The notes beneath the pieces were generated by a model. The model ran no database searches, was not told the origin of the DNA, and was given only the letters and a program-made list of their open reading frames with translations. From Nitrospira sp. (GTDB lineage: Bacteria; Nitrospirota; Nitrospiria; Nitrospirales; Nitrospiraceae): a stretch of 64,000 nt of DNA. Made by a program: the position numbers and the translations under genes. Each line of letters begins with the position of its first letter. Positions within the stretch are counted from its first letter, which is position 1. Below, in pieces: positions 1 to 64,000 of this stretch. The stretch is taken from the NCBI GenBank assembly GCA_022226955.1, contig CP092079.1, forward strand, positions 475,217 through 539,216, in the 5' to 3' direction.

Positions 1-129
1 TTCGGGTGTGTAACTGCCCATCATTCTTGGGTATCTGCCCTTTTTGACGGGCGCGTGTGTTTAAATTTACACGGGGCCTCGGTATTTATATGCGCGTGCC
101 CCTTCCAGGTCGGCGCTAAGGCCGTTGCG

Positions 130-1197
130 TTATTTCGGAAACGTCTTCGGAGCGGTCACATGCTGCCAGCCTTCGCCGTTCAGCGATTTCAGTAACGCCA
201 CCACATCTTGCTGTTCCTGCCCGGTCAGTTCGAGCGGAATGATCGTGTTGTCCTGATGCGGATTCTTGACGCCGCCTTGGTTATAGAATTGCACAACGGC
301 CTCCAGCGTTTTGAACCGGCCATCGTGCATGTAGGGTGCGGTACGGGCGATTTCCCGCAACGTCGGTGTCTTGAAGGCGCCGATGTCTTCCGGGTTCTTG
401 GTCACCAGATAGCGGCCCAGATCCACGTTGTTGGTATCCCAGCCGATGCCAAGGTTGTGGAATTTCTCGTCGGTGAAATTAAAGCCCGAGTGGCACCGCG
501 TGCAGCGCGCCTTCCCTCTGAATAACTCAAGGCCGCGGCGCGCCGATTCTGACAGGGCGTTCTCCTCGCCGCCCAGATCGAATTTGTCGACAGGGCTGTT
601 CCCGGACAAGACCGTCCGTTGAAAGCTCGCAATGGCTTTCCCGACGTCCTCAATGACGATCTCGCGCCCGAATACGTCCTGGAAGAGCTTTCGATAACCC
701 GGCATCTTCCTCATCTTTGCAACCATCTCGTCGTGATTGATGAATCCATGTTCGACCGGATTCGCGAAGGGCCCGATGGATTGCTCTTCCAGCGTGTCGG
801 CGCGGCCGTCCCAAAACTGGCCTTTGCTGAACACGCGGTTGATCGACGCAGGTGCGCTACGGCCCCCCTTCAGTTTGTTGATGCCGGTCGACACCGGCAT
901 CCCGTCGGCAAAGCCTTTCGCCGGGAGATGGCAGCTTACGCAGGCGATCGTGTCGTTTTTCGAGAGACGTTTGTCGAAGAACAGGAGCCGGCCTAATTCA
1001 ACCTTCTTGACAGTCATTGGATTCTCAGCCGGAACGAAGGTGTTCGGATCTTCCAGGCCTTGGATCTGGGGAAGTTTGTAATCGACGGCAAGGCCGGCCC
1101 CTGTTTCGCTGTGGGCAATGGGCACGGGGCTCACCGCTCCGGCAAGCGTCAGGAAGGAAATGGCGGTTATGCGGAGAACCGATGCGCTGGTATTCAT
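130..1197 (-). CDS. Di-haem cytochrome c peroxidase (MauG/CcpA family)
   Basis: Predicted periplasmic enzyme reducing hydrogen peroxide to water with electrons from small c-type cytochromes. The 355-residue product has an N-terminal signal peptide and two CXXCH haem-attachment motifs, CVSCH near residue 88 and CTRCH near residue 233, the spacing and length usual for bacterial di-haem peroxidases. A later APYMHDGRF segment is also typical of the family. The ATG has an AGGAG-like site just upstream (GAAAGGAGCTGCCTC). It is divergent from an OxyR-type regulator, which fits control by peroxide. MauG-like maturation enzymes share the fold, so the exact substrate is inferred. Confidence 0.9.
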   Translation of the reverse strand: MNTSASVLRITAISFLTLAGAVSPVPIAHSETGAGLAVDYKLPQIQGLEDPNTFVPAENPMTVKKVELGRLLFFDKRLSKNDTIACVSCHLPAKGFADGMPVSTGINKLKGGRSAPASINRVFSKGQFWDGRADTLEEQSIGPFANPVEHGFINHDEMVAKMRKMPGYRKLFQDVFGREIVIEDVGKAIASFQRTVLSGNSPVDKFDLGGEENALSESARRGLELFRGKARCTRCHSGFNFTDEKFHNLGIGWDTNNVDLGRYLVTKNPEDIGAFKTPTLREIARTAPYMHDGRFKTLEAVVQFYNQGGVKNPHQDNTIIPLELTGQEQQDVVALLKSLNGEGWQHVTAPKTFPK

Positions 1198-1277
1198 GAG
1201 GCAGCTCCTTTCTGAAATGAGTTGCTGTAAGCAATGCTAAATCGCATCATGCAATTAGTCCAATTGATTAAATTATG

Positions 1278-1296
1278 AGCATAGATTTATTATGCT
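1278..1296. promoter_or_regulatory. Inverted repeat, candidate OxyR/LysR operator
   Basis: AGCATA-N7-TATGCT is a perfect inverted repeat lying 20 bases upstream of the oxyR-like start and about 80 bases upstream of the divergent peroxidase gene. Flanking AT bases at 1275-1276 and 1298-1299 extend the symmetry. LysR-type regulators usually bind such interrupted palindromes in divergent promoters. Binding is inferred. Confidence 0.45.
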
Positions 1297-1316
1297 TATC
1301 GATAAGGAGCAACAAT

Positions 1317-2294
1317 ATGACCTTGACCGAGCTTCGCTATCTCGTCGCCTTGGCGCAGGACCGGCACTTCGGCCTGGCTTCTGAGCGGTGTTGCGTGACC
1401 CAGCCGGCGCTAAGTCTGGCGGTTCAGAAATTGGAAGATGAGCTCGGGACGATGATCTTCGAGCGGCGCAAACGCCAGGTTGTCTTGACCGCGCTGGGAG
1501 AGCGGATCGTTCATCAGGCCCAGCGTGTGCTGGAAGAGGCCGACCAGATTCGCGCCATTGCGGCCCAAGGAAAAGATCAAATGGCGGGTCCGCTTCGTCT
1601 TGGCGCCATTGCGACGGTTGGACCCTATATCTTGCCGGATCTCGTTCCCGCGCTCAGCAAGCGCGCGCCGCTCATGCCGCTGGAGATCGAGGAAAATCTA
1701 ACGCTCAATCTAGTGGCGATGCTGAAAAGCGGGCAGCTCGACGTGATTCTGATCGCGCTGCCTTTGGATGAACCGGGGCTGGTCACGCAGGCGTTGTACG
1801 ATGAGCCGTTTAAAGCGCTCGTTCCGGTCGGACATCCCTGGCAGAAACGGAAGTCGATCGATTCGCGCCTGCTTGGATCCGAAAAAGTTCTACTACCGCA
1901 TGCCGGGCACTGTTTTCGGCAACAGGTGTTGGATACCTGTCCCGAGTTGAGTCGATCCGATACCGAAGGCTGGCAAGGGAATTCATTGGAGACCATCCGT
2001 CAAATGGTCGCATCCGGCCTCGGGATTACGGTCTTGCCTTGTAGTGCGTTGACCTCTAAGCACAAGAACAAACGGCTGATCACCATTGATCTGGCCAAGC
2101 CGGTCCCCGGACGACGGATCGGCCTGGCCTGGCGACGTGGGTTTACCAGGCCTCAGGTCATCGATGTCATGTGCAAGGCCATCGCGTCTCTAAAAATTCA
2201 TGGTTTGAAGCATGTTGTGTCAAAGAACGATCATAAGCCGTCTGTGTTTGACACAAACCCTGTTCCAGGGCAGGATATGGGGAGCCTCGCCTAG
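1317..2294 (+). CDS. oxyR: OxyR-type LysR-family peroxide regulator
   Basis: LysR-type transcription regulator of 325 residues. An N-terminal winged helix-turn-helix (MTLTELRYLVALAQ onward) precedes a two-lobed sensing domain. Within the sensing domain the segment GHCFRQQVLDTC places two cysteines nine positions apart, matching the redox pair C199/C208 of Escherichia coli OxyR, so a peroxide-driven disulfide switch is likely. I chose ATG 1317 because AAGGAG lies at 1304-1309. An upstream in-frame ATG at 1275 lies before that site and overlaps the operator. It probably controls the divergent peroxidase and itself. Confidence 0.9.
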   Translation: MTLTELRYLVALAQDRHFGLASERCCVTQPALSLAVQKLEDELGTMIFERRKRQVVLTALGERIVHQAQRVLEEADQIRAIAAQGKDQMAGPLRLGAIATVGPYILPDLVPALSKRAPLMPLEIEENLTLNLVAMLKSGQLDVILIALPLDEPGLVTQALYDEPFKALVPVGHPWQKRKSIDSRLLGSEKVLLPHAGHCFRQQVLDTCPELSRSDTEGWQGNSLETIRQMVASGLGITVLPCSALTSKHKNKRLITIDLAKPVPGRRIGLAWRRGFTRPQVIDVMCKAIASLKIHGLKHVVSKNDHKPSVFDTNPVPGQDMGSLA

Positions 2295-2340
2295 AGAAAG
2301 CTCTTTTTTACTCACCCATTGTTATGTGCAGGAGGGATAC

Positions 2341-2742
2341 ATGCGAAACATAGTCATGACCGCAATTGCCGCAGTATTGTTGATCGGTGCCGGTTCGTCG
2401 GTGTATGCCGACGATACGATGAAGAGCGAACTAGGCGCGATGAAGGACCAGATGAAGGCCGATTTGAAGGCTGATCAAAGCAAGCTCGCCGCCGAGAAGG
2501 ACCAGATGAAAGCCGACATGAAGGCCAAAAAAGAGGACATGAAGGGCAAACTGAAGGCGCATCGCGAGGAGTCGAAAGCCAAGCGGGCTGCCATGAAGGA
2601 CCAGATCAAGGCGAAGCAAGACGAGGTCAAGGCTCAGGGGGATGCTGTCAAAGCCCAGGGACAAGAAATGAAAGCGGCCGGGCAGGATTTGAAGGCGACG
2701 GGGATGGAACTGAAAGATGCCATCGGCGCGCTAGGGAAATAG
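2341..2742 (+). CDS. Secreted lysine-rich, heptad-like protein
   Basis: No family recognised. The 133-residue product begins with a signal peptide ending near VYADD, then consists almost entirely of charged helical repeats rich in K, A, M, D and E, with recurring units such as MKDQMKAD, KAKKEDMKG and VKAQGDAVKAQG. Composition predicts a long helix or coiled coil in the periplasm. A strong GGAGG at 2331-2335 fixes the start; a longer in-frame ORF from 2212 would overlap oxyR and lacks support. A clear terminator follows. It might be a stress or envelope spacer protein, but this is a guess. Confidence 0.75.
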   Translation: MRNIVMTAIAAVLLIGAGSSVYADDTMKSELGAMKDQMKADLKADQSKLAAEKDQMKADMKAKKEDMKGKLKAHREESKAKRAAMKDQIKAKQDEVKAQGDAVKAQGQEMKAAGQDLKATGMELKDAIGALGK

Positions 2743-2766
2743 TCGGTTCGGTTTTTCTTGAACGTG

Positions 2767-2799
2767 AAACGGCCTCTGGCACAGTGTCAGAGGCCGTTT
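2767..2799 (+). terminator. Rho-independent terminator after the lysine-rich gene
   Basis: AAACGGCCTCTG (2767-2778) pairs perfectly with CAGAGGCCGTTT (2788-2799) around a nine-base loop, followed by a short T-rich tail. It lies 24 bases after the stop codon. Confidence 0.85.
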
Positions 2800-2869
2800 G
2801 TTTAAGTGGGTTACTTGTTCCCGGCATGATCGTCTGGTAGCATCCCCGCCAATTCACCGAGGCCTCGCT

Positions 2870-3643
2870 ATGAAAATTGCCACGTTCAACGCCAATTCTC
2901 TCCGCAAGCGGCTGCCGATCGTGCTGGATTGGCTTGCCCAGCAGAAGCCCGACGTGCTGTGCATACAAGAGACCAAAGTGCAGGACAGCGAATTTCCGCT
3001 ATTGGCGCTAGAGCCATCGGGTTACCACATTACATTTCGCGGAATGAAATCGTATAACGGCGTGGCCATCTTGAGCCGGAAGAAGCCGGAAGCGGTGTTT
3101 CACGGCTTCGACGATGGCGGCGAATCCGAAGAGGCGCGGCTCCTCCGGGTCGTCATCGACGGGATTCCCATCGTGAATACCTATGTGCCGCAGGGCTTTG
3201 AGATCGATTCACCCAAGTACCAATATAAACTGGGGTGGTACGAGCGGCTCAGAAAGTATTTCGAGACACATCTCTCTCCTGGCAAGCCGGCTATCTGGTG
3301 CGGGGACATGAATGTGGCACCGCGCCCTATGGATGTGCATAGTCCGGAGAAGCATCTCAAGCATGTCTGCTATCACGAAGATGCGCGAAAGGCCTATGAA
3401 CGGACGCTGGCCTGGGGTTTTGAGGATGTCTTTGTGAGGCTGTATCCGGACCGGCGGCAGTATACGTTTTGGGATTACCGGGCGTCGAGCTCGTTAGAAG
3501 CGAATAAAGGCTGGCGGATCGATCATATGTTGGCGACGGCATCGTTAGCGGAGAAATGTAGGAGGGTTGACGTGGACGTCGAGCCGCGGCGAGCGAAAGA
3601 CCCATCAGATCATACGTTCCTATGGGCAGAGTTTTCGGTCTAA
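2870..3643 (+). CDS. xthA: Exodeoxyribonuclease III (AP endonuclease family)
   Basis: Metal-dependent DNA repair nuclease that cleaves at abasic sites and has 3'-exonuclease activity. The 257-residue protein shows the family motifs in order: the N-terminal NAN segment, QETK metal ligand, WCGDMNVAP, YTFWDYR, RIDHMLA and a terminal SDH catalytic triad part (PSDHTFLWAEF). Length is normal for the ExoIII group. The ATG at 2870 starts at the family's usual MKIATFNANS. An in-frame extension back to 2798 runs into the terminator and is rejected. Confidence 0.95.
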   Translation: MKIATFNANSLRKRLPIVLDWLAQQKPDVLCIQETKVQDSEFPLLALEPSGYHITFRGMKSYNGVAILSRKKPEAVFHGFDDGGESEEARLLRVVIDGIPIVNTYVPQGFEIDSPKYQYKLGWYERLRKYFETHLSPGKPAIWCGDMNVAPRPMDVHSPEKHLKHVCYHEDARKAYERTLAWGFEDVFVRLYPDRRQYTFWDYRASSSLEANKGWRIDHMLATASLAEKCRRVDVDVEPRRAKDPSDHTFLWAEFSV

Positions 3644-3732
3644 CCGCATGCGCGACGTCCACACCCGCCCGATCCGGTAGCAGGGCAAGTCCTCCCCACT
3701 AACCAGATGGGAGCAGATCGACAACGTGAACC

Positions 3733-3903
3733 TCAAGCAGCCCGCATGAGCGAGTCTTTTCTAAGCCGGCTGCTGAGCCGGTTTCGCTGTATCAACGGAT
3801 CCAAGACCAATCCGCAATTGATGCATCGATGCACGACAGATGCAGGCGCGAGTTCCGGCCGTTGTTCTTTAATCATGAAGCCTTTGCATTTTTGACAGTT
3901 CAT
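3733..3903 (-). CDS. Small two-CXXC zinc-ribbon-like protein
   Basis: A 56-residue gene below usual ORF length cut-offs. Translation of the minus strand from ATG 3903 gives an N-terminal MNCQKCKGFM with one CXXC and, 22 residues after it, HRCINCGLVLDP with a second CXXC, then a basic tail. The two knuckles should bind one zinc. A textbook GGAGGA site sits seven bases before the ATG (AGAGGAGGACAGATTG). Similar short ribbons are, as I recall, common in Nitrospira, but no function is known to me. Opposite-strand ORFs here look like shadows. Confidence 0.75.
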   Translation of the reverse strand: MNCQKCKGFMIKEQRPELAPASVVHRCINCGLVLDPLIQRNRLSSRLRKDSLMRAA

Positions 3904-4218
3904 CAATCTGTCCTCCTCTCGATAGCTCCACAGTCGAAGGTCTGATCGCTGTTCGAGAGTAAACGTAACATCCTCAGATTAATCCTGTGTTAACAGGTAG
4001 TTAAAAGTGTCTAATCTTTGGCGGAATGCACCGTTGCTTCCAAGAGGCAATCGTCACCGATTATTTGCGCGCCTTTCGTGTTGCAAGGGGCGTCTCGCCC
4101 GTAGAAGGCGGATTTCACGAGTTAGTGGCGAACGTGTGGCAATTGCACGTCGTGGATGGTTTTGGTCCCTCCGCCCGGTTGATGCTTGACCGCGCCAAGC
4201 GCATCGCTAATGTCGATG
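3904..4218. other. Gap without a convincing gene
   Basis: About 315 bases between the zinc-ribbon gene and the Fnr-type gene. Short plus-strand ORFs (4007-4189, 4026-4247) have no ribosome binding site or recognisable protein character. A small inverted repeat TTAAC-AGGTA-GTTAA lies at 3991-4005. It probably holds the promoter of the minus-strand zinc-ribbon gene. Confidence 0.5.
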
Positions 4219-4992
4219 TCATGGTTCGCAACAGGTGGCGTGCTTGAGCCGTTTGAGGTTCGGGATAAGGATGGTGCGTCTCGACGAGCGTACAACCCCG
4301 GATTTTTGGAATTTGCTCAATAGTCGGCTAATGGTTTCCGGCGTCGTGGCGATCAAAGAGGCCAGGTCCGCGCGTTCCAATGTGGCAGGCAAGGCGACCT
4401 CGTTTAAGACTTGCTCTCCCCCCAAATCCGCCAAGGCTCGAAGCAGGGCCAGCATGCGTTCACAGGCGCTGTCGCGGGCCAGTTCGCCCTGGCGTTCTTC
4501 AAGGCGCTTCATCTGGCGGCCGACTTGCTGGACTAGCTTCAAAGAAAAGTCGGGCTGTTCTCGCAAGGCGCGCTGAAACTCGCTCTGCCTCAGTACGGCG
4601 ACGGTCGCATTGATGAGCACCTTGGCGGAGACCGAGTAGAGATTCTTCTCCAGCAACGCATCCGTGGCATTGAGGTATCCGCCGATTCCGACCAGGTGCA
4701 GTCCACACTCGTGGCCGTCCTCATTGCAGGAATGCACGGCGACGGCGCCAGTGCAGACGACATGGAGTCCGATCATCGGCTCATGCTCCACGCAAATATA
4801 CTGTCCGGCCCGATATTCGGTGAACAGCGCGGGCACGGCCTGCTCCGGCGCCTGAGCGTTGACCAGATCGGCGAGCGGGCAGCGTGTTCGCTCGGGGCAT
4901 CGCCGGCATCCCGCGTTCATGGGATAGGCATGGCGTCGTTTGACCGTCCGGGCGGCGGATGCGCGTTTTTCGTTGCTGGAAGGCTTCGGCAT
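4219..4992 (-). CDS. Crp/Fnr-family regulator with N-terminal Fe-S-type cysteines
   Basis: Transcription regulator of 257 residues. An N-terminal CRRCPERTRC gives C-X2-C-X5-C, the spacing of three cluster ligands in Escherichia coli FNR; further cysteines in VVCTGAVAVHSC and HECGLH could supply the fourth. A cyclic-nucleotide-like beta barrel and long dimer helix follow, then a C-terminal helix-turn-helix with recognition helix TTPETISRLL, the E--SR pattern of FNR proteins. I chose ATG 4992 over the TTG at 5034 because GAGGAACT precedes the ATG and the TTG lies inside an Fnr-type box. Oxygen or redox sensing is inferred. Confidence 0.85.
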   Translation of the reverse strand: MPKPSSNEKRASAARTVKRRHAYPMNAGCRRCPERTRCPLADLVNAQAPEQAVPALFTEYRAGQYICVEHEPMIGLHVVCTGAVAVHSCNEDGHECGLHLVGIGGYLNATDALLEKNLYSVSAKVLINATVAVLRQSEFQRALREQPDFSLKLVQQVGRQMKRLEERQGELARDSACERMLALLRALADLGGEQVLNEVALPATLERADLASLIATTPETISRLLSKFQKSGVVRSSRRTILIPNLKRLKHATCCEP

Positions 4993-5020
4993 AGTTCCTC
5001 GCGAGTGCGGGCGTGGGTGG

Positions 5021-5034
5021 TTGACATCGGTCAA
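5021..5034. promoter_or_regulatory. Fnr/Dnr-type operator, perfect half-sites
   Basis: TTGAC-ATCG-GTCAA is a perfect palindrome of the Crp/Fnr-Dnr class, 29 bases upstream of the regulator's ATG in the intergenic region shared with the divergent uptake operon. Autoregulation is the simplest reading. Confidence 0.55.
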
Positions 5035-5042
5035 TCTGGATC

Positions 5043-5056
5043 GTGATCTAGGTCAT
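5043..5056. promoter_or_regulatory. Second Fnr-type box
   Basis: GTGATCTAGGTCAT matches NTGAY-N4-RTCAN and is centred 22 bases, two helical turns, from the box at 5021-5034. Tandem in-phase sites suggest cooperative binding. Confidence 0.4.
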
Positions 5057-5107
5057 TCGCACGGGTGTTTCCCGTCATGGACGCGCGGTCACGACTCTCT
5101 GTATGAC

Positions 5108-5136
5108 AGTATACATTACTCAACGTAAAGTATACA
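5108..5136. promoter_or_regulatory. Direct repeat AGTATACA upstream of uptake operon
   Basis: AGTATACA occurs at 5108-5115 and 5129-5136, 21 bases apart; each contains the palindrome GTATAC. The pair ends 22 bases before the first gene of the operon. It could be an operator for an unknown regulator or part of the core promoter. Confidence 0.35.
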
Positions 5137-5158
5137 CGTATAACAAGGAGCGTGTGTC

Positions 5159-6253
5159 ATGCGATTCGGGTTGTCGGGGTGCGGCGGCGGATTTGAAAGC
5201 GGCGACGCCGCGTCGTGCCTGTCGTTCGCCGTGCTTGCCGAGCAGTTAGGGTTCGATGCGCTATGGATCAATGAAGAGCATTTCCAAGGGCCGAGCGGGG
5301 GAAGAGGACGGCGGTGCCTGTCGCCTGTCGTGTTGGCGGCGGCGTTCGCGGCCCGGACCGTACGGATCCGGATCGGGTTTTCCGTGCTGTTGCTGCCGTT
5401 GCACCACCCGCTCAGGCTCGCGGAGGAATTGGCCACGCTGGATGTCCTGAGCGAGGGGCGCCTGAATTTCGGGGTGTCTCGTGGCGGGAACCCCGGGTAT
5501 TCGGCGGCGTACGGAGTCGATCCATCGAAAGGCCGGGAGGCATTCGAGGCCTCGCTGTCGTTCATGCGGCGGTGCTGGACTGAGCCCGAGGTTCAGATCG
5601 AAGCCGGACGGTACTCGGTTCAGCCGAAGCCGGTTCAGCTGCCCCATCCTCCGATCTTTATCGGCACCTATAACGAAGACACCGCGCGCTGGGCCGGCCG
5701 GACCGGATACGGGCTGATCCAGCACGGCATTCAATCGTTGCCGAATGTGCGGCGTGTCATGCAGGCCTATGCAAGCGCGGGCGGCTCGGCGCCGGACGTT
5801 CCCGTCGGGCGGTTCGTCTATGTGAGTGAGAGCGACGCATCCGCCAAACGGGAGCTCGCGCCCGTCATCCTGGATTTGACCGACCGGCTGCGCCGGGCCG
5901 GCGTTCCTACCCGCTTGGGCACGCTGAGCGAGGCAGATCTGGACCCAGAGCGGTTCTACGAAGAAATGGTCATCGCCGGAAGCCCCGACACATGCGTTGG
6001 GAAACTCGCCGCTCTGCGGGACGAGCTGGGCACTGAATACGTGAATTGCCTTTCGTCATTCTTCGGATTCTTGCCGACGGACCGGCTGCGGGCGTCGCTG
6101 CGCTTGTTCGGGACGGACGTGATGCCCCGCATGTCCGATTCCAAGATCGCCGGGCAAGACTGTTGCTGCGGCCTTCACGGGGATCGGGAGGGGGATTCAG
6201 CGGGACCATCGATTCAGGTCGATAGGAAACAGAAAGGAGTCGAGCATCGATGA
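5159..6253 (+). CDS. Luciferase-like (LLM) flavin-dependent monooxygenase
   Basis: Predicted FMN-dependent oxidoreductase of the bacterial-luciferase superfamily, 364 residues. The N-terminal barrel shows LGFDALWINEEHF, followed by a TVRIRIGFSVLLLPLHHPLRLAEELATLD segment and SEGRLNFGVSRGG, all family hallmarks. Members oxidise thioethers, sulfonates, aldehydes or chelators such as nitrilotriacetate. The C-terminus carries an unusual DCCCGLHG stretch (cysteines about 335-337) and a polar tail absent from typical members. AAGGAG precedes the ATG. The stop overlaps the next start by four bases (ATGA), so it is coupled to the TonB receptor; processing of an imported ligand is inferred. Confidence 0.8.
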   Translation: MRFGLSGCGGGFESGDAASCLSFAVLAEQLGFDALWINEEHFQGPSGGRGRRCLSPVVLAAAFAARTVRIRIGFSVLLLPLHHPLRLAEELATLDVLSEGRLNFGVSRGGNPGYSAAYGVDPSKGREAFEASLSFMRRCWTEPEVQIEAGRYSVQPKPVQLPHPPIFIGTYNEDTARWAGRTGYGLIQHGIQSLPNVRRVMQAYASAGGSAPDVPVGRFVYVSESDASAKRELAPVILDLTDRLRRAGVPTRLGTLSEADLDPERFYEEMVIAGSPDTCVGKLAALRDELGTEYVNCLSSFFGFLPTDRLRASLRLFGTDVMPRMSDSKIAGQDCCCGLHGDREGDSAGPSIQVDRKQKGVEHR

Positions 6254-8508
6254 AAGCGGCATGGCGGTTTGGATTATGGGCGCTGTGTTTTGTCGGCTCC
6301 TACGCGGCGGTCCCGGCGGTTGCCGAAGAAGTCCAGTTGGAAGAAGTCGAGATCAAAGGAGTAGACAGCAAGAGGTTCATTGAGGGCAAAAGCAGTCAAC
6401 CTAGGACCGAGAGCACGATGACCAAGGACGCGATCCAGCTTTTGGGCGGTCCGGCGCAGACGTCGGTCTATCAGACCATACGCATGCTCCCGTCGGTCTC
6501 CGTGGAGACGGCGGACCCGTACGGGCTCAATACCAGGAGTCCGTTCAATCTCCGGGTGCGCGGACAGCCGGGGAAAGGAACTGCGATGACGATCGAAGGC
6601 GTGCCGGTGTGGGCGCAGGAATCGCCGGGGCCGAGGCCCGACATGCTCGACCTGGAAAACATTTCCCGCGTGACCTTGTACCGCGGCGCCGTCCCGCCCG
6701 ATAAAGGGCTGGGCGCGATGAACATCGCTGGCAATATCGACCTCGGCATCTTGCGACCCGCCAACGAATTCGGCGTCGAGGTTCGGAACGGATTCGGCGC
6801 GTACGGCTTCATGCGAAATTACGTCCGGGTGGATTCGGGGCGGCTTTCTACCGGGACAAAGCTCTATGCGTCGTATTCGTACACGACAGCCGACAAGTGG
6901 CGGGGAGAAGGCGGGGCGCCATCGGACCGCCACCATGTGTCCTTCGGCGCCAGTCAGGATTTCGGGCGGTTCGTCAAAGCGGACCTGTTTTTCGATTACA
7001 ACGAAGCTCGTCAACATGCGTTTCGCCCGCTGACCTTCGCGCAGGTGCAGAACGGCAATGCCGCGAGGGACCTCGACTACAATCCTGGCATTCGGAACAT
7101 CGCCGCGCAGGACACGTCGTACTACGATTTCAACCGGGACAGGATCACCAATTACAATTTGTTCTCGCTGATCACGATCACGCCAGCCCCCGACCATGTC
7201 ATCACGGTCAAGCCGTACTATTTTCGTGAATCTGCTCCTCGACTAGCCGGAGTCGGCGGGTTTTTGGGCGCCCCAGCGGTACGGGAACGAAGAAGCATGT
7301 TCGACCGCTTCGGCGGCGTCTTGGAATACACCACGCATCTCCTGGAGACCGAGATCAAAGCCGGGTACTGGTACGAACAGTTCGATCTGCCCATTTCCGA
7401 AAAATACTTCCGGCTTCAGAACGGGCAGCTTCAGTTCGCCCAATGGCTGCTGGCGAAGAAAGAGGGAAACGGCGTCATCAACAGCCCCTATGTCAAATTG
7501 GCGAAGGACATCGATGCGCTGCATATCGAGGCGGGCTTTCGATACTTCAATATGTACGAGCCGTCGGTGACCGGCTTCAATAACGCCGGCATTCCCGATG
7601 TGTCCTACAACGAGGCGCTGGCGTCTTCTGCCGCCAGAGATCCTGCCACGAGCTATCGGAGCCAAACGTACGAAGCCTGGCTGCCGCATTTCAGCCTGAG
7701 TTATGCGGTGAGCAAGACCGTCACGCCCTATCTCGCCTATGGGAAAAACTACGCGCAGCCGCATGGGTTTCCGGAGTTCCAGCAAATTTTCGCGAACAAC
7801 CGGGCCGCATTCAATGCCGCGGGCCTGACGGTCCAAACCCTGGTCGACCGTGTGAAGCTGGCGACGTCCCATAACGTGGATCTCGGCGTGCGATACAACA
7901 CGGAGCGGATCTATCTGACCCCCATTCTCTTCTACACCCGGTACGAAAATCTGTTGGTCGGGGTGTTCGATCCGGTGCTCAATACGAATGTCAGGACCAG
8001 TGCGGCGGATGCGCGCGCCTATGGAGGAGAGATCGAGTTCGGCGCCAAGCCGATCGATGAGCTGTCTCTCTTCGGGTCATTCCTGTACGGAAAGTCCGAA
8101 ATGGCGAGCGATACCACCGCGGCATCCGGGGCAGTCGTTGCGACTAAGGGAAACGACACGCCGGACTTTCCCAAGCTCATGGTGAAGGCCGGACTAAGTT
8201 ACAGGCTGCATGGGCTGGAGATCTCGCCCATGGTGCGCTACGTCAGCTCCCGGTATGGGAACGTGGACAATACGGAAAAGGTGGCTCCGTACACAGTGGT
8301 CGATCTGTTTTTGACGTATACCAACCCGAAACTGTTTCGGCAGCTTATCGGTGTCAAGGACGGGTTCATCGGGCTCCAATTTCTCAATCTGTTCGATAAA
8401 AAATATGTCGGCGTCATTAACGCATTCGAGGACCGGCTGGGGGGCGGCGCGGCCTATTTCCCAGGCGCGCCCTTTACGGTCGCCGGTTCGGTCGGGCTGA
8501 AATTCTGA
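6250..8508 (+). CDS. TonB-dependent outer-membrane receptor
   Basis: Outer-membrane active transporter of 752 residues. After a signal peptide, a TonB-box-like segment (EEVEIKG) leads into a plug domain with LRVRGQPGKGTAMTIEGVPV and VTLYRGAVPPDKGLGAMNIAG, then a long beta barrel with a TonB_dep_Rec C-terminus ending in a terminal phenylalanine (VGLKF). Its neighbours are a dedicated TonB and a FecCD-type ABC importer, so the ligand is probably a metal chelate, haem or corrinoid. The ligand cannot be told from sequence. GAAAGGAG inside the preceding gene serves as ribosome binding site. Confidence 0.92.
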   Translation: MKAAWRFGLWALCFVGSYAAVPAVAEEVQLEEVEIKGVDSKRFIEGKSSQPRTESTMTKDAIQLLGGPAQTSVYQTIRMLPSVSVETADPYGLNTRSPFNLRVRGQPGKGTAMTIEGVPVWAQESPGPRPDMLDLENISRVTLYRGAVPPDKGLGAMNIAGNIDLGILRPANEFGVEVRNGFGAYGFMRNYVRVDSGRLSTGTKLYASYSYTTADKWRGEGGAPSDRHHVSFGASQDFGRFVKADLFFDYNEARQHAFRPLTFAQVQNGNAARDLDYNPGIRNIAAQDTSYYDFNRDRITNYNLFSLITITPAPDHVITVKPYYFRESAPRLAGVGGFLGAPAVRERRSMFDRFGGVLEYTTHLLETEIKAGYWYEQFDLPISEKYFRLQNGQLQFAQWLLAKKEGNGVINSPYVKLAKDIDALHIEAGFRYFNMYEPSVTGFNNAGIPDVSYNEALASSAARDPATSYRSQTYEAWLPHFSLSYAVSKTVTPYLAYGKNYAQPHGFPEFQQIFANNRAAFNAAGLTVQTLVDRVKLATSHNVDLGVRYNTERIYLTPILFYTRYENLLVGVFDPVLNTNVRTSAADARAYGGEIEFGAKPIDELSLFGSFLYGKSEMASDTTAASGAVVATKGNDTPDFPKLMVKAGLSYRLHGLEISPMVRYVSSRYGNVDNTEKVAPYTVVDLFLTYTNPKLFRQLIGVKDGFIGLQFLNLFDKKYVGVINAFEDRLGGGAAYFPGAPFTVAGSVGLKF

Positions 8509-8517
8509 CGGCCCGGC

Positions 8518-9489
8518 ATGCTGTACGCGCCAGTGTTCAAGCATGGAGAAGGCCCCGAGCGGGAAGGACGGGTATCGGGATGGGTGTGTTCGTGCGTGTT
8601 CCACGGTCTTGCGATCATCGGGGCACTGTATGGGTTGCGCATTCCGTTGTCGCATCCCGAGCCGCCGTTTCGGTGGGAGGTGGCCTTGCGCGAGGCGGTG
8701 TCCGCTCCGATCGAGCCGCCGCGGGAGCTACATGAAGCTGCCGAAGCCGCGCCTGTTTCCGCGGCCCGCGCTGTGGTGAATCGACAGCCTGTCCACCGGG
8801 CGCAAGCCATTGCCCGCCTAGCGGCGCAGCCGTATGAGCAGGCTGTTCCGATGCGAGAGTCCATCGCGCGTACAATCGAATCTCAGGCGGTGGTATCAGA
8901 GCGCGAGCGGCCCGCGGTCGTGCAGGGCAGCGAGGCGGTTGCGCGCGCTTCGGCACAGACTCGCACGGCGTACGAGCGGACGGTCGTGCCGGCATCCTCT
9001 ATCGCTTCTCGCGGGCAAGCGGCCGAGGTCTCTACATCCGTGACTGCCCGGCCTACCGTCGAGAGGCCGCCGGCGATGGCGGCGACTGCGCCGGAGCCGA
9101 TGGAAGTGATGGATCCTCCGCTCGTCGCTGCGCGCTATGCTCCGGTCGAGGAGCGACCGGTCCTCCATACGGAGGCGAGCCACGCGATGCCAGGAGCGCG
9201 AGCGCATTACGGGTGGTTGAAAGAGGCGTTGGCCGGCAAGATCGAGCGCATGAAGCGGTATCCCGACGGCGCCGCCGAGCGGCGGTGGGAAGGCCGTGTC
9301 GTGGTGCGTGGCGTCATCACAGCGGCGGGAGAATTACGAGATCTCGTCATCGCGGAAAGCTCTGGTTTCCAAGCGCTCGACGAGGACGCGGTAGCATTAT
9401 TGCGCCGCATCTCTCCACTCGCGCTTGCGCATCCGCTGGGACAGGCGCAGGTGGCCTGGCGCATCCCGATCACCTATGGCGTCAAATAA
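8518..9489 (+). CDS. tonB: TonB-family energy transducer
   Basis: Periplasm-spanning protein that couples the inner-membrane proton gradient to outer-membrane receptors. The 323 residues contain one N-terminal membrane segment (about 22-44), a long Ala/Pro/Glu/Arg-rich linker, and a C-terminal TonB domain (about 230-320) with MKRYPDGAAERRWEGRVVV and the IAESSGFQALDEDAV motif. No ExbB or ExbD gene lies nearby, so it must use a set encoded elsewhere. It begins nine bases after the receptor stop and its stop overlaps the next start by one base (TAATG). Confidence 0.88.
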   Translation: MLYAPVFKHGEGPEREGRVSGWVCSCVFHGLAIIGALYGLRIPLSHPEPPFRWEVALREAVSAPIEPPRELHEAAEAAPVSAARAVVNRQPVHRAQAIARLAAQPYEQAVPMRESIARTIESQAVVSERERPAVVQGSEAVARASAQTRTAYERTVVPASSIASRGQAAEVSTSVTARPTVERPPAMAATAPEPMEVMDPPLVAARYAPVEERPVLHTEASHAMPGARAHYGWLKEALAGKIERMKRYPDGAAERRWEGRVVVRGVITAAGELRDLVIAESSGFQALDEDAVALLRRISPLALAHPLGQAQVAWRIPITYGVK

Positions 9490-10538
9490 TGAGCACAGGG
9501 CGCGCTGTCATAACGGCCTTCGGCCTGTGTCTTTTAGCAAGCCTGTTTGGCATCGGTTGGTGCGCTCACCCGAGCATAGCGCATGCCCAATCGACGCGCA
9601 TCGTGCGCGACGCGGTGGGGCGATCGGTTGCCGTTCCTGTGCCCGCCGCGCGCGTGGCGACGCTGGGCCCGGTGCCGGTGCTCAATAGCTTCATCTTGGC
9701 TTTGGGAAAAGGGGAGACCATCGTCAACGGGTTGCCTTTGTTTGCGCGATCGCCGCGCCACAAGTATCAAACGATCTTTGCCCCAACGCTCGCGGAACGG
9801 CCCGTGATCCAAGGGCCCGGAAGGGAGCCGGACCTCGAAACGCTGCTCACGCTCCGCCCGGATGTGGTGTTGACGATGGACCGAGGGGTGGCAGAGTCGC
9901 TGGAGCGGAAAGGGTTTACCGTGCTGGTGCTCGCCTGGCGCAATCCGGAGGATGTGAAAGCGACGATGCTGTTGCTGGGAACCGTCTTCGGGCGTGAGCA
10001 GGAGGCGCGCGACTATCTCGATTACGCCGACCGTTTGCTGGCTCGCGTCAGCGACGCCGTGGCGGATGCGCCGGACTCCCGGCGGCCCACGGTGCTCTTT
10101 GGCAGCCTGAAAACCATGACGCAGCCGCATTTGATTGCCGACTGGTGGATTCGCCAGGCAGGGGGCGTCAGTGTCACGGAGGACGGACGGCATCTCGAAA
10201 GCGTGTCGTTTTCAATGGAACATGTCCTGAAGTGGAACCCGGACATTGTGATCGTGAGCGCTCCGGGCGAAATCGAGCAAGTCTACCGAGACACACGATT
10301 GAGGACAGTCAAGGCGGTGGTGAATCGCCAGGTCTACAGTATTCCAGCGGGCGCGCATCCTTGGGGGTATCGCACAGTGGAGCAGCCGTTGACGGTCTTG
10401 TGGGCCTTCGCTCTCCTGCATCCGGACAAAATAGGCCAATTGAATGTGAAGGCGGAAATGAAACAATTCTACAATCGTTTCTTCCAGTATTCGCTGACGG
10501 ACGCGCAAGCCGACGAGATGTTGAGCGGCATTCCATGA
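9489..10538 (+). CDS. Periplasmic substrate-binding protein (FecB/BtuF class)
   Basis: Binding protein for an iron-chelate/cobalamin-type ABC importer, 349 residues. A signal peptide ends near AHAQS; then come IVRDAVGRSVAVP, RPDVVLTMDRG and the C-terminal AHPWGYRTVEQPLTVLWAFALLHPD region typical of the PF01497 class. A much longer ORF from 9213 is a frame artefact over the tonB gene; the ATG at 9489 overlaps the tonB stop. The stop overlaps the permease start (ATGA). Ligand unknown. Confidence 0.87.
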   Translation: MSTGRAVITAFGLCLLASLFGIGWCAHPSIAHAQSTRIVRDAVGRSVAVPVPAARVATLGPVPVLNSFILALGKGETIVNGLPLFARSPRHKYQTIFAPTLAERPVIQGPGREPDLETLLTLRPDVVLTMDRGVAESLERKGFTVLVLAWRNPEDVKATMLLLGTVFGREQEARDYLDYADRLLARVSDAVADAPDSRRPTVLFGSLKTMTQPHLIADWWIRQAGGVSVTEDGRHLESVSFSMEHVLKWNPDIVIVSAPGEIEQVYRDTRLRTVKAVVNRQVYSIPAGAHPWGYRTVEQPLTVLWAFALLHPDKIGQLNVKAEMKQFYNRFFQYSLTDAQADEMLSGIP

Positions 10539-11590
10539 CGCCGCAGGATGACCATCGGCGGTCGGCGCCTTCCTTTGCGAACCATCGCTACTGGGCATGG
10601 GGGCTGTTGCTTGTCTTGGCGGCGATGGCAGCGGCGTCCTTGATGGTCGGCCGGTACGCTGTCCCGCCGGGCGACATATTGCAGTTTTTCACGGCGTTGT
10701 ATGCCGGCGGGGAGGGGATGGATGCCGGCCGGTTTCAAGAATTGCATGTGCTGCTTTTGGATGTCCGGCTGCCCCGCATCGTGGCGGCGATGCTGATCGG
10801 CGCGGCGCTGGCCTCGTCCGGCACGGCGTTCCAAGCCCTGTTCATGAATCCCTTGGTTTCCCCGGGATTGCTGGGCGTGCTGGCCGGCGCGTCGTTCGGC
10901 GCTGCCGTGGCCATGGTGTTCTTTGACCATTGGCTGGCGGTGCAGATGAGCGCGTTTCTATTTGGGCTCATTGCCGTTGGTCTCGCGCTCGGCATCGCGG
11001 CGCTGTACCGCGAGCATTCGCTGTTGATCCTCGTGTTGGGGGGAATCATCTCCACGGGTTTGTTTGCCTCGCTCCTTTCCATCGTGAAATTTGTGGCCGA
11101 TCCGTACGATCAATTGCCGGCTATCGTCATGTGGCTGATGGGCCGGCTGTCGAACGTCGATGCCCACAGCGTGACGGTTCTCGTGATTCCCCTGCTGATC
11201 GGGATATTGGCGCTGGGATTGTTAGGCAAGTATCTCAATGTGCTCAGCATGGGCGATGGAGAGGCGACGGCGCTGGGCATCAATGTGCGGCGGATTCGGT
11301 ACGTCGTGATTTTCTGGTCCACGCTGATCAGTGCGCTGACGGTCGTCATGGCAGGACGGATCGAATGGATCGGCTTGGTGATTCCTCATGTCGCCCGATT
11401 CCTCGTCGGGCCGAATAACGAGATTCTGGTGCCATTCAGCGCGATTCTCGGCGCCCTGTTCCTGCTGACGGTGGACAATGTGGCCCGCAATCTGTTCCCG
11501 GTCGAAATTCCGGTCGGCGTGGTCACGGAGTTAATCGGGATTCCGATGTTTTTACTCGTGTTGCTGAAGACGAAAAAGGAGTGGGCATGA
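10535..11590 (+). CDS. FecCD-family ABC transporter permease
   Basis: Integral inner-membrane subunit of a metal-chelate or corrinoid importer, 351 residues, with about nine or ten hydrophobic helices. Family signatures include VRLPRIVAAMLIGAALASSG, FQALFMNPLVSPGLLGVLAGA and GRIEWIGLVIPHVARFLVG, the last containing the loop that contacts the ATPase. The start is the ATG overlapping the binding-protein stop. A longer ORF reading back to 10145 is unsupported. Confidence 0.92.
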   Translation: MTPQDDHRRSAPSFANHRYWAWGLLLVLAAMAAASLMVGRYAVPPGDILQFFTALYAGGEGMDAGRFQELHVLLLDVRLPRIVAAMLIGAALASSGTAFQALFMNPLVSPGLLGVLAGASFGAAVAMVFFDHWLAVQMSAFLFGLIAVGLALGIAALYREHSLLILVLGGIISTGLFASLLSIVKFVADPYDQLPAIVMWLMGRLSNVDAHSVTVLVIPLLIGILALGLLGKYLNVLSMGDGEATALGINVRRIRYVVIFWSTLISALTVVMAGRIEWIGLVIPHVARFLVGPNNEILVPFSAILGALFLLTVDNVARNLFPVEIPVGVVTELIGIPMFLLVLLKTKKEWA

Positions 11591-12408
11591 CTACGGTGTT
11601 GGATGCGCGAGACGTCAGCTTCGGGTATGGCGACGCACCCACCCTGGAAGGGATTTCCTTGTCCCTCAGAAAAGCCGAGGTGGTGGCGCTGCTCGGGCCC
11701 AATGGAAGCGGGAAAAGCACGCTCTTGAAGGTGCTGCTCGGCATCCATCGCTGTCGAAGCGGCGACGTGCGTTTGGAAGGACAGTCTCTCCGAGCGCTTG
11801 CGCCGGCGGATATCGCGAAGCGCATGGCGTATGTGCCGCAATCGCACCACCTCTCCTTTTCGTATTCGGTCCTCGATGTCGTGCTCATGGGACGGATGAT
11901 GTACCGCTCTTTCTGGTCTTCCTATTCCCGAGAGGATCGGCGCTGCGCGGAAAACGCCCTCGATCGACTCCGCATTGCGCACCTCACGCATCGCCCCTAC
12001 ACGGAAATCAGCGGTGGTGAACGGCAGCTTGCGTTAATCGCGCGGGCCCTCGCGCAAGGAGCGGAGATCGTCATCATGGACGAACCCGTCAGCGGCCTGG
12101 ATTACGGCAATCAAGTGCGTCTGCTGGAGCAGATCGCCCTGCTGGCGTCCGACGGGCTGACGTTCCTCAAGACCACGCATTTCCCCGACCATGCGCTGCT
12201 GGTCGCCGATCGCGTCGTTCTACTCAAGCAAGGCCGCGTTGTGGGCGACGGACATCCGCAACAGGTGGTGACCGAAGACAACGTGCGCCGTCTCTATGAG
12301 ATAGACGTCGATATCGTTTCCGTTCGCGACGGCTACCGCTGTTGCGTGCCGAGGCTACACCGGAACGGCACAAAGAGAGCCGGAGGGCGCGCCGTTGAGC
12401 AGGAATAG
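11587..12408 (+). CDS. ABC transporter ATPase (FecE/BtuD class)
   Basis: Cytoplasmic ATPase driving the importer, 273 residues. Walker A is GPNGSGKST, the signature is the slightly unusual SGGERQLALIARALAQG, and Walker B is IVIMDEP followed by SGLDYGNQ. The H-loop histidine lies in LKTTHFPDH. AAGGAG at 11576-11581 favours the ATG at 11587, which overlaps the permease stop, over the GTG at 11581. It ends the strictly coupled part of the operon. Confidence 0.92.
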   Translation: MTTVLDARDVSFGYGDAPTLEGISLSLRKAEVVALLGPNGSGKSTLLKVLLGIHRCRSGDVRLEGQSLRALAPADIAKRMAYVPQSHHLSFSYSVLDVVLMGRMMYRSFWSSYSREDRRCAENALDRLRIAHLTHRPYTEISGGERQLALIARALAQGAEIVIMDEPVSGLDYGNQVRLLEQIALLASDGLTFLKTTHFPDHALLVADRVVLLKQGRVVGDGHPQQVVTEDNVRRLYEIDVDIVSVRDGYRCCVPRLHRNGTKRAGGRAVEQE

Positions 12409-12471
12409 AGGAGGGCCGCATCCTGCGAGGCGTCGATTTTTAGGCGCTTCACAAACAAGGAGGGAAGCATC

Positions 12472-12936
12472 ATGGCACAGCGTGGATGGCGGTTCGTTTG
12501 CGGCCTGGTTTTCGCGGCCGGTACGATGGTGGGGGTATCGGCGGTGGGACAGCCCTGCGCCGCGCAACAGAGTCTGGACAAAGCGGACAGGCAGTTTCAG
12601 GCGACGATTCTCGACAGCCAGGGTGTCGAGAGCGAGCTCAAACAGGTGCGGTTTTATTGGGAAGAGAAAATAAGCGACACGTCCTTTATCCCGCATGAGA
12701 TCAAGGAAATTCCCGTGAAGCGCGGCACGGCCACAATTACTGTGAAGTTTGCGAACATCCGTCAGATCGAGGTTCGGTCGCATGCCGGTGGAGAACCGCC
12801 GTTGCTCACTATCACACTGATGAACGGCAAGACAGGGGAATTTGCCTTGGCCATTCCAGGGAGCATCAAAGGACAATCGGATTTTGGCGAAGTCGATGTG
12901 CCGGCCTCAGGGATTGCAAAGCTGCTGCTTAAATAA
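12472..12936 (+). CDS. Small secreted protein at the end of the uptake operon
   Basis: No family recognised. The 154-residue product has a signal peptide (cut near PCAAQQS) and a compact, probably beta-rich body of about 120 residues with no cysteines after the signal region. It starts 63 bases after the ATPase gene behind AAGGAGGGAAGCATC, on the same strand, and is likely co-transcribed. It could be an accessory ligand-binding or envelope protein for the uptake system; that is inference from position only. Confidence 0.7.
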   Translation: MAQRGWRFVCGLVFAAGTMVGVSAVGQPCAAQQSLDKADRQFQATILDSQGVESELKQVRFYWEEKISDTSFIPHEIKEIPVKRGTATITVKFANIRQIEVRSHAGGEPPLLTITLMNGKTGEFALAIPGSIKGQSDFGEVDVPASGIAKLLLK

Positions 12937-13047
12937 GCCGGTAAGCCTGGCGCGATTTCAAAACAACTGGATCCTGCCCCAACTTGTTCGATTGCAGGGA
13001 GTCTTTGGTGTGAGCATCTGCTAGAGCGAATCTTGAAGAGTTGATTA

Positions 13048-13063
13048 ATCAATAATTGTTGAT
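13048..13063. promoter_or_regulatory. ArsR operator upstream of arsR
   Basis: ATCAA-TAATTG-TTGAT is an inverted repeat matching the ATCAA-N6-TTGAT class bound by ArsR repressors. It ends 14 bases before the arsR ATG, well placed for autorepression. Confidence 0.65.
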
Positions 13064-13077
13064 GTATCGTGTGCGCG

Positions 13078-13395
13078 ATGGCTACGAAGCAGCGAGTCAA
13101 AGCGGCGGTTCTCTTTCATGCCTTGTCCGATCGGACGCGGTTGGAGATTCTCGCTAGGCTGAAGGAGGGAGAGCAATGTGTCTGCGAATTGACGGACGCG
13201 CTCCAGACCGGGCAGTCCAGGCTGTCGTTTCATCTCAAGGTACTCAAGGAGGCAGGATTCATCCGTGACCGTCCGGAAGGACGATGGATGTATTATTCGT
13301 TGAATCGAGAGGGATTGGAAGATCTTGAAGACTTCGTCAGCGAGCTCAAGAACGCGATCGCGATGCCCGGTTCTTCAAAAAAGAAATGCGAGTAG
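13078..13395 (+). CDS. arsR: ArsR-family arsenite-responsive repressor
   Basis: Winged-helix repressor of 105 residues that leaves DNA when arsenite binds. The sensor motif on helix alpha-3 reads EQCVCELTDAL, so the two core cysteines (CVC) are present while the third cysteine of the Escherichia coli motif is threonine. The recognition helix is QSRLSFHLKVLKEAGFI. A GTG at 13069 would add three residues; I prefer the ATG. The gene precedes an ACR3 pump and arsC and is flanked by two operator-like repeats. Confidence 0.92.
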   Translation: MATKQRVKAAVLFHALSDRTRLEILARLKEGEQCVCELTDALQTGQSRLSFHLKVLKEAGFIRDRPEGRWMYYSLNREGLEDLEDFVSELKNAIAMPGSSKKKCE

Positions 13396-13414
13396 CCTAT
13401 TTTTGATCCTATGC

Positions 13415-13430
13415 ATCAAGATTTATTGAT
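13415..13430. promoter_or_regulatory. Second ArsR operator, before the arsenite pump gene
   Basis: ATCAA-GATTTA-TTGAT repeats the operator class seen before arsR and lies in the 68-base gap before the pump gene. It suggests a second repressed promoter inside the cluster. Confidence 0.6.
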
Positions 13431-13463
13431 TAATAAAATGACGATACGAATAGGGTGCGTGCG

Positions 13464-14549
13464 ATGAATTCCGATCTCTCTTCACCGGCTTTCTCGGAGA
13501 AACGACTGAATATCTTTGAGCGTTATCTGACTATCTGGGTTAGCCTCTGCATTGTTGCCGGGGTTCTTGTCGGGCGGGCGTTCCCGTCATTGGTGAGCGC
13601 GTTCCGGAGCTGGGAATTTGGGGAGGGAAGCCATATCAACTTTCCGATTGCCGTCCTCATCTGGCTGATGATTATTCCCATGATGATGAAAGTCGATCTT
13701 ACGGCGTTGCGCAATGTCGGTCGCCGGCCACAAGGGCTTTTCGTGACGCTTGCCGTCAATTGGCTCGTTAAGCCGTTCTCCATGGCCTTCTTTGCATGGC
13801 TCTTCTTTCGGTTTGTGTTTGGGGCCTGGATGACGCCCGCGGAAGCCGATCAATACATTGCCGGTTGCATCATCTTGGCTGCCGCTCCCTGTACGGCCAT
13901 GGTCTTCGTCTGGAGCTATCTCACAGACGGGGATGCGGCCTATACCTTAGTTCAAGTGACCGTCAACGACCTTCTGATGCTGCTGTTGTTTGCTCCTATC
14001 ATTGGGTTCCTGGTCGGTGGGGCCTCTTCGCTGACGGTTCCGCTCAGTGTTCTGATGTACTCCGTGGTGGCTTTCATTGTGATCCCGCTGGCCATCGGCC
14101 TCCTGGTTCGGGCCTGGCTGATTGCTCGCTATGGACTTGGCTGGTTCGAACAGGATTTTTTGCCGCGTTTTGCCCCGGTCACGATAGCGGCTCTGCTCCT
14201 GACGCTCGTGCTCATTTTCGCGTTTCAAGCAGACAATATTGCAGCCAAACCCTGGCATGTTGCGCTCATCGCGATGCCGATTCTTCTCCAGGTTTATATG
14301 AATGCGTCTTTGGCCTATGGACTAATGCGGTGGTTACGGGTGCCCTACGCGGTGGCGGCGCCCGGAGCACTCATCGGGGCCAGTAATTTCTTTGAACTCG
14401 CGGTGGCGACGGCCATCGCCCTGTTCGGGCCTGAGTCGGGCGCGGCGCTGGCAACGGTCGTCGGCGTATTGGTTGAAGTCCCCGTGATGTTGTCCGTCTG
14501 CCATATCTGTAACCGGACGCGGCACTGGTTTCCGGAGGAGCTGGTTTGA
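13464..14549 (+). CDS. acr3: ACR3-family arsenite efflux pump
   Basis: Inner-membrane arsenite exporter of 361 residues with ten predicted helices. The conserved cysteine lies in AAPCTAMVFVWSYLTDGD, and VNDLLMLLLFAPI is also characteristic. I chose ATG 13464, with AGGG at 13452-13455, over a GTG at 13455. The stop overlaps a possible TTG start of arsC by four bases. It completes detoxification by exporting arsenite made by the reductase. Confidence 0.94.
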   Translation: MNSDLSSPAFSEKRLNIFERYLTIWVSLCIVAGVLVGRAFPSLVSAFRSWEFGEGSHINFPIAVLIWLMIIPMMMKVDLTALRNVGRRPQGLFVTLAVNWLVKPFSMAFFAWLFFRFVFGAWMTPAEADQYIAGCIILAAAPCTAMVFVWSYLTDGDAAYTLVQVTVNDLLMLLLFAPIIGFLVGGASSLTVPLSVLMYSVVAFIVIPLAIGLLVRAWLIARYGLGWFEQDFLPRFAPVTIAALLLTLVLIFAFQADNIAAKPWHVALIAMPILLQVYMNASLAYGLMRWLRVPYAVAAPGALIGASNFFELAVATAIALFGPESGAALATVVGVLVEVPVMLSVCHICNRTRHWFPEELV

Positions 14550-14581
14550 CGAGGGACGGCCTAGGGAGGGCGTTGAGTCTT

Positions 14582-15052
14582 ATGCCGACAGGTCCTATCA
14601 AGGTTCTCATTCTCTGTACCGGCAACTCGTGCCGTTCAATCATGGCCGAGGCGCTCTTGAATGAATTGGGGCAGGGACGGTTCCAGGCCTGGAGTGCCGG
14701 GAGTTTCCCGGCTGGGTACGTGCATCCGCGAACTATTGAAACCCTCAGGCGCCACGGCATTGATCCCGGCCAGCCCTCCAGCAAATCCTGGAACGAGTTT
14801 GCCGCTCAATCCCTCGACGTGGTCATTACGGTCTGCGATCAGGCGGCCGGTGAGACTTGTCCTATTTTCCCAGGCAAACCGACCAAACTTCATTGGGGTA
14901 CGCCCGATCCCGCCAAGGTGTTGGGGAACGAAGCAGACACGCAAGCCGCATTCGACCGTGCATTCAACTTTCTCAAGGAACGGATAGAGCAGTTGGTTGC
15001 GACCTCAGAGCACTCAGATAGATCCCGGACCGATAGACGCTCAGGGTTGTAG
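14582..15052 (+). CDS. arsC: Arsenate reductase, thioredoxin-linked LMW-phosphatase type
   Basis: Cytoplasmic reductase of arsenate to arsenite, 156 residues from ATG 14582. The P-loop CTGNSCR carries the nucleophile, the VVITVCDQAAGETCP segment supplies the two cysteines of the disulfide relay, and HWGTPDP carries the aspartate acid. A TTG at 14546 overlapping the pump stop behind GGAGGAG could be the true, coupled start and would add 12 residues. The C-terminus is Ser/Arg-rich and probably disordered. Confidence 0.92.
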   Translation: MPTGPIKVLILCTGNSCRSIMAEALLNELGQGRFQAWSAGSFPAGYVHPRTIETLRRHGIDPGQPSSKSWNEFAAQSLDVVITVCDQAAGETCPIFPGKPTKLHWGTPDPAKVLGNEADTQAAFDRAFNFLKERIEQLVATSEHSDRSRTDRRSGL

Positions 15053-15191
15053 ATTGGTGGTACACGCCCAGCGTGCGTACTCGGCAGGTCTTCTGTTGAT
15101 CGCTCGACCGGTGTCGTCAATCCTGTTAGAGTTGCCGCGCGTATGATTCCCCTTAGAAGCTGTACGGTATTGACCAGTCTACGATATTTTC

Positions 15192-16475
15192 ATGTCCAGC
15201 CCAGAACGTCATCCGGTTGTCACGGCCGATCTCGCGATCGTCGGCGCTGGCGCGGCTGGGCTCGCCGCAGCCATCTTTGCCGGAGAAGCAGCCAAACCGT
15301 CAGGTTCACGGAGTATCGTTGTCCTCGATGGGGCTAAGACCATCGGCGCCAAGATCCTGGTATCCGGTGGGGGCCGGTGCAACGTCACGCATGATGTCAT
15401 CACCGCGACGGATTTTTTCGGTAATCGCCGGATCATCAAAAATGTCTTGGCCGCCTTTTCCGCTGGAGACACCATCGCATGGTTTGCTTCGCTGGGCGTT
15501 GAGCTCAAGTGTGAAGAGACCGGCAAGTTGTTTCCCGTCACCGATAAAGCACGAACCGTGCTGAACGCGCTTGTTGAGCGCTGTCGCGAACTCGGCGTGA
15601 CTATTTCCCCAGATCATCGAGTAGCCACGATCGACCGCCTTCCCGATTCGGGAGCGGGATTTGTCATTCACCATAATCATGGAGCTTTGACGGCGGGTCG
15701 GGTGATTCTCGCCACGGGAGGCCGGTCGATTCCCAAATCGGGCAGCGATGGGTTTGGTTATGAGCTGGCCAGGCGGCTGGGACACCATGTCACGCTGACG
15801 GCTCCGGCGCTTGCGCCACTCGTGCTGAATGATGCGATGTTTCACCAGGCCTTGTCCGGCCTCTCGCAAGAAGTCGAGCTGACGACGATGGTGAAGGGAC
15901 AGTGTGTCGATTCACGAACAGGGAGTTTGCTCTGGACTCACTTCGGGATCAGTGGGCCGATTGTGATGGATGCCAGCCGGTTTTGGTGTCTGGCGCAAGA
16001 GCAGGGAGAGCCGGCGGCGGTCTACAGTAATTTTTTCCCTGGGCAGAATCAGGAGCAGGTGCGGCAGTGGTTGATGGAACAGGCGAGAGCGCATCCCCGC
16101 CGCTCTCTCGGGACCGTACTCGCGCAACGGCTCCCTCAACGATTCGCTGAATCGCTTATCCAACATGCCGGTTGCGAGAGCCGGACAGCCATTGCGCAGC
16201 TGCTGAAAAAGGACCGGGAGCATCTCCTGTCTCTATTGACGGCCTGTCCGTTTCCCATTGTGCAAGATCGGGGATGGAACTATGCGGAAGTGACAGCCGG
16301 CGGGGTGCCGTTGGAAGAAGTGAATTTTCGCACGATGGAATCGAAGCTGGCGCCGGGTCTCTATCTAGTCGGAGAAATCCTCGATTGCGATGGGCGTATC
16401 GGCGGATTCAACTTTCAATGGGCTTGGGCCACGGGGCACCTCGCCGGGCAGGCGGTCTGGCGGGCACCGGCCTAA
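15192..16475 (+). CDS. HI0933/YhiN-family FAD-dependent oxidoreductase
   Basis: Flavoprotein of 427 residues, function uncertain in the family. An N-terminal dinucleotide fold GAGAAGLAAAIFAG, the highly conserved VSGGGRCNVTH motif, LATGG, and a C-terminal GRIGGFNFQWAWATGHLAG clearly place it in the HI0933 group. It follows the arsenic genes on the same strand after a 139-base gap, which is too long to infer co-transcription. No good ribosome binding site is visible; a TTGACC-like element lies close upstream. Confidence 0.88.
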   Translation: MSSPERHPVVTADLAIVGAGAAGLAAAIFAGEAAKPSGSRSIVVLDGAKTIGAKILVSGGGRCNVTHDVITATDFFGNRRIIKNVLAAFSAGDTIAWFASLGVELKCEETGKLFPVTDKARTVLNALVERCRELGVTISPDHRVATIDRLPDSGAGFVIHHNHGALTAGRVILATGGRSIPKSGSDGFGYELARRLGHHVTLTAPALAPLVLNDAMFHQALSGLSQEVELTTMVKGQCVDSRTGSLLWTHFGISGPIVMDASRFWCLAQEQGEPAAVYSNFFPGQNQEQVRQWLMEQARAHPRRSLGTVLAQRLPQRFAESLIQHAGCESRTAIAQLLKKDREHLLSLLTACPFPIVQDRGWNYAEVTAGGVPLEEVNFRTMESKLAPGLYLVGEILDCDGRIGGFNFQWAWATGHLAGQAVWRAPA

Positions 16476-16515
16476 CCGGCCGACACAGGACTGAGCCACG
16501 CTATCCATGTATGAC

Positions 16516-17469
16516 TCAGTGTGCAGGCTCAGCCGGCATAGGGATGGGCAGGGGCGTGTCGTTTTCAGGATTCGCAGAAGGCAGCGGTTCTGCCGCGGGG
16601 GTAGGCTCTAAGTGTTCGGTGGAAGCCGGCGCCATGCTGTCTGTTGAGAGTGGAAGGAGTTCTTGCGTGGGCGTCTGTTTGGCCGGTGTTGTCGTTGGAG
16701 CGACGGTCTTCGCCTGTTGCGCTTCGAGCGCAGCCTTTGCCGTCATGTCTTCCAGTTTCTCGAGCAGCGCGGCGAGGCCGGCATCATGATGGATTTGGGC
16801 TCTTGCCCGCTTCAGATGCGGAGCGGCCTCCTGGTGCCGTCCCTTGTCTATGAGTAGTTCGGCCAGCGCCAGGTGGGGGAAGGGATCATCCGGTGCGGCC
16901 TGGATCACCCCTTCGAGGAACCGAGGCGTGAGGGATGGATGCCGAAGTCCCCAATAGGCTTGTGTGAGATTTAAGAGCACGGTTGGATTGCGCGGGGCTA
17001 ATGCGGCGGCCCGTTTGAAATCCTTGACGGAGACGTCGATCCCGCCGCTCTTCTCCCGTTGAACGCCAAGGTTGTTCCACAATGCCGCCACGTAGGTCTT
17101 GTCGCGGGACGTGGCGATTTGGGCTTTGCCGAGCGCGCGCAACGCCGATTCTGTTTCTGCATATTCGTTTCGATCGAGCCTGTCTCTGATGGCCTGATGG
17201 GCCGCACTCGGGGTCTCGCCGAATTCGATGAGCCGGGTTCGCGGGACGTCTTGCGGCGGAGCCGGCTCCACGAGCGCCGGAGGGAAATTGGGCGTGGCAT
17301 CGATAGTCGTTGCCGGCAACGAGGCAGGTGTGGGCACCGGCGTCGTCGGGGACAAGGTCCAGATGTGGTAGAAGACAAACGCTCCTAACAGCACCGCCAG
17401 GATTCGCAATGTGGATGAAATGTCGCGACGGTACACAAAATCCTCCGCAGTCTTCTGCAATATTTGCAC
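16516..17469 (-). CDS. Membrane-anchored TPR protein
   Basis: 317 residues: a short cytoplasmic N-terminus, one membrane helix (about 22-40), a Pro/Thr-rich linker, then tetratricopeptide-like repeats (about 85-235) including YVAALWNNLGVQREKSG and PFPHLALAELLIDKGRHQEAAPHL. The tail after residue 245 is Pro/Thr/Ala-rich and probably disordered. Such proteins scaffold envelope complexes; no specific partner is evident. It converges on the HI0933 gene. Confidence 0.8.
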   Translation of the reverse strand: MQILQKTAEDFVYRRDISSTLRILAVLLGAFVFYHIWTLSPTTPVPTPASLPATTIDATPNFPPALVEPAPPQDVPRTRLIEFGETPSAAHQAIRDRLDRNEYAETESALRALGKAQIATSRDKTYVAALWNNLGVQREKSGGIDVSVKDFKRAAALAPRNPTVLLNLTQAYWGLRHPSLTPRFLEGVIQAAPDDPFPHLALAELLIDKGRHQEAAPHLKRARAQIHHDAGLAALLEKLEDMTAKAALEAQQAKTVAPTTTPAKQTPTQELLPLSTDSMAPASTEHLEPTPAAEPLPSANPENDTPLPIPMPAEPAH

Positions 17470-17768
17470 GGAGGTTGGAAAGGGCCAAGACTATTTACGA
17501 TTGTTGATGGCTTTCGCCAAGGGAGGATGAGAGCGAAGGCCTAGCACGTGGCACAGAGACAGCGGTTGGCGCGCGGATCTGCTGCGAAACTTGGCATTCA
17601 GCTTGACTGGCAAGCAAACACATTTATAGTGAGTGGCAAGAGTCGTGACGATTGATGGAGGTCTTCAAGACAGCTGCGAAGGCCGTGCGATGAGGCGAGC
17701 GCAACATGATTCGCCTTTGTCGTCCTCGCCCATACGATCTCGCGCCGTGGGGGAAAGGATCGCGTACG

Positions 17769-18293
17769 ATGGCCCGTCAGCTCACATGCCCGCAATGCCG
17801 GAAGGATACGGTCTCGCGGGCGCGCCCACAGTCGCCTCGGGAACATGTGGCGTCATGGGTTTGGATTTCGCCGTTTTACTGCCAGGAATGCAGCTACCGG
17901 TTTCTGGCCTGCCGAATCGGGCTGGTAGAAGCGAAACATGCCATTGATCGCCGCGAGCACCTTCGGATTCCCGTACGGTTGTTTCTCTCTTTTTCCGGAG
18001 GCAAGGTTCGAGGCGAAGGAATCGTGATGGACCTGTCGATGGGCGGCTGCATTATCAAGAGCGACGCACAGGTCCATGTCGACGATATTTTCTATCTTGA
18101 AATTGCGATTTTCGATGAGGAGTCTCCAATCGAAGTGGCGGCGATGGTTCGATCGATCAGTTCTCGCGGGATTGCTTTCAAATTTCTTCGGAAGGCGCAA
18201 GAGAACAAACAGTTGCTTGCCTTCATTCAATCCAATGCCGGAGCGACGTCAGCCGTTCTGCCCAAAGTGATGGCCTCTCCGGTTGCCCACTAG
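17769..18293 (+). CDS. PilZ-domain protein with N-terminal zinc ribbon
   Basis: 174 residues from ATG 17769, chosen because the next residues form a zinc ribbon (LTCPQCRKD ... FYCQECSYRF) and GGGGAAAGGA lies upstream. The C-terminal part is a PilZ domain: RREHLRIPVRLFL supplies the RXXXR-type arginines and DLSMGGCIIKS the D/NXSXXG motif, both needed for cyclic-di-GMP binding. It is therefore a probable c-di-GMP effector. The target is unknown; no motility genes lie nearby. Confidence 0.85.
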   Translation: MARQLTCPQCRKDTVSRARPQSPREHVASWVWISPFYCQECSYRFLACRIGLVEAKHAIDRREHLRIPVRLFLSFSGGKVRGEGIVMDLSMGGCIIKSDAQVHVDDIFYLEIAIFDEESPIEVAAMVRSISSRGIAFKFLRKAQENKQLLAFIQSNAGATSAVLPKVMASPVAH

Positions 18294-18348
18294 CGCATCT
18301 CTCCAATATTGCACTATTTAAGAGAATCCCGAGCGAAGGCGGCCGCCT

Positions 18349-18654
18349 CTAGATCGGCGTTTCCCAGGCGGAGGGGAGCGGGTGTTCGTCGATCAACCGG
18401 TTGTGTTCGGCGAGATCGTAGGGTTCGATGGCCAGCTCGCCGCGAGCCATCGGCTCTCCGCACATCGGCGAGCAGAGAAAATCGACCAGTGCCTGAGCCC
18501 GTATTTCCGTGGAGAAACGACAGAGGCCGTATTCCGGCATTCCCGATGACGGGTGCCAGAAGGCCAGCTCGATCGCACTGCCTTGATAGATACCCAGCGC
18601 GCGGTGCCGCACTTGAAACCCGCCCGATAGATGAGACGACGACTCCAGCGACAT
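18349..18654 (-). CDS. Small conserved-looking protein of unknown function
   Basis: A 101-residue minus-strand gene with GAGG five bases before its ATG. The sequence has balanced globular composition (for example VRHRALGIYQGSAIELAFWH and GLCRFSTEIRAQALVDFL) unlike the Arg/Pro-rich overlapping frames at 18314-18694 and 18309-18704, which I take as shadows. No motif or family recognised. It stands alone between the PilZ gene and lemA. Confidence 0.6.
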   Translation of the reverse strand: MSLESSSHLSGGFQVRHRALGIYQGSAIELAFWHPSSGMPEYGLCRFSTEIRAQALVDFLCSPMCGEPMARGELAIEPYDLAEHNRLIDEHPLPSAWETPI

Positions 18655-18753
18655 CGAGACCTCGCACCCGGCATATCTTAATGACTATCCCCATGGTAGC
18701 ATGATCTCCGGACTGGACTGTAGTCTTGCATAAGTCGGGAAAAGGAGGAGTGT

Positions 18754-19356
18754 ATGGGACGTGCGCGTGTGATGAACCTGGCGGTCGGCCTTGTGATCCT
18801 CTTTGCAGGATTGACGTCGGGGTGCGGTTATAACGATCTCCAAGGATTGGACGAAGATACCAAGGCCGCGTGGAGCGAGGTCATCAATCAATATCAGCGC
18901 CGGGCCGATCTCATTCCCAACCTCGTGGCGACGGTGAAAGGTTACGCCGAACATGAGAAGGAGACGCTTGAAGGCGTCGTGCAGGCGCGCGCGCAGGCGA
19001 CCGGCATTCAGGTGACCCCCGAGACCTTGAAGGATCCGGCCGCCTTCGAACAGTTCCAGAAGGCTCAGGCCGGACTCACCAGCGCATTGGGGCGGCTCAT
19101 CGCCATTGCCGAGAACTATCCGAATTTGAAAGCCGATCAAAGCTTCCGGGATTTGCAGAGCCAATTGGAGGGAACGGAGAATCGCATTGCCGTCGCGCGC
19201 AAGCGCTATATCGACCGGGTGGCGGAGTACAATAAAATGGTCCGCTTTTTCCCGACCAATTTGACGGCGAAATTCCTTCTTCACATGGAAGAGAAGCCGA
19301 ACTTTACGGTAGCGGATGAGAAGGCCGTGGCGAAGCCGCCAGAGGTGAAGTTCTAA
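18754..19356 (+). CDS. lemA: LemA-family lipoprotein
   Basis: 200 residues. The N-terminus carries a lipobox (LTSGC), so the mature protein is probably lipid-anchored. The helical LemA body is clear: YQRRADLIPNLVATVKGYAEHEKETLEGVVQARA, LGRLIAIAENYPNLKA and YNKMVRFFPTNL. The family pairs genetically with TPM-domain proteins, as here. Its role in envelope maintenance is poorly defined. Confidence 0.93.
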   Translation: MGRARVMNLAVGLVILFAGLTSGCGYNDLQGLDEDTKAAWSEVINQYQRRADLIPNLVATVKGYAEHEKETLEGVVQARAQATGIQVTPETLKDPAAFEQFQKAQAGLTSALGRLIAIAENYPNLKADQSFRDLQSQLEGTENRIAVARKRYIDRVAEYNKMVRFFPTNLTAKFLLHMEEKPNFTVADEKAVAKPPEVKF

Positions 19357-19375
19357 CTAACCTGGTCGCATCACG

Positions 19376-20266
19376 ATGTCTATCACCAACATGAGCCGTG
19401 CCTGGCGCAAGCCGGCGCGGCTCTTTGTCTTTCTGGCGATGCTCCTGAGCCAAGACCTGGCCTGGTCGCTCGACGTGCCGCCGCTGACTGGGCGGGTCAT
19501 GGATTTGGCCCATGTCTTATCGACGAGCGAGACGGATCGACTGACGGCCGATCTTCAGGCACATGAGACGGCCACCGGCAATCAAGTCGTCGTGCTGACA
19601 CTGCCGTCGCTTGAAGGCGAACCGCTCGAACCGTTTGCGCATCGCGTCGCCACGACATGGAAACTCGGTCAGAAGGGAACGGACAACGGGGCGTTGCTGC
19701 TTGTGGCGTTGAAGGAGCGCAAAGTCCGAATCGAAGTAGGCTATGGGCTTGAGGGGGCGTTGACGGATGCCAAGTCGGCCCAGATCATGCGCAACGAGAT
19801 CGTTCCGCATTTTCGCGCCAGGGATTTGCCGGGCGGGATTGTCGCTGGGGTTGCTGCGATTCTGAAGACCATCGAAGGGACCTATCAAGCGCCGGAGCGG
19901 CCGACGGTTTCTGCCGGCGGCGGCGACACTATCGGTCAAGTTCTGATGGCGCTGATCGTCGGAGTGGTCGTCGGTCTCGCGTTGTCGAATGTGAATCGCG
20001 TGGCCGGCGCTCTAGCCGGCACGGGGCTTTCGTTGTGGCTGTCTCCCTGGTTGATTCCAGCTCTTGTCGCGGGCCTAGGCACCTTGCTGCTCGTATTGGT
20101 GTTAGGAGGTGCGACGCCGGGTCGCCGAGGTCGTGGATTCGACGACTGGACATCGTACAGCAGCCGGGGTGGAGGCTGGGGCGGCGGCGGGTTCGGCGGT
20201 GGAGGAGGAGGGTTCAGCGGAGGGGGCGGAGATTTCGGGGGAGGAGGCGCGAGTGGCGACTGGTAA
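19376..20266 (+). CDS. TPM-domain membrane protein (YgcG type)
   Basis: 296 residues: signal peptide, a TPM domain (about 35-155) with GRVMDLAHVLSTSE, NGALLLVALKERKVRIEVGYGLEGALTDA and the acidic phosphatase-like core, two hydrophobic segments, and a Gly/Ser-rich C-terminal tail of GGGGFGGGGGGFSGGGG character. This architecture is typical of YgcG proteins encoded next to LemA. The last 14 bases overlap the next gene. Confidence 0.9.
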   Translation: MSITNMSRAWRKPARLFVFLAMLLSQDLAWSLDVPPLTGRVMDLAHVLSTSETDRLTADLQAHETATGNQVVVLTLPSLEGEPLEPFAHRVATTWKLGQKGTDNGALLLVALKERKVRIEVGYGLEGALTDAKSAQIMRNEIVPHFRARDLPGGIVAGVAAILKTIEGTYQAPERPTVSAGGGDTIGQVLMALIVGVVVGLALSNVNRVAGALAGTGLSLWLSPWLIPALVAGLGTLLLVLVLGGATPGRRGRGFDDWTSYSSRGGGWGGGGFGGGGGGFSGGGGDFGGGGASGDW

Positions 20267-20915
20267 AGCGTCGGCGTTGTCCGCGGCAGATCGCGAACGC
20301 ATCCGGCAGGCGGTTGCTGCGGCCGAGCAGCGGACCGCAGCTGAAATCGTGCCGATGATCGTCGCGCGATCCGGCCGCTATCGAGACGCGCAACATTGGG
20401 GCGGACTGATCGCCGGGCTCACGACCTTGGCGCTGTTGCTGACCGTCGAGGTCTCGTGGTTGCCCTGGGGATGGCATGCCTCGAATGCCGCCTGGCTGGT
20501 GTTCGCTGTTACCCTCGCCTATTTGTCCGGGGCCTGGGTTGGGACCTGGCCGTCCGTTATCCGCCTGCTGACCTCTCAGGCGCGCCTGCGATACAAGGTC
20601 GCGCTCAGGGCCGAGCGGGCGTTCGCGCAGCATGCCCTGTCGCAGACGCGCGACCATACAGGCGTGCTGATCATGCTCTCGATGTTTGAGCGGCAAATCT
20701 ATGTCTTGCCGGATCGTTCGCTGGCGGCACTGGTGCCGGCAGAACGCTGGAAGCCGGTGGTGCAGGCGGCGGTTGAACATCTGCGAGGCGGCGACATTGC
20801 CGCGGGGCTTTCAATGGCGATTACCGCGTGCGGTGCGATTTTGGCAGAGGCTTGCCCGGGGCATGCCGGCGATAATCCCAACGAATTGCCCGACCACGTC
20901 ATCGACGAACGGTAG
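20253..20915 (+). CDS. Second TPM-domain membrane protein
   Basis: 220 residues from GTG 20253, preceded by GGGGGAGGAGG, which also encodes the glycine tail of the upstream gene. An N-terminal helical region (RIRQAVAAAEQRTAAEIVPMIV) leads into two membrane helices and a TPM-like C-terminal part with HTGVLIMLSMFERQIYVLPD. An ORF back to 20109 is an artefact of the glycine-rich frame. It forms the usual LemA-TPM-TPM trio. Confidence 0.85.
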   Translation: MATGKASALSAADRERIRQAVAAAEQRTAAEIVPMIVARSGRYRDAQHWGGLIAGLTTLALLLTVEVSWLPWGWHASNAAWLVFAVTLAYLSGAWVGTWPSVIRLLTSQARLRYKVALRAERAFAQHALSQTRDHTGVLIMLSMFERQIYVLPDRSLAALVPAERWKPVVQAAVEHLRGGDIAAGLSMAITACGAILAEACPGHAGDNPNELPDHVIDER

Positions 20916-20973
20916 CGGGCGGTAATGGGTCATTGATGGACGCCCTGCCGTTGTTCCGTTAGAATCCGCCTCC

Positions 20974-22590
20974 ATGTCCGAATCGAGCACACCCGCGACT
21001 CCCGCCCCATCGGTATTGAACGATCAACGCTCAGTGGTCAAGGCTGCCGGCCTTATCGGCGTCGGCACCTTTGCCAGCCGGATTCTCGGATTTATCCGGG
21101 ACATGGTCATGGCCGGCCTGTTCGGCGCGACGGCGGCGGCCGATGCGTTTTATGTCGCATTCCGGGTTCCCAGTCTGTTGCGCGAGCTCTTCGCCGAGGG
21201 CTCCATGTCGGCGGCCTTCATTCCTGTTTTTACCGAATATCATCAACAGAAAACCAAGCGCGAGGCCTGGGAGCTGGCCAGCGCCGTCTTCACGACGCTG
21301 CTGACGATCGTGACGGGAACGGTGCTGATCGGCATTGCCGCGACGCCCGTCATCGTCTGGTATCTCGCGCCTGGTTTTCATGACGATCCGGCTAAGCTCA
21401 CCTTAGCCATTGTCCTTTCGCGCGTGATGTTTCCCTATCTGCTGTTTATCAGCCTGGCCGCGCTGGCCATGGGGATTTTGAATTCGCTGCGGGCGTTTGC
21501 GGCACCCGCGTTCTCCCCGCTGTTTCTGAATGTGTTTATGATCGGCTGCGCGCTATTTCTGTCGCCGCGGCTGCCGGAGCCGATTATCGGCGTGGCTATT
21601 GGGGTAGTGGCGGGCGGCGCGGCGCAGTTTGCGATGCAACTGCCAGGATTGGCTCGCCGAGGTTTTCTATTCGGTTGGCGGTTCGATCCAGGGCATCCGG
21701 GTGTCAGGCGAATCGGCCGTCTGATGGTGCCCTCGTTGCTGGGCCTGTCGGTGACGCAAATCAATCTGACGGTGAGCACGATTCTCGCCTCGTTTTTTGT
21801 GGGTGGGCCGACCTATTTGTTCTATGGGATGCGGTTGATCCAGTTTCCGCTCGGCATCTTTGGCGTGGCCCTGGCAACGGCGATTCTTCCAACACTCTCC
21901 GCTCAGGCAGCGCGGGGCGCGAAGGACGAATTACGGACGACGTTCGGATTTGGGTTGCGGATGATTCTCTTCATCATCCTGCCGGCGATGGCCGGGTTGA
22001 TTCTGTTGCGTACCCCGATCGTGCACTTGTTTTTTGAGCACGGGACTTTCACGGCGCACGATACGGCGGAAACGGCGCTGGCGGTGTTGTGCTATGCCGT
22101 TGGCCTCTGGGCTTTCGGCGGTGTGCGCATCATTGTGGCGGTCTTCTATTCCCTGCAGGATACGACGCTTCCCGCGATCTCCGCCGCGGTTGCGGTGGCG
22201 GCGAACATCGCGCTCTCGCTGGCGCTGATGCCGCTACTCGGCGCCGCCGGGCTGGCGCTGGCGACGGCGCTGGCGGCTATGGTTAACGGGGGGATTTTGA
22301 TTGTCGTTTTGAATCGCCGCTTGGGTGGTGTGGAATGGGGATCGGTGGGGCGATCGTCTCTCAGAGTTGTGCTCGCCGCTCTTCCGTTGATGGCAATCTG
22401 TTCCTGGGTCGCGAATGTCTCGCTCTGGGCACATTCTGGCGACTGGGTTGAAAAGTCGGCGTTGCTGCTCGGCGCGATCGGGATCAGCGCGGGGAGCTAT
22501 TTAGGGGTCCATGCGTTGCTGAAGTCCGATGAATTGAATATGGTCTTGGGAATGGTCCGAAGAAAACTTGGCCGGGCGGCTGGCCAGTAA
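20974..22590 (+). CDS. murJ: Lipid II flippase MurJ
   Basis: Inner-membrane MOP-superfamily flippase for peptidoglycan precursor, 538 residues with about 14 helices. Hallmarks are GTFASRILGFIRDMVMAGLFGA, ADAFYVAFRVPSLLRELFAEGSMSAAFIPVF and LATAILPTLSAQAARG, which include the essential arginines of the central cavity. It starts a run of genes with ogt and dtd. No strong ribosome binding site is visible. Confidence 0.95.
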   Translation: MSESSTPATPAPSVLNDQRSVVKAAGLIGVGTFASRILGFIRDMVMAGLFGATAAADAFYVAFRVPSLLRELFAEGSMSAAFIPVFTEYHQQKTKREAWELASAVFTTLLTIVTGTVLIGIAATPVIVWYLAPGFHDDPAKLTLAIVLSRVMFPYLLFISLAALAMGILNSLRAFAAPAFSPLFLNVFMIGCALFLSPRLPEPIIGVAIGVVAGGAAQFAMQLPGLARRGFLFGWRFDPGHPGVRRIGRLMVPSLLGLSVTQINLTVSTILASFFVGGPTYLFYGMRLIQFPLGIFGVALATAILPTLSAQAARGAKDELRTTFGFGLRMILFIILPAMAGLILLRTPIVHLFFEHGTFTAHDTAETALAVLCYAVGLWAFGGVRIIVAVFYSLQDTTLPAISAAVAVAANIALSLALMPLLGAAGLALATALAAMVNGGILIVVLNRRLGGVEWGSVGRSSLRVVLAALPLMAICSWVANVSLWAHSGDWVEKSALLLGAIGISAGSYLGVHALLKSDELNMVLGMVRRKLGRAAGQ

Positions 22591-22598
22591 GGAGACGC

Positions 22599-23123
22599 AT
22601 GCGGCGGACGATTTTATTCGAGTCACGCTGGGGCTGGATGGGAATTGCTGAATCCGGCAAAGGGATTGACGGCATCGTGTTGCCGCAGACCTCGAAGCAG
22701 CGGGTGCTTGCCGTTTTCCGCGAGCAAGCGTCGGATGCGCTGGTTCTGGAATCGTCTTCGCAATTGGAAATGGCGCAGGCGCAGGTGCTCGACTATCTCG
22801 CAGGCAAGCGGCAGACGTTCGATGTGCCATTGGATCTTTCGCGCGGCACCGTATTTCAACGACAGGTCTGGCGGGCGCTCTTGCGGGTGCCCTATGGCAA
22901 GCTCCGATCCTATCAGTGGGTCGCGTTGCGTGTCGGTGGCCGACAGTATGCCCGCGCCGTCGGTAACGCGGTGGGGGCCAATCCGTTGCCTATTATTGTT
23001 CCGTGCCATCGGATTGTGGCGCAGGACGCGACGCTGGGCGGGTTCTCCGGCGGGCTGCCGACCAAGCGCAAGCTTCTGACTCTTGAGGGCACGCTGGTCC
23101 AGCTGCAGCGTGGACGGACCTGA
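22599..23123 (+). CDS. ogt: Methylated-DNA-protein-cysteine methyltransferase
   Basis: Suicide repair protein removing alkyl groups from O6-guanine, 174 residues. The active site is IVPCHRIV, followed by GGFSGGLPTKRKLLTLEG; VFQRQVWRALLRVPYG is the helix-turn-helix entry. The N-terminal half is the usual poorly conserved domain. It starts eight bases after murJ; no Ada-type regulator domain is attached. Confidence 0.94.
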   Translation: MRRTILFESRWGWMGIAESGKGIDGIVLPQTSKQRVLAVFREQASDALVLESSSQLEMAQAQVLDYLAGKRQTFDVPLDLSRGTVFQRQVWRALLRVPYGKLRSYQWVALRVGGRQYARAVGNAVGANPLPIIVPCHRIVAQDATLGGFSGGLPTKRKLLTLEGTLVQLQRGRT

Positions 23124-23126
23124 TCG

Positions 23127-23579
23127 ATGAAGGCGATTCTACAGCGGGTCACCAGCGCGTCAGTTGACGTGGATGGAACCGTGGTTGGGCAGATCGGAAT
23201 GGGATTGCTGGTGTTATTGGGAGTAGCCAAAGGCGATGAGGCGGCGGATTGCCGCTATCTGGTCGAGAAGCTCCGCACGTTCCGGATTTTTTCCGATGAG
23301 CAAGGGAAAATGAACCGGTCGTTGGTGGATGTCGGCGGCTCCGTTCTCCTTGTCTCGCAATTTACCTTGCTGGGGAGTACGGCCAATGGCCGCCGTCCCA
23401 GCTTTGACGGTGCCGCGTCTCCGGATGACGCGAAGTGCCTGTATGAGCAGGTCGCGGCAGACCTGCGGACGTCCGGCACTCCGGTTGAAACCGGTATCTT
23501 TGCCGCGCATATGCGGGTGGCCTTGGTCAACGACGGGCCGGTGACATTTGTGCTGGATAGTCGCGACAAACATTCTTGA
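23127..23579 (+). CDS. dtd: D-aminoacyl-tRNA deacylase
   Basis: Hydrolyses D-amino acids mischarged on tRNA, 150 residues, standard length. The conserved [20 protein letters not shown] and the C-terminal NDGPVTF with the Gly-cis-Pro motif are both present. It follows ogt by three bases and is co-transcribed with it. Confidence 0.95.
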
Positions 23580-23650
23580 TGGCGGATGCTCAAGTTCATT
23601 CGTGCGAAGCCGATAGAATAGGCAGATCGCAATTCAGGCAACGGCGAGTT

Positions 23651-23659
23651 TGCTATACT
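23651..23659 (+). promoter_or_regulatory. Candidate extended -10 promoter
   Basis: TGCTATACT gives an extended -10 (TG-N-TATACT) about 40 bases before the next gene. No strong -35 element is seen. Confidence 0.4.
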
Positions 23660-23697
23660 GAAGGCGCAGGTCTTTGCGCTTGTTCGATGAGGTGGAG

Positions 23698-24264
23698 ATG
23701 GGAACGGCGGTTCCTCCACAACATCCTCTCCGACAGCTCTTCGAGGCTCTGACTGAGCGGAGCTTTACCGAACATCTTGGATGGCCCGATCTCAATGTCG
23801 CGGGCTATGTCTCCAATCTTCTTGTCGATTTTACACATACCGATCAGTTGTATAAGATCCGCACCAAGCAGGATCAGCCGGTCGACACGGTGGCGGATCT
23901 GTTGTTTGAATCCGAGGTGATGCTGGATGCCCAATCCTTCGAACGCGAGCGGGAGGTGCATCGGCATATCGGGGACTTCACCTTGTTTATGGCGGGGCTG
24001 TTTCCGGAATATTTACGGCGGTTGAAAACAGCAGGGTTGATTTATCACAAGGATTTTCTCGTGGATTATATGAAAACCGGCAAGCGCTCGTACGGCATCG
24101 TCGCCGAATTCGGCGAGCAGGGAGCCGAGATCGATCCGCCGTTGTTCCGGAAGCTTTCCGACAATTTTGAACTCTGCGTCACTGGGCTTGGGTTTGTCCG
24201 GTCCGATCTTGAGCGTATGAGCGATCCCGCCTATCAACGCGTGAAGGGTCTGTTGCTCAATTGA
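23698..24264 (+). CDS. Conserved-looking protein of unknown function
   Basis: 188 soluble residues from ATG 23698, chosen because GAGGTGG precedes it; a TTG at 23674 is an alternative. The protein reads as a well-formed helical globule (VAGYVSNLLVDFTHTDQLY, FTLFMAGLFPEYLRRLKTAGL, LCVTGLGFVRSDLERM). I recognise no family or catalytic motif. Its stop overlaps the next start (TTGA), so it is coupled to the isoaspartyl peptidase gene. Confidence 0.75.
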   Translation: MGTAVPPQHPLRQLFEALTERSFTEHLGWPDLNVAGYVSNLLVDFTHTDQLYKIRTKQDQPVDTVADLLFESEVMLDAQSFEREREVHRHIGDFTLFMAGLFPEYLRRLKTAGLIYHKDFLVDYMKTGKRSYGIVAEFGEQGAEIDPPLFRKLSDNFELCVTGLGFVRSDLERMSDPAYQRVKGLLLN

Positions 24265-25196
24265 AATCTGTCCGTCCCCTGCTTCTTGTCCATGGCGGCG
24301 CCGGTCTTCGCCGCATGACGGCAACTCAGGCCGGCTGTCTCACAGCCGCATTGGAAATTGGCTACCATCTTCTGGATCGCGGTGCGCCGGCCCTCACGGC
24401 CGTGGAGCAGGCGGTTCGCGCGCTGGAGCAGAGTGGGCTTTTCAATGCCGGCCGTGGCTCGCATGTCCAGCTCGACGGAGTGCGGCGCATGGATGCGTCG
24501 ATTATGGAAGGGCGGGATTTGCAGGCCGGGGCGGTCGCGTCGATTGAAGGGATTGTCCATCCGATTTCAGCCGCGCGATCGGTGATGGAACAGACGACGC
24601 ATGTCTTGCTTGTCGGGAAGCCTGCGTCGACATTCGCCAAGCATTGCAAGTTGGAACGGCAGCCGCGCCGCCCCTCCGGCCATGCGGTGCGAACAGCGAC
24701 GATGACGAAGACCTGGTCTCCGAAAACGCTGGCGCTCTACCAGGCGATGATGTCGAGCGGACCGGTATTGCGGAAGCGAGCTGGAAAGGAAACCGTCGGC
24801 GCAGTGGCGTTGGATCGAACTGGTACGGTGGCCGCCGGCGCGTCCACTGGCGGCATCGATATGATGTTGCCGGGGCGTGTCGGCGATACGCCGATTATCG
24901 GCTGCGGAGTCTATGCCGATAATGACAGCGGCGCGGTGTCGATGACCGGATTGGGTGAGGGGATCATCCGCATTGCGGTAGCAAAAGAAATCTGCGACCG
25001 TCTGGAACAAGGCGAGCGCCCAGCCTTAGCGGCAAGGCAGGTTTTACAGAAACTGGTTCGACGGATCGATGGCGCCGCTGGTACGCTGGTGCTCGCTCCG
25101 GACGGCCGATTCGTCATTACCCATGTCACCCCGCGCATGGCAGCCGGCTGGTGGAATGGGAAGGGCCGTCCCACTGTGAAGGATTGCTTCAGATGA
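24261..25196 (+). CDS. Isoaspartyl peptidase/L-asparaginase (Ntn hydrolase)
   Basis: N-terminal-nucleophile amidohydrolase of 311 residues that should self-cleave to give a beta subunit beginning with the threonine in GKETVGAVALD. Other family marks are the N-terminal LLLVHGGAG, AGRGSHVQLDGVRRMDASIM and GDTPIIGCGVYADN. The start is TTG, overlapping the preceding stop. It probably clears isoaspartyl dipeptides or asparagine. Confidence 0.9.
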   Translation: MKSVRPLLLVHGGAGLRRMTATQAGCLTAALEIGYHLLDRGAPALTAVEQAVRALEQSGLFNAGRGSHVQLDGVRRMDASIMEGRDLQAGAVASIEGIVHPISAARSVMEQTTHVLLVGKPASTFAKHCKLERQPRRPSGHAVRTATMTKTWSPKTLALYQAMMSSGPVLRKRAGKETVGAVALDRTGTVAAGASTGGIDMMLPGRVGDTPIIGCGVYADNDSGAVSMTGLGEGIIRIAVAKEICDRLEQGERPALAARQVLQKLVRRIDGAAGTLVLAPDGRFVITHVTPRMAAGWWNGKGRPTVKDCFR

Positions 25197-25624
25197 GCCG
25201 CAGCCTCTTTCACCTCGCTTTTCCCGTTCACGATCTTGCTGCCACAAAACACTTTTATGTCGAAGGACTGGGCTGCACACTCGGGCGCGAGTCGGCGAAC
25301 GCCATCACTTTGGGATTGGCCGGGAATCAGCTGGTGGGGCATCGTGAGCCGGAAGAGACTTCGGTGCAGGCAGGGATCTATCCACGCCATTTTGGGCTGG
25401 TCTTTCTCGATCGATCGGATTGGGAGGCCACAGCCGAACGAGCCCGGCAGAAGGGCCTGCCGTTTTATCAACAGCCGCTGGTGCGATTTCCCGGCATGCG
25501 CATCGAGCATCGCACCTTCTTTCTTGAAGACCCGTCGCGAAACCTGCTCGAGTTTAAACATTACACTTATGAGACGGCGATTTTTGGCGAGCGAGATGCT
25601 CACACTATCGGCGATGCCGAGTAA
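25193..25624 (+). CDS. VOC-superfamily (glyoxalase/dioxygenase-like) protein
   Basis: 143 residues with paired beta-alpha-beta-beta-beta modules. It begins SLFHLAFPVHDLAATKHFYVEGLGC, with a likely metal ligand His at the start, and ends EDPSRNLLEFKHY, where the glutamate is the usual second-site metal ligand. The ATG overlaps the preceding stop (ATGA). Substrate unknown; a dioxygenase-like enzyme is as likely as a glyoxalase. Confidence 0.82.
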   Translation: MSRSLFHLAFPVHDLAATKHFYVEGLGCTLGRESANAITLGLAGNQLVGHREPEETSVQAGIYPRHFGLVFLDRSDWEATAERARQKGLPFYQQPLVRFPGMRIEHRTFFLEDPSRNLLEFKHYTYETAIFGERDAHTIGDAE

Positions 25625-25658
25625 GCCCAGGCTTGGCCGAATGAGGCTCAGTCTTGAA

Positions 25659-26393
25659 TCAGTGCGCCGGGGAAGAGGTGGGAATCCGGTTCATGCCTCT
25701 CAGGATGCGCTGATGGCGTTTATTCAAGAACGCCGTCTTTCGGAGTGGATCGTACCGGCGTGGCGAAGGCAGGATGGCAGCCAGCCAGGCCGCCTCTTCT
25801 GCGGTGAGGTCTTGGGCTGATTTTCCAAAGTGATGGCGCGCCGCCGCTTCGGCGCCATAGACGCCATTCCCCCATTCCGCGACGTTCAGGTACAGCTCGA
25901 GAATCCGCCCCTTGGTCAGATGGTGTTCCAACGATCTGGTGATCAGCGCCTCGCGGGCTTTCCGTAAGAGTGAGCGCTCGGTCGACAGATAGAGGTTTTT
26001 CGCCAGTTGCTGAGTGATCGTACTGCCGCCTCGTGTCAGTTCTCCGGCTTCGAGATTGTGGATCGCCGCATCCTTGATCCCTTCCCAGTCGAATCCTTCG
26101 TGAATAAAAAACGATGCATCTTCGGCAGCCACGGCGGCATGCTGCAGATGGCGGGAGATGCGGGAAAGCGGCACCCAGGTCCATTGCCGTGGGACCGGCT
26201 TCCGCTGGCTCAGCGCGAGGGTCTGCCGATGTTCCATCAGTGCCGTCGGACCTGGATTGGTCTTGGCGAGAAGCGCCACATCCGGCAACGTCAGCAGCCA
26301 GGTTAAGGCGAGGAGGCCGAGCGGGACTCCGAGAAGTAAGACGGTCCAGAGCAGTATGCGTGCGAGAGTCTGTTGTTTCTTGGTTTTGGGCAT
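25659..26393 (-). CDS. mtgA: Monofunctional peptidoglycan glycosyltransferase
   Basis: GT51 transglycosylase polymerising lipid II, 244 residues. One N-terminal membrane helix is followed by the five GT51 motifs, including AAEDASFFIHEGFDW with the catalytic glutamate, RGGSTITQQLAKNLYLS, and RKAREALITRSLEHHLTKGRILELYLN. There is no transpeptidase domain, which defines the monofunctional class. Convergent with the VOC gene, divergent from engB. Confidence 0.95.
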   Translation of the reverse strand: MPKTKKQQTLARILLWTVLLLGVPLGLLALTWLLTLPDVALLAKTNPGPTALMEHRQTLALSQRKPVPRQWTWVPLSRISRHLQHAAVAAEDASFFIHEGFDWEGIKDAAIHNLEAGELTRGGSTITQQLAKNLYLSTERSLLRKAREALITRSLEHHLTKGRILELYLNVAEWGNGVYGAEAAARHHFGKSAQDLTAEEAAWLAAILPSPRRYDPLRKTAFLNKRHQRILRGMNRIPTSSPAH

Positions 26394-26472
26394 GAAGGGG
26401 GGTGTTACTCGCCTGGCATTCTGCTACTGTGTAGAAACACATGACGGTGCGTCACGGGGTTGCGTCATCACT

Positions 26473-27075
26473 ATGAAAATTCTTTCATCTGAGTTTATCA
26501 AAAGTTGCGCGTCGGCAGAACAGTTTCCTCAGGGGGAGTTGCCGGAGATTGCCGTCGCGGGGCGGTCGAATGTCGGGAAGTCGTCGCTGATTAATTCATT
26601 GCTCCATCGAAGAGGGCTTGCCAAAGTCAGTCGAACGCCTGGCAAGACGCGGGCGGTGAATCTCTTTCAAATTGCCACCTCGGATCCAGGGTTGGCGAAG
26701 TTGTATCTGGTGGATCTTCCGGGCTACGGATATGCGAAGGTCTCCAAATCCATCCGCGCGGAATGGGGGCCGCTGATTGAATCGTATGTGGCCGAGCAGC
26801 CGTCGTTGATGGCGGTGGTCTTGTTAGTGGAATGCCGGGTGGTCACGGAGCAAGATCGCCAGACCGTGGCCTGGTTGCAATCGATCGGGCGCGAGCCGGT
26901 TATCGTAGCGACCAAGGTCGACAAGCTCAGACCGAGCGAACGGGTGCGGACCCTTCGTCAAACGCATCGCGATCTCGGATTACCGGAAGGGCAGCAGCTC
27001 ATCCCCTATTCAGTGGTGACGGGAGAAGGGCGGGATCAGCTCTGGGGGGCGCTGCGGGATCTCGTCAAAACTTGA
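26473..27075 (+). CDS. engB: Ribosome-biogenesis GTPase EngB/YsxC
   Basis: Essential GTPase for 50S subunit assembly, 200 residues. G1 is GRSNVGKSS, the switch region TPGKTR, G3 DLPGYGYA and G4 TKVDK. ATG 26473 begins the family-typical N-terminus; the ORF extending back to 26158 overlaps mtgA on the other strand and is rejected. Its 3' end overlaps the convergent chaperone gene by 11 bases. Confidence 0.95.
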   Translation: MKILSSEFIKSCASAEQFPQGELPEIAVAGRSNVGKSSLINSLLHRRGLAKVSRTPGKTRAVNLFQIATSDPGLAKLYLVDLPGYGYAKVSKSIRAEWGPLIESYVAEQPSLMAVVLLVECRVVTEQDRQTVAWLQSIGREPVIVATKVDKLRPSERVRTLRQTHRDLGLPEGQQLIPYSVVTGEGRDQLWGALRDLVKT

Positions 27076-28024
27076 TGTCAATGTAGGCCTTGTTCTTCAA
27101 GCCGACCAGCCAGGATTGGAAGACGTCTTCGCTCTTTTGCTGAAACACCAGCGACTGGATTTCAAATTTGACTTCCTCGAAGGGGCGAAACTGTTTCGGC
27201 GTCCGCTCATCGACACGGACAATATGATACCCCTCGGGGGTTTCGACGATCTCGGAAACCCCGCCCGGCACCAGCGGCGCAATCGCGCGCTCAATGGCCG
27301 GGAGCAGCTCTCCTTGCCTGACCAGCCCGAGCCGGCCTCCGCGCGAGGCGTTCGGCCCATCTGAGTAACGCAACGCGGCATCCTCGAATTTTTCGCCGCG
27401 CTTCAATTCCGCCATCACAATACGGGCTTTCTCCAACGCTTCCGCGGCTCCATCGGCCGAGCGGGGTTGAATCAAGATCTGGCTTAGGGTGTATTCTTCG
27501 GGGAGCGCGAAGCGCGTCTGGTGTTCCTTGTAGTACCGTTTCATTTCCGCGCTTCCGACCATGACGCCATTCCGCACTTCACGGTCGACGACTTTGAGAA
27601 GGGTCAGCTGGTCGCGCACGTTTCTCACACTCAGCGGATCTTTTTCGTCGACCGTCTCGCCTTGTTGCTTCATCTGCTGGATGGCCTGCTTCACTTCCTG
27701 ATCGGAGACATCCACGTTCTTGGTTGCGGCTTCTTGCAGTTGCAGGCGCCGCTCGATCATTTTCGTCAGGGCCATGTATTCGGCGGTCTTCAAGCGCTGA
27801 TCCAATTCGTCGCCGCGGTATTGCCGGCGAATGCGCTCTTGTTCGGGGGCCAGCTCGCGCTTGACGTCGGATTGCATGATGAGGTCGGCATTCACCACTG
27901 CCACAATCCGATCCTCCACTTGGGGGGCAGAGATGGCCGGGGTGGCGGGCGTGAACCAAGGCAGAGAGAGCAGCAGCCCAAGCGCGACACGAACGATGGT
28001 GCGGGAAGACGAATTCAGCTGCAC
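27065..28024 (-). CDS. surA: SurA-like periplasmic chaperone/peptidyl-prolyl isomerase
   Basis: 319 residues: signal peptide, an N-terminal chaperone domain (VEDRIVAVVNADLIMQSDVKRE onward) and one parvulin domain (about 175-290) with YTLSQILIQP, GGRLGLVRQGELLPAIERAI and PEGYHIVRVDER. Escherichia coli SurA has two parvulin domains; this has one. The start is GTG with GAGGAG about ten bases upstream. It follows another parvulin gene on the same strand, likely a co-transcribed pair for outer-membrane protein folding. Confidence 0.88.
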   Translation of the reverse strand: MQLNSSSRTIVRVALGLLLSLPWFTPATPAISAPQVEDRIVAVVNADLIMQSDVKRELAPEQERIRRQYRGDELDQRLKTAEYMALTKMIERRLQLQEAATKNVDVSDQEVKQAIQQMKQQGETVDEKDPLSVRNVRDQLTLLKVVDREVRNGVMVGSAEMKRYYKEHQTRFALPEEYTLSQILIQPRSADGAAEALEKARIVMAELKRGEKFEDAALRYSDGPNASRGGRLGLVRQGELLPAIERAIAPLVPGGVSEIVETPEGYHIVRVDERTPKQFRPFEEVKFEIQSLVFQQKSEDVFQSWLVGLKNKAYIDIKF

Positions 28025-28106
28025 GGATACGGTGCTCCTCGATGAGTGCGGGGCAGACCGGCGGATTGTACACGAAATGAGGGGTTTGAGGAGGCGGATG
28101 TGTGCG

Positions 28107-28979
28107 CTACGGTCTCCCGGTGTCTTCGTCGGTGATGTAGCGTGAGGCGTCGGCCAGGCGGACGGTCGCTTTGGTTCGGATATCCGCGATCACTTCTTCA
28201 AATTGTTTCCGGCGTTTGTCGGCCAGCAACTCTTGACGCAGCCGCTCCCGGGTCGCGAGATCCGCCTGAATGGTTTCTTTTTCCAGCGGACTGACCTTGA
28301 CGATGTAGTAGCCCGCGTCGGTCTTGATGGGCTCACTGATCACGCCGTGCCGGAGCGTTTGGACGATGGCATCGACGTCGGGATTAAGGAGGCCTTTCCG
28401 ATAGGGGCCGAGGTCGCCGCCTTTGGCTTTGGTCTTGTCGTCGAGGGAATAGCGCTGGGCGAACTTGATAAAATCCCCGCCGGCTTCGATCTGCTTCTTC
28501 AAATCTTTGGCCGCCGGGTAATTGCTCAACAGCATCTGGGAGACTTGCACCTTGAGTGGGGCCAGCAGCTGGTGGGCGTGCTTTTCGTAGTAGGCATCCA
28601 ACTCGGCCTGGGACAGCTCGACTTTGGCCCTGAGGCGGTCCTTCAGAAGTTCGTCCAGCACGAGTTGTTCTTTGTAGCGTTGCGCGCGATCGCGAATCGC
28701 ATCGTTCTGATCCAGCCCTTGGCGGCGGGCCTCCTGCATCAGCAGTTCGCGGGTGATCAATTCGTCGAGAAACCGCCGCTTGCCGCCGTCCTTGTCGTAC
28801 CGGCCGCGGGTCGCTTCCGAGAGTTCATTCCACCGAACATCGAATTCATATTGGGTGATCGCCCGGCCATTGACGAGCGCCAGGACAGGTTCCTCTTGCG
28901 GCGGAGTGCAGCCCGGCAGAACCCACAGGGAGCTGGACAGCAGAGCGGCGAAAGCGAGCGACGAACGAAAATTGCGCAT
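28107..28979 (-). CDS. PrsA/PpiC-like lipoprotein isomerase
   Basis: 290-residue parvulin-type foldase. The signal ends in a lipobox (VLPGC), so it is membrane-anchored. A SurA-N-like helical part (LALVNGRAITQYEFDVRW, DELITRELLMQEARRQG) flanks a parvulin domain with VQVSQMLLSNYP, GGDLGPYRKG and GYYIVKVSPL. It sits just upstream of the SurA-like gene and downstream of mfd, all on the minus strand. Confidence 0.87.
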   Translation of the reverse strand: MRNFRSSLAFAALLSSSLWVLPGCTPPQEEPVLALVNGRAITQYEFDVRWNELSEATRGRYDKDGGKRRFLDELITRELLMQEARRQGLDQNDAIRDRAQRYKEQLVLDELLKDRLRAKVELSQAELDAYYEKHAHQLLAPLKVQVSQMLLSNYPAAKDLKKQIEAGGDFIKFAQRYSLDDKTKAKGGDLGPYRKGLLNPDVDAIVQTLRHGVISEPIKTDAGYYIVKVSPLEKETIQADLATRERLRQELLADKRRKQFEEVIADIRTKATVRLADASRYITDEDTGRP

Positions 28980-29041
28980 GAGCGATGGTCTATTTCCAGT
29001 CAGTGCCAGAGCGCGGCGTGGTTCACGAGCCCGGTCTCAAT

Positions 29042-32497
<3,456 letters not shown>

Positions 32498-32500
32498 AGA

Positions 32501-32995
32501 TTAGGTTGAGGTTGAGCGAATGCGGTGAATCAATGCCGTGGTGGAAAATCCTGGAACCAGGGGAATAGTTTGGACCCTGCCGCCACGCGCTTCCACAATG
32601 TCCCGTCCGATAATGCGATCCAGTGGCCAGTCGCCGCCTTTCACCAGCACGTCCGGTTGCACGGCGGCAATGAGCGCCTTGGGGTCTGGTTCAGGGAATA
32701 AGACCACAAAATCGACGCATCCTAAGGCTGCCAGCACTTCCGCCCGCTGCGCTTCCGAGACGATCGGCCGGTCCGGCGCTTTTTTCAGGCTCCGGACGGA
32801 ATCGTCGGAGTTGACCCCTACCACCAGAAAATCTCCCAGTGCCTTGGCGGCCTGCAAATAGCGGGTATGGCCGATATGCATGAGATCGAAACAGCCGTTG
32901 GTGAAAACAATACGGGAGCCGTTAGCTCGCAGGGGTTGAAGCTGTTCAACCAGTTGTTCTTTGGTCATTATCTTGGGTGGCATCGCTTGCATCAT
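32501..32995 (-). CDS. rfaE2: Heptose-1-phosphate adenylyltransferase (HldE C-domain/RfaE2 type)
   Basis: Stand-alone nucleotidyltransferase of 164 residues that activates D-glycero-beta-D-manno-heptose 1-phosphate for ADP-heptose and LPS core synthesis. The HXGH motif lies in FTNGCFDLMHIGHTRYL, and VKGGDWPLDRIIGRDIVEARGG is typical. The kinase half of HldE is not fused and not in the window; gmhA lies 9 kb away. Several in-frame ATGs near the start (32995, 32983, 32968) make the exact N-terminus uncertain. Confidence 0.93.
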   Translation of the reverse strand: MMQAMPPKIMTKEQLVEQLQPLRANGSRIVFTNGCFDLMHIGHTRYLQAAKALGDFLVVGVNSDDSVRSLKKAPDRPIVSEAQRAEVLAALGCVDFVVLFPEPDPKALIAAVQPDVLVKGGDWPLDRIIGRDIVEARGGRVQTIPLVPGFSTTALIHRIRSTST

Positions 32996-33171
32996 ACCTG
33001 TCGCGCCGGCCGATGGGAAGCGGCTCCATCGGATCGGTCAGATCGGTGGATTTGGCCATGAATTCCTTAAGTTCGTGAAAGAACGACCCGATACAGACGT
33101 GAACGAGGAGCAGGAGGTCTGTCCGGAGCGGGCCGCGTCGTGGTCTGCCTGCCGGACTTGAACTGTTGGGA

Positions 33172-36100
33172 ATGGAAGCGAGAGGCGTGGGCGTGAGCGA
33201 TCGCAACACATTGTCCGATAAGGGCTCTCGCGTATTCACACATCGACACCAGTTTACGCTGATTGGGCTTATTGCGCTCGCTACGCTGGTCGCGGTCATC
33301 GTGGGAGGGGCCTGGCTAGAACGGCGAACGGTGGCGGCGTCCGGAGAAACGGTGTCCATCATGGCCGCAGAAGTGGCCGCGAAACTCGATTTGTTGCTGA
33401 ATGAGCGGGTTGGAGGCGTGCAGGCTCTTGCGGAATCGCTGGCGATGAACGGAGAGACTCCAGCGGCTCGCAGCCATATCCTTGAGACATTTCATCAGGC
33501 CTACCCTCTCTATTTCTGGATCGGCGTTGTCGATCCGGATGGCCGGATCGCTGCCGCTACGATTCCTCAGGCTAGACAACTCGATGTCCGGGCCACCGGC
33601 TGGTTTCAGGCGGTGCGGCAAGAGCGAGCGGGGCTTCACATTGGCGATATTACCGCCGATGAGGCCAGTCACGGCGTCGAAACCGTCTCCTTCACGGCGC
33701 CAATCATGGATCATCGGCTCAATGCCGATCGGCGCTCGTTTCGCGGTGCCGTCACGACCCGGGTGAGTGCCGAACAGCTGGAGCGCTTGGTGACCGAAGC
33801 GATTCGGTTGTTCCAGCAGCAGACGTCGTTCTTTCACACCGTGGAATACAAGGTGCTTCGGGAAGACGGGTGGGTGTTCATCGACTCGGATTCCGCGCGC
33901 CAGGGACAGGTGAACCTTGCGCCGGGAAATCTGCTGTCGGTTCAACGCGCCGCCTCGGGAGAGTCTGGCTTTGTCGAAGAACAGCATTTTGTCCGCCGAG
34001 TGCCGGTCTTGACGGGGTATGCCCGCACACAGGGGATGGAGGGGGTCGAGAGCCCGAAATGGACGGTGCTGTTGCGAGTGGACCGGGCCGAAGTCGTGGA
34101 GCCGGTGCGTCGCTTTCTCTGGACGGTGGGCACCGCCGGTCTTTTGATCGTCGGCCCGCTGATGGGATTGTTAGTGAGCACGACCCGCCGCGCCCAGTTG
34201 GAGTGGAAGGATACGCAGGACGAGCGGATGCATGCCCGAGCCAATGAGCGCCGGCTGCGGACGATTCTTGAAGTGGAGCCGGAAGGGGTGCTGGTGACGG
34301 ATGGCGACCGATGCGTCCTTCAGATCAATCCGGCCGGCTGCGCGCTCTTCGACGCCGGGTTTCCCGAGGAAGTGCTGGGACGGGATATCGGCCAATGGAT
34401 GCATGAGGACGATCGCCTGGCCTACGAGGATGCGCATGCCGCGGCCCTTCAGGGGCGGGGGGTTTTGATCAGCGGGCGGTTGCAGGGCTTTTCTGGGCAA
34501 TCGCGCTGGTTCGAGATGACGTTAGTGTTGTTGCCGGGAGAGCCGGGCATCCCGCCGTCGGTCTTGAGTGTCACGCGAGACATCACCGATCAGAAATATG
34601 CGCAGCGCCGCCAAGCGCTCCAGCATGCCGTGGCGAAAGTCCTGGCCGAGGCCTCGACAGTCGAGCAGGCGATTCCCGAATTGTTGCGAGTCATCGGGGT
34701 CAGCTTGGAATGGCAGGTGGGCGCATTTTGGCGAGTGGAGGAAAAGACCAAGACGCTCCGGTGCCTGCAGACGTGGGGGGGGCATCCGTATCCTGTCGAA
34801 GAATTTTTTGAAGCCAGCCGCCGTGAGACCTTCGCGTCCGGCGCGGGATTCCCCGGCCGCTGCTGGGCGCGGGGCGAACCGCTGTGGGAGGCGGACGTCC
34901 TGCGGGATCATGAATTTATCCGAGCGGCGGCGGCGACGCTGAACGAATTGCATGCCGGCTGCGCATTTCCCGTGTGGCTGCGGGCCAGCGTGTTCGGTGT
35001 CATGGAGTTTTTCAGCCGGGACGTCCATCCCCGCGATACCGATCTCTTGCGGACGCTCGCCACCATCGGGAGCCAGATCGGGCTCTTTCTTGAACGCGCG
35101 GAAGTCGAAGCCGCGTTGCGCGAAAACGAGAGCCGCACCCGCCTGATCATCGATACGGCCCTCGATGCTGTCGTGACGATGGATTGTGACGGAGCCATTA
35201 CTGAGTGGAATGCTCAGGCCGAGTTGCTGTTCGGATGGCGGGCGCATGAAGTCATGGGAAAGGATCTTGCCGATACCGTCATTCCGGCCGATCAGCGGGC
35301 GGCGCATCGCGCGAGTCTTGCTCGGTATCTTCACACGGGGCAGTCGAGCATTCTCGGGAAGCTGGTGGAGTTTCAGGCCTGCCATCATGACGGGCGGATG
35401 TTTCCGGTCGAAGTATCTATCGCGCCGTTGCGTCTGGACGACACGGTGGTCTTCAGCGCGTTTATCCGGGATATCTCCCGGCGCAAGGAATCGGAGCAGG
35501 CGCTGTCGTCCTATGCCCGGCAGTTAGAACAGAGCAACCGAGATCTCGACGAAGCTCTGGCGCAAGCGCGCGCGGCCACCGAAGCCAAATCCGCATTTCT
35601 GGCCACGATGAGCCACGAAATCCGGACGCCGATGAACGGCGTGATCGGCATGACGGGATTGCTGCTCGATACCGAACTGACGGCGGAGCAACGGGAGTAC
35701 GGCGAAATCGTCCGCAATTCAGGCGATCATTTGCTGACCATCATCAACGACATTCTGGACTTCTCAAAAATTGAAGCCGGAAAAATGAGCTTGGAGATTA
35801 TCGACTTTGATCTGCGGCACGCGGTCGAGGATGCCTTAGATCTCTTTGGAGAACGAGCCTCCACGAAGCATTTGAATCTTGCCTGTCTTTTCCATGCCGA
35901 CGTGCCGGTCGCGTTGCGCGGCGACTCCGGCCGCGTGCGGCAAGTGCTGACCAATCTGGTGAGCAATGCCATCAAGTTCACCGAACAGGGCGACGTGGTT
36001 GTGCAGGTCCGGCTGGCCTCACAACAGGACGGCGTCGCGGTCGTCCGGTTCGATGTCGCCGACAGCGGGATTGGCCTCTCGGATGCGCAACAGGCTCACT

Positions 36101-37548
36101 TGTTCCAAGCCTTCAGCCAGGCGGACGGCTCGACCACGCGCAAGTATGGCGGCACCGGATTAGGCCTGGTGATTTGCAAGCGGCTGGTGGAAATGATGGG
36201 CGGAGAGATCGGGGTGGCCAGCCAGCCGGGATCGGGCAGTACGTTCTGGTTCACGGCGCGATTTGAGCCGCAACCGGCGCTGGTCGATGCGGCGGCTCCA
36301 GGAGTGGTCTCGGTGCGCGGGAAGCGGGTGTTGATCGTCGACGATAAACCGATCAACTGCCGGATTCTCGAACTGCTCATGAAGAAATGGGAGCTGGTAT
36401 CCACGGTGATGAGCGAGCACGCGGCCGTCGTGTCCCATCTTCAGGAACGGGCCAGCCGGGGAGTCGCGTACGATCTGGCCATCATCGACGCCGACTTGGC
36501 GAAGTCCGACGGATTACAGCTCGCGCAGGCGGTCATCGCGACGAAGGCGCCGCCGCGCGTGATTCTGTTGACGTCGGTCGGGAAGCGGGGAGATGCGAAG
36601 ACCGCCAAAGAGCTGGGGGTCGCCGCCTATCTCACCAAACCGATCCGGGAAAGCCAGTTGTTGCGCTGTCTTGCCATGGTGCTGGAGCAATCGGAGGTTC
36701 CGGCTGCTGAGCGGGCCGCGCGGCCCGAACCGGAATTGGTGACGCGCCACACCCTGGCCGAGGCCGCCCCGCCGGCCGGGCTGAAAATCCTGGTCGCCGA
36801 AGACAACATCATCAATCAAAAGGTGGCGGTTCGGATGTTCGAGCGATTGGGGCATCGTGTGGATGTGGCGGCCAATGGGCTTGAGGCCGTCGAAGCGCTC
36901 TCGCGCATTACGTATGACCTGGTGTTCATGGATTGCCAGATGCCTGAGATGGACGGATTCGGAGCCACCCGCGAGATCCGGCGGCGAGAACAGTCCGTCT
37001 CTCCCGCTCGCCGTCGAACCCCCATCATCGCGATGACGGCTAATGCCATGCAGGGAGATCGTGAGGTCTGTCTGCAGGCCGGTATGGATGACTACGTGTC
37101 CAAGCCGGTGACGAGCGAGGTGCTGGCGGCGGTGTTCGAGCGCTGGCGGCCGCGGGCCGGTCAGGCGGCGGAGCTCGAAGCGGCGAGGGCCGGGGGCTCC
37201 ACGATCGATCCGCTGATACTCGACGGGCTTCGCGTCTTAAGCGACGAGGACGATCCGGGATTTTTATCCAGGCTGATCGGTCATTTTTTAGCCGATACGC
37301 CCACCCGGTTGACCGCGATGGGGACGGCCTGCCGCAAGGGGCGCGCGGAAGATGTGCAGCGAATCGCGCACAGCCTGAAGGGGAGCGCTTCCAACCTGGG
37401 CGCATTGGGTCTGGCCAGAATGTGCGACCAGGTCGTCCTGGTCTCGCGTGGCGGACTGGAAGCGGTTCCCGCTCTCTTGGCCGAACTGGAGCTTGAATTC
37501 CAGCGAGTTCGAGGCGAGTTAGAGCAGGATCTCAAGGAGGCGGCCTGA
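33172..37548 (+). CDS. Hybrid sensor histidine kinase with two receivers and HPt
   Basis: A 1458-residue phosphorelay protein. Membrane helices at about 27-48 and 316-338 bracket a periplasmic Cache-like sensor. Then come PAS (about 360-480), GAF (485-640) and a second PAS (650-770), HisKA with His about 815 in MSHEIRTPMNG, HATPase with NLVSNAIKF and GTGLGL, receiver 1 (Asp about 1106 in AIIDADLAKSDG), receiver 2 (Asp about 1254 in FMDCQMPEMDG), and an HPt domain with His about 1400 (AHSLKGSASNLG). TTG 33166 and GTG 33193 are alternative starts. Its stop overlaps the next sensor's start. No output regulator is adjacent. Confidence 0.93.
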   Translation: MEARGVGVSDRNTLSDKGSRVFTHRHQFTLIGLIALATLVAVIVGGAWLERRTVAASGETVSIMAAEVAAKLDLLLNERVGGVQALAESLAMNGETPAARSHILETFHQAYPLYFWIGVVDPDGRIAAATIPQARQLDVRATGWFQAVRQERAGLHIGDITADEASHGVETVSFTAPIMDHRLNADRRSFRGAVTTRVSAEQLERLVTEAIRLFQQQTSFFHTVEYKVLREDGWVFIDSDSARQGQVNLAPGNLLSVQRAASGESGFVEEQHFVRRVPVLTGYARTQGMEGVESPKWTVLLRVDRAEVVEPVRRFLWTVGTAGLLIVGPLMGLLVSTTRRAQLEWKDTQDERMHARANERRLRTILEVEPEGVLVTDGDRCVLQINPAGCALFDAGFPEEVLGRDIGQWMHEDDRLAYEDAHAAALQGRGVLISGRLQGFSGQSRWFEMTLVLLPGEPGIPPSVLSVTRDITDQKYAQRRQALQHAVAKVLAEASTVEQAIPELLRVIGVSLEWQVGAFWRVEEKTKTLRCLQTWGGHPYPVEEFFEASRRETFASGAGFPGRCWARGEPLWEADVLRDHEFIRAAAATLNELHAGCAFPVWLRASVFGVMEFFSRDVHPRDTDLLRTLATIGSQIGLFLERAEVEAALRENESRTRLIIDTALDAVVTMDCDGAITEWNAQAELLFGWRAHEVMGKDLADTVIPADQRAAHRASLARYLHTGQSSILGKLVEFQACHHDGRMFPVEVSIAPLRLDDTVVFSAFIRDISRRKESEQALSSYARQLEQSNRDLDEALAQARAATEAKSAFLATMSHEIRTPMNGVIGMTGLLLDTELTAEQREYGEIVRNSGDHLLTIINDILDFSKIEAGKMSLEIIDFDLRHAVEDALDLFGERASTKHLNLACLFHADVPVALRGDSGRVRQVLTNLVSNAIKFTEQGDVVVQVRLASQQDGVAVVRFDVADSGIGLSDAQQAHLFQAFSQADGSTTRKYGGTGLGLVICKRLVEMMGGEIGVASQPGSGSTFWFTARFEPQPALVDAAAPGVVSVRGKRVLIVDDKPINCRILELLMKKWELVSTVMSEHAAVVSHLQERASRGVAYDLAIIDADLAKSDGLQLAQAVIATKAPPRVILLTSVGKRGDAKTAKELGVAAYLTKPIRESQLLRCLAMVLEQSEVPAAERAARPEPELVTRHTLAEAAPPAGLKILVAEDNIINQKVAVRMFERLGHRVDVAANGLEAVEALSRITYDLVFMDCQMPEMDGFGATREIRRREQSVSPARRRTPIIAMTANAMQGDREVCLQAGMDDYVSKPVTSEVLAAVFERWRPRAGQAAELEAARAGGSTIDPLILDGLRVLSDEDDPGFLSRLIGHFLADTPTRLTAMGTACRKGRAEDVQRIAHSLKGSASNLGALGLARMCDQVVLVSRGGLEAVPALLAELELEFQRVRGELEQDLKEAA

Positions 37549-39851
37549 TGTCTTGGTATCGAAAGACACAGGTCATGATTTCGAAAGAGACCATCGTCCT
37601 CTTCAGCGCTGTGTGCGGGGCGGCGCTGTTAGGGCTGGCAGGGCTGTGGTTGGTGGAGCAGGAACTGGTTGCGAGGGCGGGAGAAAGTCTGGCGCTCGCC
37701 GCGACAGGGGTCGCCGACAAGCTCGACGCGATGCTGCGAGAGCGGGATGGCGACCTTGAAATCATTGCCTCGGCTCCCCAGGTGCGCAGCACCGACAGCG
37801 CTCAGGTCACCCGCCATTTGCGCGCCGTGCAGGTGGCGTATCCGGTGTATTCCCGTCTGGCAGTCGCGAACCGGGCAGGGCGGATCGTGGCCTCTACCGA
37901 TGAGGACTGGATTGGGCGGGATGTGCATCGCGAGTCTTGGTATCAGGCTGCTTGGCAAGCGCCGCGCGTGCAGGTCAAAGTGATTAGAGAGCCGGGTGAA
38001 GCGGCGGGCCAGTTAACGGCCGTGGTCTTCTCCATGCCGATCAGCGATGCCAATGGCACGCTCCTTGGCGTGGTGATGACCGAAGTGGATCGCACGACAT
38101 GGACCAGTCTGATAGAGGAGAGTGTCAACCAGTTTTCTGCGAGGACCGAGAGCTTTGGGATCGTGCGCTATCGAGCCCTTGGCCATGATGGCGGGCTGCT
38201 GCTGACGGCGGAGCAGCACGATCAGTCGTCGTTCAATCTGCGGGACATGGGGCTGCCGTCCGCTATCAAAGTGGCGACGGGCCGGGCTGGTTATGTCGAA
38301 GAAATACATCTGATTAAAAAGATTCCGGTCGTGACGGGGTATGCCCGCATGACGGGTGTCCGTTCACTGGCGTCGTTGCAGTGGGGACTGCTCGTACAGG
38401 CTGAGCGTACAGAGGTGCTGGCGAGCATCCGCGCCCGGCTTGTGAAGATGGGATTGCTAGGGCTGGTTGGATTTATGGTGATGCTCGCCGCGCTCGTGTG
38501 GACGAACCATCGCCACCAACGGGAGCAGGTGCGAGTGGCAGGGGTGGAGCGGGCGCGCGCGGACGGTGAAGAGCGGCTCCGGGCGATCGTGGATCATGCC
38601 GCGGATGGCATTGTCACGATTGACGATCAGGGACGGATCTTGTCCTTCAACCCGGCCGCCGAAACGCTGTTTGGCTATACGGCAGGCGACGTGATCGGGC
38701 GCAATGTCAATATGCTAATGCCGGAGCCCTACGCATCGGAGCACGATGGATATGTGGCCTCTTATCTATGCACCGGGCAGGCCAAAATTATCGGGATCGG
38801 GCGGGAAGTGGCCGGCCGCCGCCGGAACGGGTCGGTGTTTCCCATGGACCTGGCGGTCAGCGAAATGCGGCTCGAGTCGGGCCGGTGTTTCACGGGGATC
38901 GTCCGAGACGTGACCGCGCGCAAACAGATGATCGAACGATTGAATGAGCGCGAAACCTTCTTCAGACTGTTGTCCGAACATCTACCGATCGGGGTCTTTG
39001 AAATTGACGAGGCGGGCCAGTGTCTTTACGAGAACAAGACGCTGACAACTCTTCTTAGGCAGCACACGGATGAGAAGTTTGGGTTGGCCGATGCGACGGA
39101 TTTAGCAAAGGTATGGCTCGAGTGGTTTCACGAGGACGATCGGCAGACGATGCAGGAGGCCTGGGATAGTTCTAGAGAGACATTTGGGCAGGTCCGCCAG
39201 GAGTGCCGGCTGGCCATGGATGGGGCAGAGCCTCAATGGGTGCAAATCCTCTTATGGCCGCTGGCCAGCGACACAGGATTTCGCTATCTCGGGACGGTGG
39301 AAGATATCACTGCGCGAAAACAAACCATCGCGCACACGATGCAGTTGCTGCGGCATGGCCATTTCGAATTACACACGCTGACCGAGGCGAGAAATCTTGC
39401 GGAGCTGCTGGCCTATGCGTTCCCGGATCCCTCGCGAACGCAAGTGGGATTGACGGAGCTGTTTGTGAATGGAGTGGAACACGGGAACCTGGGGCTCTCC
39501 TACGAGGAGAAAACGGCGCTGCTTGAAGCCGGCACTTTGGATAGGGAAATCGCGCGCCGCCTGGCGTTGCCGGAATATGCGCGGAAGCGGGTCTGGGTCT
39601 CGATGGACCGAACCGAGACGCAGTTGCGCGTGTCCGTCGCCGACGAGGGCGCGGGATTTGACTGGGCCCAGTATTTGAGCGCCGATGCAACTCGGCCAGG
39701 CGAGGGGCATGGACGCGGCATCGCGATGGCCAAGGCCATCAGCTTCGACAAGCTGGAATATCAGGGCCGGGGAAATCAGGTGGTGGTGACGACAGAGCTT
39801 GCCCATTCCGATCCGAAGGCCGGCGAGGAGACTCAGTCCGAGGCCGCCTAA
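37548..39851 (+). CDS. Cache-PAS sensor with RsbW-like ATPase domain
   Basis: 767 residues. A membrane-bracketed Cache-like sensor (helices about 14-36 and 298-321) resembles that of the preceding kinase. A FixL-like PAS follows: EHDGYVASYLCTGQ places a histidine (about 399) where FixL binds haem, and IIGIGREV keeps the FixL arginine 20 residues later. A second PAS leads to a C-terminal HATPase_c_2 domain (ELFVNGVEHGN, VADEGAGFDW, GHGRGIAMAK) of anti-sigma/phosphatase-regulator type. No HisKA His-box is seen, so output may be protein serine phosphorylation or sequestration rather than a classical relay. Confidence 0.85.
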   Translation: MSWYRKTQVMISKETIVLFSAVCGAALLGLAGLWLVEQELVARAGESLALAATGVADKLDAMLRERDGDLEIIASAPQVRSTDSAQVTRHLRAVQVAYPVYSRLAVANRAGRIVASTDEDWIGRDVHRESWYQAAWQAPRVQVKVIREPGEAAGQLTAVVFSMPISDANGTLLGVVMTEVDRTTWTSLIEESVNQFSARTESFGIVRYRALGHDGGLLLTAEQHDQSSFNLRDMGLPSAIKVATGRAGYVEEIHLIKKIPVVTGYARMTGVRSLASLQWGLLVQAERTEVLASIRARLVKMGLLGLVGFMVMLAALVWTNHRHQREQVRVAGVERARADGEERLRAIVDHAADGIVTIDDQGRILSFNPAAETLFGYTAGDVIGRNVNMLMPEPYASEHDGYVASYLCTGQAKIIGIGREVAGRRRNGSVFPMDLAVSEMRLESGRCFTGIVRDVTARKQMIERLNERETFFRLLSEHLPIGVFEIDEAGQCLYENKTLTTLLRQHTDEKFGLADATDLAKVWLEWFHEDDRQTMQEAWDSSRETFGQVRQECRLAMDGAEPQWVQILLWPLASDTGFRYLGTVEDITARKQTIAHTMQLLRHGHFELHTLTEARNLAELLAYAFPDPSRTQVGLTELFVNGVEHGNLGLSYEEKTALLEAGTLDREIARRLALPEYARKRVWVSMDRTETQLRVSVADEGAGFDWAQYLSADATRPGEGHGRGIAMAKAISFDKLEYQGRGNQVVVTTELAHSDPKAGEETQSEAA

Positions 39852-40546
39852 TGTTGTGTGGAACGTGGAGCCATGCGCGTGTCCCATGCCAGCGACAGTT
39901 GTTGAGCGAGGTCTGACGCGGGCGCAGGCACGGCGGCGGGTCGGCGAGCCGGCTCCTCCGTGGCGCGCTGGAGCAGCGGCAATTCCTGCAACGCGCCCTG
40001 GCAGGTTCCGCAGAGATGCCGCCGCGGTTGAATGGTCTTGCGCTGGCGACGATAGATCCGTCCGCAGTCCGTGCAGCGCCAGGCAAATCGAGCGAGCGCC
40101 TGCACTTCTTTCTGGAGTGAGTGGTAGATCGTAATCGCGACCAGCCCACTCCGATTCATCTCCGTCATCTTCCGCAGAAAGTCTTGGCCGTGATTCGGCC
40201 GCCGCTTTAATACGTCGAACTGCCATTGGTGGATCATTTCATGGGCCAGGGTGTTGAGCAATTCCTGTTCGGCATAGGGCGTTCGTTCGGCTAGTCGCGC
40301 CATCAACGGTTGGGACAGGCGGATTTCCCGTTTGGCGTAATTCGGATTCGATTCGCCGAGCAGCCGTGGGCGCGGCCCTCCGCGGCTGACGAACATGCCG
40401 ATAGACGAGGTCAGGCGCCGGCTCCACACCACCGGAATCGGCGGCAGGAGTCCGTCGAAGTAGCGCTCGTTCAACCGGCGCCACTCCGTTTGCAATTGTT
40501 CGATTGATGGGGTCATTGGCGCGGGCTCTGTCTGCAATGGACGCAT
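39848..40546 (-). CDS. SprT-like zinc metalloprotease
   Basis: 232 residues from ATG 40546. The SprT-like domain has HEMIHQWQ as HEXXH and NHGQDF supplying the third zinc ligand, followed by a zinc ribbon WRCTDCGRIYRR ... HLCGTCQGAL, the order of Spartan/SprT proteins. The C-terminus is Ala/Pro-rich. An upstream extension to 40645 overlaps the neighbouring gene, so a nearer start is preferred; ATG 40516 is an alternative. It converges on the sensor gene with a four-base overlap. Confidence 0.85.
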   Translation of the reverse strand: MRPLQTEPAPMTPSIEQLQTEWRRLNERYFDGLLPPIPVVWSRRLTSSIGMFVSRGGPRPRLLGESNPNYAKREIRLSQPLMARLAERTPYAEQELLNTLAHEMIHQWQFDVLKRRPNHGQDFLRKMTEMNRSGLVAITIYHSLQKEVQALARFAWRCTDCGRIYRRQRKTIQPRRHLCGTCQGALQELPLLQRATEEPARRPAAVPAPASDLAQQLSLAWDTRMAPRSTQH

Positions 40547-40562
40547 CGGACTGCCGCCGGGG

Positions 40563-41555
40563 CTAACGGATCTGCTCAAGCACGGCCGCGGCCAGGAGCG
40601 GCAACATAATTTCATGATGGCCGGTGAGGGTATAGCCTTTGCCACCTTTTTGGGTGGGGCGCCTCACCACATTGGTCATGGGCCGGTAGTGCGAAAGGAA
40701 ATCCATATTCACGGTGGTGATCTTGGTCAGCGGATGGCCGAGATTGCGTCCGAGCGACACCGTTTTCAGAAACACTTCCGGCAGAATGACGGCCGATCCC
40801 ACATTCAGGTAGACCCCGCCTTCCATCCCAGCGACCACCGCCGCCAGTCGGCGAAAATCGAAGAGGGACGTGGCGCCGATAGCGGCACCGTCGGCGGCGG
40901 GATGCATATGGATGATGTCCGTCCCGATTGCGACATGCACGGTGACGGGAATGCCGAGCCGCGCGCCGGTTGCGAGCAGGCTGGTTGCGCGGTTCGGAAA
41001 CTGGCCTTGATAGCGATTGATGTAGTGTCCGACGGCTTCTCCGAGTCCCTGGTTGTGTTGCGCGCCGAGGACGATGGCCTCGTTCAAGATTCGTCCAGTG
41101 TCTTCGGCCATGCCGAAGCGGCCCTCGTCGATCTCGGCGTCCACTTCTTCCGACGTGTGGCCCATGAGCGCCAGCTCGAAATCGTGGATGATGCCGGCCC
41201 CGTTCATGGCCACGGCAGTGACGATGCCGCGTTCCATCAAATCCACGATGACCGGATTGAGGCCGACTTTGATGACATGGGCGCCGATGCCGACAACGAC
41301 TGGCCGGCGCCGGCGATGGGCCGTCGCGATTGCGGTTGCCACGGCGCGCAGTGTCTTCACGGCCAGTAGATCGGGCAGGGATTCGTAAAACTTCGCGAAC
41401 GATCCTCCACTGGTCCAGGGCCGGGCAAAGTCGGAGACCCGCACTTTGCTGTGACGTTTTTTCAGGGGATAGGTCGTCAGATCCGAGACATCGATCGGAG
41501 GAATCAAGGGGCGCGCGGGGCGTTGCGGGGGAGTCCGGTTAGGGCGCGGTGCCAA
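40563..41555 (-). CDS. Deoxyhypusine-synthase-like protein of unknown role
   Basis: 330 residues, recognised only tentatively. Well-conserved-looking blocks include VVVGIGAHVIKVGLNPVIVD, MNGAGIIHDFELALMGHTSE, HVAIGTDIIHMHPAADGAAIG, LNVGSAVILPEVFLKTVSLGRN and VNMDFLSHYRPMTNVVRRPT. These suggest a Rossmann-type NAD-binding fold resembling deoxyhypusine synthase; bacteria lack eIF5A, so the substrate would differ. It overlaps gmhA by 17 bases on the same strand, pointing to a shared transcript with heptose synthesis. Function is not established. Confidence 0.7.
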   Translation of the reverse strand: MAPRPNRTPPQRPARPLIPPIDVSDLTTYPLKKRHSKVRVSDFARPWTSGGSFAKFYESLPDLLAVKTLRAVATAIATAHRRRRPVVVGIGAHVIKVGLNPVIVDLMERGIVTAVAMNGAGIIHDFELALMGHTSEEVDAEIDEGRFGMAEDTGRILNEAIVLGAQHNQGLGEAVGHYINRYQGQFPNRATSLLATGARLGIPVTVHVAIGTDIIHMHPAADGAAIGATSLFDFRRLAAVVAGMEGGVYLNVGSAVILPEVFLKTVSLGRNLGHPLTKITTVNMDFLSHYRPMTNVVRRPTQKGGKGYTLTGHHEIMLPLLAAAVLEQIR

Positions 41556-42117
41556 GGAGTGTTTCCTCTACGAGTTCGCACAGGACATGGCCGAGCGTGA
41601 TGTGGCTTTCCTGGATGCGCGCCGTGACGCTCGAAGGAACGATGAACGGATGGTCGACGAGCCCTGCGAGCTTGCCGCCGGTCCCGCCCGTCCAGGCGAC
41701 GGTGATCATCCCGCATTCGCGGGCGGCCGCGACGCCCTTCAACACGTTCGGCGAGTTCCCGCTCGTGCTGATGCCGATGGCGATATCGCCTTTCTGGCCA
41801 TGGGCGCGAACCTGCCGGGCGAAGAGTTCGTCGAAACCGTAATCGTTGGCGATGCAGGTGATGGCGGCGATATCGGTGGCCAGGGCGATGGCCGGGAGCG
41901 GCGCCCGTTCCCGCTTGTAGCGGCCCACGAATTCCGCCGCGATATGGGCGGCGTCGGTGGCGCTGCCGCCGTTGCCGAACAGCAACACTTTATGCCCTGC
42001 GCGAAAGGCGGCGACGAGGAGCTGGGCCACTGTGGCGATGCGGTCGGCCTGTTCCCGCGCGAACTGCTGCTTGACGGCGGCGCTATCGGAGAAGGCCTTG
42101 AGGGCAACGTCTTTCAT
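41539..42117 (-). CDS. gmhA: Phosphoheptose isomerase
   Basis: Sedoheptulose-7-phosphate isomerase, first step of ADP-heptose synthesis for LPS core; 192 residues. The SIS domain shows LLFGNGGSATDAAHIAAEFVGRY, AIGISTSGNSPNVLKG and a C-terminal RIQESHITLGHVLCELVE with the catalytic glutamate and histidine region. It pairs functionally with the heptose adenylyltransferase gene near 32.5 kb. Confidence 0.95.
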   Translation of the reverse strand: MKDVALKAFSDSAAVKQQFAREQADRIATVAQLLVAAFRAGHKVLLFGNGGSATDAAHIAAEFVGRYKRERAPLPAIALATDIAAITCIANDYGFDELFARQVRAHGQKGDIAIGISTSGNSPNVLKGVAAARECGMITVAWTGGTGGKLAGLVDHPFIVPSSVTARIQESHITLGHVLCELVEETLLGTAP

Positions 42118-42170
42118 TAAACGGCGATTCTAGGGAAGCGTCGTGAGACTGTCAAACCTGCGTCGAGACG

Positions 42171-43121
42171 CTATGTCTTCGATGGCGGAGTCGCCGATCC
42201 TTGCTTGATGGCGCTCATGGCCAGCGCGATCATGGAGCCGACGTCGGAGACCGTCGCCGGGAGGATGAGGGTATTATTCGTTCTGGCTAGCTCGCCGAAT
42301 TGCGCGATGTATTGTTCCGCCACGCGCAGCTGGACCGCTTCCTGTCCGCCGGGCATTTGGATCGTCTCGGCCACCTTGCGAAGTCCTTCGGCGGTGGCTT
42401 GGGCGATGGCGAGGATGGCCGAGGCGGCGCCTTCGGCTTCATTGATTTGTTGTTGCTTCTTCGCTTCCGACGCCTTGATGACTTGCTGCTTCTCGCCTTC
42501 GGCCTGGTTGATGGCGGCATCGCGCTCTCCTTCCGACGTGAGAATCACGGCGCGCTTTTCCCGCTCCGCCCGCATCTGTTTTTCCATCGCATTGAGCACA
42601 TCTTTTGGCGGCGTGATGTTTTTGAGCTCGTAGCGCAGGACTTTGACGCCCCAGGGATCCGAGGCTTTGTCGAGTTCGTTGACTACCTGCACATTGATGT
42701 TGGTCCGTTCCTCGAACGTGCGGTCGAGTTCGATCTTTCCGATCTCGCTTCGCAGCGTGGTTTGCGCCAGTTGGATTAAGGCGAAGCTGTAGTCGCTGAT
42801 GCCGTAGGAGGCGCGCTGTGGATGCAGCACTTTGAGATACAGGATGCCGTCCACCGAGACCTGCACGTTGTCGCGGGTGATGCAGACCTGCTCGGGAATA
42901 TCGATCGCGGTTTCTTTGAGCGAGTGTTTGTAGCGGATGTTGTCGATAAAGGGGAGCAGGATGTGGAAGCCGGCGTCCAGCGTCGCCGAATATTTGCCTA
43001 GCCGCTCGACGACATAGGCGCTCTGTTGCGGGACGACCACGGCCGTTTTCGCGAAGACATAGATGACAAACAGGGCCAGCAAGAGTGTGACGAGAAACCC
43101 GCCGCTCATTCCACCATCCAT
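42171..43121 (-). CDS. Stomatin/SPFH-family membrane protein
   Basis: 316 residues: one N-terminal membrane helix, an SPFH domain (about 30-200) beginning VVVPQQSAYVVERLGKYSATLDAGFHILLPF, then an alanine/glutamate-rich coiled coil (EREKRAVILTSEGERDAAINQAEGEKQQ). ATG 43121 follows GGAG; the 469-residue reading back to 43580 runs through the nfeD gene and is rejected. With NfeD upstream it forms the classical stomatin operon partner pair, thought to act in membrane microdomains. Confidence 0.93.
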   Translation of the reverse strand: MDGGMSGGFLVTLLLALFVIYVFAKTAVVVPQQSAYVVERLGKYSATLDAGFHILLPFIDNIRYKHSLKETAIDIPEQVCITRDNVQVSVDGILYLKVLHPQRASYGISDYSFALIQLAQTTLRSEIGKIELDRTFEERTNINVQVVNELDKASDPWGVKVLRYELKNITPPKDVLNAMEKQMRAEREKRAVILTSEGERDAAINQAEGEKQQVIKASEAKKQQQINEAEGAASAILAIAQATAEGLRKVAETIQMPGGQEAVQLRVAEQYIAQFGELARTNNTLILPATVSDVGSMIALAMSAIKQGSATPPSKT

Positions 43122-43153
43122 GGTGTCGTCTCCATCATAATAAGAAGTGCGCG

Positions 43154-43588
43154 CTATTCGCCGCTGATTTGCAACGTGAGGCCGTCCATGCCGGTGACTT
43201 TGCTCCGTTGCCCCTTCTGCAAGGAGGTGGCCCCGGCATTCCTGGCTGACCAGGTAGTGCCGCGGAGTTCGACTTTCCCAATCGCGCCGGCGGCGAGTGT
43301 GTCGATGGGGATGGCGATTTCGCCGAGCATTGAATCGACGTCGGGAGGGGTTGTCTTCGAGGCATTGATGCGTGTCAGCAGAGGGCCGCGAAACACCAAC
43401 AAGGATGCGATGGCGATGCCGGAGAAGAGCAGCCATTGCGCGGACGCTTCTTGGACAAGGTCTAGCGCCGCAATGGCTCCGACCACCAGGGCGGCAAGTC
43501 CGAAGAACAGAATATAGAACCCGCCGGGGGTCATCATTTCGGCGCCGAGCAGTAACAAGCCGAGTAACAACCAGTGCCACCAGATCAT
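43154..43588 (-). CDS. nfeD: NfeD-family membrane protein
   Basis: 144 residues with three or four membrane helices (residues about 3-75) followed by a small OB-like C-terminal domain (SMLGEIAIPIDTLAAGAIGKVELRGTTW). This is the short NfeD form lacking the serine-protease domain. It is 32 bases upstream of the stomatin gene, the usual arrangement. Confidence 0.9.
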   Translation of the reverse strand: MIWWHWLLLGLLLLGAEMMTPGGFYILFFGLAALVVGAIAALDLVQEASAQWLLFSGIAIASLLVFRGPLLTRINASKTTPPDVDSMLGEIAIPIDTLAAGAIGKVELRGTTWSARNAGATSLQKGQRSKVTGMDGLTLQISGE

Positions 43589-43698
43589 GACGGAACCTCG
43601 TCTTGTGCGGTGAGCTAACAGAGGGGCCGAGCGACTGGCGAAAGTCTAAGCCGGTTTCCGGAGACCGTCAAGCAGAACGAACATTGCCAGACCGAGAA

Positions 43699-43727
43699 TT
43701 GATCGCTTGCCGGACCGATGCTATAGT
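43699..43727 (+). promoter_or_regulatory. Sigma70-like promoter of the CARF-like gene
   Basis: TTGATC (43699-43704) and TATAGT (43722-43727) are separated by 17 bases. The start codon at 43737 follows the -10 by nine bases, so the transcript would be leaderless or nearly so. No ribosome binding site is visible. Confidence 0.5.
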
Positions 43728-43736
43728 CCGCGCGCA

Positions 43737-44993
43737 ATGGCGCACGAACAACCCACCAAGGTGCTGCTGGTCGCCTTTACCGGCGATGCGGCGGCGGCCG
43801 TTTCTGTCATCAACCGATTGCAGCCGGAGGCGCTCTGCTTTGTTTTGCCGGAATCGGCAAAGGCGCTGGTGGAGTCGGCGGTCCAACCGCACATTGAGCA
43901 TATGCCCAGGCGCTGGGATTGGGTCTTAGTGGCCGATACGGCCGATGTTGCGGCCTGCCATCACGCATTGGCGGGCGCGCTTCCGGACTTACTAAAGACC
44001 TGGGAAGTGCGCGCCGGCGATTTGGTGCTCGATCTCACCGGCGCGACCCCGGCCATGGCGGGCGCCTTGACGCTCGTGACTTTGCCGACAAGTTCACGCA
44101 CGGTTGCGCTGGCGCCGTGGAATGAGGGGCAGGAGGATGAGCCGATTGTGCTGTCCGGCCGGTCGATGCGCTGGGTGCAAGGCAATCTTTGGGACGACGT
44201 GGCGCTGGTCTCGCGACACGAGGCGGCCGAGCTGTTTAATCGCGGAATGTATGCCGCCGCTGCAAGGCTCTTCCGCGAGATTGAAGCCAGGGTCAGCGGC
44301 GGGCACAAGCCGACCTATCGCGCTTTTGCCGATCTCGCAGAGGGTTACGAATTCTGGGAGCGGTTCCAGTACCGGCAAGCCTGGGACAAGCTGAAGACGG
44401 CTGTGAAGGCCTTGGAGATGGCGTCGTTGTGGGGCGGGCCTCCCGGGTTGAAGGCGGTACTTCCGCCTATCAAAGCCAATGCGGGATTTCTGGAGAAGCT
44501 GGTGTTGGATCCGGCCGATGTCAAAGAGTCGCTGGCGCTGGATGTGCTCGCGCATGCCGGACGCCGGTTGCATGCCGGCCACGATCCGGAGACGGCGATG
44601 ACGGCGCTGGTGCGCGCGCTCGAAGCATTCGCGCAGCGGCTGCTGTTCAAACAGCAGAAGATCAAAACGTGGGACGTTCGCCCCGAACAGCTTCCGCAGT
44701 CGCTTCAGGATATCTGCCGGACTAGCTGGCTGGACGATCTCGACGGCAAATACAAACTGCCGCTGCATGGGCAGTTTCGCGCGCTCGAAGCTTTCGGCGA
44801 TCCGCTCGGCCAAGCTTTTCTGCGCGAGTGGCCGACCATGAAGCCGCTCCTCGATGCCGCCAATCACGGCGTGCTCGGCCACGGCTTTGAGCCGGTCAAG
44901 CCGGAGCGTGTGCAGCAATTGTACGATGTGGTCCTGAAGTTGACCGCCGTCTCTGAGAGCTCCCTGCTGAAATTTCCGACGCTCACGCTCTGA
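43737..44993 (+). CDS. Orphan CARF-like protein (TIGR02710/Cas02710 type)
   Basis: 418 residues. The N-terminal Rossmann-like half (KVLLVAFTGDAAAAVSVINRLQPEALCFVLPES ... LVLDLTGATPAM, Asp99-Met107) resembles CARF domains, whose usual D-x-TGGTK-x-M motif is here altered. A helical second half (FNRGMYAAAARLFREIEARV, GYEFWERFQYRQAWDKL, LVRALEAFAQRLL) recalls the HEPN-like part of TIGR02710 proteins. Near the C-terminus ANHGVLGHGF has the form of the HEPN RN-x5-HG site with Ala375 in place of arginine. No cas gene or array is within the window. Family call by eye; an unrelated Rossmann protein is possible. Confidence 0.65.
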   Translation: MAHEQPTKVLLVAFTGDAAAAVSVINRLQPEALCFVLPESAKALVESAVQPHIEHMPRRWDWVLVADTADVAACHHALAGALPDLLKTWEVRAGDLVLDLTGATPAMAGALTLVTLPTSSRTVALAPWNEGQEDEPIVLSGRSMRWVQGNLWDDVALVSRHEAAELFNRGMYAAAARLFREIEARVSGGHKPTYRAFADLAEGYEFWERFQYRQAWDKLKTAVKALEMASLWGGPPGLKAVLPPIKANAGFLEKLVLDPADVKESLALDVLAHAGRRLHAGHDPETAMTALVRALEAFAQRLLFKQQKIKTWDVRPEQLPQSLQDICRTSWLDDLDGKYKLPLHGQFRALEAFGDPLGQAFLREWPTMKPLLDAANHGVLGHGFEPVKPERVQQLYDVVLKLTAVSESSLLKFPTLTL

Positions 44994-45404
44994 ATGAAAA
45001 TCCAAATTTACTACGAAGACACGGATTGCGGTGGAGTGGTCTACTACGCCAATTACCTGAAATATTTCGAGCGGGCGCGGACGCACTACCTGGAAGAACG
45101 AGGGCTGTCGGTCGCTGGCCTGATGAATGAGGGGACGGTATTTGTGGTGGTGCGTGCCGAACTGGACTATCGGTCCCCCGCACGGTATGGCGATAGGCTG
45201 CTCGTCGATACCGTCGTCTCAGATCTGCGCGCCGCTTCCATGACCTTCGTCCATGTGGTGAAAGAGAAGGCGAGCGGGCGCGTCATCGTGGAAGGGTCCG
45301 CTCGCCTGGTCGCCACGGATGGAAACGGCAAAGTGAAACGCCTCGACAAGGCCGTCGTCGCCGCGCTACAGTCCAGAGCCAGTAAGGAGTCATGGAATGG
45401 ATAA
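44994..45404 (+). CDS. ybgC: YbgC-type acyl-CoA thioesterase
   Basis: Hot-dog-fold thioesterase of 136 residues. The active-site segment YYEDTDCGGVVYYANYLKYFERARTHYL is diagnostic, with the catalytic aspartate in YEDTD. YbgC proteins often accompany Tol-Pal genes, which are not seen here. It starts immediately after the CARF-like stop, and its end overlaps the following small gene by eight bases. Confidence 0.92.
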   Translation: MKIQIYYEDTDCGGVVYYANYLKYFERARTHYLEERGLSVAGLMNEGTVFVVVRAELDYRSPARYGDRLLVDTVVSDLRAASMTFVHVVKEKASGRVIVEGSARLVATDGNGKVKRLDKAVVAALQSRASKESWNG

Positions 45405-45510
45405 GCTCGGAACCTGGCTTGCCGTCACCGGCGTTGCGATCGGATTCATCGTCCTCGGCTGGCTGCTGTTTTCAGAGAATCCGTCGGATAAGACCAAGAA
45501 AAAGCCGTAA
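45397..45510 (+). CDS. 37-residue single-span membrane protein
   Basis: Too short for usual ORF thresholds. MDKLGTWLAV starts a hydrophobic span (GVAIGFIVLGWLLF) followed by a polar, lysine-rich tail ending DKTKKKP. AAGGAG at 45384-45389 lies seven bases before the ATG, and the gene overlaps the thioesterase stop, so it is probably translated by coupling. The basic tail suggests an N-out, C-in orientation. No family known to me. Confidence 0.65.
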   Translation: MDKLGTWLAVTGVAIGFIVLGWLLFSENPSDKTKKKP

Positions 45511-45695
45511 CGAGCGCTTCCACCTTCTCCCCTTCTCGCACAACTCAGGTCTGTATTCCAGTGCGTGCTAACCGCGACGACAGGCCCGTCGATGGGCGGA
45601 ATGGATAGGCGTCACATTTTCTGGTAGCCGCCTATGCCCGGCCTCAGTGGCGCCGCTGCCGGCTGTTGTGAGGTGTCATAACCCTGAACCTGCCT

Positions 45696-48101
45696 TCAGG
45701 TTGCTTTAATGCGGAGGTTGCGAAACTGCACGCGCTGGTTGGGATAGGCCTGAAGACCGAGGTAGCTGGGCGTTTTCGCTGTACTGGCGAGGCCGCGTCC
45801 GGCATGCGGATTATTGAATTGTGTGACTTGAACGTCGTTGAGCAGAACGGTATAGCGCTGCCCTTGGACGCGAATTTCATATGCGTTCCACTGGCCGGGA
45901 GGGTTCGCCGGCTGTTGCGAGAGGGCTTGGCCTGGTTCATTGTAAATCGCCCCAGTTTTGTGAATGGCTGCGCCATCGGGCCGGCCAAATTCGTCAATCT
46001 GCACCTCGAAGCCGAAATGCACGCCGACCCATGCGGGATTGAGGTAGCCCTTGCTGTTGGGGTCTGGAAATCGGACAAACACGCCGGAGTTGTCCTGCGG
46101 GCGGAACACGCGCCACTCCAGGCGTAGGGTGTAATCGGCGGGCGTGGGGAGATGAGACCAGAGTAGGCCCAATTCGCCGTTGGGGTCGTTGTTGAAGGAT
46201 TCCAGCGCTCCATCCACGATGTGGAAACCTCCCCCGCCCGTCATGGTCCAGCCTTTGAGACTGTGGCCATTGAATAGTGGCGTGAAACCGGGTTCTGCCA
46301 TGGCATCAGGCGCATCTGGCACCAGTAGGCTGGCAAGACGTCGGGCGAAGGCAATGCCGGTCAGCATCGGATTGGGCGAGCCGATGGTTGGGAATAACGC
46401 GGGGCCGGCGACATAGGCGTTGTCGATGTGATGAAAGCGGCAATCTGTGTTGGTCACAGAGTCATTCGGGTCGGTGCCAATCCAGAGCGTGCCCGTCTCG
46501 TGGTGCGTGGTGCCAAGTCCATCGCGTTTCTTCTCGACGACGACCATTGTGCCGCCATCAGCGAATAGTGTGGCGACGTCGTCAGCGGCCTGATCCATTG
46601 CGTCCCACAAAGCATTATCTTTTGCCGATGGTACGAGGTTAACGAATACGCGCGGCTGACCAAATTCATCGGTCTGCGCGTCGAGGCGGACAAAGCTGTT
46701 TGGGTTGCGCGGCTCCATTTCTCCGATCCCCCGCATGGTAATGACGATGAACTGATCATTTGCCGTGCGCAGCGTAGTGAGTGTGTCCACATCGGGAACT
46801 TTCATAAACAACTCGGCCTCGGAGCTTCCTGTCGGTGTGCTCAGTCCCGACGCGGTGATTTGCAAGTGAAAATGGCCAACTGTGCCATCTGGGTGTGTAT
46901 GGCGCCCCTTCAAGAAGAGGGCGCTGGCCTGCAACTCGCGAACCGCAGCTGGGATACCAAGTGTGCTTCGCGGAATACGAATGGTGTAGTTCGAGCGCAG
47001 GTGCGCCATGAGGTTCGATCCGATGTGCGGCCGGTCAAAGGAGTTTTTCGCCAGCCGAGTGGTCTCGATCGTGCCGAGCGCCACAATGACGACGCCGTTT
47101 TCCGGCACGGCAATGGGGCCGAGATTGGTTTCAACGAGATTGACGAAAGCGTGGTTCTCCTGGCGCGGCGCGGGGGCAACCGGAATGAGCCTTGAGGTGG
47201 TGTCCAAGCGAGCAACATGGCAGTTCGGCACTACCATCAGACGTTTCTTTACATCGTCACCTTGTGATTCGATAGCCGCCGCGCGGGCGGCTTTGACGAG
47301 CAGCGGCACGGCGCTAAATTTGTTTGGCGGAAACGCACCGGAGCGGTCGCGCGTTTTCACCGCCAGCGGTGCTTCCAGCTTGTGTAAATCCTCTTGCCCA
47401 GCAGGAATGCCATCGAGATGCAAATCGAGTTCTCTCAGCGGGATCGCTCCGGCTACCTTGTTTGCGGTGACGCCATCAAAAAGACGCTGGCGCAGGGCAG
47501 TGTGCAGGTCACCGTGGATAAAATCGTTTGTTTCCGTTACGCCAATCTGCTCAGCCGCCTCGCGAAAGTAGCGCATGATGAGGTCACTTTTGACCACGCT
47601 GGGCCAGTGGGTGTCAGGAACCTCGGCTGTGAGCAACTGTGGAGACCAGCCGCCCCAGAACAAGGAACGCTCGCCTACGCAATATGCTAGGCCGGAGAAT
47701 TTCTGCGGTGAATGCCACGCCAGCCCCCAGACGTCCCGGCTCCAATTGCGGAACGCCCGCGCATCGCTGTTCGCCTGCCACTGCTGGATTGTGGCCAGAT
47801 GAATTGGATCCGGCCCGGTGAAACCTGCTAACGGGATGTTCTGAACATGCTCATGCACGGCGAACGGGCCGCCTTCCAACACAAGAATACGATGTACATG
47901 TTCTTTGTCTCGTTCAAACAATGTTGAGGCAAGCGTTGCACCGAATGTGCCGCCGCCCACGATAATGATGTCAAAGGGCTTTGCATCTGAACGTTTGCCG
48001 ACGTCCATACTGGCTCTGGCTTCATCCAGCGTGTTGCAGACATAGCGACCCTCAATGTCGCGCGTAAAGCTCGAAGCTTCAGGGAATTCAGGGGAATTCA
48101 T
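45696..48101 (-). CDS. GMC oxidoreductase fused to a DUF1080 domain
   Basis: 801 residues from ATG 48101 (GGAGAG upstream); a GTG at 48128 is the alternative. Residues 40-590 form an FAD-dependent GMC oxidoreductase: DIIIVGGGTFGATLAS dinucleotide fold, LEGG, GERSLFWGGWSP, and a C-terminal THHETGTLWIG plus FPTIGSPNPMLTGIAFARRLA. Residues about 600-800 are a DUF1080/3-keto-disaccharide-hydrolase-type jelly roll (FTPLFNGHSLKGWTMTG, NSGVFVRFP, WNAYEIRVQGQRYTVLLNDV, VQFRNLRIKAT). No signal peptide is seen. C3-oxidation of a glycoside followed by cleavage is a plausible combined activity. Confidence 0.85.
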   Translation of the reverse strand: MNSPEFPEASSFTRDIEGRYVCNTLDEARASMDVGKRSDAKPFDIIIVGGGTFGATLASTLFERDKEHVHRILVLEGGPFAVHEHVQNIPLAGFTGPDPIHLATIQQWQANSDARAFRNWSRDVWGLAWHSPQKFSGLAYCVGERSLFWGGWSPQLLTAEVPDTHWPSVVKSDLIMRYFREAAEQIGVTETNDFIHGDLHTALRQRLFDGVTANKVAGAIPLRELDLHLDGIPAGQEDLHKLEAPLAVKTRDRSGAFPPNKFSAVPLLVKAARAAAIESQGDDVKKRLMVVPNCHVARLDTTSRLIPVAPAPRQENHAFVNLVETNLGPIAVPENGVVIVALGTIETTRLAKNSFDRPHIGSNLMAHLRSNYTIRIPRSTLGIPAAVRELQASALFLKGRHTHPDGTVGHFHLQITASGLSTPTGSSEAELFMKVPDVDTLTTLRTANDQFIVITMRGIGEMEPRNPNSFVRLDAQTDEFGQPRVFVNLVPSAKDNALWDAMDQAADDVATLFADGGTMVVVEKKRDGLGTTHHETGTLWIGTDPNDSVTNTDCRFHHIDNAYVAGPALFPTIGSPNPMLTGIAFARRLASLLVPDAPDAMAEPGFTPLFNGHSLKGWTMTGGGGFHIVDGALESFNNDPNGELGLLWSHLPTPADYTLRLEWRVFRPQDNSGVFVRFPDPNSKGYLNPAWVGVHFGFEVQIDEFGRPDGAAIHKTGAIYNEPGQALSQQPANPPGQWNAYEIRVQGQRYTVLLNDVQVTQFNNPHAGRGLASTAKTPSYLGLQAYPNQRVQFRNLRIKAT

Positions 48102-48272
48102 GATCGAGACTCTCCTATATTTATTCACCTAGTCATTAAATCTGTTGCTGGTTACTCGTACAATAGCGCATAGGGGAAACCAAGCCCTGAGGTTTTTCCC
48201 GCCCGCTATCGCAACTTTTATGCAGGCTCCCACGACGTGGTAGATTTCTACAGAGGGCGCGGCGATATATCG

Positions 48273-48848
48273 TTATCCTGGTTTCGTAAACCCTTCGCTT
48301 TTCAGCACCTCCGCCACATTCCTTCCGTTCGCAAACACGTCGGCCACGGTTCGGCCGTAGACATCCTGGCCATGCGGCACAATGCGGATAGGCCCTTCTT
48401 GCAGGAGTTGCTCTAGCCGCTGGCGGGCTTCTGGTCCGCGTGGCTCGTTGAGTTCCGGTGTGTCGATGCCGCGAAGTCTGATGCGCTCCGATCCCATGCG
48501 CAACGTATCGCCGTCGATGGTGTGGATGGGCTGGTTGGTGGGCATTCTTCTTCCAGAGCGCCTGCCTAAAGCCGAAGACCGCGCTTGTTTCTGGTAGGGC
48601 GTGATTTTGTAGCGACCTTTGGGCAATCGGTGGGGGCGGCTTCCTTGTGAATGGTGTCGGCGATGGGGCTGCAGAGTCGATGGAGGAGAGTTTTCGCTGA
48701 ACGCTGGGTTCCAACAAAGGTCGCAATTTTTCTGGACGGTCGATTCTTGGTCGGAGGCTGTGAGGCGGGCGGCGTGGGCCTGGTCACACCAGGCCGTTGC
48801 TCCGATGAGTACGACAACCATCATGATGAGAGATACGATCGGATGCAT
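48273..48848 (-). CDS. Secreted staphylococcal-nuclease-like protein
   Basis: 191 residues with a signal peptide (cut near AHAARL), a Pro/Arg/His-rich spacer of about 80 residues, and a compact SNase domain from about 105: HTIDGDTLRMG, IRLRGIDTPE (arginine and acidic catalytic residues) and DVYGRTVADVF (second catalytic arginine). The oligonucleotide fold is short but all key residues are visible. Probably a Ca-dependent periplasmic or extracellular nuclease. It follows the GMC gene's upstream region on the same strand. Confidence 0.85.
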   Translation of the reverse strand: MHPIVSLIMMVVVLIGATAWCDQAHAARLTASDQESTVQKNCDLCWNPAFSENSPPSTLQPHRRHHSQGSRPHRLPKGRYKITPYQKQARSSALGRRSGRRMPTNQPIHTIDGDTLRMGSERIRLRGIDTPELNEPRGPEARQRLEQLLQEGPIRIVPHGQDVYGRTVADVFANGRNVAEVLKSEGFTKPG

Positions 48849-48957
48849 GGTTGAGTGCTAAGCAGGGCTTGTGCCATGAGCCGCTCGGTTGACAACGATC
48901 AAAACGGCGTGCTGGAATGCCATCGTTTCACGAACCACGAATCATGGAGGTTGTACG

Positions 48958-49188
48958 ATGGATATGATGGGACGGGTGGGGCTGATCGAGGTGCCGATCT
49001 TGATCGCCCCGGATCAAAAAGTCTGGATGGATCGCATGATCAAGGAAGGGAAAATTGCGATTCCGCCTGGTGGGACACTCGAAAAAGGCTCGCTCTATTC
49101 GATGTTTATCCGGATGCTCCTGCATAACGCGATGGAAGAACAGAAGCGGCAGGAAGTGCTCGATATGGACGACGAGGACGACGAATAA
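48958..49188 (+). CDS. Small protein with acidic tail, unknown function
   Basis: 76 residues from ATG 48958, set by GGAGG at 48946-48950. The body MDMMGRVGLIEVPILIAPDQKVWMDRMIKEGKI is followed by a helical stretch and a very acidic tail ending DMDDEDDE. No family recognised. An ORF extending back to 48889 lacks a ribosome binding site. A hairpin repeat begins two bases after the stop. Confidence 0.65.
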   Translation: MDMMGRVGLIEVPILIAPDQKVWMDRMIKEGKIAIPPGGTLEKGSLYSMFIRMLLHNAMEEQKRQEVLDMDDEDDE

Positions 49189-49190
49189 AT

Positions 49191-49312
49191 CAGAATGTTG
49201 AAAGCTGCCGCCAGCTTCGTTCTCGTGTCGTGCAAGTCCTCAACGTACTCGGAGTACGCCTCGGCCATGCACTCCACTGCGGCCTTGCTGGACGGTAGCT
49301 TTGAACATTCTG
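49191..49312. repeat. Long hairpin repeat, diverged copy
   Basis: Left end CAGAATGTTGAAAGCTGCCG and right end CGGTAGCTTTGAACATTCTG form an imperfect inverted repeat of 122 bases, with an inner ACGTACTCGGAGTACG hairpin. Ends and inner sequence resemble the repeat at 58165-58284, so it looks like the same family. Confidence 0.7.
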
Positions 49313-49386
49313 CAATGTAGAGCCGTATCGAAACGATTCAGTTTGTATCCCTGGAGATACAAGCTGCCGCCTGGATGAGAGACGGA

Positions 49387-50670
49387 CTATAAGTTTTTGA
49401 AGGCGGTGTGCGCGGCGCGGATGGTTTTTTCGATGTCCTGGGCGCTGTGCGCGGTGGAGAGGAACGCCGCTTCAAATTGCGACGGCGCCAGATAGATGCC
49501 CTGGTCTAGCATCTTATGGAAATACTTTCCGTAGCGCGCGGTATCGGCCTGCTTCACGGTATTCCAATCGCTGACCGGCGTTGAGGTAAAGAACGCCGTG
49601 AGCATGGAGCCGACGCGGGTTTGGATCAACGGAACACCCGCTTTCTTTGCGGCTTGCCCGATGCCTTTCGCCAGAGCCGCCGATTGCGCCTCAAGCTTCT
49701 TGTAGACGCCTTTTTTCTTCAGCTGCTTCAACGTTTCGATTCCTGCCGAGACGGCCAGCGGATTGCCCGAGAGGGTGCCCGCTTGATACACGGGTCCTGA
49801 AGGCGCAATCAGATCCATGATCTCTTTCCGCCCGCCGTAGGCGCCGACCGGCAGGCCGCCGCCGATGATTTTCCCCAGGACCGTGAGGTCCGGCGTAATG
49901 CCATAGAGGGCCTGCGCGCCTCCGTAATTCACCCGAAATCCGGAAATCACTTCGTCAAAGACGAGAAGGATGTCATTTTCCGCCGTCAGCCGGCGCAGCG
50001 CGGAGAGAAACTCCGGCGCCGGAGGCACGACGCCCATATTGCCGGCGATCGGCTCCAGAATAATGCAGGCGAGGTTCTTGCGGTGTTCAGCCACCAGTTT
50101 TCGCACGGCGGCGATGTCGTTGTACGGGGCGGTCAGCGTGTGTTTGGCAAAATCGACCGGCACGCCCGGCGAATCGGGAATGCCTAATGTCGCCAGGCCA
50201 GAACCGGCTTTGGCGAGCAGATAGTCGCTGTGCCCGTGGTAACAGCCTTCGAATTTCAGGACATTGTCCCGTTTCGTGAAGCCTCGAGCGACACGAATGG
50301 CGCTCATCACAGCTTCGGTGCCGGAACTGACCAGACGCACTTTCTCTATGGATGGGAATGCGTCACGAATCATGCGGGCGAGCGTGACTTCCAGTTCCGT
50401 AGGCGCGCCATAGCTAGTGCCGTTGTCGGCGGCTTTCTTGATCGTTCGGATGACCGCCGGCGCGGCATGTCCCAGGATCATGGGGCCCCAGGAGAGGACA
50501 TAGTCGAGATACCTGTTGCCGTCGACGTCGTAGAGCGTGGCTCCTTTGGCGCGTTTGATGAATCGGGGTTGTCCGCCGACTGAACGGAAGGCTCGGACGG
50601 GACTATTGACCCCACCGGGAATGAGTTGTTGCGCCGCGGAAAAGAGCTGGGTCGATCGAGTAGTTTTCAT
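49387..50670 (-). CDS. hemL: Glutamate-1-semialdehyde aminotransferase
   Basis: PLP enzyme making 5-aminolevulinate in the C5 haem and tetrapyrrole pathway, 427 residues from ATG 50670. Marks include PGGVNSPVRAFRSVGG, DVDGNRYLDYVLSWGPMILGH, the aspartate in VFDEVISGFR, and the PLP lysine in LGKIIGGGLPVGAYGG. A GTG/ATG-like start at 50691 would add seven residues. No other haem genes are adjacent. Confidence 0.96.
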   Translation of the reverse strand: MKTTRSTQLFSAAQQLIPGGVNSPVRAFRSVGGQPRFIKRAKGATLYDVDGNRYLDYVLSWGPMILGHAAPAVIRTIKKAADNGTSYGAPTELEVTLARMIRDAFPSIEKVRLVSSGTEAVMSAIRVARGFTKRDNVLKFEGCYHGHSDYLLAKAGSGLATLGIPDSPGVPVDFAKHTLTAPYNDIAAVRKLVAEHRKNLACIILEPIAGNMGVVPPAPEFLSALRRLTAENDILLVFDEVISGFRVNYGGAQALYGITPDLTVLGKIIGGGLPVGAYGGRKEIMDLIAPSGPVYQAGTLSGNPLAVSAGIETLKQLKKKGVYKKLEAQSAALAKGIGQAAKKAGVPLIQTRVGSMLTAFFTSTPVSDWNTVKQADTARYGKYFHKMLDQGIYLAPSQFEAAFLSTAHSAQDIEKTIRAAHTAFKNL

Positions 50671-50946
50671 AATGGGGGCGCACCCTAACACGCTCTTCTA
50701 CACCGGTCAAGAAAGTCTAGTGAGGAGAAGCGAGGCTGGTGTTCATCGCCTCATAAAAGGAGCAAAAGTGTCTCAAGAGATACGGCCCTATCAATTTAGA
50801 TACGATTGGCTTGGTCCTATTGTAGCCAGATGAAGGCGATTCACTTGAAAATTCGATAGAGAGCGACTGGAGACATCGCGGCCTAACTCTTGCTGTGTGT
50901 ATTTGGCGAGCGAAGTACCGGGGTAATGAGGAGTGAGGGGTAACTT

Positions 50947-51207
50947 ATGACGGTGGTGTGTTCGTGGTGCCGACATGAAGGATTAGCCGGAGTCTTTGGG
51001 GAAAAAGCTCCCTTCGATGACCGGCGGGAAACCCATGGAATTTGTCCGTCGCATCGGGTCCAGGTTCGTAACGGATGGAGCGAGGCAGGATTGACTTGCA
51101 GCAACACGCAGGGATCGACGACTCTAGACGTCGGCGAGTCTATCGTGCGTTCCGCAGCCCACCTCTTGAGCGGACTGCGAAACCTTTCTCGGAAGGCCGG
51201 GTTGTAG
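50947..51207 (+). CDS. Small cysteine-containing protein, unknown function
   Basis: 86 residues with GAGGGG six bases before the ATG. The N-terminal half VVCSWCRHEGLAGVFGEKAPF ... RETHGICPSHR has CXXC followed by CXXH, a probable zinc site. I have the impression of related short proteins in Nitrospira but cannot name a family. The C-terminal half is less conserved-looking. It is convergent with the YidB gene. Confidence 0.6.
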   Translation: MTVVCSWCRHEGLAGVFGEKAPFDDRRETHGICPSHRVQVRNGWSEAGLTCSNTQGSTTLDVGESIVRSAAHLLSGLRNLSRKAGL

Positions 51208-51227
51208 GTTTTCCAGCCATACGCATT

Positions 51228-51629
51228 CTATTTTCCTTGAAACATCTTCAGCAGTTGATCGAGTCCGCCGGCTTCAATTTTTCCGGTCGGGGTCAGCTTA
51301 TCTACGAGATCCGGTAGCAGACCGGCGAGTTGTGCGCCGGCGGCTTCGGTCGAAATTCCGGCCTTTGCCGCCAGTTGTTTGAGCAGGTCGCTGCCGAGGC
51401 CCTGTTGAATTTGCTGAGGCGTCACAGGGAGATTCTTGCCCGTGCTGACCCACGAGTTCACGATCTCGCCCAGGCCGTTCTTTTGGAAGGCCTGAACTAA
51501 TCCTGCGAGTCCTCCGACCGAACTATTCTGACCGAGTAAGCTGGTTACGGCTTGCAACAAAGGGTTTTGGTTGCTGTTTCCTCCGAGCATGCCGCCGACC
51601 GCTTGCCCTAATTGATCCATGAGACTCAT
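51228..51629 (-). CDS. YidB-family (DUF937) protein
   Basis: 133 residues, Gly/Gln/Leu-rich and helical, with the family's MSLMDQLGQAVGGMLGG start, SVGGLAGLVQAFQKNGLGEIVNSWVSTG and a terminal GGLDQLLKMF. Function in the family is unknown. It begins 12 bases after the barstar-like gene on the same strand and may share its transcript. Confidence 0.88.
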   Translation of the reverse strand: MSLMDQLGQAVGGMLGGNSNQNPLLQAVTSLLGQNSSVGGLAGLVQAFQKNGLGEIVNSWVSTGKNLPVTPQQIQQGLGSDLLKQLAAKAGISTEAAGAQLAGLLPDLVDKLTPTGKIEAGGLDQLLKMFQGK

Positions 51630-51641
51630 GGCGATGTCCTC

Positions 51642-52181
51642 CTAATTCTTTGCAGGACGAGACGATCGTCCTTTCGTTGGGGGCAGGAGATCTGGCATCG
51701 GCGCTGGATCGATTCCCCAATGTTTCCGCTTAGGTGCTTCCTGTGGTGATACCGCAAAGAGCGCATGAAAGGCAATCGCCTTAGAACCTCCGCTCGCGTG
51801 GCCGTTGCTCCAGGCCTCCCCGGCATCGCTCAGGATTTCGAGCAGTGTTTCGTATTCATCCTCGTCAGTAGGCAGGACGGCCTGTGCGTCGGTGATCAGC
51901 AGCACATAACCCTTCGCAGGCAGCCATTCCAAATCCGCGAGGCATTCCTCCATCGCGTCCCAGTTGTGGCCGAAATAGTCGGGGAAGCTCAAGGCGCGGG
52001 CAAATTCCGTGAACAGGCCGGCGGGCGTCGAGCATTTTTTGCCCTGGATCGCGCGCAACGCGAATCCAGCCGGAGGCTTGACCATCGCGGACGCGGTTGT
52101 GCCAGCCGGCACGACCAGCAGAGACGACCAGGGAGCGTGCGGCGTCTGGAGATAACTCATCAGGGTGCGCGGTAGAGTCAT
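51642..52181 (-). CDS. Barstar-family RNase inhibitor
   Basis: 179 residues. The barstar core lies at about 50-110: LFTEFARALSFPDYFGHNWDAMEECLADL, with the aspartate and tryptophan positions that contact barnase, then YVLLITDAQAVL. It has an extra N-terminal extension and a C-terminal tail compared with the 90-residue barstar. It lies 15 bases downstream of a secreted barnase-like RNase gene, the expected order for a toxin and its cytoplasmic inhibitor. Confidence 0.85.
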   Translation of the reverse strand: MTLPRTLMSYLQTPHAPWSSLLVVPAGTTASAMVKPPAGFALRAIQGKKCSTPAGLFTEFARALSFPDYFGHNWDAMEECLADLEWLPAKGYVLLITDAQAVLPTDEDEYETLLEILSDAGEAWSNGHASGGSKAIAFHALFAVSPQEAPKRKHWGIDPAPMPDLLPPTKGRSSRPAKN

Positions 52182-52196
52182 AAAATGAGCAGCGTC

Positions 52197-52616
52197 CTAG
52201 TTGAGAGGCGTGAAGGTTCGGTAATGATCGCTGGTATAATACGCTTTGCCGGTACGTTGTTCGATGACCAGCCGCTCCGCATCGCGCGGCCGGCCGCGAA
52301 TTTTCGGATTCACGTCGTATTCGCGATAGCGGCCGCGCGGCAATCGCCGCTCCCGGTTTTGAAAGTCCCGTCCGCCGATATAGCCGGGCAGGGGGACTCC
52401 ATCCCGTTCCTGCAAACGCTTCAGCAGGTCCTGCGCCTTGAGGGGCGCCATTGAGGTGCCGCTGCGATCTTGCGCCATCGCCGACGACGATGGCGGGGAT
52501 TGCATGAGCGGTTCCGTCAGGCCGGTTTCCGCGCGCAGTCCGGCGCAGACCATCAGCCCCAGCAGGAAGACGGCGACAAGGCACTGAGTGAAACGTCGGA
52601 TACGAGGGAACGGCAT
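52197..52616 (-). CDS. Secreted barnase-like ribonuclease
   Basis: 139 residues from ATG 52616. A signal peptide ends near GLRAETG. The C-terminal 65 residues match microbial RNase (barnase/N1) architecture: RDFQNRERRLP, YREYDVN with the general base glutamate, RGRPRDAERLVI with two arginines, and SDHYRTFTPLN with the catalytic histidine. Readings extending to 53006 are artefacts. The adjacent barstar-like gene strongly supports the call. Confidence 0.88.
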   Translation of the reverse strand: MPFPRIRRFTQCLVAVFLLGLMVCAGLRAETGLTEPLMQSPPSSSAMAQDRSGTSMAPLKAQDLLKRLQERDGVPLPGYIGGRDFQNRERRLPRGRYREYDVNPKIRGRPRDAERLVIEQRTGKAYYTSDHYRTFTPLN

Positions 52617-52854
52617 GGCGAGAATCCTGTTCGTCCGTCGCAAAGGCACAGCGACGGTAGCATGTGCATGGGGGGAGGTCAAACGCGCTTTCGGCAAGGC
52701 GGCTCGATCGCATTGCGGCACTCTATGCGCGGGATGGCCTGTAGGATAGAATGTCGGTGGATTAGTTTGCGGCATGGATTCAGAGCGAGTTGTCATCCGA
52801 TTGCGATCGCACGTCAGAAAGATCCGACTCCATCGTGATGCCCCTGAAGGACGC

Positions 52855-53469
52855 ATGACGAGCGCCATGCGAGGAGCGAACATTGTGTTGAATTCATGTG
52901 CCGCCCGAGAAGCGCGTCCGTTCCTGCGCCGGTCGGTTGCCGTCATCGCGTTGCTTGTTCTGCTAGGCAGTCCCGTGTCGGGGTTTGCCCAGAGCGGCTC
53001 GCTCAATCAATCTCCGACCGGCATCGTCAAGCGCTATGTGGGGCTCGACAAGAAGGGTGCCCGCATGGACGCCATGTCGTTTGAAACGCTGGTGCCCTAC
53101 ATCGACTGGACCGAGGAGCCGTTGTGGGGGCGGGTCGTGGTGATTCAAGACGTCACGGTGCCGGAGGATTACCGGAAATGGGACGTCGTGAACCGGCTTG
53201 AAGTCGTGATTCCGGTCACCTTCACGGTTCTTGGCTCGGTGTATTTGGAAACGGCGGCATTTGTGCCGGACGCGGCCACGGAAGAAGTCCGATTTCGCGT
53301 CAAGGCCATCCGAAGCAAATGGCGGATCGTGGAGCCAATGATTCCCCCGCATATCGGGTTAAAACGGATGATCGATTTAGTGCGCGACGCGGAGGTCAAA
53401 GAAGCCGATGTCGAGAAGCGCGGCCTGCTGACGGCTCTGGGAGAAACATTGCGAAAGGTCAAGCCATGA
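52855..53469 (+). CDS. Secreted protein of unknown function
   Basis: 204 residues from ATG 52855 (GAAGGA close upstream; ATG 52867 is an alternative). A signal peptide (LLVLLGSPVSGFAQS) precedes a mature domain with IDWTEEPLWGRVVVIQDVTVPED and a beta-rich NTF2-like feel (VVIPVTFTVLGSVYLETAAF, VRFRVKAIRSKWRIVEPMI). I do not recognise a named family. The stop overlaps the phosphatase start (ATGA), so it is in an operon with gph and the M16 pair. Confidence 0.75.
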   Translation: MTSAMRGANIVLNSCAAREARPFLRRSVAVIALLVLLGSPVSGFAQSGSLNQSPTGIVKRYVGLDKKGARMDAMSFETLVPYIDWTEEPLWGRVVVIQDVTVPEDYRKWDVVNRLEVVIPVTFTVLGSVYLETAAFVPDAATEEVRFRVKAIRSKWRIVEPMIPPHIGLKRMIDLVRDAEVKEADVEKRGLLTALGETLRKVKP

Positions 53470-54113
53470 CGAAGACCCCGGTGGAGTTGTTGATATTCGA
53501 TTTGGACGGCACGTTGATCGAATCGAAGTGGGACATTGCCTATTCGGTCAATCTCACGCTGGCCGAATTGGGGCTGCCGGAACGGCCGCTCGAAGAGATT
53601 TTCGGATTCGTTGGCGACGGGGTCAAGAAACTTCTGCGGCTGGCCGTTGGCGAGAGCAGCCGGGTGAGCTTCGACGAGGCCCTCGCCGTGTTTCGCCGCC
53701 ACTATCTCGAACATTGTCTGGACCGCACGGTCTTTTTTCCAGGGATCGAGCCGATGTTGCGGCATTTTTCCGACAAGCACAAAGCCGTGGCGACGAATAA
53801 ATCGATCGAATATACGCGCGTCATTCTCAATGGATTGGGCGCGGAGTATTTCCCCTGGGTCGTTGGAGGAGACAGCGGCTTTGGTCTGAAACCCGAGCCT
53901 GGTATGCTGTTGCACCTGCTGGAGCAGGTGAAGGTGCCCAAGGAGCGCGCCGTGCTGGTCGGCGACAGCACCAACGACATCAACGGCGGTCACAACGCCG
54001 GTATTCGGGTTTGTGCCGTCGGCTATGGGATGGGGAATCGTGAGAAGATGGCAGCCTGCCAGCCGGATTGGTTTATCGAACGGCCGGAACAACTGATGGA
54101 GATTTTTACATGA
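53466..54113 (+). CDS. gph: HAD phosphatase, phosphoglycolate-phosphatase type
   Basis: 215 residues. HAD motif I is FDLDGTLIESK, motif II a threonine in AVATNKS, motif III the KPEPG lysine and motif IV VGDSTNDINGG; the cap domain contains FGFVGDGVKKLL, as in Gph proteins. It would salvage 2-phosphoglycolate from DNA repair or oxygenation. ATG 53466 overlaps the preceding stop; its own stop overlaps the peptidase start. Confidence 0.9.
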   Translation: MTKTPVELLIFDLDGTLIESKWDIAYSVNLTLAELGLPERPLEEIFGFVGDGVKKLLRLAVGESSRVSFDEALAVFRRHYLEHCLDRTVFFPGIEPMLRHFSDKHKAVATNKSIEYTRVILNGLGAEYFPWVVGGDSGFGLKPEPGMLLHLLEQVKVPKERAVLVGDSTNDINGGHNAGIRVCAVGYGMGNREKMAACQPDWFIERPEQLMEIFT

Positions 54114-55687
54114 TCACTCATGGTGCATGGTCGATGCGCAAGGTGTCCCTCGCCGTGGCGGTAGCGGTGAGTCTGAGTGTCGCTCCAAACCCGTCGATGG
54201 CCGAAGGGCCAAGTCTTGCCGACCGGGTGATCGAGCACAAACTAGCGAACGGCCTGACCGTCTTGATGGTCGAGCGCCATCAAACGCCGGTGGTCTCGAT
54301 CAATATCACCTTCGGGGTGGGCGGGGTGAACGAACAGGTTGGCCAGACCGGGCTGGCCCACCTCTATGAGCACATGGCGTTCAAAGGCACGCGGACCGTC
54401 GGGACGAAGGACTACGAGAAAGAAAAGCTGACCCTCGACGAGCTGGCTCGTGCAGGGACTCTTCTCGACCGGTTGCAGCGCGAACTTGCCCAAAAGGGCC
54501 CTGCGGCGACGGCGGCCGAGCAAGCCGCGCTGGACGCCTTGCAGAAGCAGGTCGCCGACTTGCAGACGCAAGCGGGCCAATATGTCGTCGGCAACGAGGT
54601 GGCCTTGCTCTATCAGCGCCACGGTGGCGTGGGGCTCAATGCGTCCACCGGAAAAGATCTCACACGTTATACGATCAACCTTCCGGCCAACCGGCTGCCT
54701 GTCTGGGCGGCGATCGAAGCCGACCGGATGGCGAACCCGGTCCTCCGCGAATTCTACAAAGAACGCGGCGTGGTGATGGAAGAACGCCGCCTGCGCAACG
54801 ACGACAGTCCGAACGGGCTTCTGTTCGAAACCTTTACCTCGGCGGCCTTTCGGGCGCATCCCTACGGCGTGCCGACCATTGGATGGGGGTCGGATATTCT
54901 GTCGCTGACACCGGCGGCCACCGAGGCCTTCTTCAAGACGTACTATGGACCGAACAATGCGACAATTGCGCTCGTGGGGGATATCGATCCGAAAGAAACG
55001 ATTGCCTTGATCGAGAACACGTTCGGGAAAATTCCGGCGGCAAACGCCACGCCCGAGATTATGACCGTGGAGCCGGAGCAGCGGGGCGAGCGCCGTGTCG
55101 AAGTCGAATTCGATGCCGAGCCGATTGTTGCGATTGGGTATCATAAGCCCGGCCTGGGCCATCCCGACGACGAGGTCTTCGATGTCATCGATGAGATTTT
55201 GACTGATGGACTGACGTCCCGCCTGCAGACTGTTCTTGTCAGGGAGAAGCGGCTGGCGATGTCGGTCGGTTCCGATGCCAACTACCCCGGCGTCCGCGCT
55301 CCGAATCTCTTTATCCTCACTGCGACTCCGCTGGCGCCGCATACGGCGGCGGAGGTAGAGGCCGCGATCTACGTAGAGTTGGACCGGCTCAAGACCGAGC
55401 CGGTGCAGGCGAAAGAACTGCAAAAAATCGTCAATAACATCGACGCGGATCTGGTGCGGGCGCTGCGCTCGAATAGCGGTCTGGCGTCGCAGCTGGCGCT
55501 CTATCAAACGGTGGCGGGCGATTGGCGGCATGTCTTGAAATCCCGCGACCGGATCGCAGCTGTCACACCGGCCGATATTCAGCGGGTGGCCAGGCAGTAT
55601 TTCACGAAGTCCAATCGAACCGTCGGCACGCTCGTCAAGTACGTGCGCGACAAGAATCTGACAGCGGGGAATGAGGTGGCGCGATGA
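54110..55687 (+). CDS. M16 zinc peptidase, active subunit
   Basis: 525 residues with a signal peptide (cut near SMAEG). The inverted zinc motif HLYEH lies at 84-88, with the downstream glutamates in MEERRLRND. A coiled-coil insertion (about 105-165, ELARAGTLLDRLQRELAQKG and LDALQKQVADLQTQAGQ) interrupts the N-terminal domain, which is unusual. It overlaps gph and the second subunit by four bases each, so the pair is made together in the periplasm. Confidence 0.9.
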   Translation: MITHGAWSMRKVSLAVAVAVSLSVAPNPSMAEGPSLADRVIEHKLANGLTVLMVERHQTPVVSINITFGVGGVNEQVGQTGLAHLYEHMAFKGTRTVGTKDYEKEKLTLDELARAGTLLDRLQRELAQKGPAATAAEQAALDALQKQVADLQTQAGQYVVGNEVALLYQRHGGVGLNASTGKDLTRYTINLPANRLPVWAAIEADRMANPVLREFYKERGVVMEERRLRNDDSPNGLLFETFTSAAFRAHPYGVPTIGWGSDILSLTPAATEAFFKTYYGPNNATIALVGDIDPKETIALIENTFGKIPAANATPEIMTVEPEQRGERRVEVEFDAEPIVAIGYHKPGLGHPDDEVFDVIDEILTDGLTSRLQTVLVREKRLAMSVGSDANYPGVRAPNLFILTATPLAPHTAAEVEAAIYVELDRLKTEPVQAKELQKIVNNIDADLVRALRSNSGLASQLALYQTVAGDWRHVLKSRDRIAAVTPADIQRVARQYFTKSNRTVGTLVKYVRDKNLTAGNEVAR

Positions 55688-57165
55688 AGACGGTAGGAAT
55701 CGAGAGACAAGCGGCGAGAGGAATTGGCGCAGGAACCGTATGGTTCGCTGGCCTGGCGGTCATGCTTGCTAGCGCGGTGGCCACCGGTTGCGCCAGCGGT
55801 CCGGCGGCGAGCGACCCGCGGACCATGACCTTCAAGCCGGTCGAGTTTACTCCGCCGGAGCCGGATCGCGTAGTGCTCGACAATGGCATGGTCGTGTACC
55901 TCCTGGAAGATCATGAGCTGCCGCTCATTACCATGACGGCCACGATGAAGACCGGCGCCTGGCTCGATCCAGCCGATAAGGTTGGTCTCGCGGCCCTCAC
56001 GGGCGCGCTCATGCGGACCGGCGGCGGTGGCGGGCTCACGCCGGAACAGGTGGATGAAGAACTGGAATATTTCGCGGGGGATGTTGGGGTGTCGATCGGC
56101 CACGAATCCGGTTCCGCCTCGCTCGATGTGCTGAAGAAGGATCTGACGCGCGGGCTCCGGATTTTTTCCGGCCTGCTTCGGGCGCCGGCCTTCGACCAGG
56201 CGCGGGTCGAGATTGCGAAGTCGCAGGCGCTTGAGGGCATCCGGCGTCGCCAGGACAATCCCGGCTCCGTGGTGGGGCGAGAGTTCATGAAGTTGTTGTA
56301 CGGCCCGGACCATCCGTCCGCGCGGGAAGCGTCCATCGCGTCGATTACCGGCATCACCCGTGACGATCTGGCGGTCTTTCACAGGAACACGATTCATCCC
56401 AACGGCATCATTCTAGGTGTGACCGGCGATTTCCAGAAAGCGGACATGCTGGCGGCGTTGCGCGAGGCGTTCGGCGATTGGGCCAAGGGCGCGGTGCCGG
56501 AGCTGAAGATTGCCGATGTGCCGGCCAGCCGGAGCGAGTCGTCAGCGATCCGGTTCGTCGACAAAGAGACCTCGCAGACGCATCTGCGGGTTGGTCATCT
56601 CACGATTCGGGAAAACGATCCCGACTACGTGGCGCTGGCGATTGCCAACGATATCCTGGGCGGAAGTTCGTTCCGGAGCCGGCTCTTCAACGATGTGCGC
56701 ACGAAGCGCGGGCTGGCCTATTCGGTTGGCAGCCGCTTGATGGCGGGCGTCCACGATCAAGGCGTCTGGCTCATGCGGGCGGAGACGAAGCAGGCGTCCA
56801 CGCAGGAAGTGGTGAGCCGGTTCATTGCCAACATCGACCGGATGCGGACTGAATTGGTGACGGACCAGGAGCTGGCCGAGGCGAAAGAGGCCTATGTCAA
56901 TTCGTTCGTCTTCTCGTTCAGCAGCTCGTCGGCGATTGTCAGCCGCCTGGTGAGTTTGGAGTACGACGGACTGCCCAAGGATTTTCTTCAACAGGTGCGG
57001 GACAAAGTGGTCGCGCTCACGAAGGAAGAGGTGCTGGCGGCAGCGAAGAAGCACCTGCATCCGGACCGATTGAAGGTCCTCGCCGTTGGATCTGGCAACA
57101 CATTGCCGAAAGCGCTCTCGACTTTCGGGGAAGTGAAAGAGATCAAGCTGTCGCCGGAAGGGTGA
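55684..57165 (+). CDS. M16 peptidase-like lipoprotein, zinc site lost
   Basis: 493 residues. A lipobox (VATGC) predicts a lipid anchor. The M16 fold is clear (NGMVVYLLEDHELPLITMTATMKTGAWLD, FNDVRTKRGLAYSVGSRL) but the HXXEH motif is replaced by LAALTGALMRTGG, so it should be the catalytically inactive partner that forms a heterodimer with the upstream subunit. The arginine/tyrosine segment that binds substrate C-termini (RGLAYSV) is retained. Confidence 0.9.
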   Translation: MKTVGIERQAARGIGAGTVWFAGLAVMLASAVATGCASGPAASDPRTMTFKPVEFTPPEPDRVVLDNGMVVYLLEDHELPLITMTATMKTGAWLDPADKVGLAALTGALMRTGGGGGLTPEQVDEELEYFAGDVGVSIGHESGSASLDVLKKDLTRGLRIFSGLLRAPAFDQARVEIAKSQALEGIRRRQDNPGSVVGREFMKLLYGPDHPSAREASIASITGITRDDLAVFHRNTIHPNGIILGVTGDFQKADMLAALREAFGDWAKGAVPELKIADVPASRSESSAIRFVDKETSQTHLRVGHLTIRENDPDYVALAIANDILGGSSFRSRLFNDVRTKRGLAYSVGSRLMAGVHDQGVWLMRAETKQASTQEVVSRFIANIDRMRTELVTDQELAEAKEAYVNSFVFSFSSSSAIVSRLVSLEYDGLPKDFLQQVRDKVVALTKEEVLAAAKKHLHPDRLKVLAVGSGNTLPKALSTFGEVKEIKLSPEG

Positions 57166-57319
57166 AGAGGGAGAGGCTGGCGAGTCCGGCAACCCTTTTG
57201 CTCGCGCCCCGCGCACGCAAGGCGCGACTCGGTGCATGCGCGCAGTAAGGACGCCCCCACTGCCAGCTCGTGGAGCAAGAAGTAAGAGAGTGTATGAACA
57301 GATGGAGTGGTAGTTCAAC

Positions 57320-58165
57320 ATGCCGCTTGAAGACGAGTTGTGCGACATTCTGAAGAAGTCCCGCATGGGGCAGGGGTTGTCCGTGGTCGATCTCACGCGG
57401 ATGACGGGCTTGCCCGGCGGCGATATCACGGCGCTGGAGCGTGGGGATCGCCCGCGTGATCGCACCGAGGTGCGCGCCTTGGCCAACGCCTTGGGCCTTC
57501 GAGCGGAGCCGCTCGCGCAGATCGCGATTGAGCAATGGGAGCCGATCGCTCAGCACCAGCCTGCTTGGCTGGAGACGATTCACGGATCGATCAATGGCTA
57601 TGGCGTGCAGGGCTACGTCATTCATGACGCGGGCGAGGCGCTGCTGATCGATACGGCTTACAATGCGCCAGGGATGATCGAGTTTCTGTCTAAACACCGT
57701 CTGAGCCTGGTCGGCATCGGTCTGACGCATGGCCATGCGGATCATGCCGATGGGATCGAACAGATTCTTCAATCTTATCCGGCTCCGGTCTATCTGGGCG
57801 CTGAGGATGTGGAGTTGCTCAGTTGGCGGCCGCCTCAGTCGCAGTTGACGACACCGGTTCATGGACAGGCGATTGTGGTCGGCCGTTTGACCGTCCATTG
57901 CCTGATGACGCCGGGCCATACGCCCGGCGGGATCTGCTACCGGGTGGACGATGCGCAAACGCCGGTCTGTTTTGTGGGCGATACGTTGTTTGCGGGATCG
58001 ATCGGCCGGTCGAATCCCAGCACACTCTATCGGACCCATCTGACATCCGTCAGGGCGGCGGTGCTCGGTCTGCCGCCGGCGTATCGCTTGTTGCCTGGTC
58101 ATGGCCCCGCGACCACGGTCGAAGAAGAATTGGCTCATAACCCTTTCTACGCATCTGTATCATAA
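57320..58165 (+). CDS. XRE-type HTH fused to metallo-beta-lactamase hydrolase
   Basis: 281 residues. Residues 1-75 form an XRE/Cro-like helix-turn-helix (GQGLSVVDLTRMTGLPGGDITALERG). The rest is a metallo-beta-lactamase fold of glyoxalase-II type with THGHADHADG, MTPGHTPGGICYRV, FVGDTLFAGSIGR and a terminal LLPGHGPATTV supplying the remaining ligands. The fusion of a DNA-binding domain to a complete hydrolase is unusual. No good ribosome binding site close to the ATG. A hairpin repeat starts at its stop codon. Confidence 0.88.
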   Translation: MPLEDELCDILKKSRMGQGLSVVDLTRMTGLPGGDITALERGDRPRDRTEVRALANALGLRAEPLAQIAIEQWEPIAQHQPAWLETIHGSINGYGVQGYVIHDAGEALLIDTAYNAPGMIEFLSKHRLSLVGIGLTHGHADHADGIEQILQSYPAPVYLGAEDVELLSWRPPQSQLTTPVHGQAIVVGRLTVHCLMTPGHTPGGICYRVDDAQTPVCFVGDTLFAGSIGRSNPSTLYRTHLTSVRAAVLGLPPAYRLLPGHGPATTVEEELAHNPFYASVS

Positions 58166-58284
58166 GGATGCTCAAAAAGGCCGTCCAGCCAGGCCGCAGC
58201 GAGCGAAGAGGCGAGGCGTACGCTGCGGTACGTTGAGCCTCGGCGCGAAGCGAGAACGCCGCTGGCGGACTTTTTCAGTATCCT
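58165..58284. repeat. Long hairpin repeat, full-length copy
   Basis: AGGATGCTCAAAAAGGCCGT at the left and GGACTTTTTCAGTATCCT at the right are imperfect inverted ends of a 120-base GC-rich element with inner palindromic parts (GTACGCTGCGGTAC). It lies exactly between two same-strand genes and could act as a terminator or mRNA-processing hairpin. Confidence 0.85.
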
Positions 58285-58297
58285 GCTAGGAGAGCGC

Positions 58298-59224
58298 ATG
58301 AACGGCGACCGGCAGGATGTAGACGCCGATGATGCGGACGATCTCCAAGAATCAACGTTTTCACGCTATATCCTACCGGTCGGCCTGTTCGGTCTGACGG
58401 TCTTTACCACGCTGTGGGCCGGCGCCTATCAAGACCATCCCAACTTGTTTCATCCGTTTCGCGGCGCCTGGGAACTGCTCACGGAGCGGCCCGGTGAACT
58501 GGTTCATGGAATTCCCTTTGCGGCCACGCTGCTTCTGATCCTTGTCACCCACGAGCTGGCGCATTATCTGTATTCGAAGCGGCATCGCGTTCCGGCGTCG
58601 CTTCCGCTCTTCATTCCCGGGTTGCCGCTGTTCGTGGGGACCTTTGGCGCGATCATTCGTGTGCGCGGGCAAATCGTCGAGCGGAAAGCGCTCTTCGATA
58701 TCGGGATCTCCGGGCCCTTGGCCGGCTTTGTCGTCGCGCTGGTCGCGCTGGTGGTGGGCTTGCACTGGTCGCAGGTAGAGATCGGAATCAGTTCGACCAG
58801 CCCTTTCTATGTCGGACGCTCCATTCTGATCGACTGGTGCATTGCTTTTGTCTTTGGGGATTTGCCGAGGGGGGCGAGCGTCAATTTGCATCCGATTGCC
58901 GAGGCCGCCTGGTTCGGACTCTTCGTTACCTGCCTCAATCTGATTCCTATCGGACAACTTGACGGAGGCCATGTCGCCTACGCGCTTTGGGGCAGGCGGC
59001 AGCGAATCATCGCCTTCTGGGTTATTCCTGTCCTGCTGGTGCTCGGCTATTTCGGCTGGCAAGGATGGTGGTTGTGGGTGTTTCTCTCGGCGCTGCTCGG
59101 AGTCGGGCATCCACCGATTCCAGACCCAGCTTCTCCGCTAGGCTCGACGCGCATCTGGCTTGGGCGCGCGACCGTCCTTCTTTTCTTTCTCATCTTCACG
59201 CCATTCCCCATCGTCGTCCGCTAG
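58298..59224 (+). CDS. Site-2-protease-like M50 membrane metalloprotease
   Basis: 308 residues with about seven membrane helices. The zinc motif is THELAHYLYSKRH (HEXXH), and NLIPIGQLDGGHVAYAL supplies the third ligand in the NPXXXXDG-like position (here IPIGQLDGG). GTFGAIIRVRG and the following segment match bacterial and plant EGY-type S2P proteins. AGGAGAGCGC precedes the ATG. No PDZ domain. Confidence 0.9.
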   Translation: MNGDRQDVDADDADDLQESTFSRYILPVGLFGLTVFTTLWAGAYQDHPNLFHPFRGAWELLTERPGELVHGIPFAATLLLILVTHELAHYLYSKRHRVPASLPLFIPGLPLFVGTFGAIIRVRGQIVERKALFDIGISGPLAGFVVALVALVVGLHWSQVEIGISSTSPFYVGRSILIDWCIAFVFGDLPRGASVNLHPIAEAAWFGLFVTCLNLIPIGQLDGGHVAYALWGRRQRIIAFWVIPVLLVLGYFGWQGWWLWVFLSALLGVGHPPIPDPASPLGSTRIWLGRATVLLFFLIFTPFPIVVR

Positions 59225-59263
59225 CAGGATGCTGAAAAAGTCCACCAGCTTTGAGCATCCTGC
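59224..59263. repeat. Deleted 40-base copy of the hairpin repeat
   Basis: GCAGGATGCT (59224-59233) pairs perfectly with AGCATCCTGC (59254-59263). The left half continues GAAAAAGTCC-CCAGC like the full-length family, so the copy has lost its middle. It sits at the stop codon of the M50 gene and may terminate it. Confidence 0.8.
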
Positions 59264-59350
59264 GAAAGGCATCCAATGCATGCCCCTGATTTATGCGCGG
59301 ATTCCCTGCAAATGGTTGTCGGATCGTTCGGTTGGTCCTAGCATGCGGAT

Positions 59351-60115
59351 ATGGAGTCGATAGAGACGCAGACCGGGCTATGTCCAAAGTGCCAAGCCGA
59401 TCGATCCGGAGACGCGACCGAATGCGCGAGGTGCGGGATTATTTTCGCCAAGTACCGGCCTCTGCCCGTTCGCCTATCTAATAGGCCTGCCGGCGCGCGC
59501 GCCGAATCGGCTGGTTCAGCATCCACCTGGTGGGTGACGGCCAAGCAGTGGTTGATCGAAACCGATACGACCGCCGATTCCCTGGCGTTCTACGGTCGGG
59601 CAGCTGTTTTCTTGGGACTGCTCTCGTGGGGATGGAAGTTCGTCGTGACCCCATTGGAAACCAACTACACCGGCGAATCGTTTCTCCATTTGATCAATCT
59701 GCCGTTTCACGAGGCAGGGCATCTGATCTTCAGTCCCTTCGGCCGCTTCATGATGATTCTCGGCGGGAGCCTTGGCCAGGTGCTCATGCCGCTGATTTGC
59801 CTCGGCGCGTTTCTCATCCAGACGCGCGACCCCTTCGGCGCGTCAGTCGCGCTCTGGTGGACGGCCGAGAGCCTCATGGATGTGGCGCCCTATATCAACG
59901 ATGCGCGCGATATGGAGCTGATCCTATTGGGAGGAATGACCGGGAAAGAAACCGGCGGCCACGATTGGAACAATTTGCTGACGATGCTGGGCTGGCTGGA
60001 GTGGGACCATCGCTTGGCGCATATGACCTACAATCTCGGCATCCTGTTGATGCTGGCCTCCTTTGCCTGGGGCGGATGGCTGCTCGTCCGGCACTATGAC
60101 CGATCCAGGCGCTAG
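59351..60115 (+). CDS. Zinc-ribbon membrane protein with HEAGH motif
   Basis: 254 residues. An N-terminal zinc ribbon (GLCPKCQADRS ... ECARCGIIFAKY) is followed by about four membrane helices. INLPFHEAGHLIF contains a perfect HEXXH zinc-protease motif at the edge of a helix, and WWTAESLMDVAPYINDARDMEL and GHDWNNLLTMLGWL provide candidate third ligands. It may be a divergent M50-like intramembrane protease. It follows an S2P gene across a hairpin repeat. I do not recognise a named family. Confidence 0.75.
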   Translation: MESIETQTGLCPKCQADRSGDATECARCGIIFAKYRPLPVRLSNRPAGARAESAGSASTWWVTAKQWLIETDTTADSLAFYGRAAVFLGLLSWGWKFVVTPLETNYTGESFLHLINLPFHEAGHLIFSPFGRFMMILGGSLGQVLMPLICLGAFLIQTRDPFGASVALWWTAESLMDVAPYINDARDMELILLGGMTGKETGGHDWNNLLTMLGWLEWDHRLAHMTYNLGILLMLASFAWGGWLLVRHYDRSRR

Positions 60116-60132
60116 ACGGCGGCCGATGCGAG

Positions 60133-60762
60133 TCAGTGCGCCGGAACAGGCTGGTCGGTGGCGCGGCGCATCGGAGCGCTTTTTCGGTGCAACAACGGCG
60201 GGCCCAGCGGGACCATCTGGTGTCCGGTAAAGGCTTGGGTCAAACTCGCCACCGCATGATAAAACGCCATGAACCCGACCACGACGTGCAGGATGCCGGG
60301 CAAGGTTTCGCTGATGATGTTCAGCATGGTCAGGACGGTGGACGAGAAGGTCGCCGTGATGATGACGTGGAGAATGCACAACGTGGCATTGCGGTAGGCC
60401 GTCAAATAGATCATGACGGCGGAAAAGGCGGCATACACGAAGTTGATCGGGGCAAACAGCACCATGTCGAGATGGAAGGACGTGCCTTCGCTGACCAGCT
60501 TGGCGATGGAGACGGTGAGCCAGAAGAATCCGTACATGGTGAGCGCGGTCCCGCCCAGTTGCTCGTGGTAGCGGATGTCGGTGATGCCGGCTAATATCTG
60601 CACGATCCCGCCGAAGATCAGGGCGATGACCAAGGTGCCCACTTTGTTCGATTCGTGAATGCCGCCGAGTTGCGCCACGCCGAGCGTCAGGGCTCCCACC
60701 GCAAGACCGAACAATCCGATCGCCAGCACATCGATGCGACGATGATGCTCCACGTGGCTCAT
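60133..60762 (-). CDS. GPR1/FUN34/YaaH-family acetate-type transporter
   Basis: 209 residues with six membrane helices. IFGGIVQILAGITDI and LGGTALTMYGFFWLTVS match the family, which includes the acetate/succinate carrier SatP; the usual N-terminal NPAPLGL motif is not evident, so substrate is uncertain. ATG 60762 is fixed by GGAGG eight bases upstream; the longer reading to 60834 is rejected. Confidence 0.85.
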   Translation of the reverse strand: MSHVEHHRRIDVLAIGLFGLAVGALTLGVAQLGGIHESNKVGTLVIALIFGGIVQILAGITDIRYHEQLGGTALTMYGFFWLTVSIAKLVSEGTSFHLDMVLFAPINFVYAAFSAVMIYLTAYRNATLCILHVIITATFSSTVLTMLNIISETLPGILHVVVGFMAFYHAVASLTQAFTGHQMVPLGPPLLHRKSAPMRRATDQPVPAH

Positions 60763-60911
60763 ATGACCGCCTCCTTCGATGGATTCAACCCTTGGTGGCT
60801 TTGCCGACCTGGTAAAACGGCCCTCAGCATGCAACAGGGACTATTGAAAAGACAAGCCGCCTCCGGCAGACTGCCCGGTGCCGGGGGTTGGACTGATGAT
60901 AGGAGGCAGCC

Positions 60912-61403
60912 ATGACACAGCATGAATCCATGCCGACAAGGCGGTGGCTGATCGCCGCCGGGCTCGCGGTTTCATCGGCGCTGATGGCAGGTCAAGGCGT
61001 TGCCGAACAGCGAGAGGCCAGATTTTCGCCGGCGCTGGGCGGTGCGGCGGTCACGGATAGCCGGACGGGGCTGATTTGGGAGCAGGAGCCGGATCGCGAA
61101 CACGACGTCTGGAGCCGGTCCAATGAACGCTGTGCCACAAAAACTGTTGGCGGGCAATCGGGCTGGCGCGGTCCGTCGGTCGATGAGCTCAAAACATTGA
61201 TCGATACATCGCAGCACGATCCCGCTTTGCCGGCTGGGCATCCCTTCTCCAATATCAAGTCGGAGATCTATTGGACCGCGACGCCGGACCCCAAAGACGA
61301 TATTGTCTCCTGGCAGGTCAGCTTCTTCAGCGGCGAACCGGTCACCGACCAGAAATCCGGCACACGTCGGATGTGGTGCGTGCTGGACGCGCCCCGCAAG
61401 TAA
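60912..61403 (+). CDS. Secreted DUF1566-domain protein
   Basis: 163 residues with a signal peptide (cut near GVAEQ). The DUF1566 pattern is plain: VTDSRTGLIWEQEPD, a cysteine in NERCATK, GWRGPSVDELKTLIDTS, and a terminal MWCVLD. The domain occurs in surface lectin-like and lipoprotein contexts; function unknown. AGGAGGCAGCC precedes the ATG. Confidence 0.85.
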   Translation: MTQHESMPTRRWLIAAGLAVSSALMAGQGVAEQREARFSPALGGAAVTDSRTGLIWEQEPDREHDVWSRSNERCATKTVGGQSGWRGPSVDELKTLIDTSQHDPALPAGHPFSNIKSEIYWTATPDPKDDIVSWQVSFFSGEPVTDQKSGTRRMWCVLDAPRK

Positions 61404-61545
61404 CTCGATCCATTTGTGCAGAGATGTCGTGCGTCACGGTTCGATGCAGTCTCAAAGAATCGAGAAGAGCCCTCCTCATCCCCTTCGCATTTACGCCGTG
61501 TCTGCCGCAAGCCTAACGGTTGCAGAGAAAGGAAGATCGGAGAGC

Positions 61546-62757
61546 ATGATACGCGGGCGGTGGATTATTGGATGGGTGTTACTGGCGGCCGGTGCGATGG
61601 CCGCTCCCGTTCTTGTTCAAGCCGCTGAGCCTTTGTCAGAGGAGCAGTCGAATGCCAGCCAGCTCTCTGAATCCATAGATCGCAGCAAGCCGCAAGTGTC
61701 GGACTGGCACTATGGGGGATTCATCGATCTGGGCTACTCGCTGAATTTCAATTTTCCGGAGAACCATATCTTTCGCAATCGCGGCACGACGCCCAGGGTC
61801 AACGAACTCGATCTCAATATGGGCGGAATCTATGTCAGGAAAGATGCCACGGACCAATCGCGCTGGGGAATGGAATTACTGGCCCACGGTGGCCAGGATG
61901 CCAAAGAGTATGGGTTCGGAGTGAACCTCCCCCGGGTGCATGGGTCCGATGCGTTACGGCACTTCGGCCGCGCCAATGTCTCGTACCTCGCGCCGGCTGG
62001 CAATGGCCTGATGCTGCAAGCCGGTCTTTTCAACAGCTTCATCGGGTACGACTCGCTCTATGCCAAGGATAATTTCAACTACACCCGCTCGTGGATCGCA
62101 GATTATTCGCCCTACCTGATGTTCGGCGCGAATGCGCAGTACACCTTCAACGACCGGTGGACGGGAGTATTCTTCATCGTCAATGACTACTTTCATCTTC
62201 AGAACGCGAACCACGTCCCGAGTTATGGCGCGCAAGTCGCCTACAAACCCAGCGCCTCCTGGCTCTTCAAGGAAACGATCTACTACGGTCCCGATCAGTC
62301 GGACACGTCGCTCAAGTATTGGCGGTCGTTCTCGGATACGATTGTGGAATGGAAAGTTAATGACGATATCACTCTTGCCGGCGACTATCAGGTCGGAACC
62401 CAGGAAATGGCTGTGCCGGGAAGCCCTCGCGTGTTCTATATGGGGGCGGCATTCCCGATGCGATGGCACATCGGAGGGCCCTGGAGCCTGGCGCTCAGGC
62501 CGGAAGTCTATTGGGACAGAAGCGGCCTGATAACTGGTTCAGAGCAGTTCATCAAAGCGGTCACGACGACTGCCGAATATAAGCTGCCGTATAAGTGGAC
62601 GAACATGATCGCAAGGCTCGAATACCGCTACGACGACTCGACTGGTTCGGGAGGGGGCTTCTTCAAGGGCAACGCAATTGCTCCTGGAGTCATCGGGTTG
62701 ACGCCGGCGCAGCAGATGGTGATCTTCGGCCTGATCTGGACGATGGATTCGCCGTAA
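61546..62757 (+). CDS. Outer-membrane beta-barrel porin (OmpL/bbp2-like)
   Basis: 403 residues. Signal peptide ends near VQAAEP. The mature part alternates aromatic and polar residues as in a beta barrel: HYGGFIDLGYSLNFNFPEN, NELDLNMGGIYVRKD, WGMELLAHGGQDAKEYGFG, NARLEYRYDDSTG-like C-terminal strands. I place it with putative porin-2/OmpL proteins. ATG 61546 follows GGAG; the reading back to 61303 overlaps the previous gene. It immediately precedes the kdp genes but a 169-base gap separates them. Confidence 0.85.
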   Translation: MIRGRWIIGWVLLAAGAMAAPVLVQAAEPLSEEQSNASQLSESIDRSKPQVSDWHYGGFIDLGYSLNFNFPENHIFRNRGTTPRVNELDLNMGGIYVRKDATDQSRWGMELLAHGGQDAKEYGFGVNLPRVHGSDALRHFGRANVSYLAPAGNGLMLQAGLFNSFIGYDSLYAKDNFNYTRSWIADYSPYLMFGANAQYTFNDRWTGVFFIVNDYFHLQNANHVPSYGAQVAYKPSASWLFKETIYYGPDQSDTSLKYWRSFSDTIVEWKVNDDITLAGDYQVGTQEMAVPGSPRVFYMGAAFPMRWHIGGPWSLALRPEVYWDRSGLITGSEQFIKAVTTTAEYKLPYKWTNMIARLEYRYDDSTGSGGGFFKGNAIAPGVIGLTPAQQMVIFGLIWTMDSP

Positions 62758-62824
62758 TCCTCCTGCCCAGACCCCTTCGCTCGCCGCTCGAATCACAGAA
62801 AATTGCTCCCCCAATCCCTCGCAG

Positions 62825-62842
62825 TTTTTACACCGTTTTTAC
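62825..62842 (+). promoter_or_regulatory. T-rich direct repeat, candidate KdpE site
   Basis: TTTTTAC occurs at 62825-62831 and 62836-62842, 11 bases apart, about 85 bases before the first kdp peptide. The Escherichia coli KdpE site is a T-rich direct repeat with the same spacing, as I recall it. Confidence 0.45.
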
Positions 62843-62926
62843 GTTCCTCGGTCTAAGGTACCTACACAAAAATAGAAAAAGACATGCTGGATCGCCGTCT
62901 CTTTCCCGGCAAGTGAGGAGCCTGCC

Positions 62927-63007
62927 ATGGATTTTCTCTATCTGGCCGCTGTCGTTTTGTTTCTCCTGCTGTCCGTCTGGCTCATATCGGCGCTGAGGCG
63001 GCTATGA
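62927..63007 (+). CDS. 26-residue membrane peptide before kdpF
   Basis: [10 protein letters not shown] begins a single hydrophobic span ending ISALRRL. A strong GAGGAG lies seven to eight bases upstream of the ATG, and the stop overlaps the kdpF start by four bases (ATGA). It resembles KdpF in size and hydrophobicity and may be a second stabilising peptide for the potassium pump, or a leader peptide. Confidence 0.65.
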
Positions 63008-63093
63008 ATGCGATGTATGTGCTCGGGGGAATTCTATCCCTGGGATTGTTGGTGTATCTCATGGTCGCGCTGCTGAAACCGGAGTGGTTCTGA
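63004..63093 (+). CDS. kdpF: Potassium-ATPase small subunit KdpF
   Basis: 29 residues with one membrane helix ([22 protein letters not shown]), size and ending typical of KdpF, which stabilises the KdpABC complex. Its stop overlaps the kdpA start by one base (TGATG). Confidence 0.85.
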
Positions 63094-64000
63094 TGACGCT
63101 CAGCGGACTGGCGCAAATCGCGCTCTACTTCGCCGCGCTGCTCGCGCTGGTCAAACCGCTGGGATGGTACATGGCGCGGGTGTATACAGGCCAAGCCTGC
63201 GGGCTCGACCGAGTCGTGGGTCCGTTCGAGCGGCTGCTGTATCGTGTGTGCGGCCTGCGTGAATCCGAGGAAATGGATTGGAAGACCTACGGGATTGCCA
63301 TGCTGGCCTTCAACGGCACGGGGCTGGTCCTGCTGTATGGACTGTTGCGACTCCAGGCATGGCTTCCGCTGAACCCGGCTGGGCTGGGCGCGGTCCCGCC
63401 GGACCTCGCGTTCAATACGGCGGCAAGCTTCGTGACCAATACGAACTGGCAGGCCTACGGCGGCGAAACGACGCTGAGCCATCTGACTCAAATGGCGGGA
63501 CTCACCGTGCAGAACTTTGTGTCCGCTGCGACCGGGATGGCGATTCTGGCCGCCTTGATCAGAGGGCTCGCGCGGCGCGGGGCCCAGACTATCGGCAACT
63601 TTTGGACAGATCTTGTCCGGGGCACACTCTACATTCTTCTGCCGCTGGCCCTGCTCTTCTCCCTGCTGTTGGTGTGGCAAGGCGTCGTTCAGACGTCCGT
63701 GTCTTCCCAGACCGTCCCCCTGCTACAGCCAGCCGGCTATGCCAAGCCTGTGCTGGATGCGGGCGGCCAGCCGGCGCTGGATGAACAGGGGCAGCCGAAA
63801 ACAGAACCGGCAACGGTAATCGAACAGGTCTTGGCGGTTGGGCCAGTTGCGTCTCAGATCGCCATCAAGCAGCTCGGGACCAACGGCGGCGGTTTCTTCA
63901 ACGTTAATTCGGCCCATCCATTCGAGAACCCGACGTCGTTGAGCAACTTCTTGGAGATGCTGGCGATCCTGCTGATTCCCGCCTCCCTCTGTTATACGTT
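63093..64000 (+). CDS. kdpA: Potassium-transporting ATPase subunit KdpA, partial
   Basis: Channel-like K+-translocating subunit of the KdpFABC pump; the first 302 residues are present and the gene runs off the window. Landmarks are [56 protein letters not shown] and [26 protein letters not shown], the last two being selectivity-filter regions. A short Gln/Gly-rich insertion ([14 protein letters not shown]) extends a periplasmic loop. kdpB and kdpC should follow beyond 64000. Confidence 0.95.

Follow-up and report, generated by a model that had tools for sequence, protein, structure and literature searches.

The locus described here raises the question of what a gene of a CRISPR-linked RNase family does when it stands alone in a chromosome with both of its signature sites altered. 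The gene lies at 43737..44993 on the forward strand of the window (the whole 64,000-nucleotide stretch of Nitrospira DNA that was analysed), begins with ATG and encodes 418 aa plus a stop codon; its start Met aligns with the start codons of its orthologues. CARF-HEPN proteins are usually interpreted as defence RNases, and a sequence-only reading had placed this one in the TIGR02710/Cas02710-type CARF plus HEPN family, an assignment that our searches bore out. The NCBIfam model TIGR02710 matched residues 23-403 with 118 bits (4.5e-34), above the curated NCBI cut-off of 83.9 bits, with intact relatives scoring 166-242 bits; Pfam domains for the Csm6 HEPN and Csm6_6H were also detected. The PADLOC model PDLC01812 (CARF1--CARF_HEPN) fits the protein end to end (5.5e-222), so the group is already represented in the PADLOC defence library. 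Three domains follow one another on the forward strand: a CARF domain (residues 1-150, 43737..44186; from DSSP of the predicted model and motif tallies), a 6H helical linker domain (residues 151-263, 44187..44525; from Pfam PF22205 and column entropy) and a HEPN domain (residues 264-418, 44526..44990; from Pfam PF09670 and the structure match).

An AlphaFold2 model, for which 60 aligned orthologues served as input, reached a mean pLDDT of 87.3 and a pTM of 0.78, and the top solved structure retrieved for it by Foldseek was Thermus thermophilus Csm6 (E 2.4e-13); VIA-align placed 382 residues of the two together with a Z of 19.2 and an rmsd of 7.5. Further matches were to other Csm6 proteins over their full length and to many CARF proteins over residues 5-153. 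The predicted model thus has the CARF-HEPN fold of Csm6/Csx1, and the full-length Csm6 matches rule out an unrelated Rossmann protein, the outcome against which the fold comparison had been set beforehand. At the level of sequence, a single-sequence search of PDB sequences gave nothing useful, and a profile search found the Thermus Csm6 weakly, with its K137 region aligned to P105. Thermus thermophilus Csm6 (TTHB152; PDB 5FSH, 8JBB, 8JBC, 8JH1) resembles the window protein in its order of CARF, helical linker and HEPN and in its motif positions, at 18% identity. It differs in that it binds cA4 and cuts RNA, and the K137 and R415 that it requires are Pro and Ala in the window protein.

Both altered motifs were exactly as first quoted. 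CARF motif II (44031..44057, forward strand, placed by alignment) reads DLTGATPAM from D99 to M107, against an intact form of D[FY]TGGTKxM, and the former HEPN catalytic motif (residues 374-383, 44856..44885, forward strand, likewise by alignment) reads AANHGVLGHG, against [AS]RNxSxLAHG, with Ala375 at the start of the quoted ANHGVLGHG. In order to establish whether these changes are fixed, we built an alignment of 121 orthologues and 15 homologues that fall outside the group, both sites being aligned in 120 of the orthologues. Lys at 105 was present in 0 of 120 orthologues and in 15 of 15 outside homologues, and the same counts, 0 of 120 and 15 of 15, were obtained for Arg at 375. The lost lysine, Pro in the window protein, is replaced across the orthologues by Pro (89), Ala (20), Ser (7), Val (4) or Thr (1), and position 103, the second glycine of GGTK, is Ala in 114. 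Position 375 is Ala in 116 orthologues and Ser, Thr or Val in the other aligned ones, and position 381 has changed from Ala to Gly in all orthologues of the inactivated group. Motif I near strand 1 is lost as well: residues 13-17 of the window protein are AFTGD, the orthologues mostly have A-[LFV]-[TVS]-[DEG]-D, and most of the intact set has S[VI]GG[ST]. The ungapped motif blocks of 120 orthologues rule out a single-sequence artefact or a misalignment, and as the changes are fixed across an order the finding is stronger than first stated. There is also no second conserved R-x(4-6)-H in the window protein or its orthologues, which was the other outcome set beforehand as counting against the sequence-only reading; the single near candidate, formed by R276/R277 with H282, was rejected, H282 being present in just 58%. 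The protein therefore lacks CARF motif I, the motif-II lysine and the HEPN R-x(4-6)-H by which Csm6/Csx1 proteins are recognized.

In Thermus thermophilus Csm6, the K137A mutant no longer binds cA4, and any one of R415A, N416A and H422A is enough to abolish RNase activity (PMC10897365); the R415-N416-(x5)-H422 spacing is that of 375-376-382 in the window protein. From this comparison we infer that the window protein has probably lost both cOA binding and RNA cleavage. Some constraint persists at both sites, as D99, T104 and M107 are mostly retained in the inactivated orthologues, His382 is kept in 110 of 120 and N376 in 79 of 120, and G383 is invariant; N376 and H382, like K105 and R375, are present in all 15 outside homologues. 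This remaining constraint may be structural or may reflect a changed activity. One such activity would be a residual or altered RNase or RNA-binding function using His382 and nearby polar residues, in keeping with the persistence of H382, N376 and G383. There is precedent for HEPN domains without the catalytic motif: one HEPN family without the R keeps the H, and HEPN domains without the polar residues have been proposed to bind nucleic acids (PMC3710099). The arginine by itself, however, is essential in T. thermophilus Csm6 (PMC10897365). Several genera of the sister family (members of g9 and g11 among them) have Tyr, Gln, Asn or Gly in place of His382 and yet still carry the gene, and we regard such an activity as unlikely.

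The orphan status proposed for the gene was upheld beyond the window. No CRISPR-like repeat array is present in the window, and neither the Cas10 palm, RAMP and Cas1 families nor the SMODS nucleotidyltransferase family (another source of cOA) found a match in the whole 3.64-Mb single-contig genome; the gene is therefore not, as TIGR02710 proteins are described, encoded with or near CRISPR-cas genes. In genomes of families f29 and f34 the homologue does lie within a type III-A locus. Two type III-A loci read gene by gene, L178 and L181, contain genes of the Cas10, Csm2, Csm3, Csm4 and Csm5 types (named by reading the sequences) and then the CARF protein. Their TIGR02710/Cas_Cas02710 proteins share the family model and about 24% identity with the window protein, but they stand beside cas genes with DYTGGTK and RNxSxLAHG intact, whereas the window gene is an orphan with neither. 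Six intact second copies within the window's own order match CRISPR-linked proteins of the f29/f34 type, and at five of these (L072-L075 and L182) a neighbour, a short Cas2-sized ORF, matches the ORF adjoining the CARF gene in L178; L072 additionally has a Cas1-like ORF. The f21 homologues, from a different class of the phylum, are orphans: at L171 and L172 the gene lies between rho/prfA/murA and nadK, and at L173 it adjoins heme genes. These f21 orphans (L171-L174) are the nearest relatives of the inactivated proteins, with 38% identity on average and shared GGPPG, W216 and K191, and they too lie away from cas genes at the three loci read; unlike the window protein they keep K105, R375 and H382. 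Their motifs are intact except for DYTCGTK in L173, and four of five f21 genomes contain Cas10 elsewhere. The relatives suggest a succession of stages, from type III-A locus to intact orphan to inactivated core gene.

Among the 16 genomes that carry an intact homologue Cas10 was found in 13, compared with 3 of 79 relatives with the inactivated form alone (5 of 79 if borderline matches are counted), a contrast with a Fisher value of about 1e-10 to 1e-9 in genomes that are not phylogenetically independent and with an intact set assembled by hand. This separation argues against the idea that the inactivated protein still serves antiviral defence, whether as a decoy or as the dominant-negative partner or regulator of type III systems and active Csm6 proteins, and its vertical, syntenic distribution is also unlike that of a patchy defence gene. 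Three genomes (G048, G088 and G096) do hold the inactivated gene together with an intact TIGR02710 protein and Cas10, and PADLOC lists the family as CARF_HEPN; even so, we consider this role very unlikely. Outside CRISPR loci, CARF genes occur in every CARF family (PMC4012209). VC1899 of Vibrio cholerae (Can2/DUF1887) is likewise an orphan CARF protein with a degraded cA4 site (PMC7969007), and the window protein, whose gene stands apart from CRISPR loci and whose cOA pocket is degraded, belongs with it in this respect. The two differ in that VC1899 is a PD-(D/E)xK nuclease that has kept its nuclease residues, whereas the window protein is of the HEPN type and its catalytic residue is gone, a change fixed across the order.

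Among 99 relatives a homologue was present in 84, and in 83 of these it is the inactivated form, G039 having the intact type only. In a phylum-wide sample, nearly all members of f1 (the window's family) and f3 carried the inactivated gene, as did some f2 genomes, and it was not found in any of four f4 genomes; Nitrospira moscoviensis and Ca. Nitrospira defluvii are among the named records that carry it. In the tree all inactivated proteins fall into one clade (SH-aLRT 100), within which families f2, f1 and f3 largely separate, with the intact f21 orphans as its sister, a join that likewise has an SH-aLRT of 100. A long branch (0.79) leads to the clade and the tree program warned of long branches meeting, which leaves the exact sister group slightly less secure than the monophyly. 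Pairwise dN/dS had a median of 0.115 (360 pairs with dS 0.1-1.5), indicative of purifying selection. The inactivated gene is a core, vertically inherited gene of the order, a description that applies to f1 and f3 and not to f4. Its near-universality and the dN/dS together rule out a recent pseudogene. A few irregular copies were observed: seemingly broken ones, with frame changes or an inner stop, in three drafts (L082 of G033, L083 of G034, and G398:C18), which may be assembly errors; a second partial copy covering residues 348-418 in G056 (L081, about 8796-9044, forward strand), ∼1.3 kb downstream of the full gene; and two full inactivated copies in the draft genome G095 (G095:C8:1401-2645 and G095:C220:817-2061), from either duplication or strain mixture.

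Upstream of the gene is a promoter-like site, TTGATC-17-TATAGT with an extended -10 TG (43699..43727, forward strand), whose -10 element ends 9 nt before the start codon. We found TGnTAT[AC], nearly always as TGnTATAGT, in the upstream regions of all 125 orthologues compared (102 distinct sequences), with the hexamer ending 6-10 nt before the start codon and at 9 nt in 100 cases; in the window the stretch concerned is 43719-43736. A -10 element so close to the start codon predicts a leaderless mRNA for the inactivated gene, conserved across the order. By reading of the sequences, a comparable -10-like box stands 7-9 nt ahead of the ATG in the f21 orphans, and the CRISPR-linked copies L178 and L181 have a Shine-Dalgarno-like sequence instead. 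As a genome-wide motif, TATAGTC(N5-9)ATG was set aside, as it gave 10 matches against 10 in a reversed control. The shared promoter element, the 54 positions conserved specifically in the clade, the near-universal retention and the dN/dS all speak against the view that the gene is decaying and functionless today, left over from a lost type III system. The seemingly broken draft copies would otherwise lend this view some colour, and we hold it to be extremely improbable.

Column entropies, calculated from 104 sequences under 95% identity, indicate where this selection acts. In the inactivated clade the mean entropy is highest in CARF (1.44 bits), lower in HEPN (1.03) and lowest in 6H (0.96), the most conserved domain, whereas the intact homologues vary most in 6H (1.70); as the two sets differ in divergence, it is the ranks rather than the absolute entropies that are to be compared. 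Motif-I positions 14-17 fall at the 67th-85th entropy percentile of the clade and position 105 at the 54th. The inactivated clade has 54 conserved positions that lack such conservation in the intact homologues, and newly constrained blocks are SGGHKPTYRA (187-196), YRQAWDKLKT (212-221), KALEMASLWG (224-233) and DLDGKYKLPL (334-343). The focus of conservation has thus shifted away from the CARF pocket and onto the 6H and HEPN helices, which argues for a retained function on the helical part, as a binding or scaffold surface, rather than in the old ligand pocket. The nucleotide-sensing role at first envisaged for the protein is accordingly not supported, as the ligand pocket, with motif I and K105/G102 now variable, is the relaxed part. 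As a rival explanation, that idea would have the CARF pocket re-tooled for a different nucleotide or a small metabolite, with the HEPN fold relaying a conformational signal without cutting RNA. The CARF fold is well predicted (pLDDT mostly over 90), conservation persists in the clade at D99, A103, T104, A106 and M107, and RtcR and RV2818, CARF families without the strand-4 lysine, have been proposed to bind other ligands (PMC4012209). Against this stand the variability of motif-I 14-17, the replacement of K105 by P, A, S, V or T and the position of CARF as the least conserved domain, and we judge re-tooling to be somewhat unlikely. RtcR and RV2818 resemble the window protein in having CARF domains mostly without that lysine, and RtcR works outside CRISPR (PMC4012209), but its output domain is a sigma-54 AAA+ domain and not HEPN.

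The stop codon of the gene (44991-44993) is followed directly by the ATG of a 4HBT (hotdog-fold) thioesterase gene (44994..45404, forward strand; Pfam 4HBT_2 2.2e-18), which its locus conservation and co-absence mark as a probable co-transcribed partner. A member of the thioesterase cluster was present at 51 of 56 loci, over three families, and on the same strand as the inactivated gene in all 48 loci where this was measurable; in several Nitrospira genomes 0.1-4 kb separate the two genes. The thioesterase occurs in 78 of 83 relatives with the inactivated gene and in 0 of 16 without it (Fisher p 1.8e-14), a co-absence that in part represents shared missing contigs in drafts. All four f4 genomes also lack the thioesterase, which suggests that the co-absence is real. 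No thioesterase neighbour was seen at the f21 loci L171-L173, which marks the pairing as particular to the inactivated clade. Gene adjacency is not proof of interaction, and we put forward a role for the thioesterase as partner only tentatively.

Other neighbours were rejected as functional leads, as they are not consistent across loci: SPFH/NfeD neighbours occur at f1 loci only, an NtrC-type regulator mainly in f3, and sedoheptulose isomerase-like and sensor-kinase neighbours are common without being constant. An NtrC-type regulator near the orphan gene in G012 (L065 8889-10466, forward strand) starts MNILLTFTGFNDPYSLGLV..., which we take to resemble the CARF-like N-terminus of RtcR-type sigma-54 activators. 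In the window, the ORF at 40563-41555 (reverse strand) has only sub-threshold similarity to deoxyhypusine synthase, and an ORF of this kind adjoins the SIS-domain (sedoheptulose isomerase-like) gene in most loci; at 45696-48128 (reverse strand) a GMC-oxidoreductase-type protein is fused to a C-terminal 3-keto-disaccharide hydrolase domain.

The explanation that best accommodates these observations, to which we assign a probability of roughly 0.7, is that of an inactivated orphan core gene of Csm6 type that now specifies a non-catalytic scaffold or binding protein. The order to which the window belongs would go back to an ancestor with a TIGR02710/Csm6-type RNase ancillary to CRISPR, the gene for which became an orphan in the chromosome. 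Two losses would then have occurred once, at the base of the clade: that of cOA binding (motif I, motif-II lysine) and that of RNase catalysis (HEPN arginine). Purifying selection would since have preserved the inactivated gene as part of the core genome, in most cases right before the hotdog thioesterase gene. The protein, probably dimeric, would contact a partner through a surface on its 6H and HEPN helices, most likely the co-encoded 4HBT thioesterase and otherwise RNA. That it is dead, domesticated and still functional we consider very probable. The sequence-only reading had suggested a domesticated protein without nuclease activity, which the orthologues, the phylogeny, selection and the genome-wide cas searches now back, the last having returned none of the type III genes sought. 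Because both sites were lost while selection on the chromosomal gene remained strong, it was probably recruited for a new job. A bolder form of this explanation is that a complete type III CRISPR effector, sensor and nuclease together, became a housekeeping, non-enzymatic protein in the ancestor of the order to which Nitrospira belongs, and that in nearly all members it now controls or scaffolds the acyl thioesterase encoded next to it or binds a new ligand; this we see as quite possible, if short of probable.

In a partial literature search we found no description of an order-wide core gene in which both Csm6-type halves are inactivated. Here a doubly inactivated, order-wide pseudo-Csm6 is kept under strong selection and its relatives preserve successive stages, whilst annotation models label the gene 'CRISPR-associated' in genomes without a type III system. 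Nitrospira are major nitrifiers, which makes a conserved gene of theirs of practical interest also. These findings render testable the question of what job a CRISPR effector can hold after the loss of both its signal and its catalysis.
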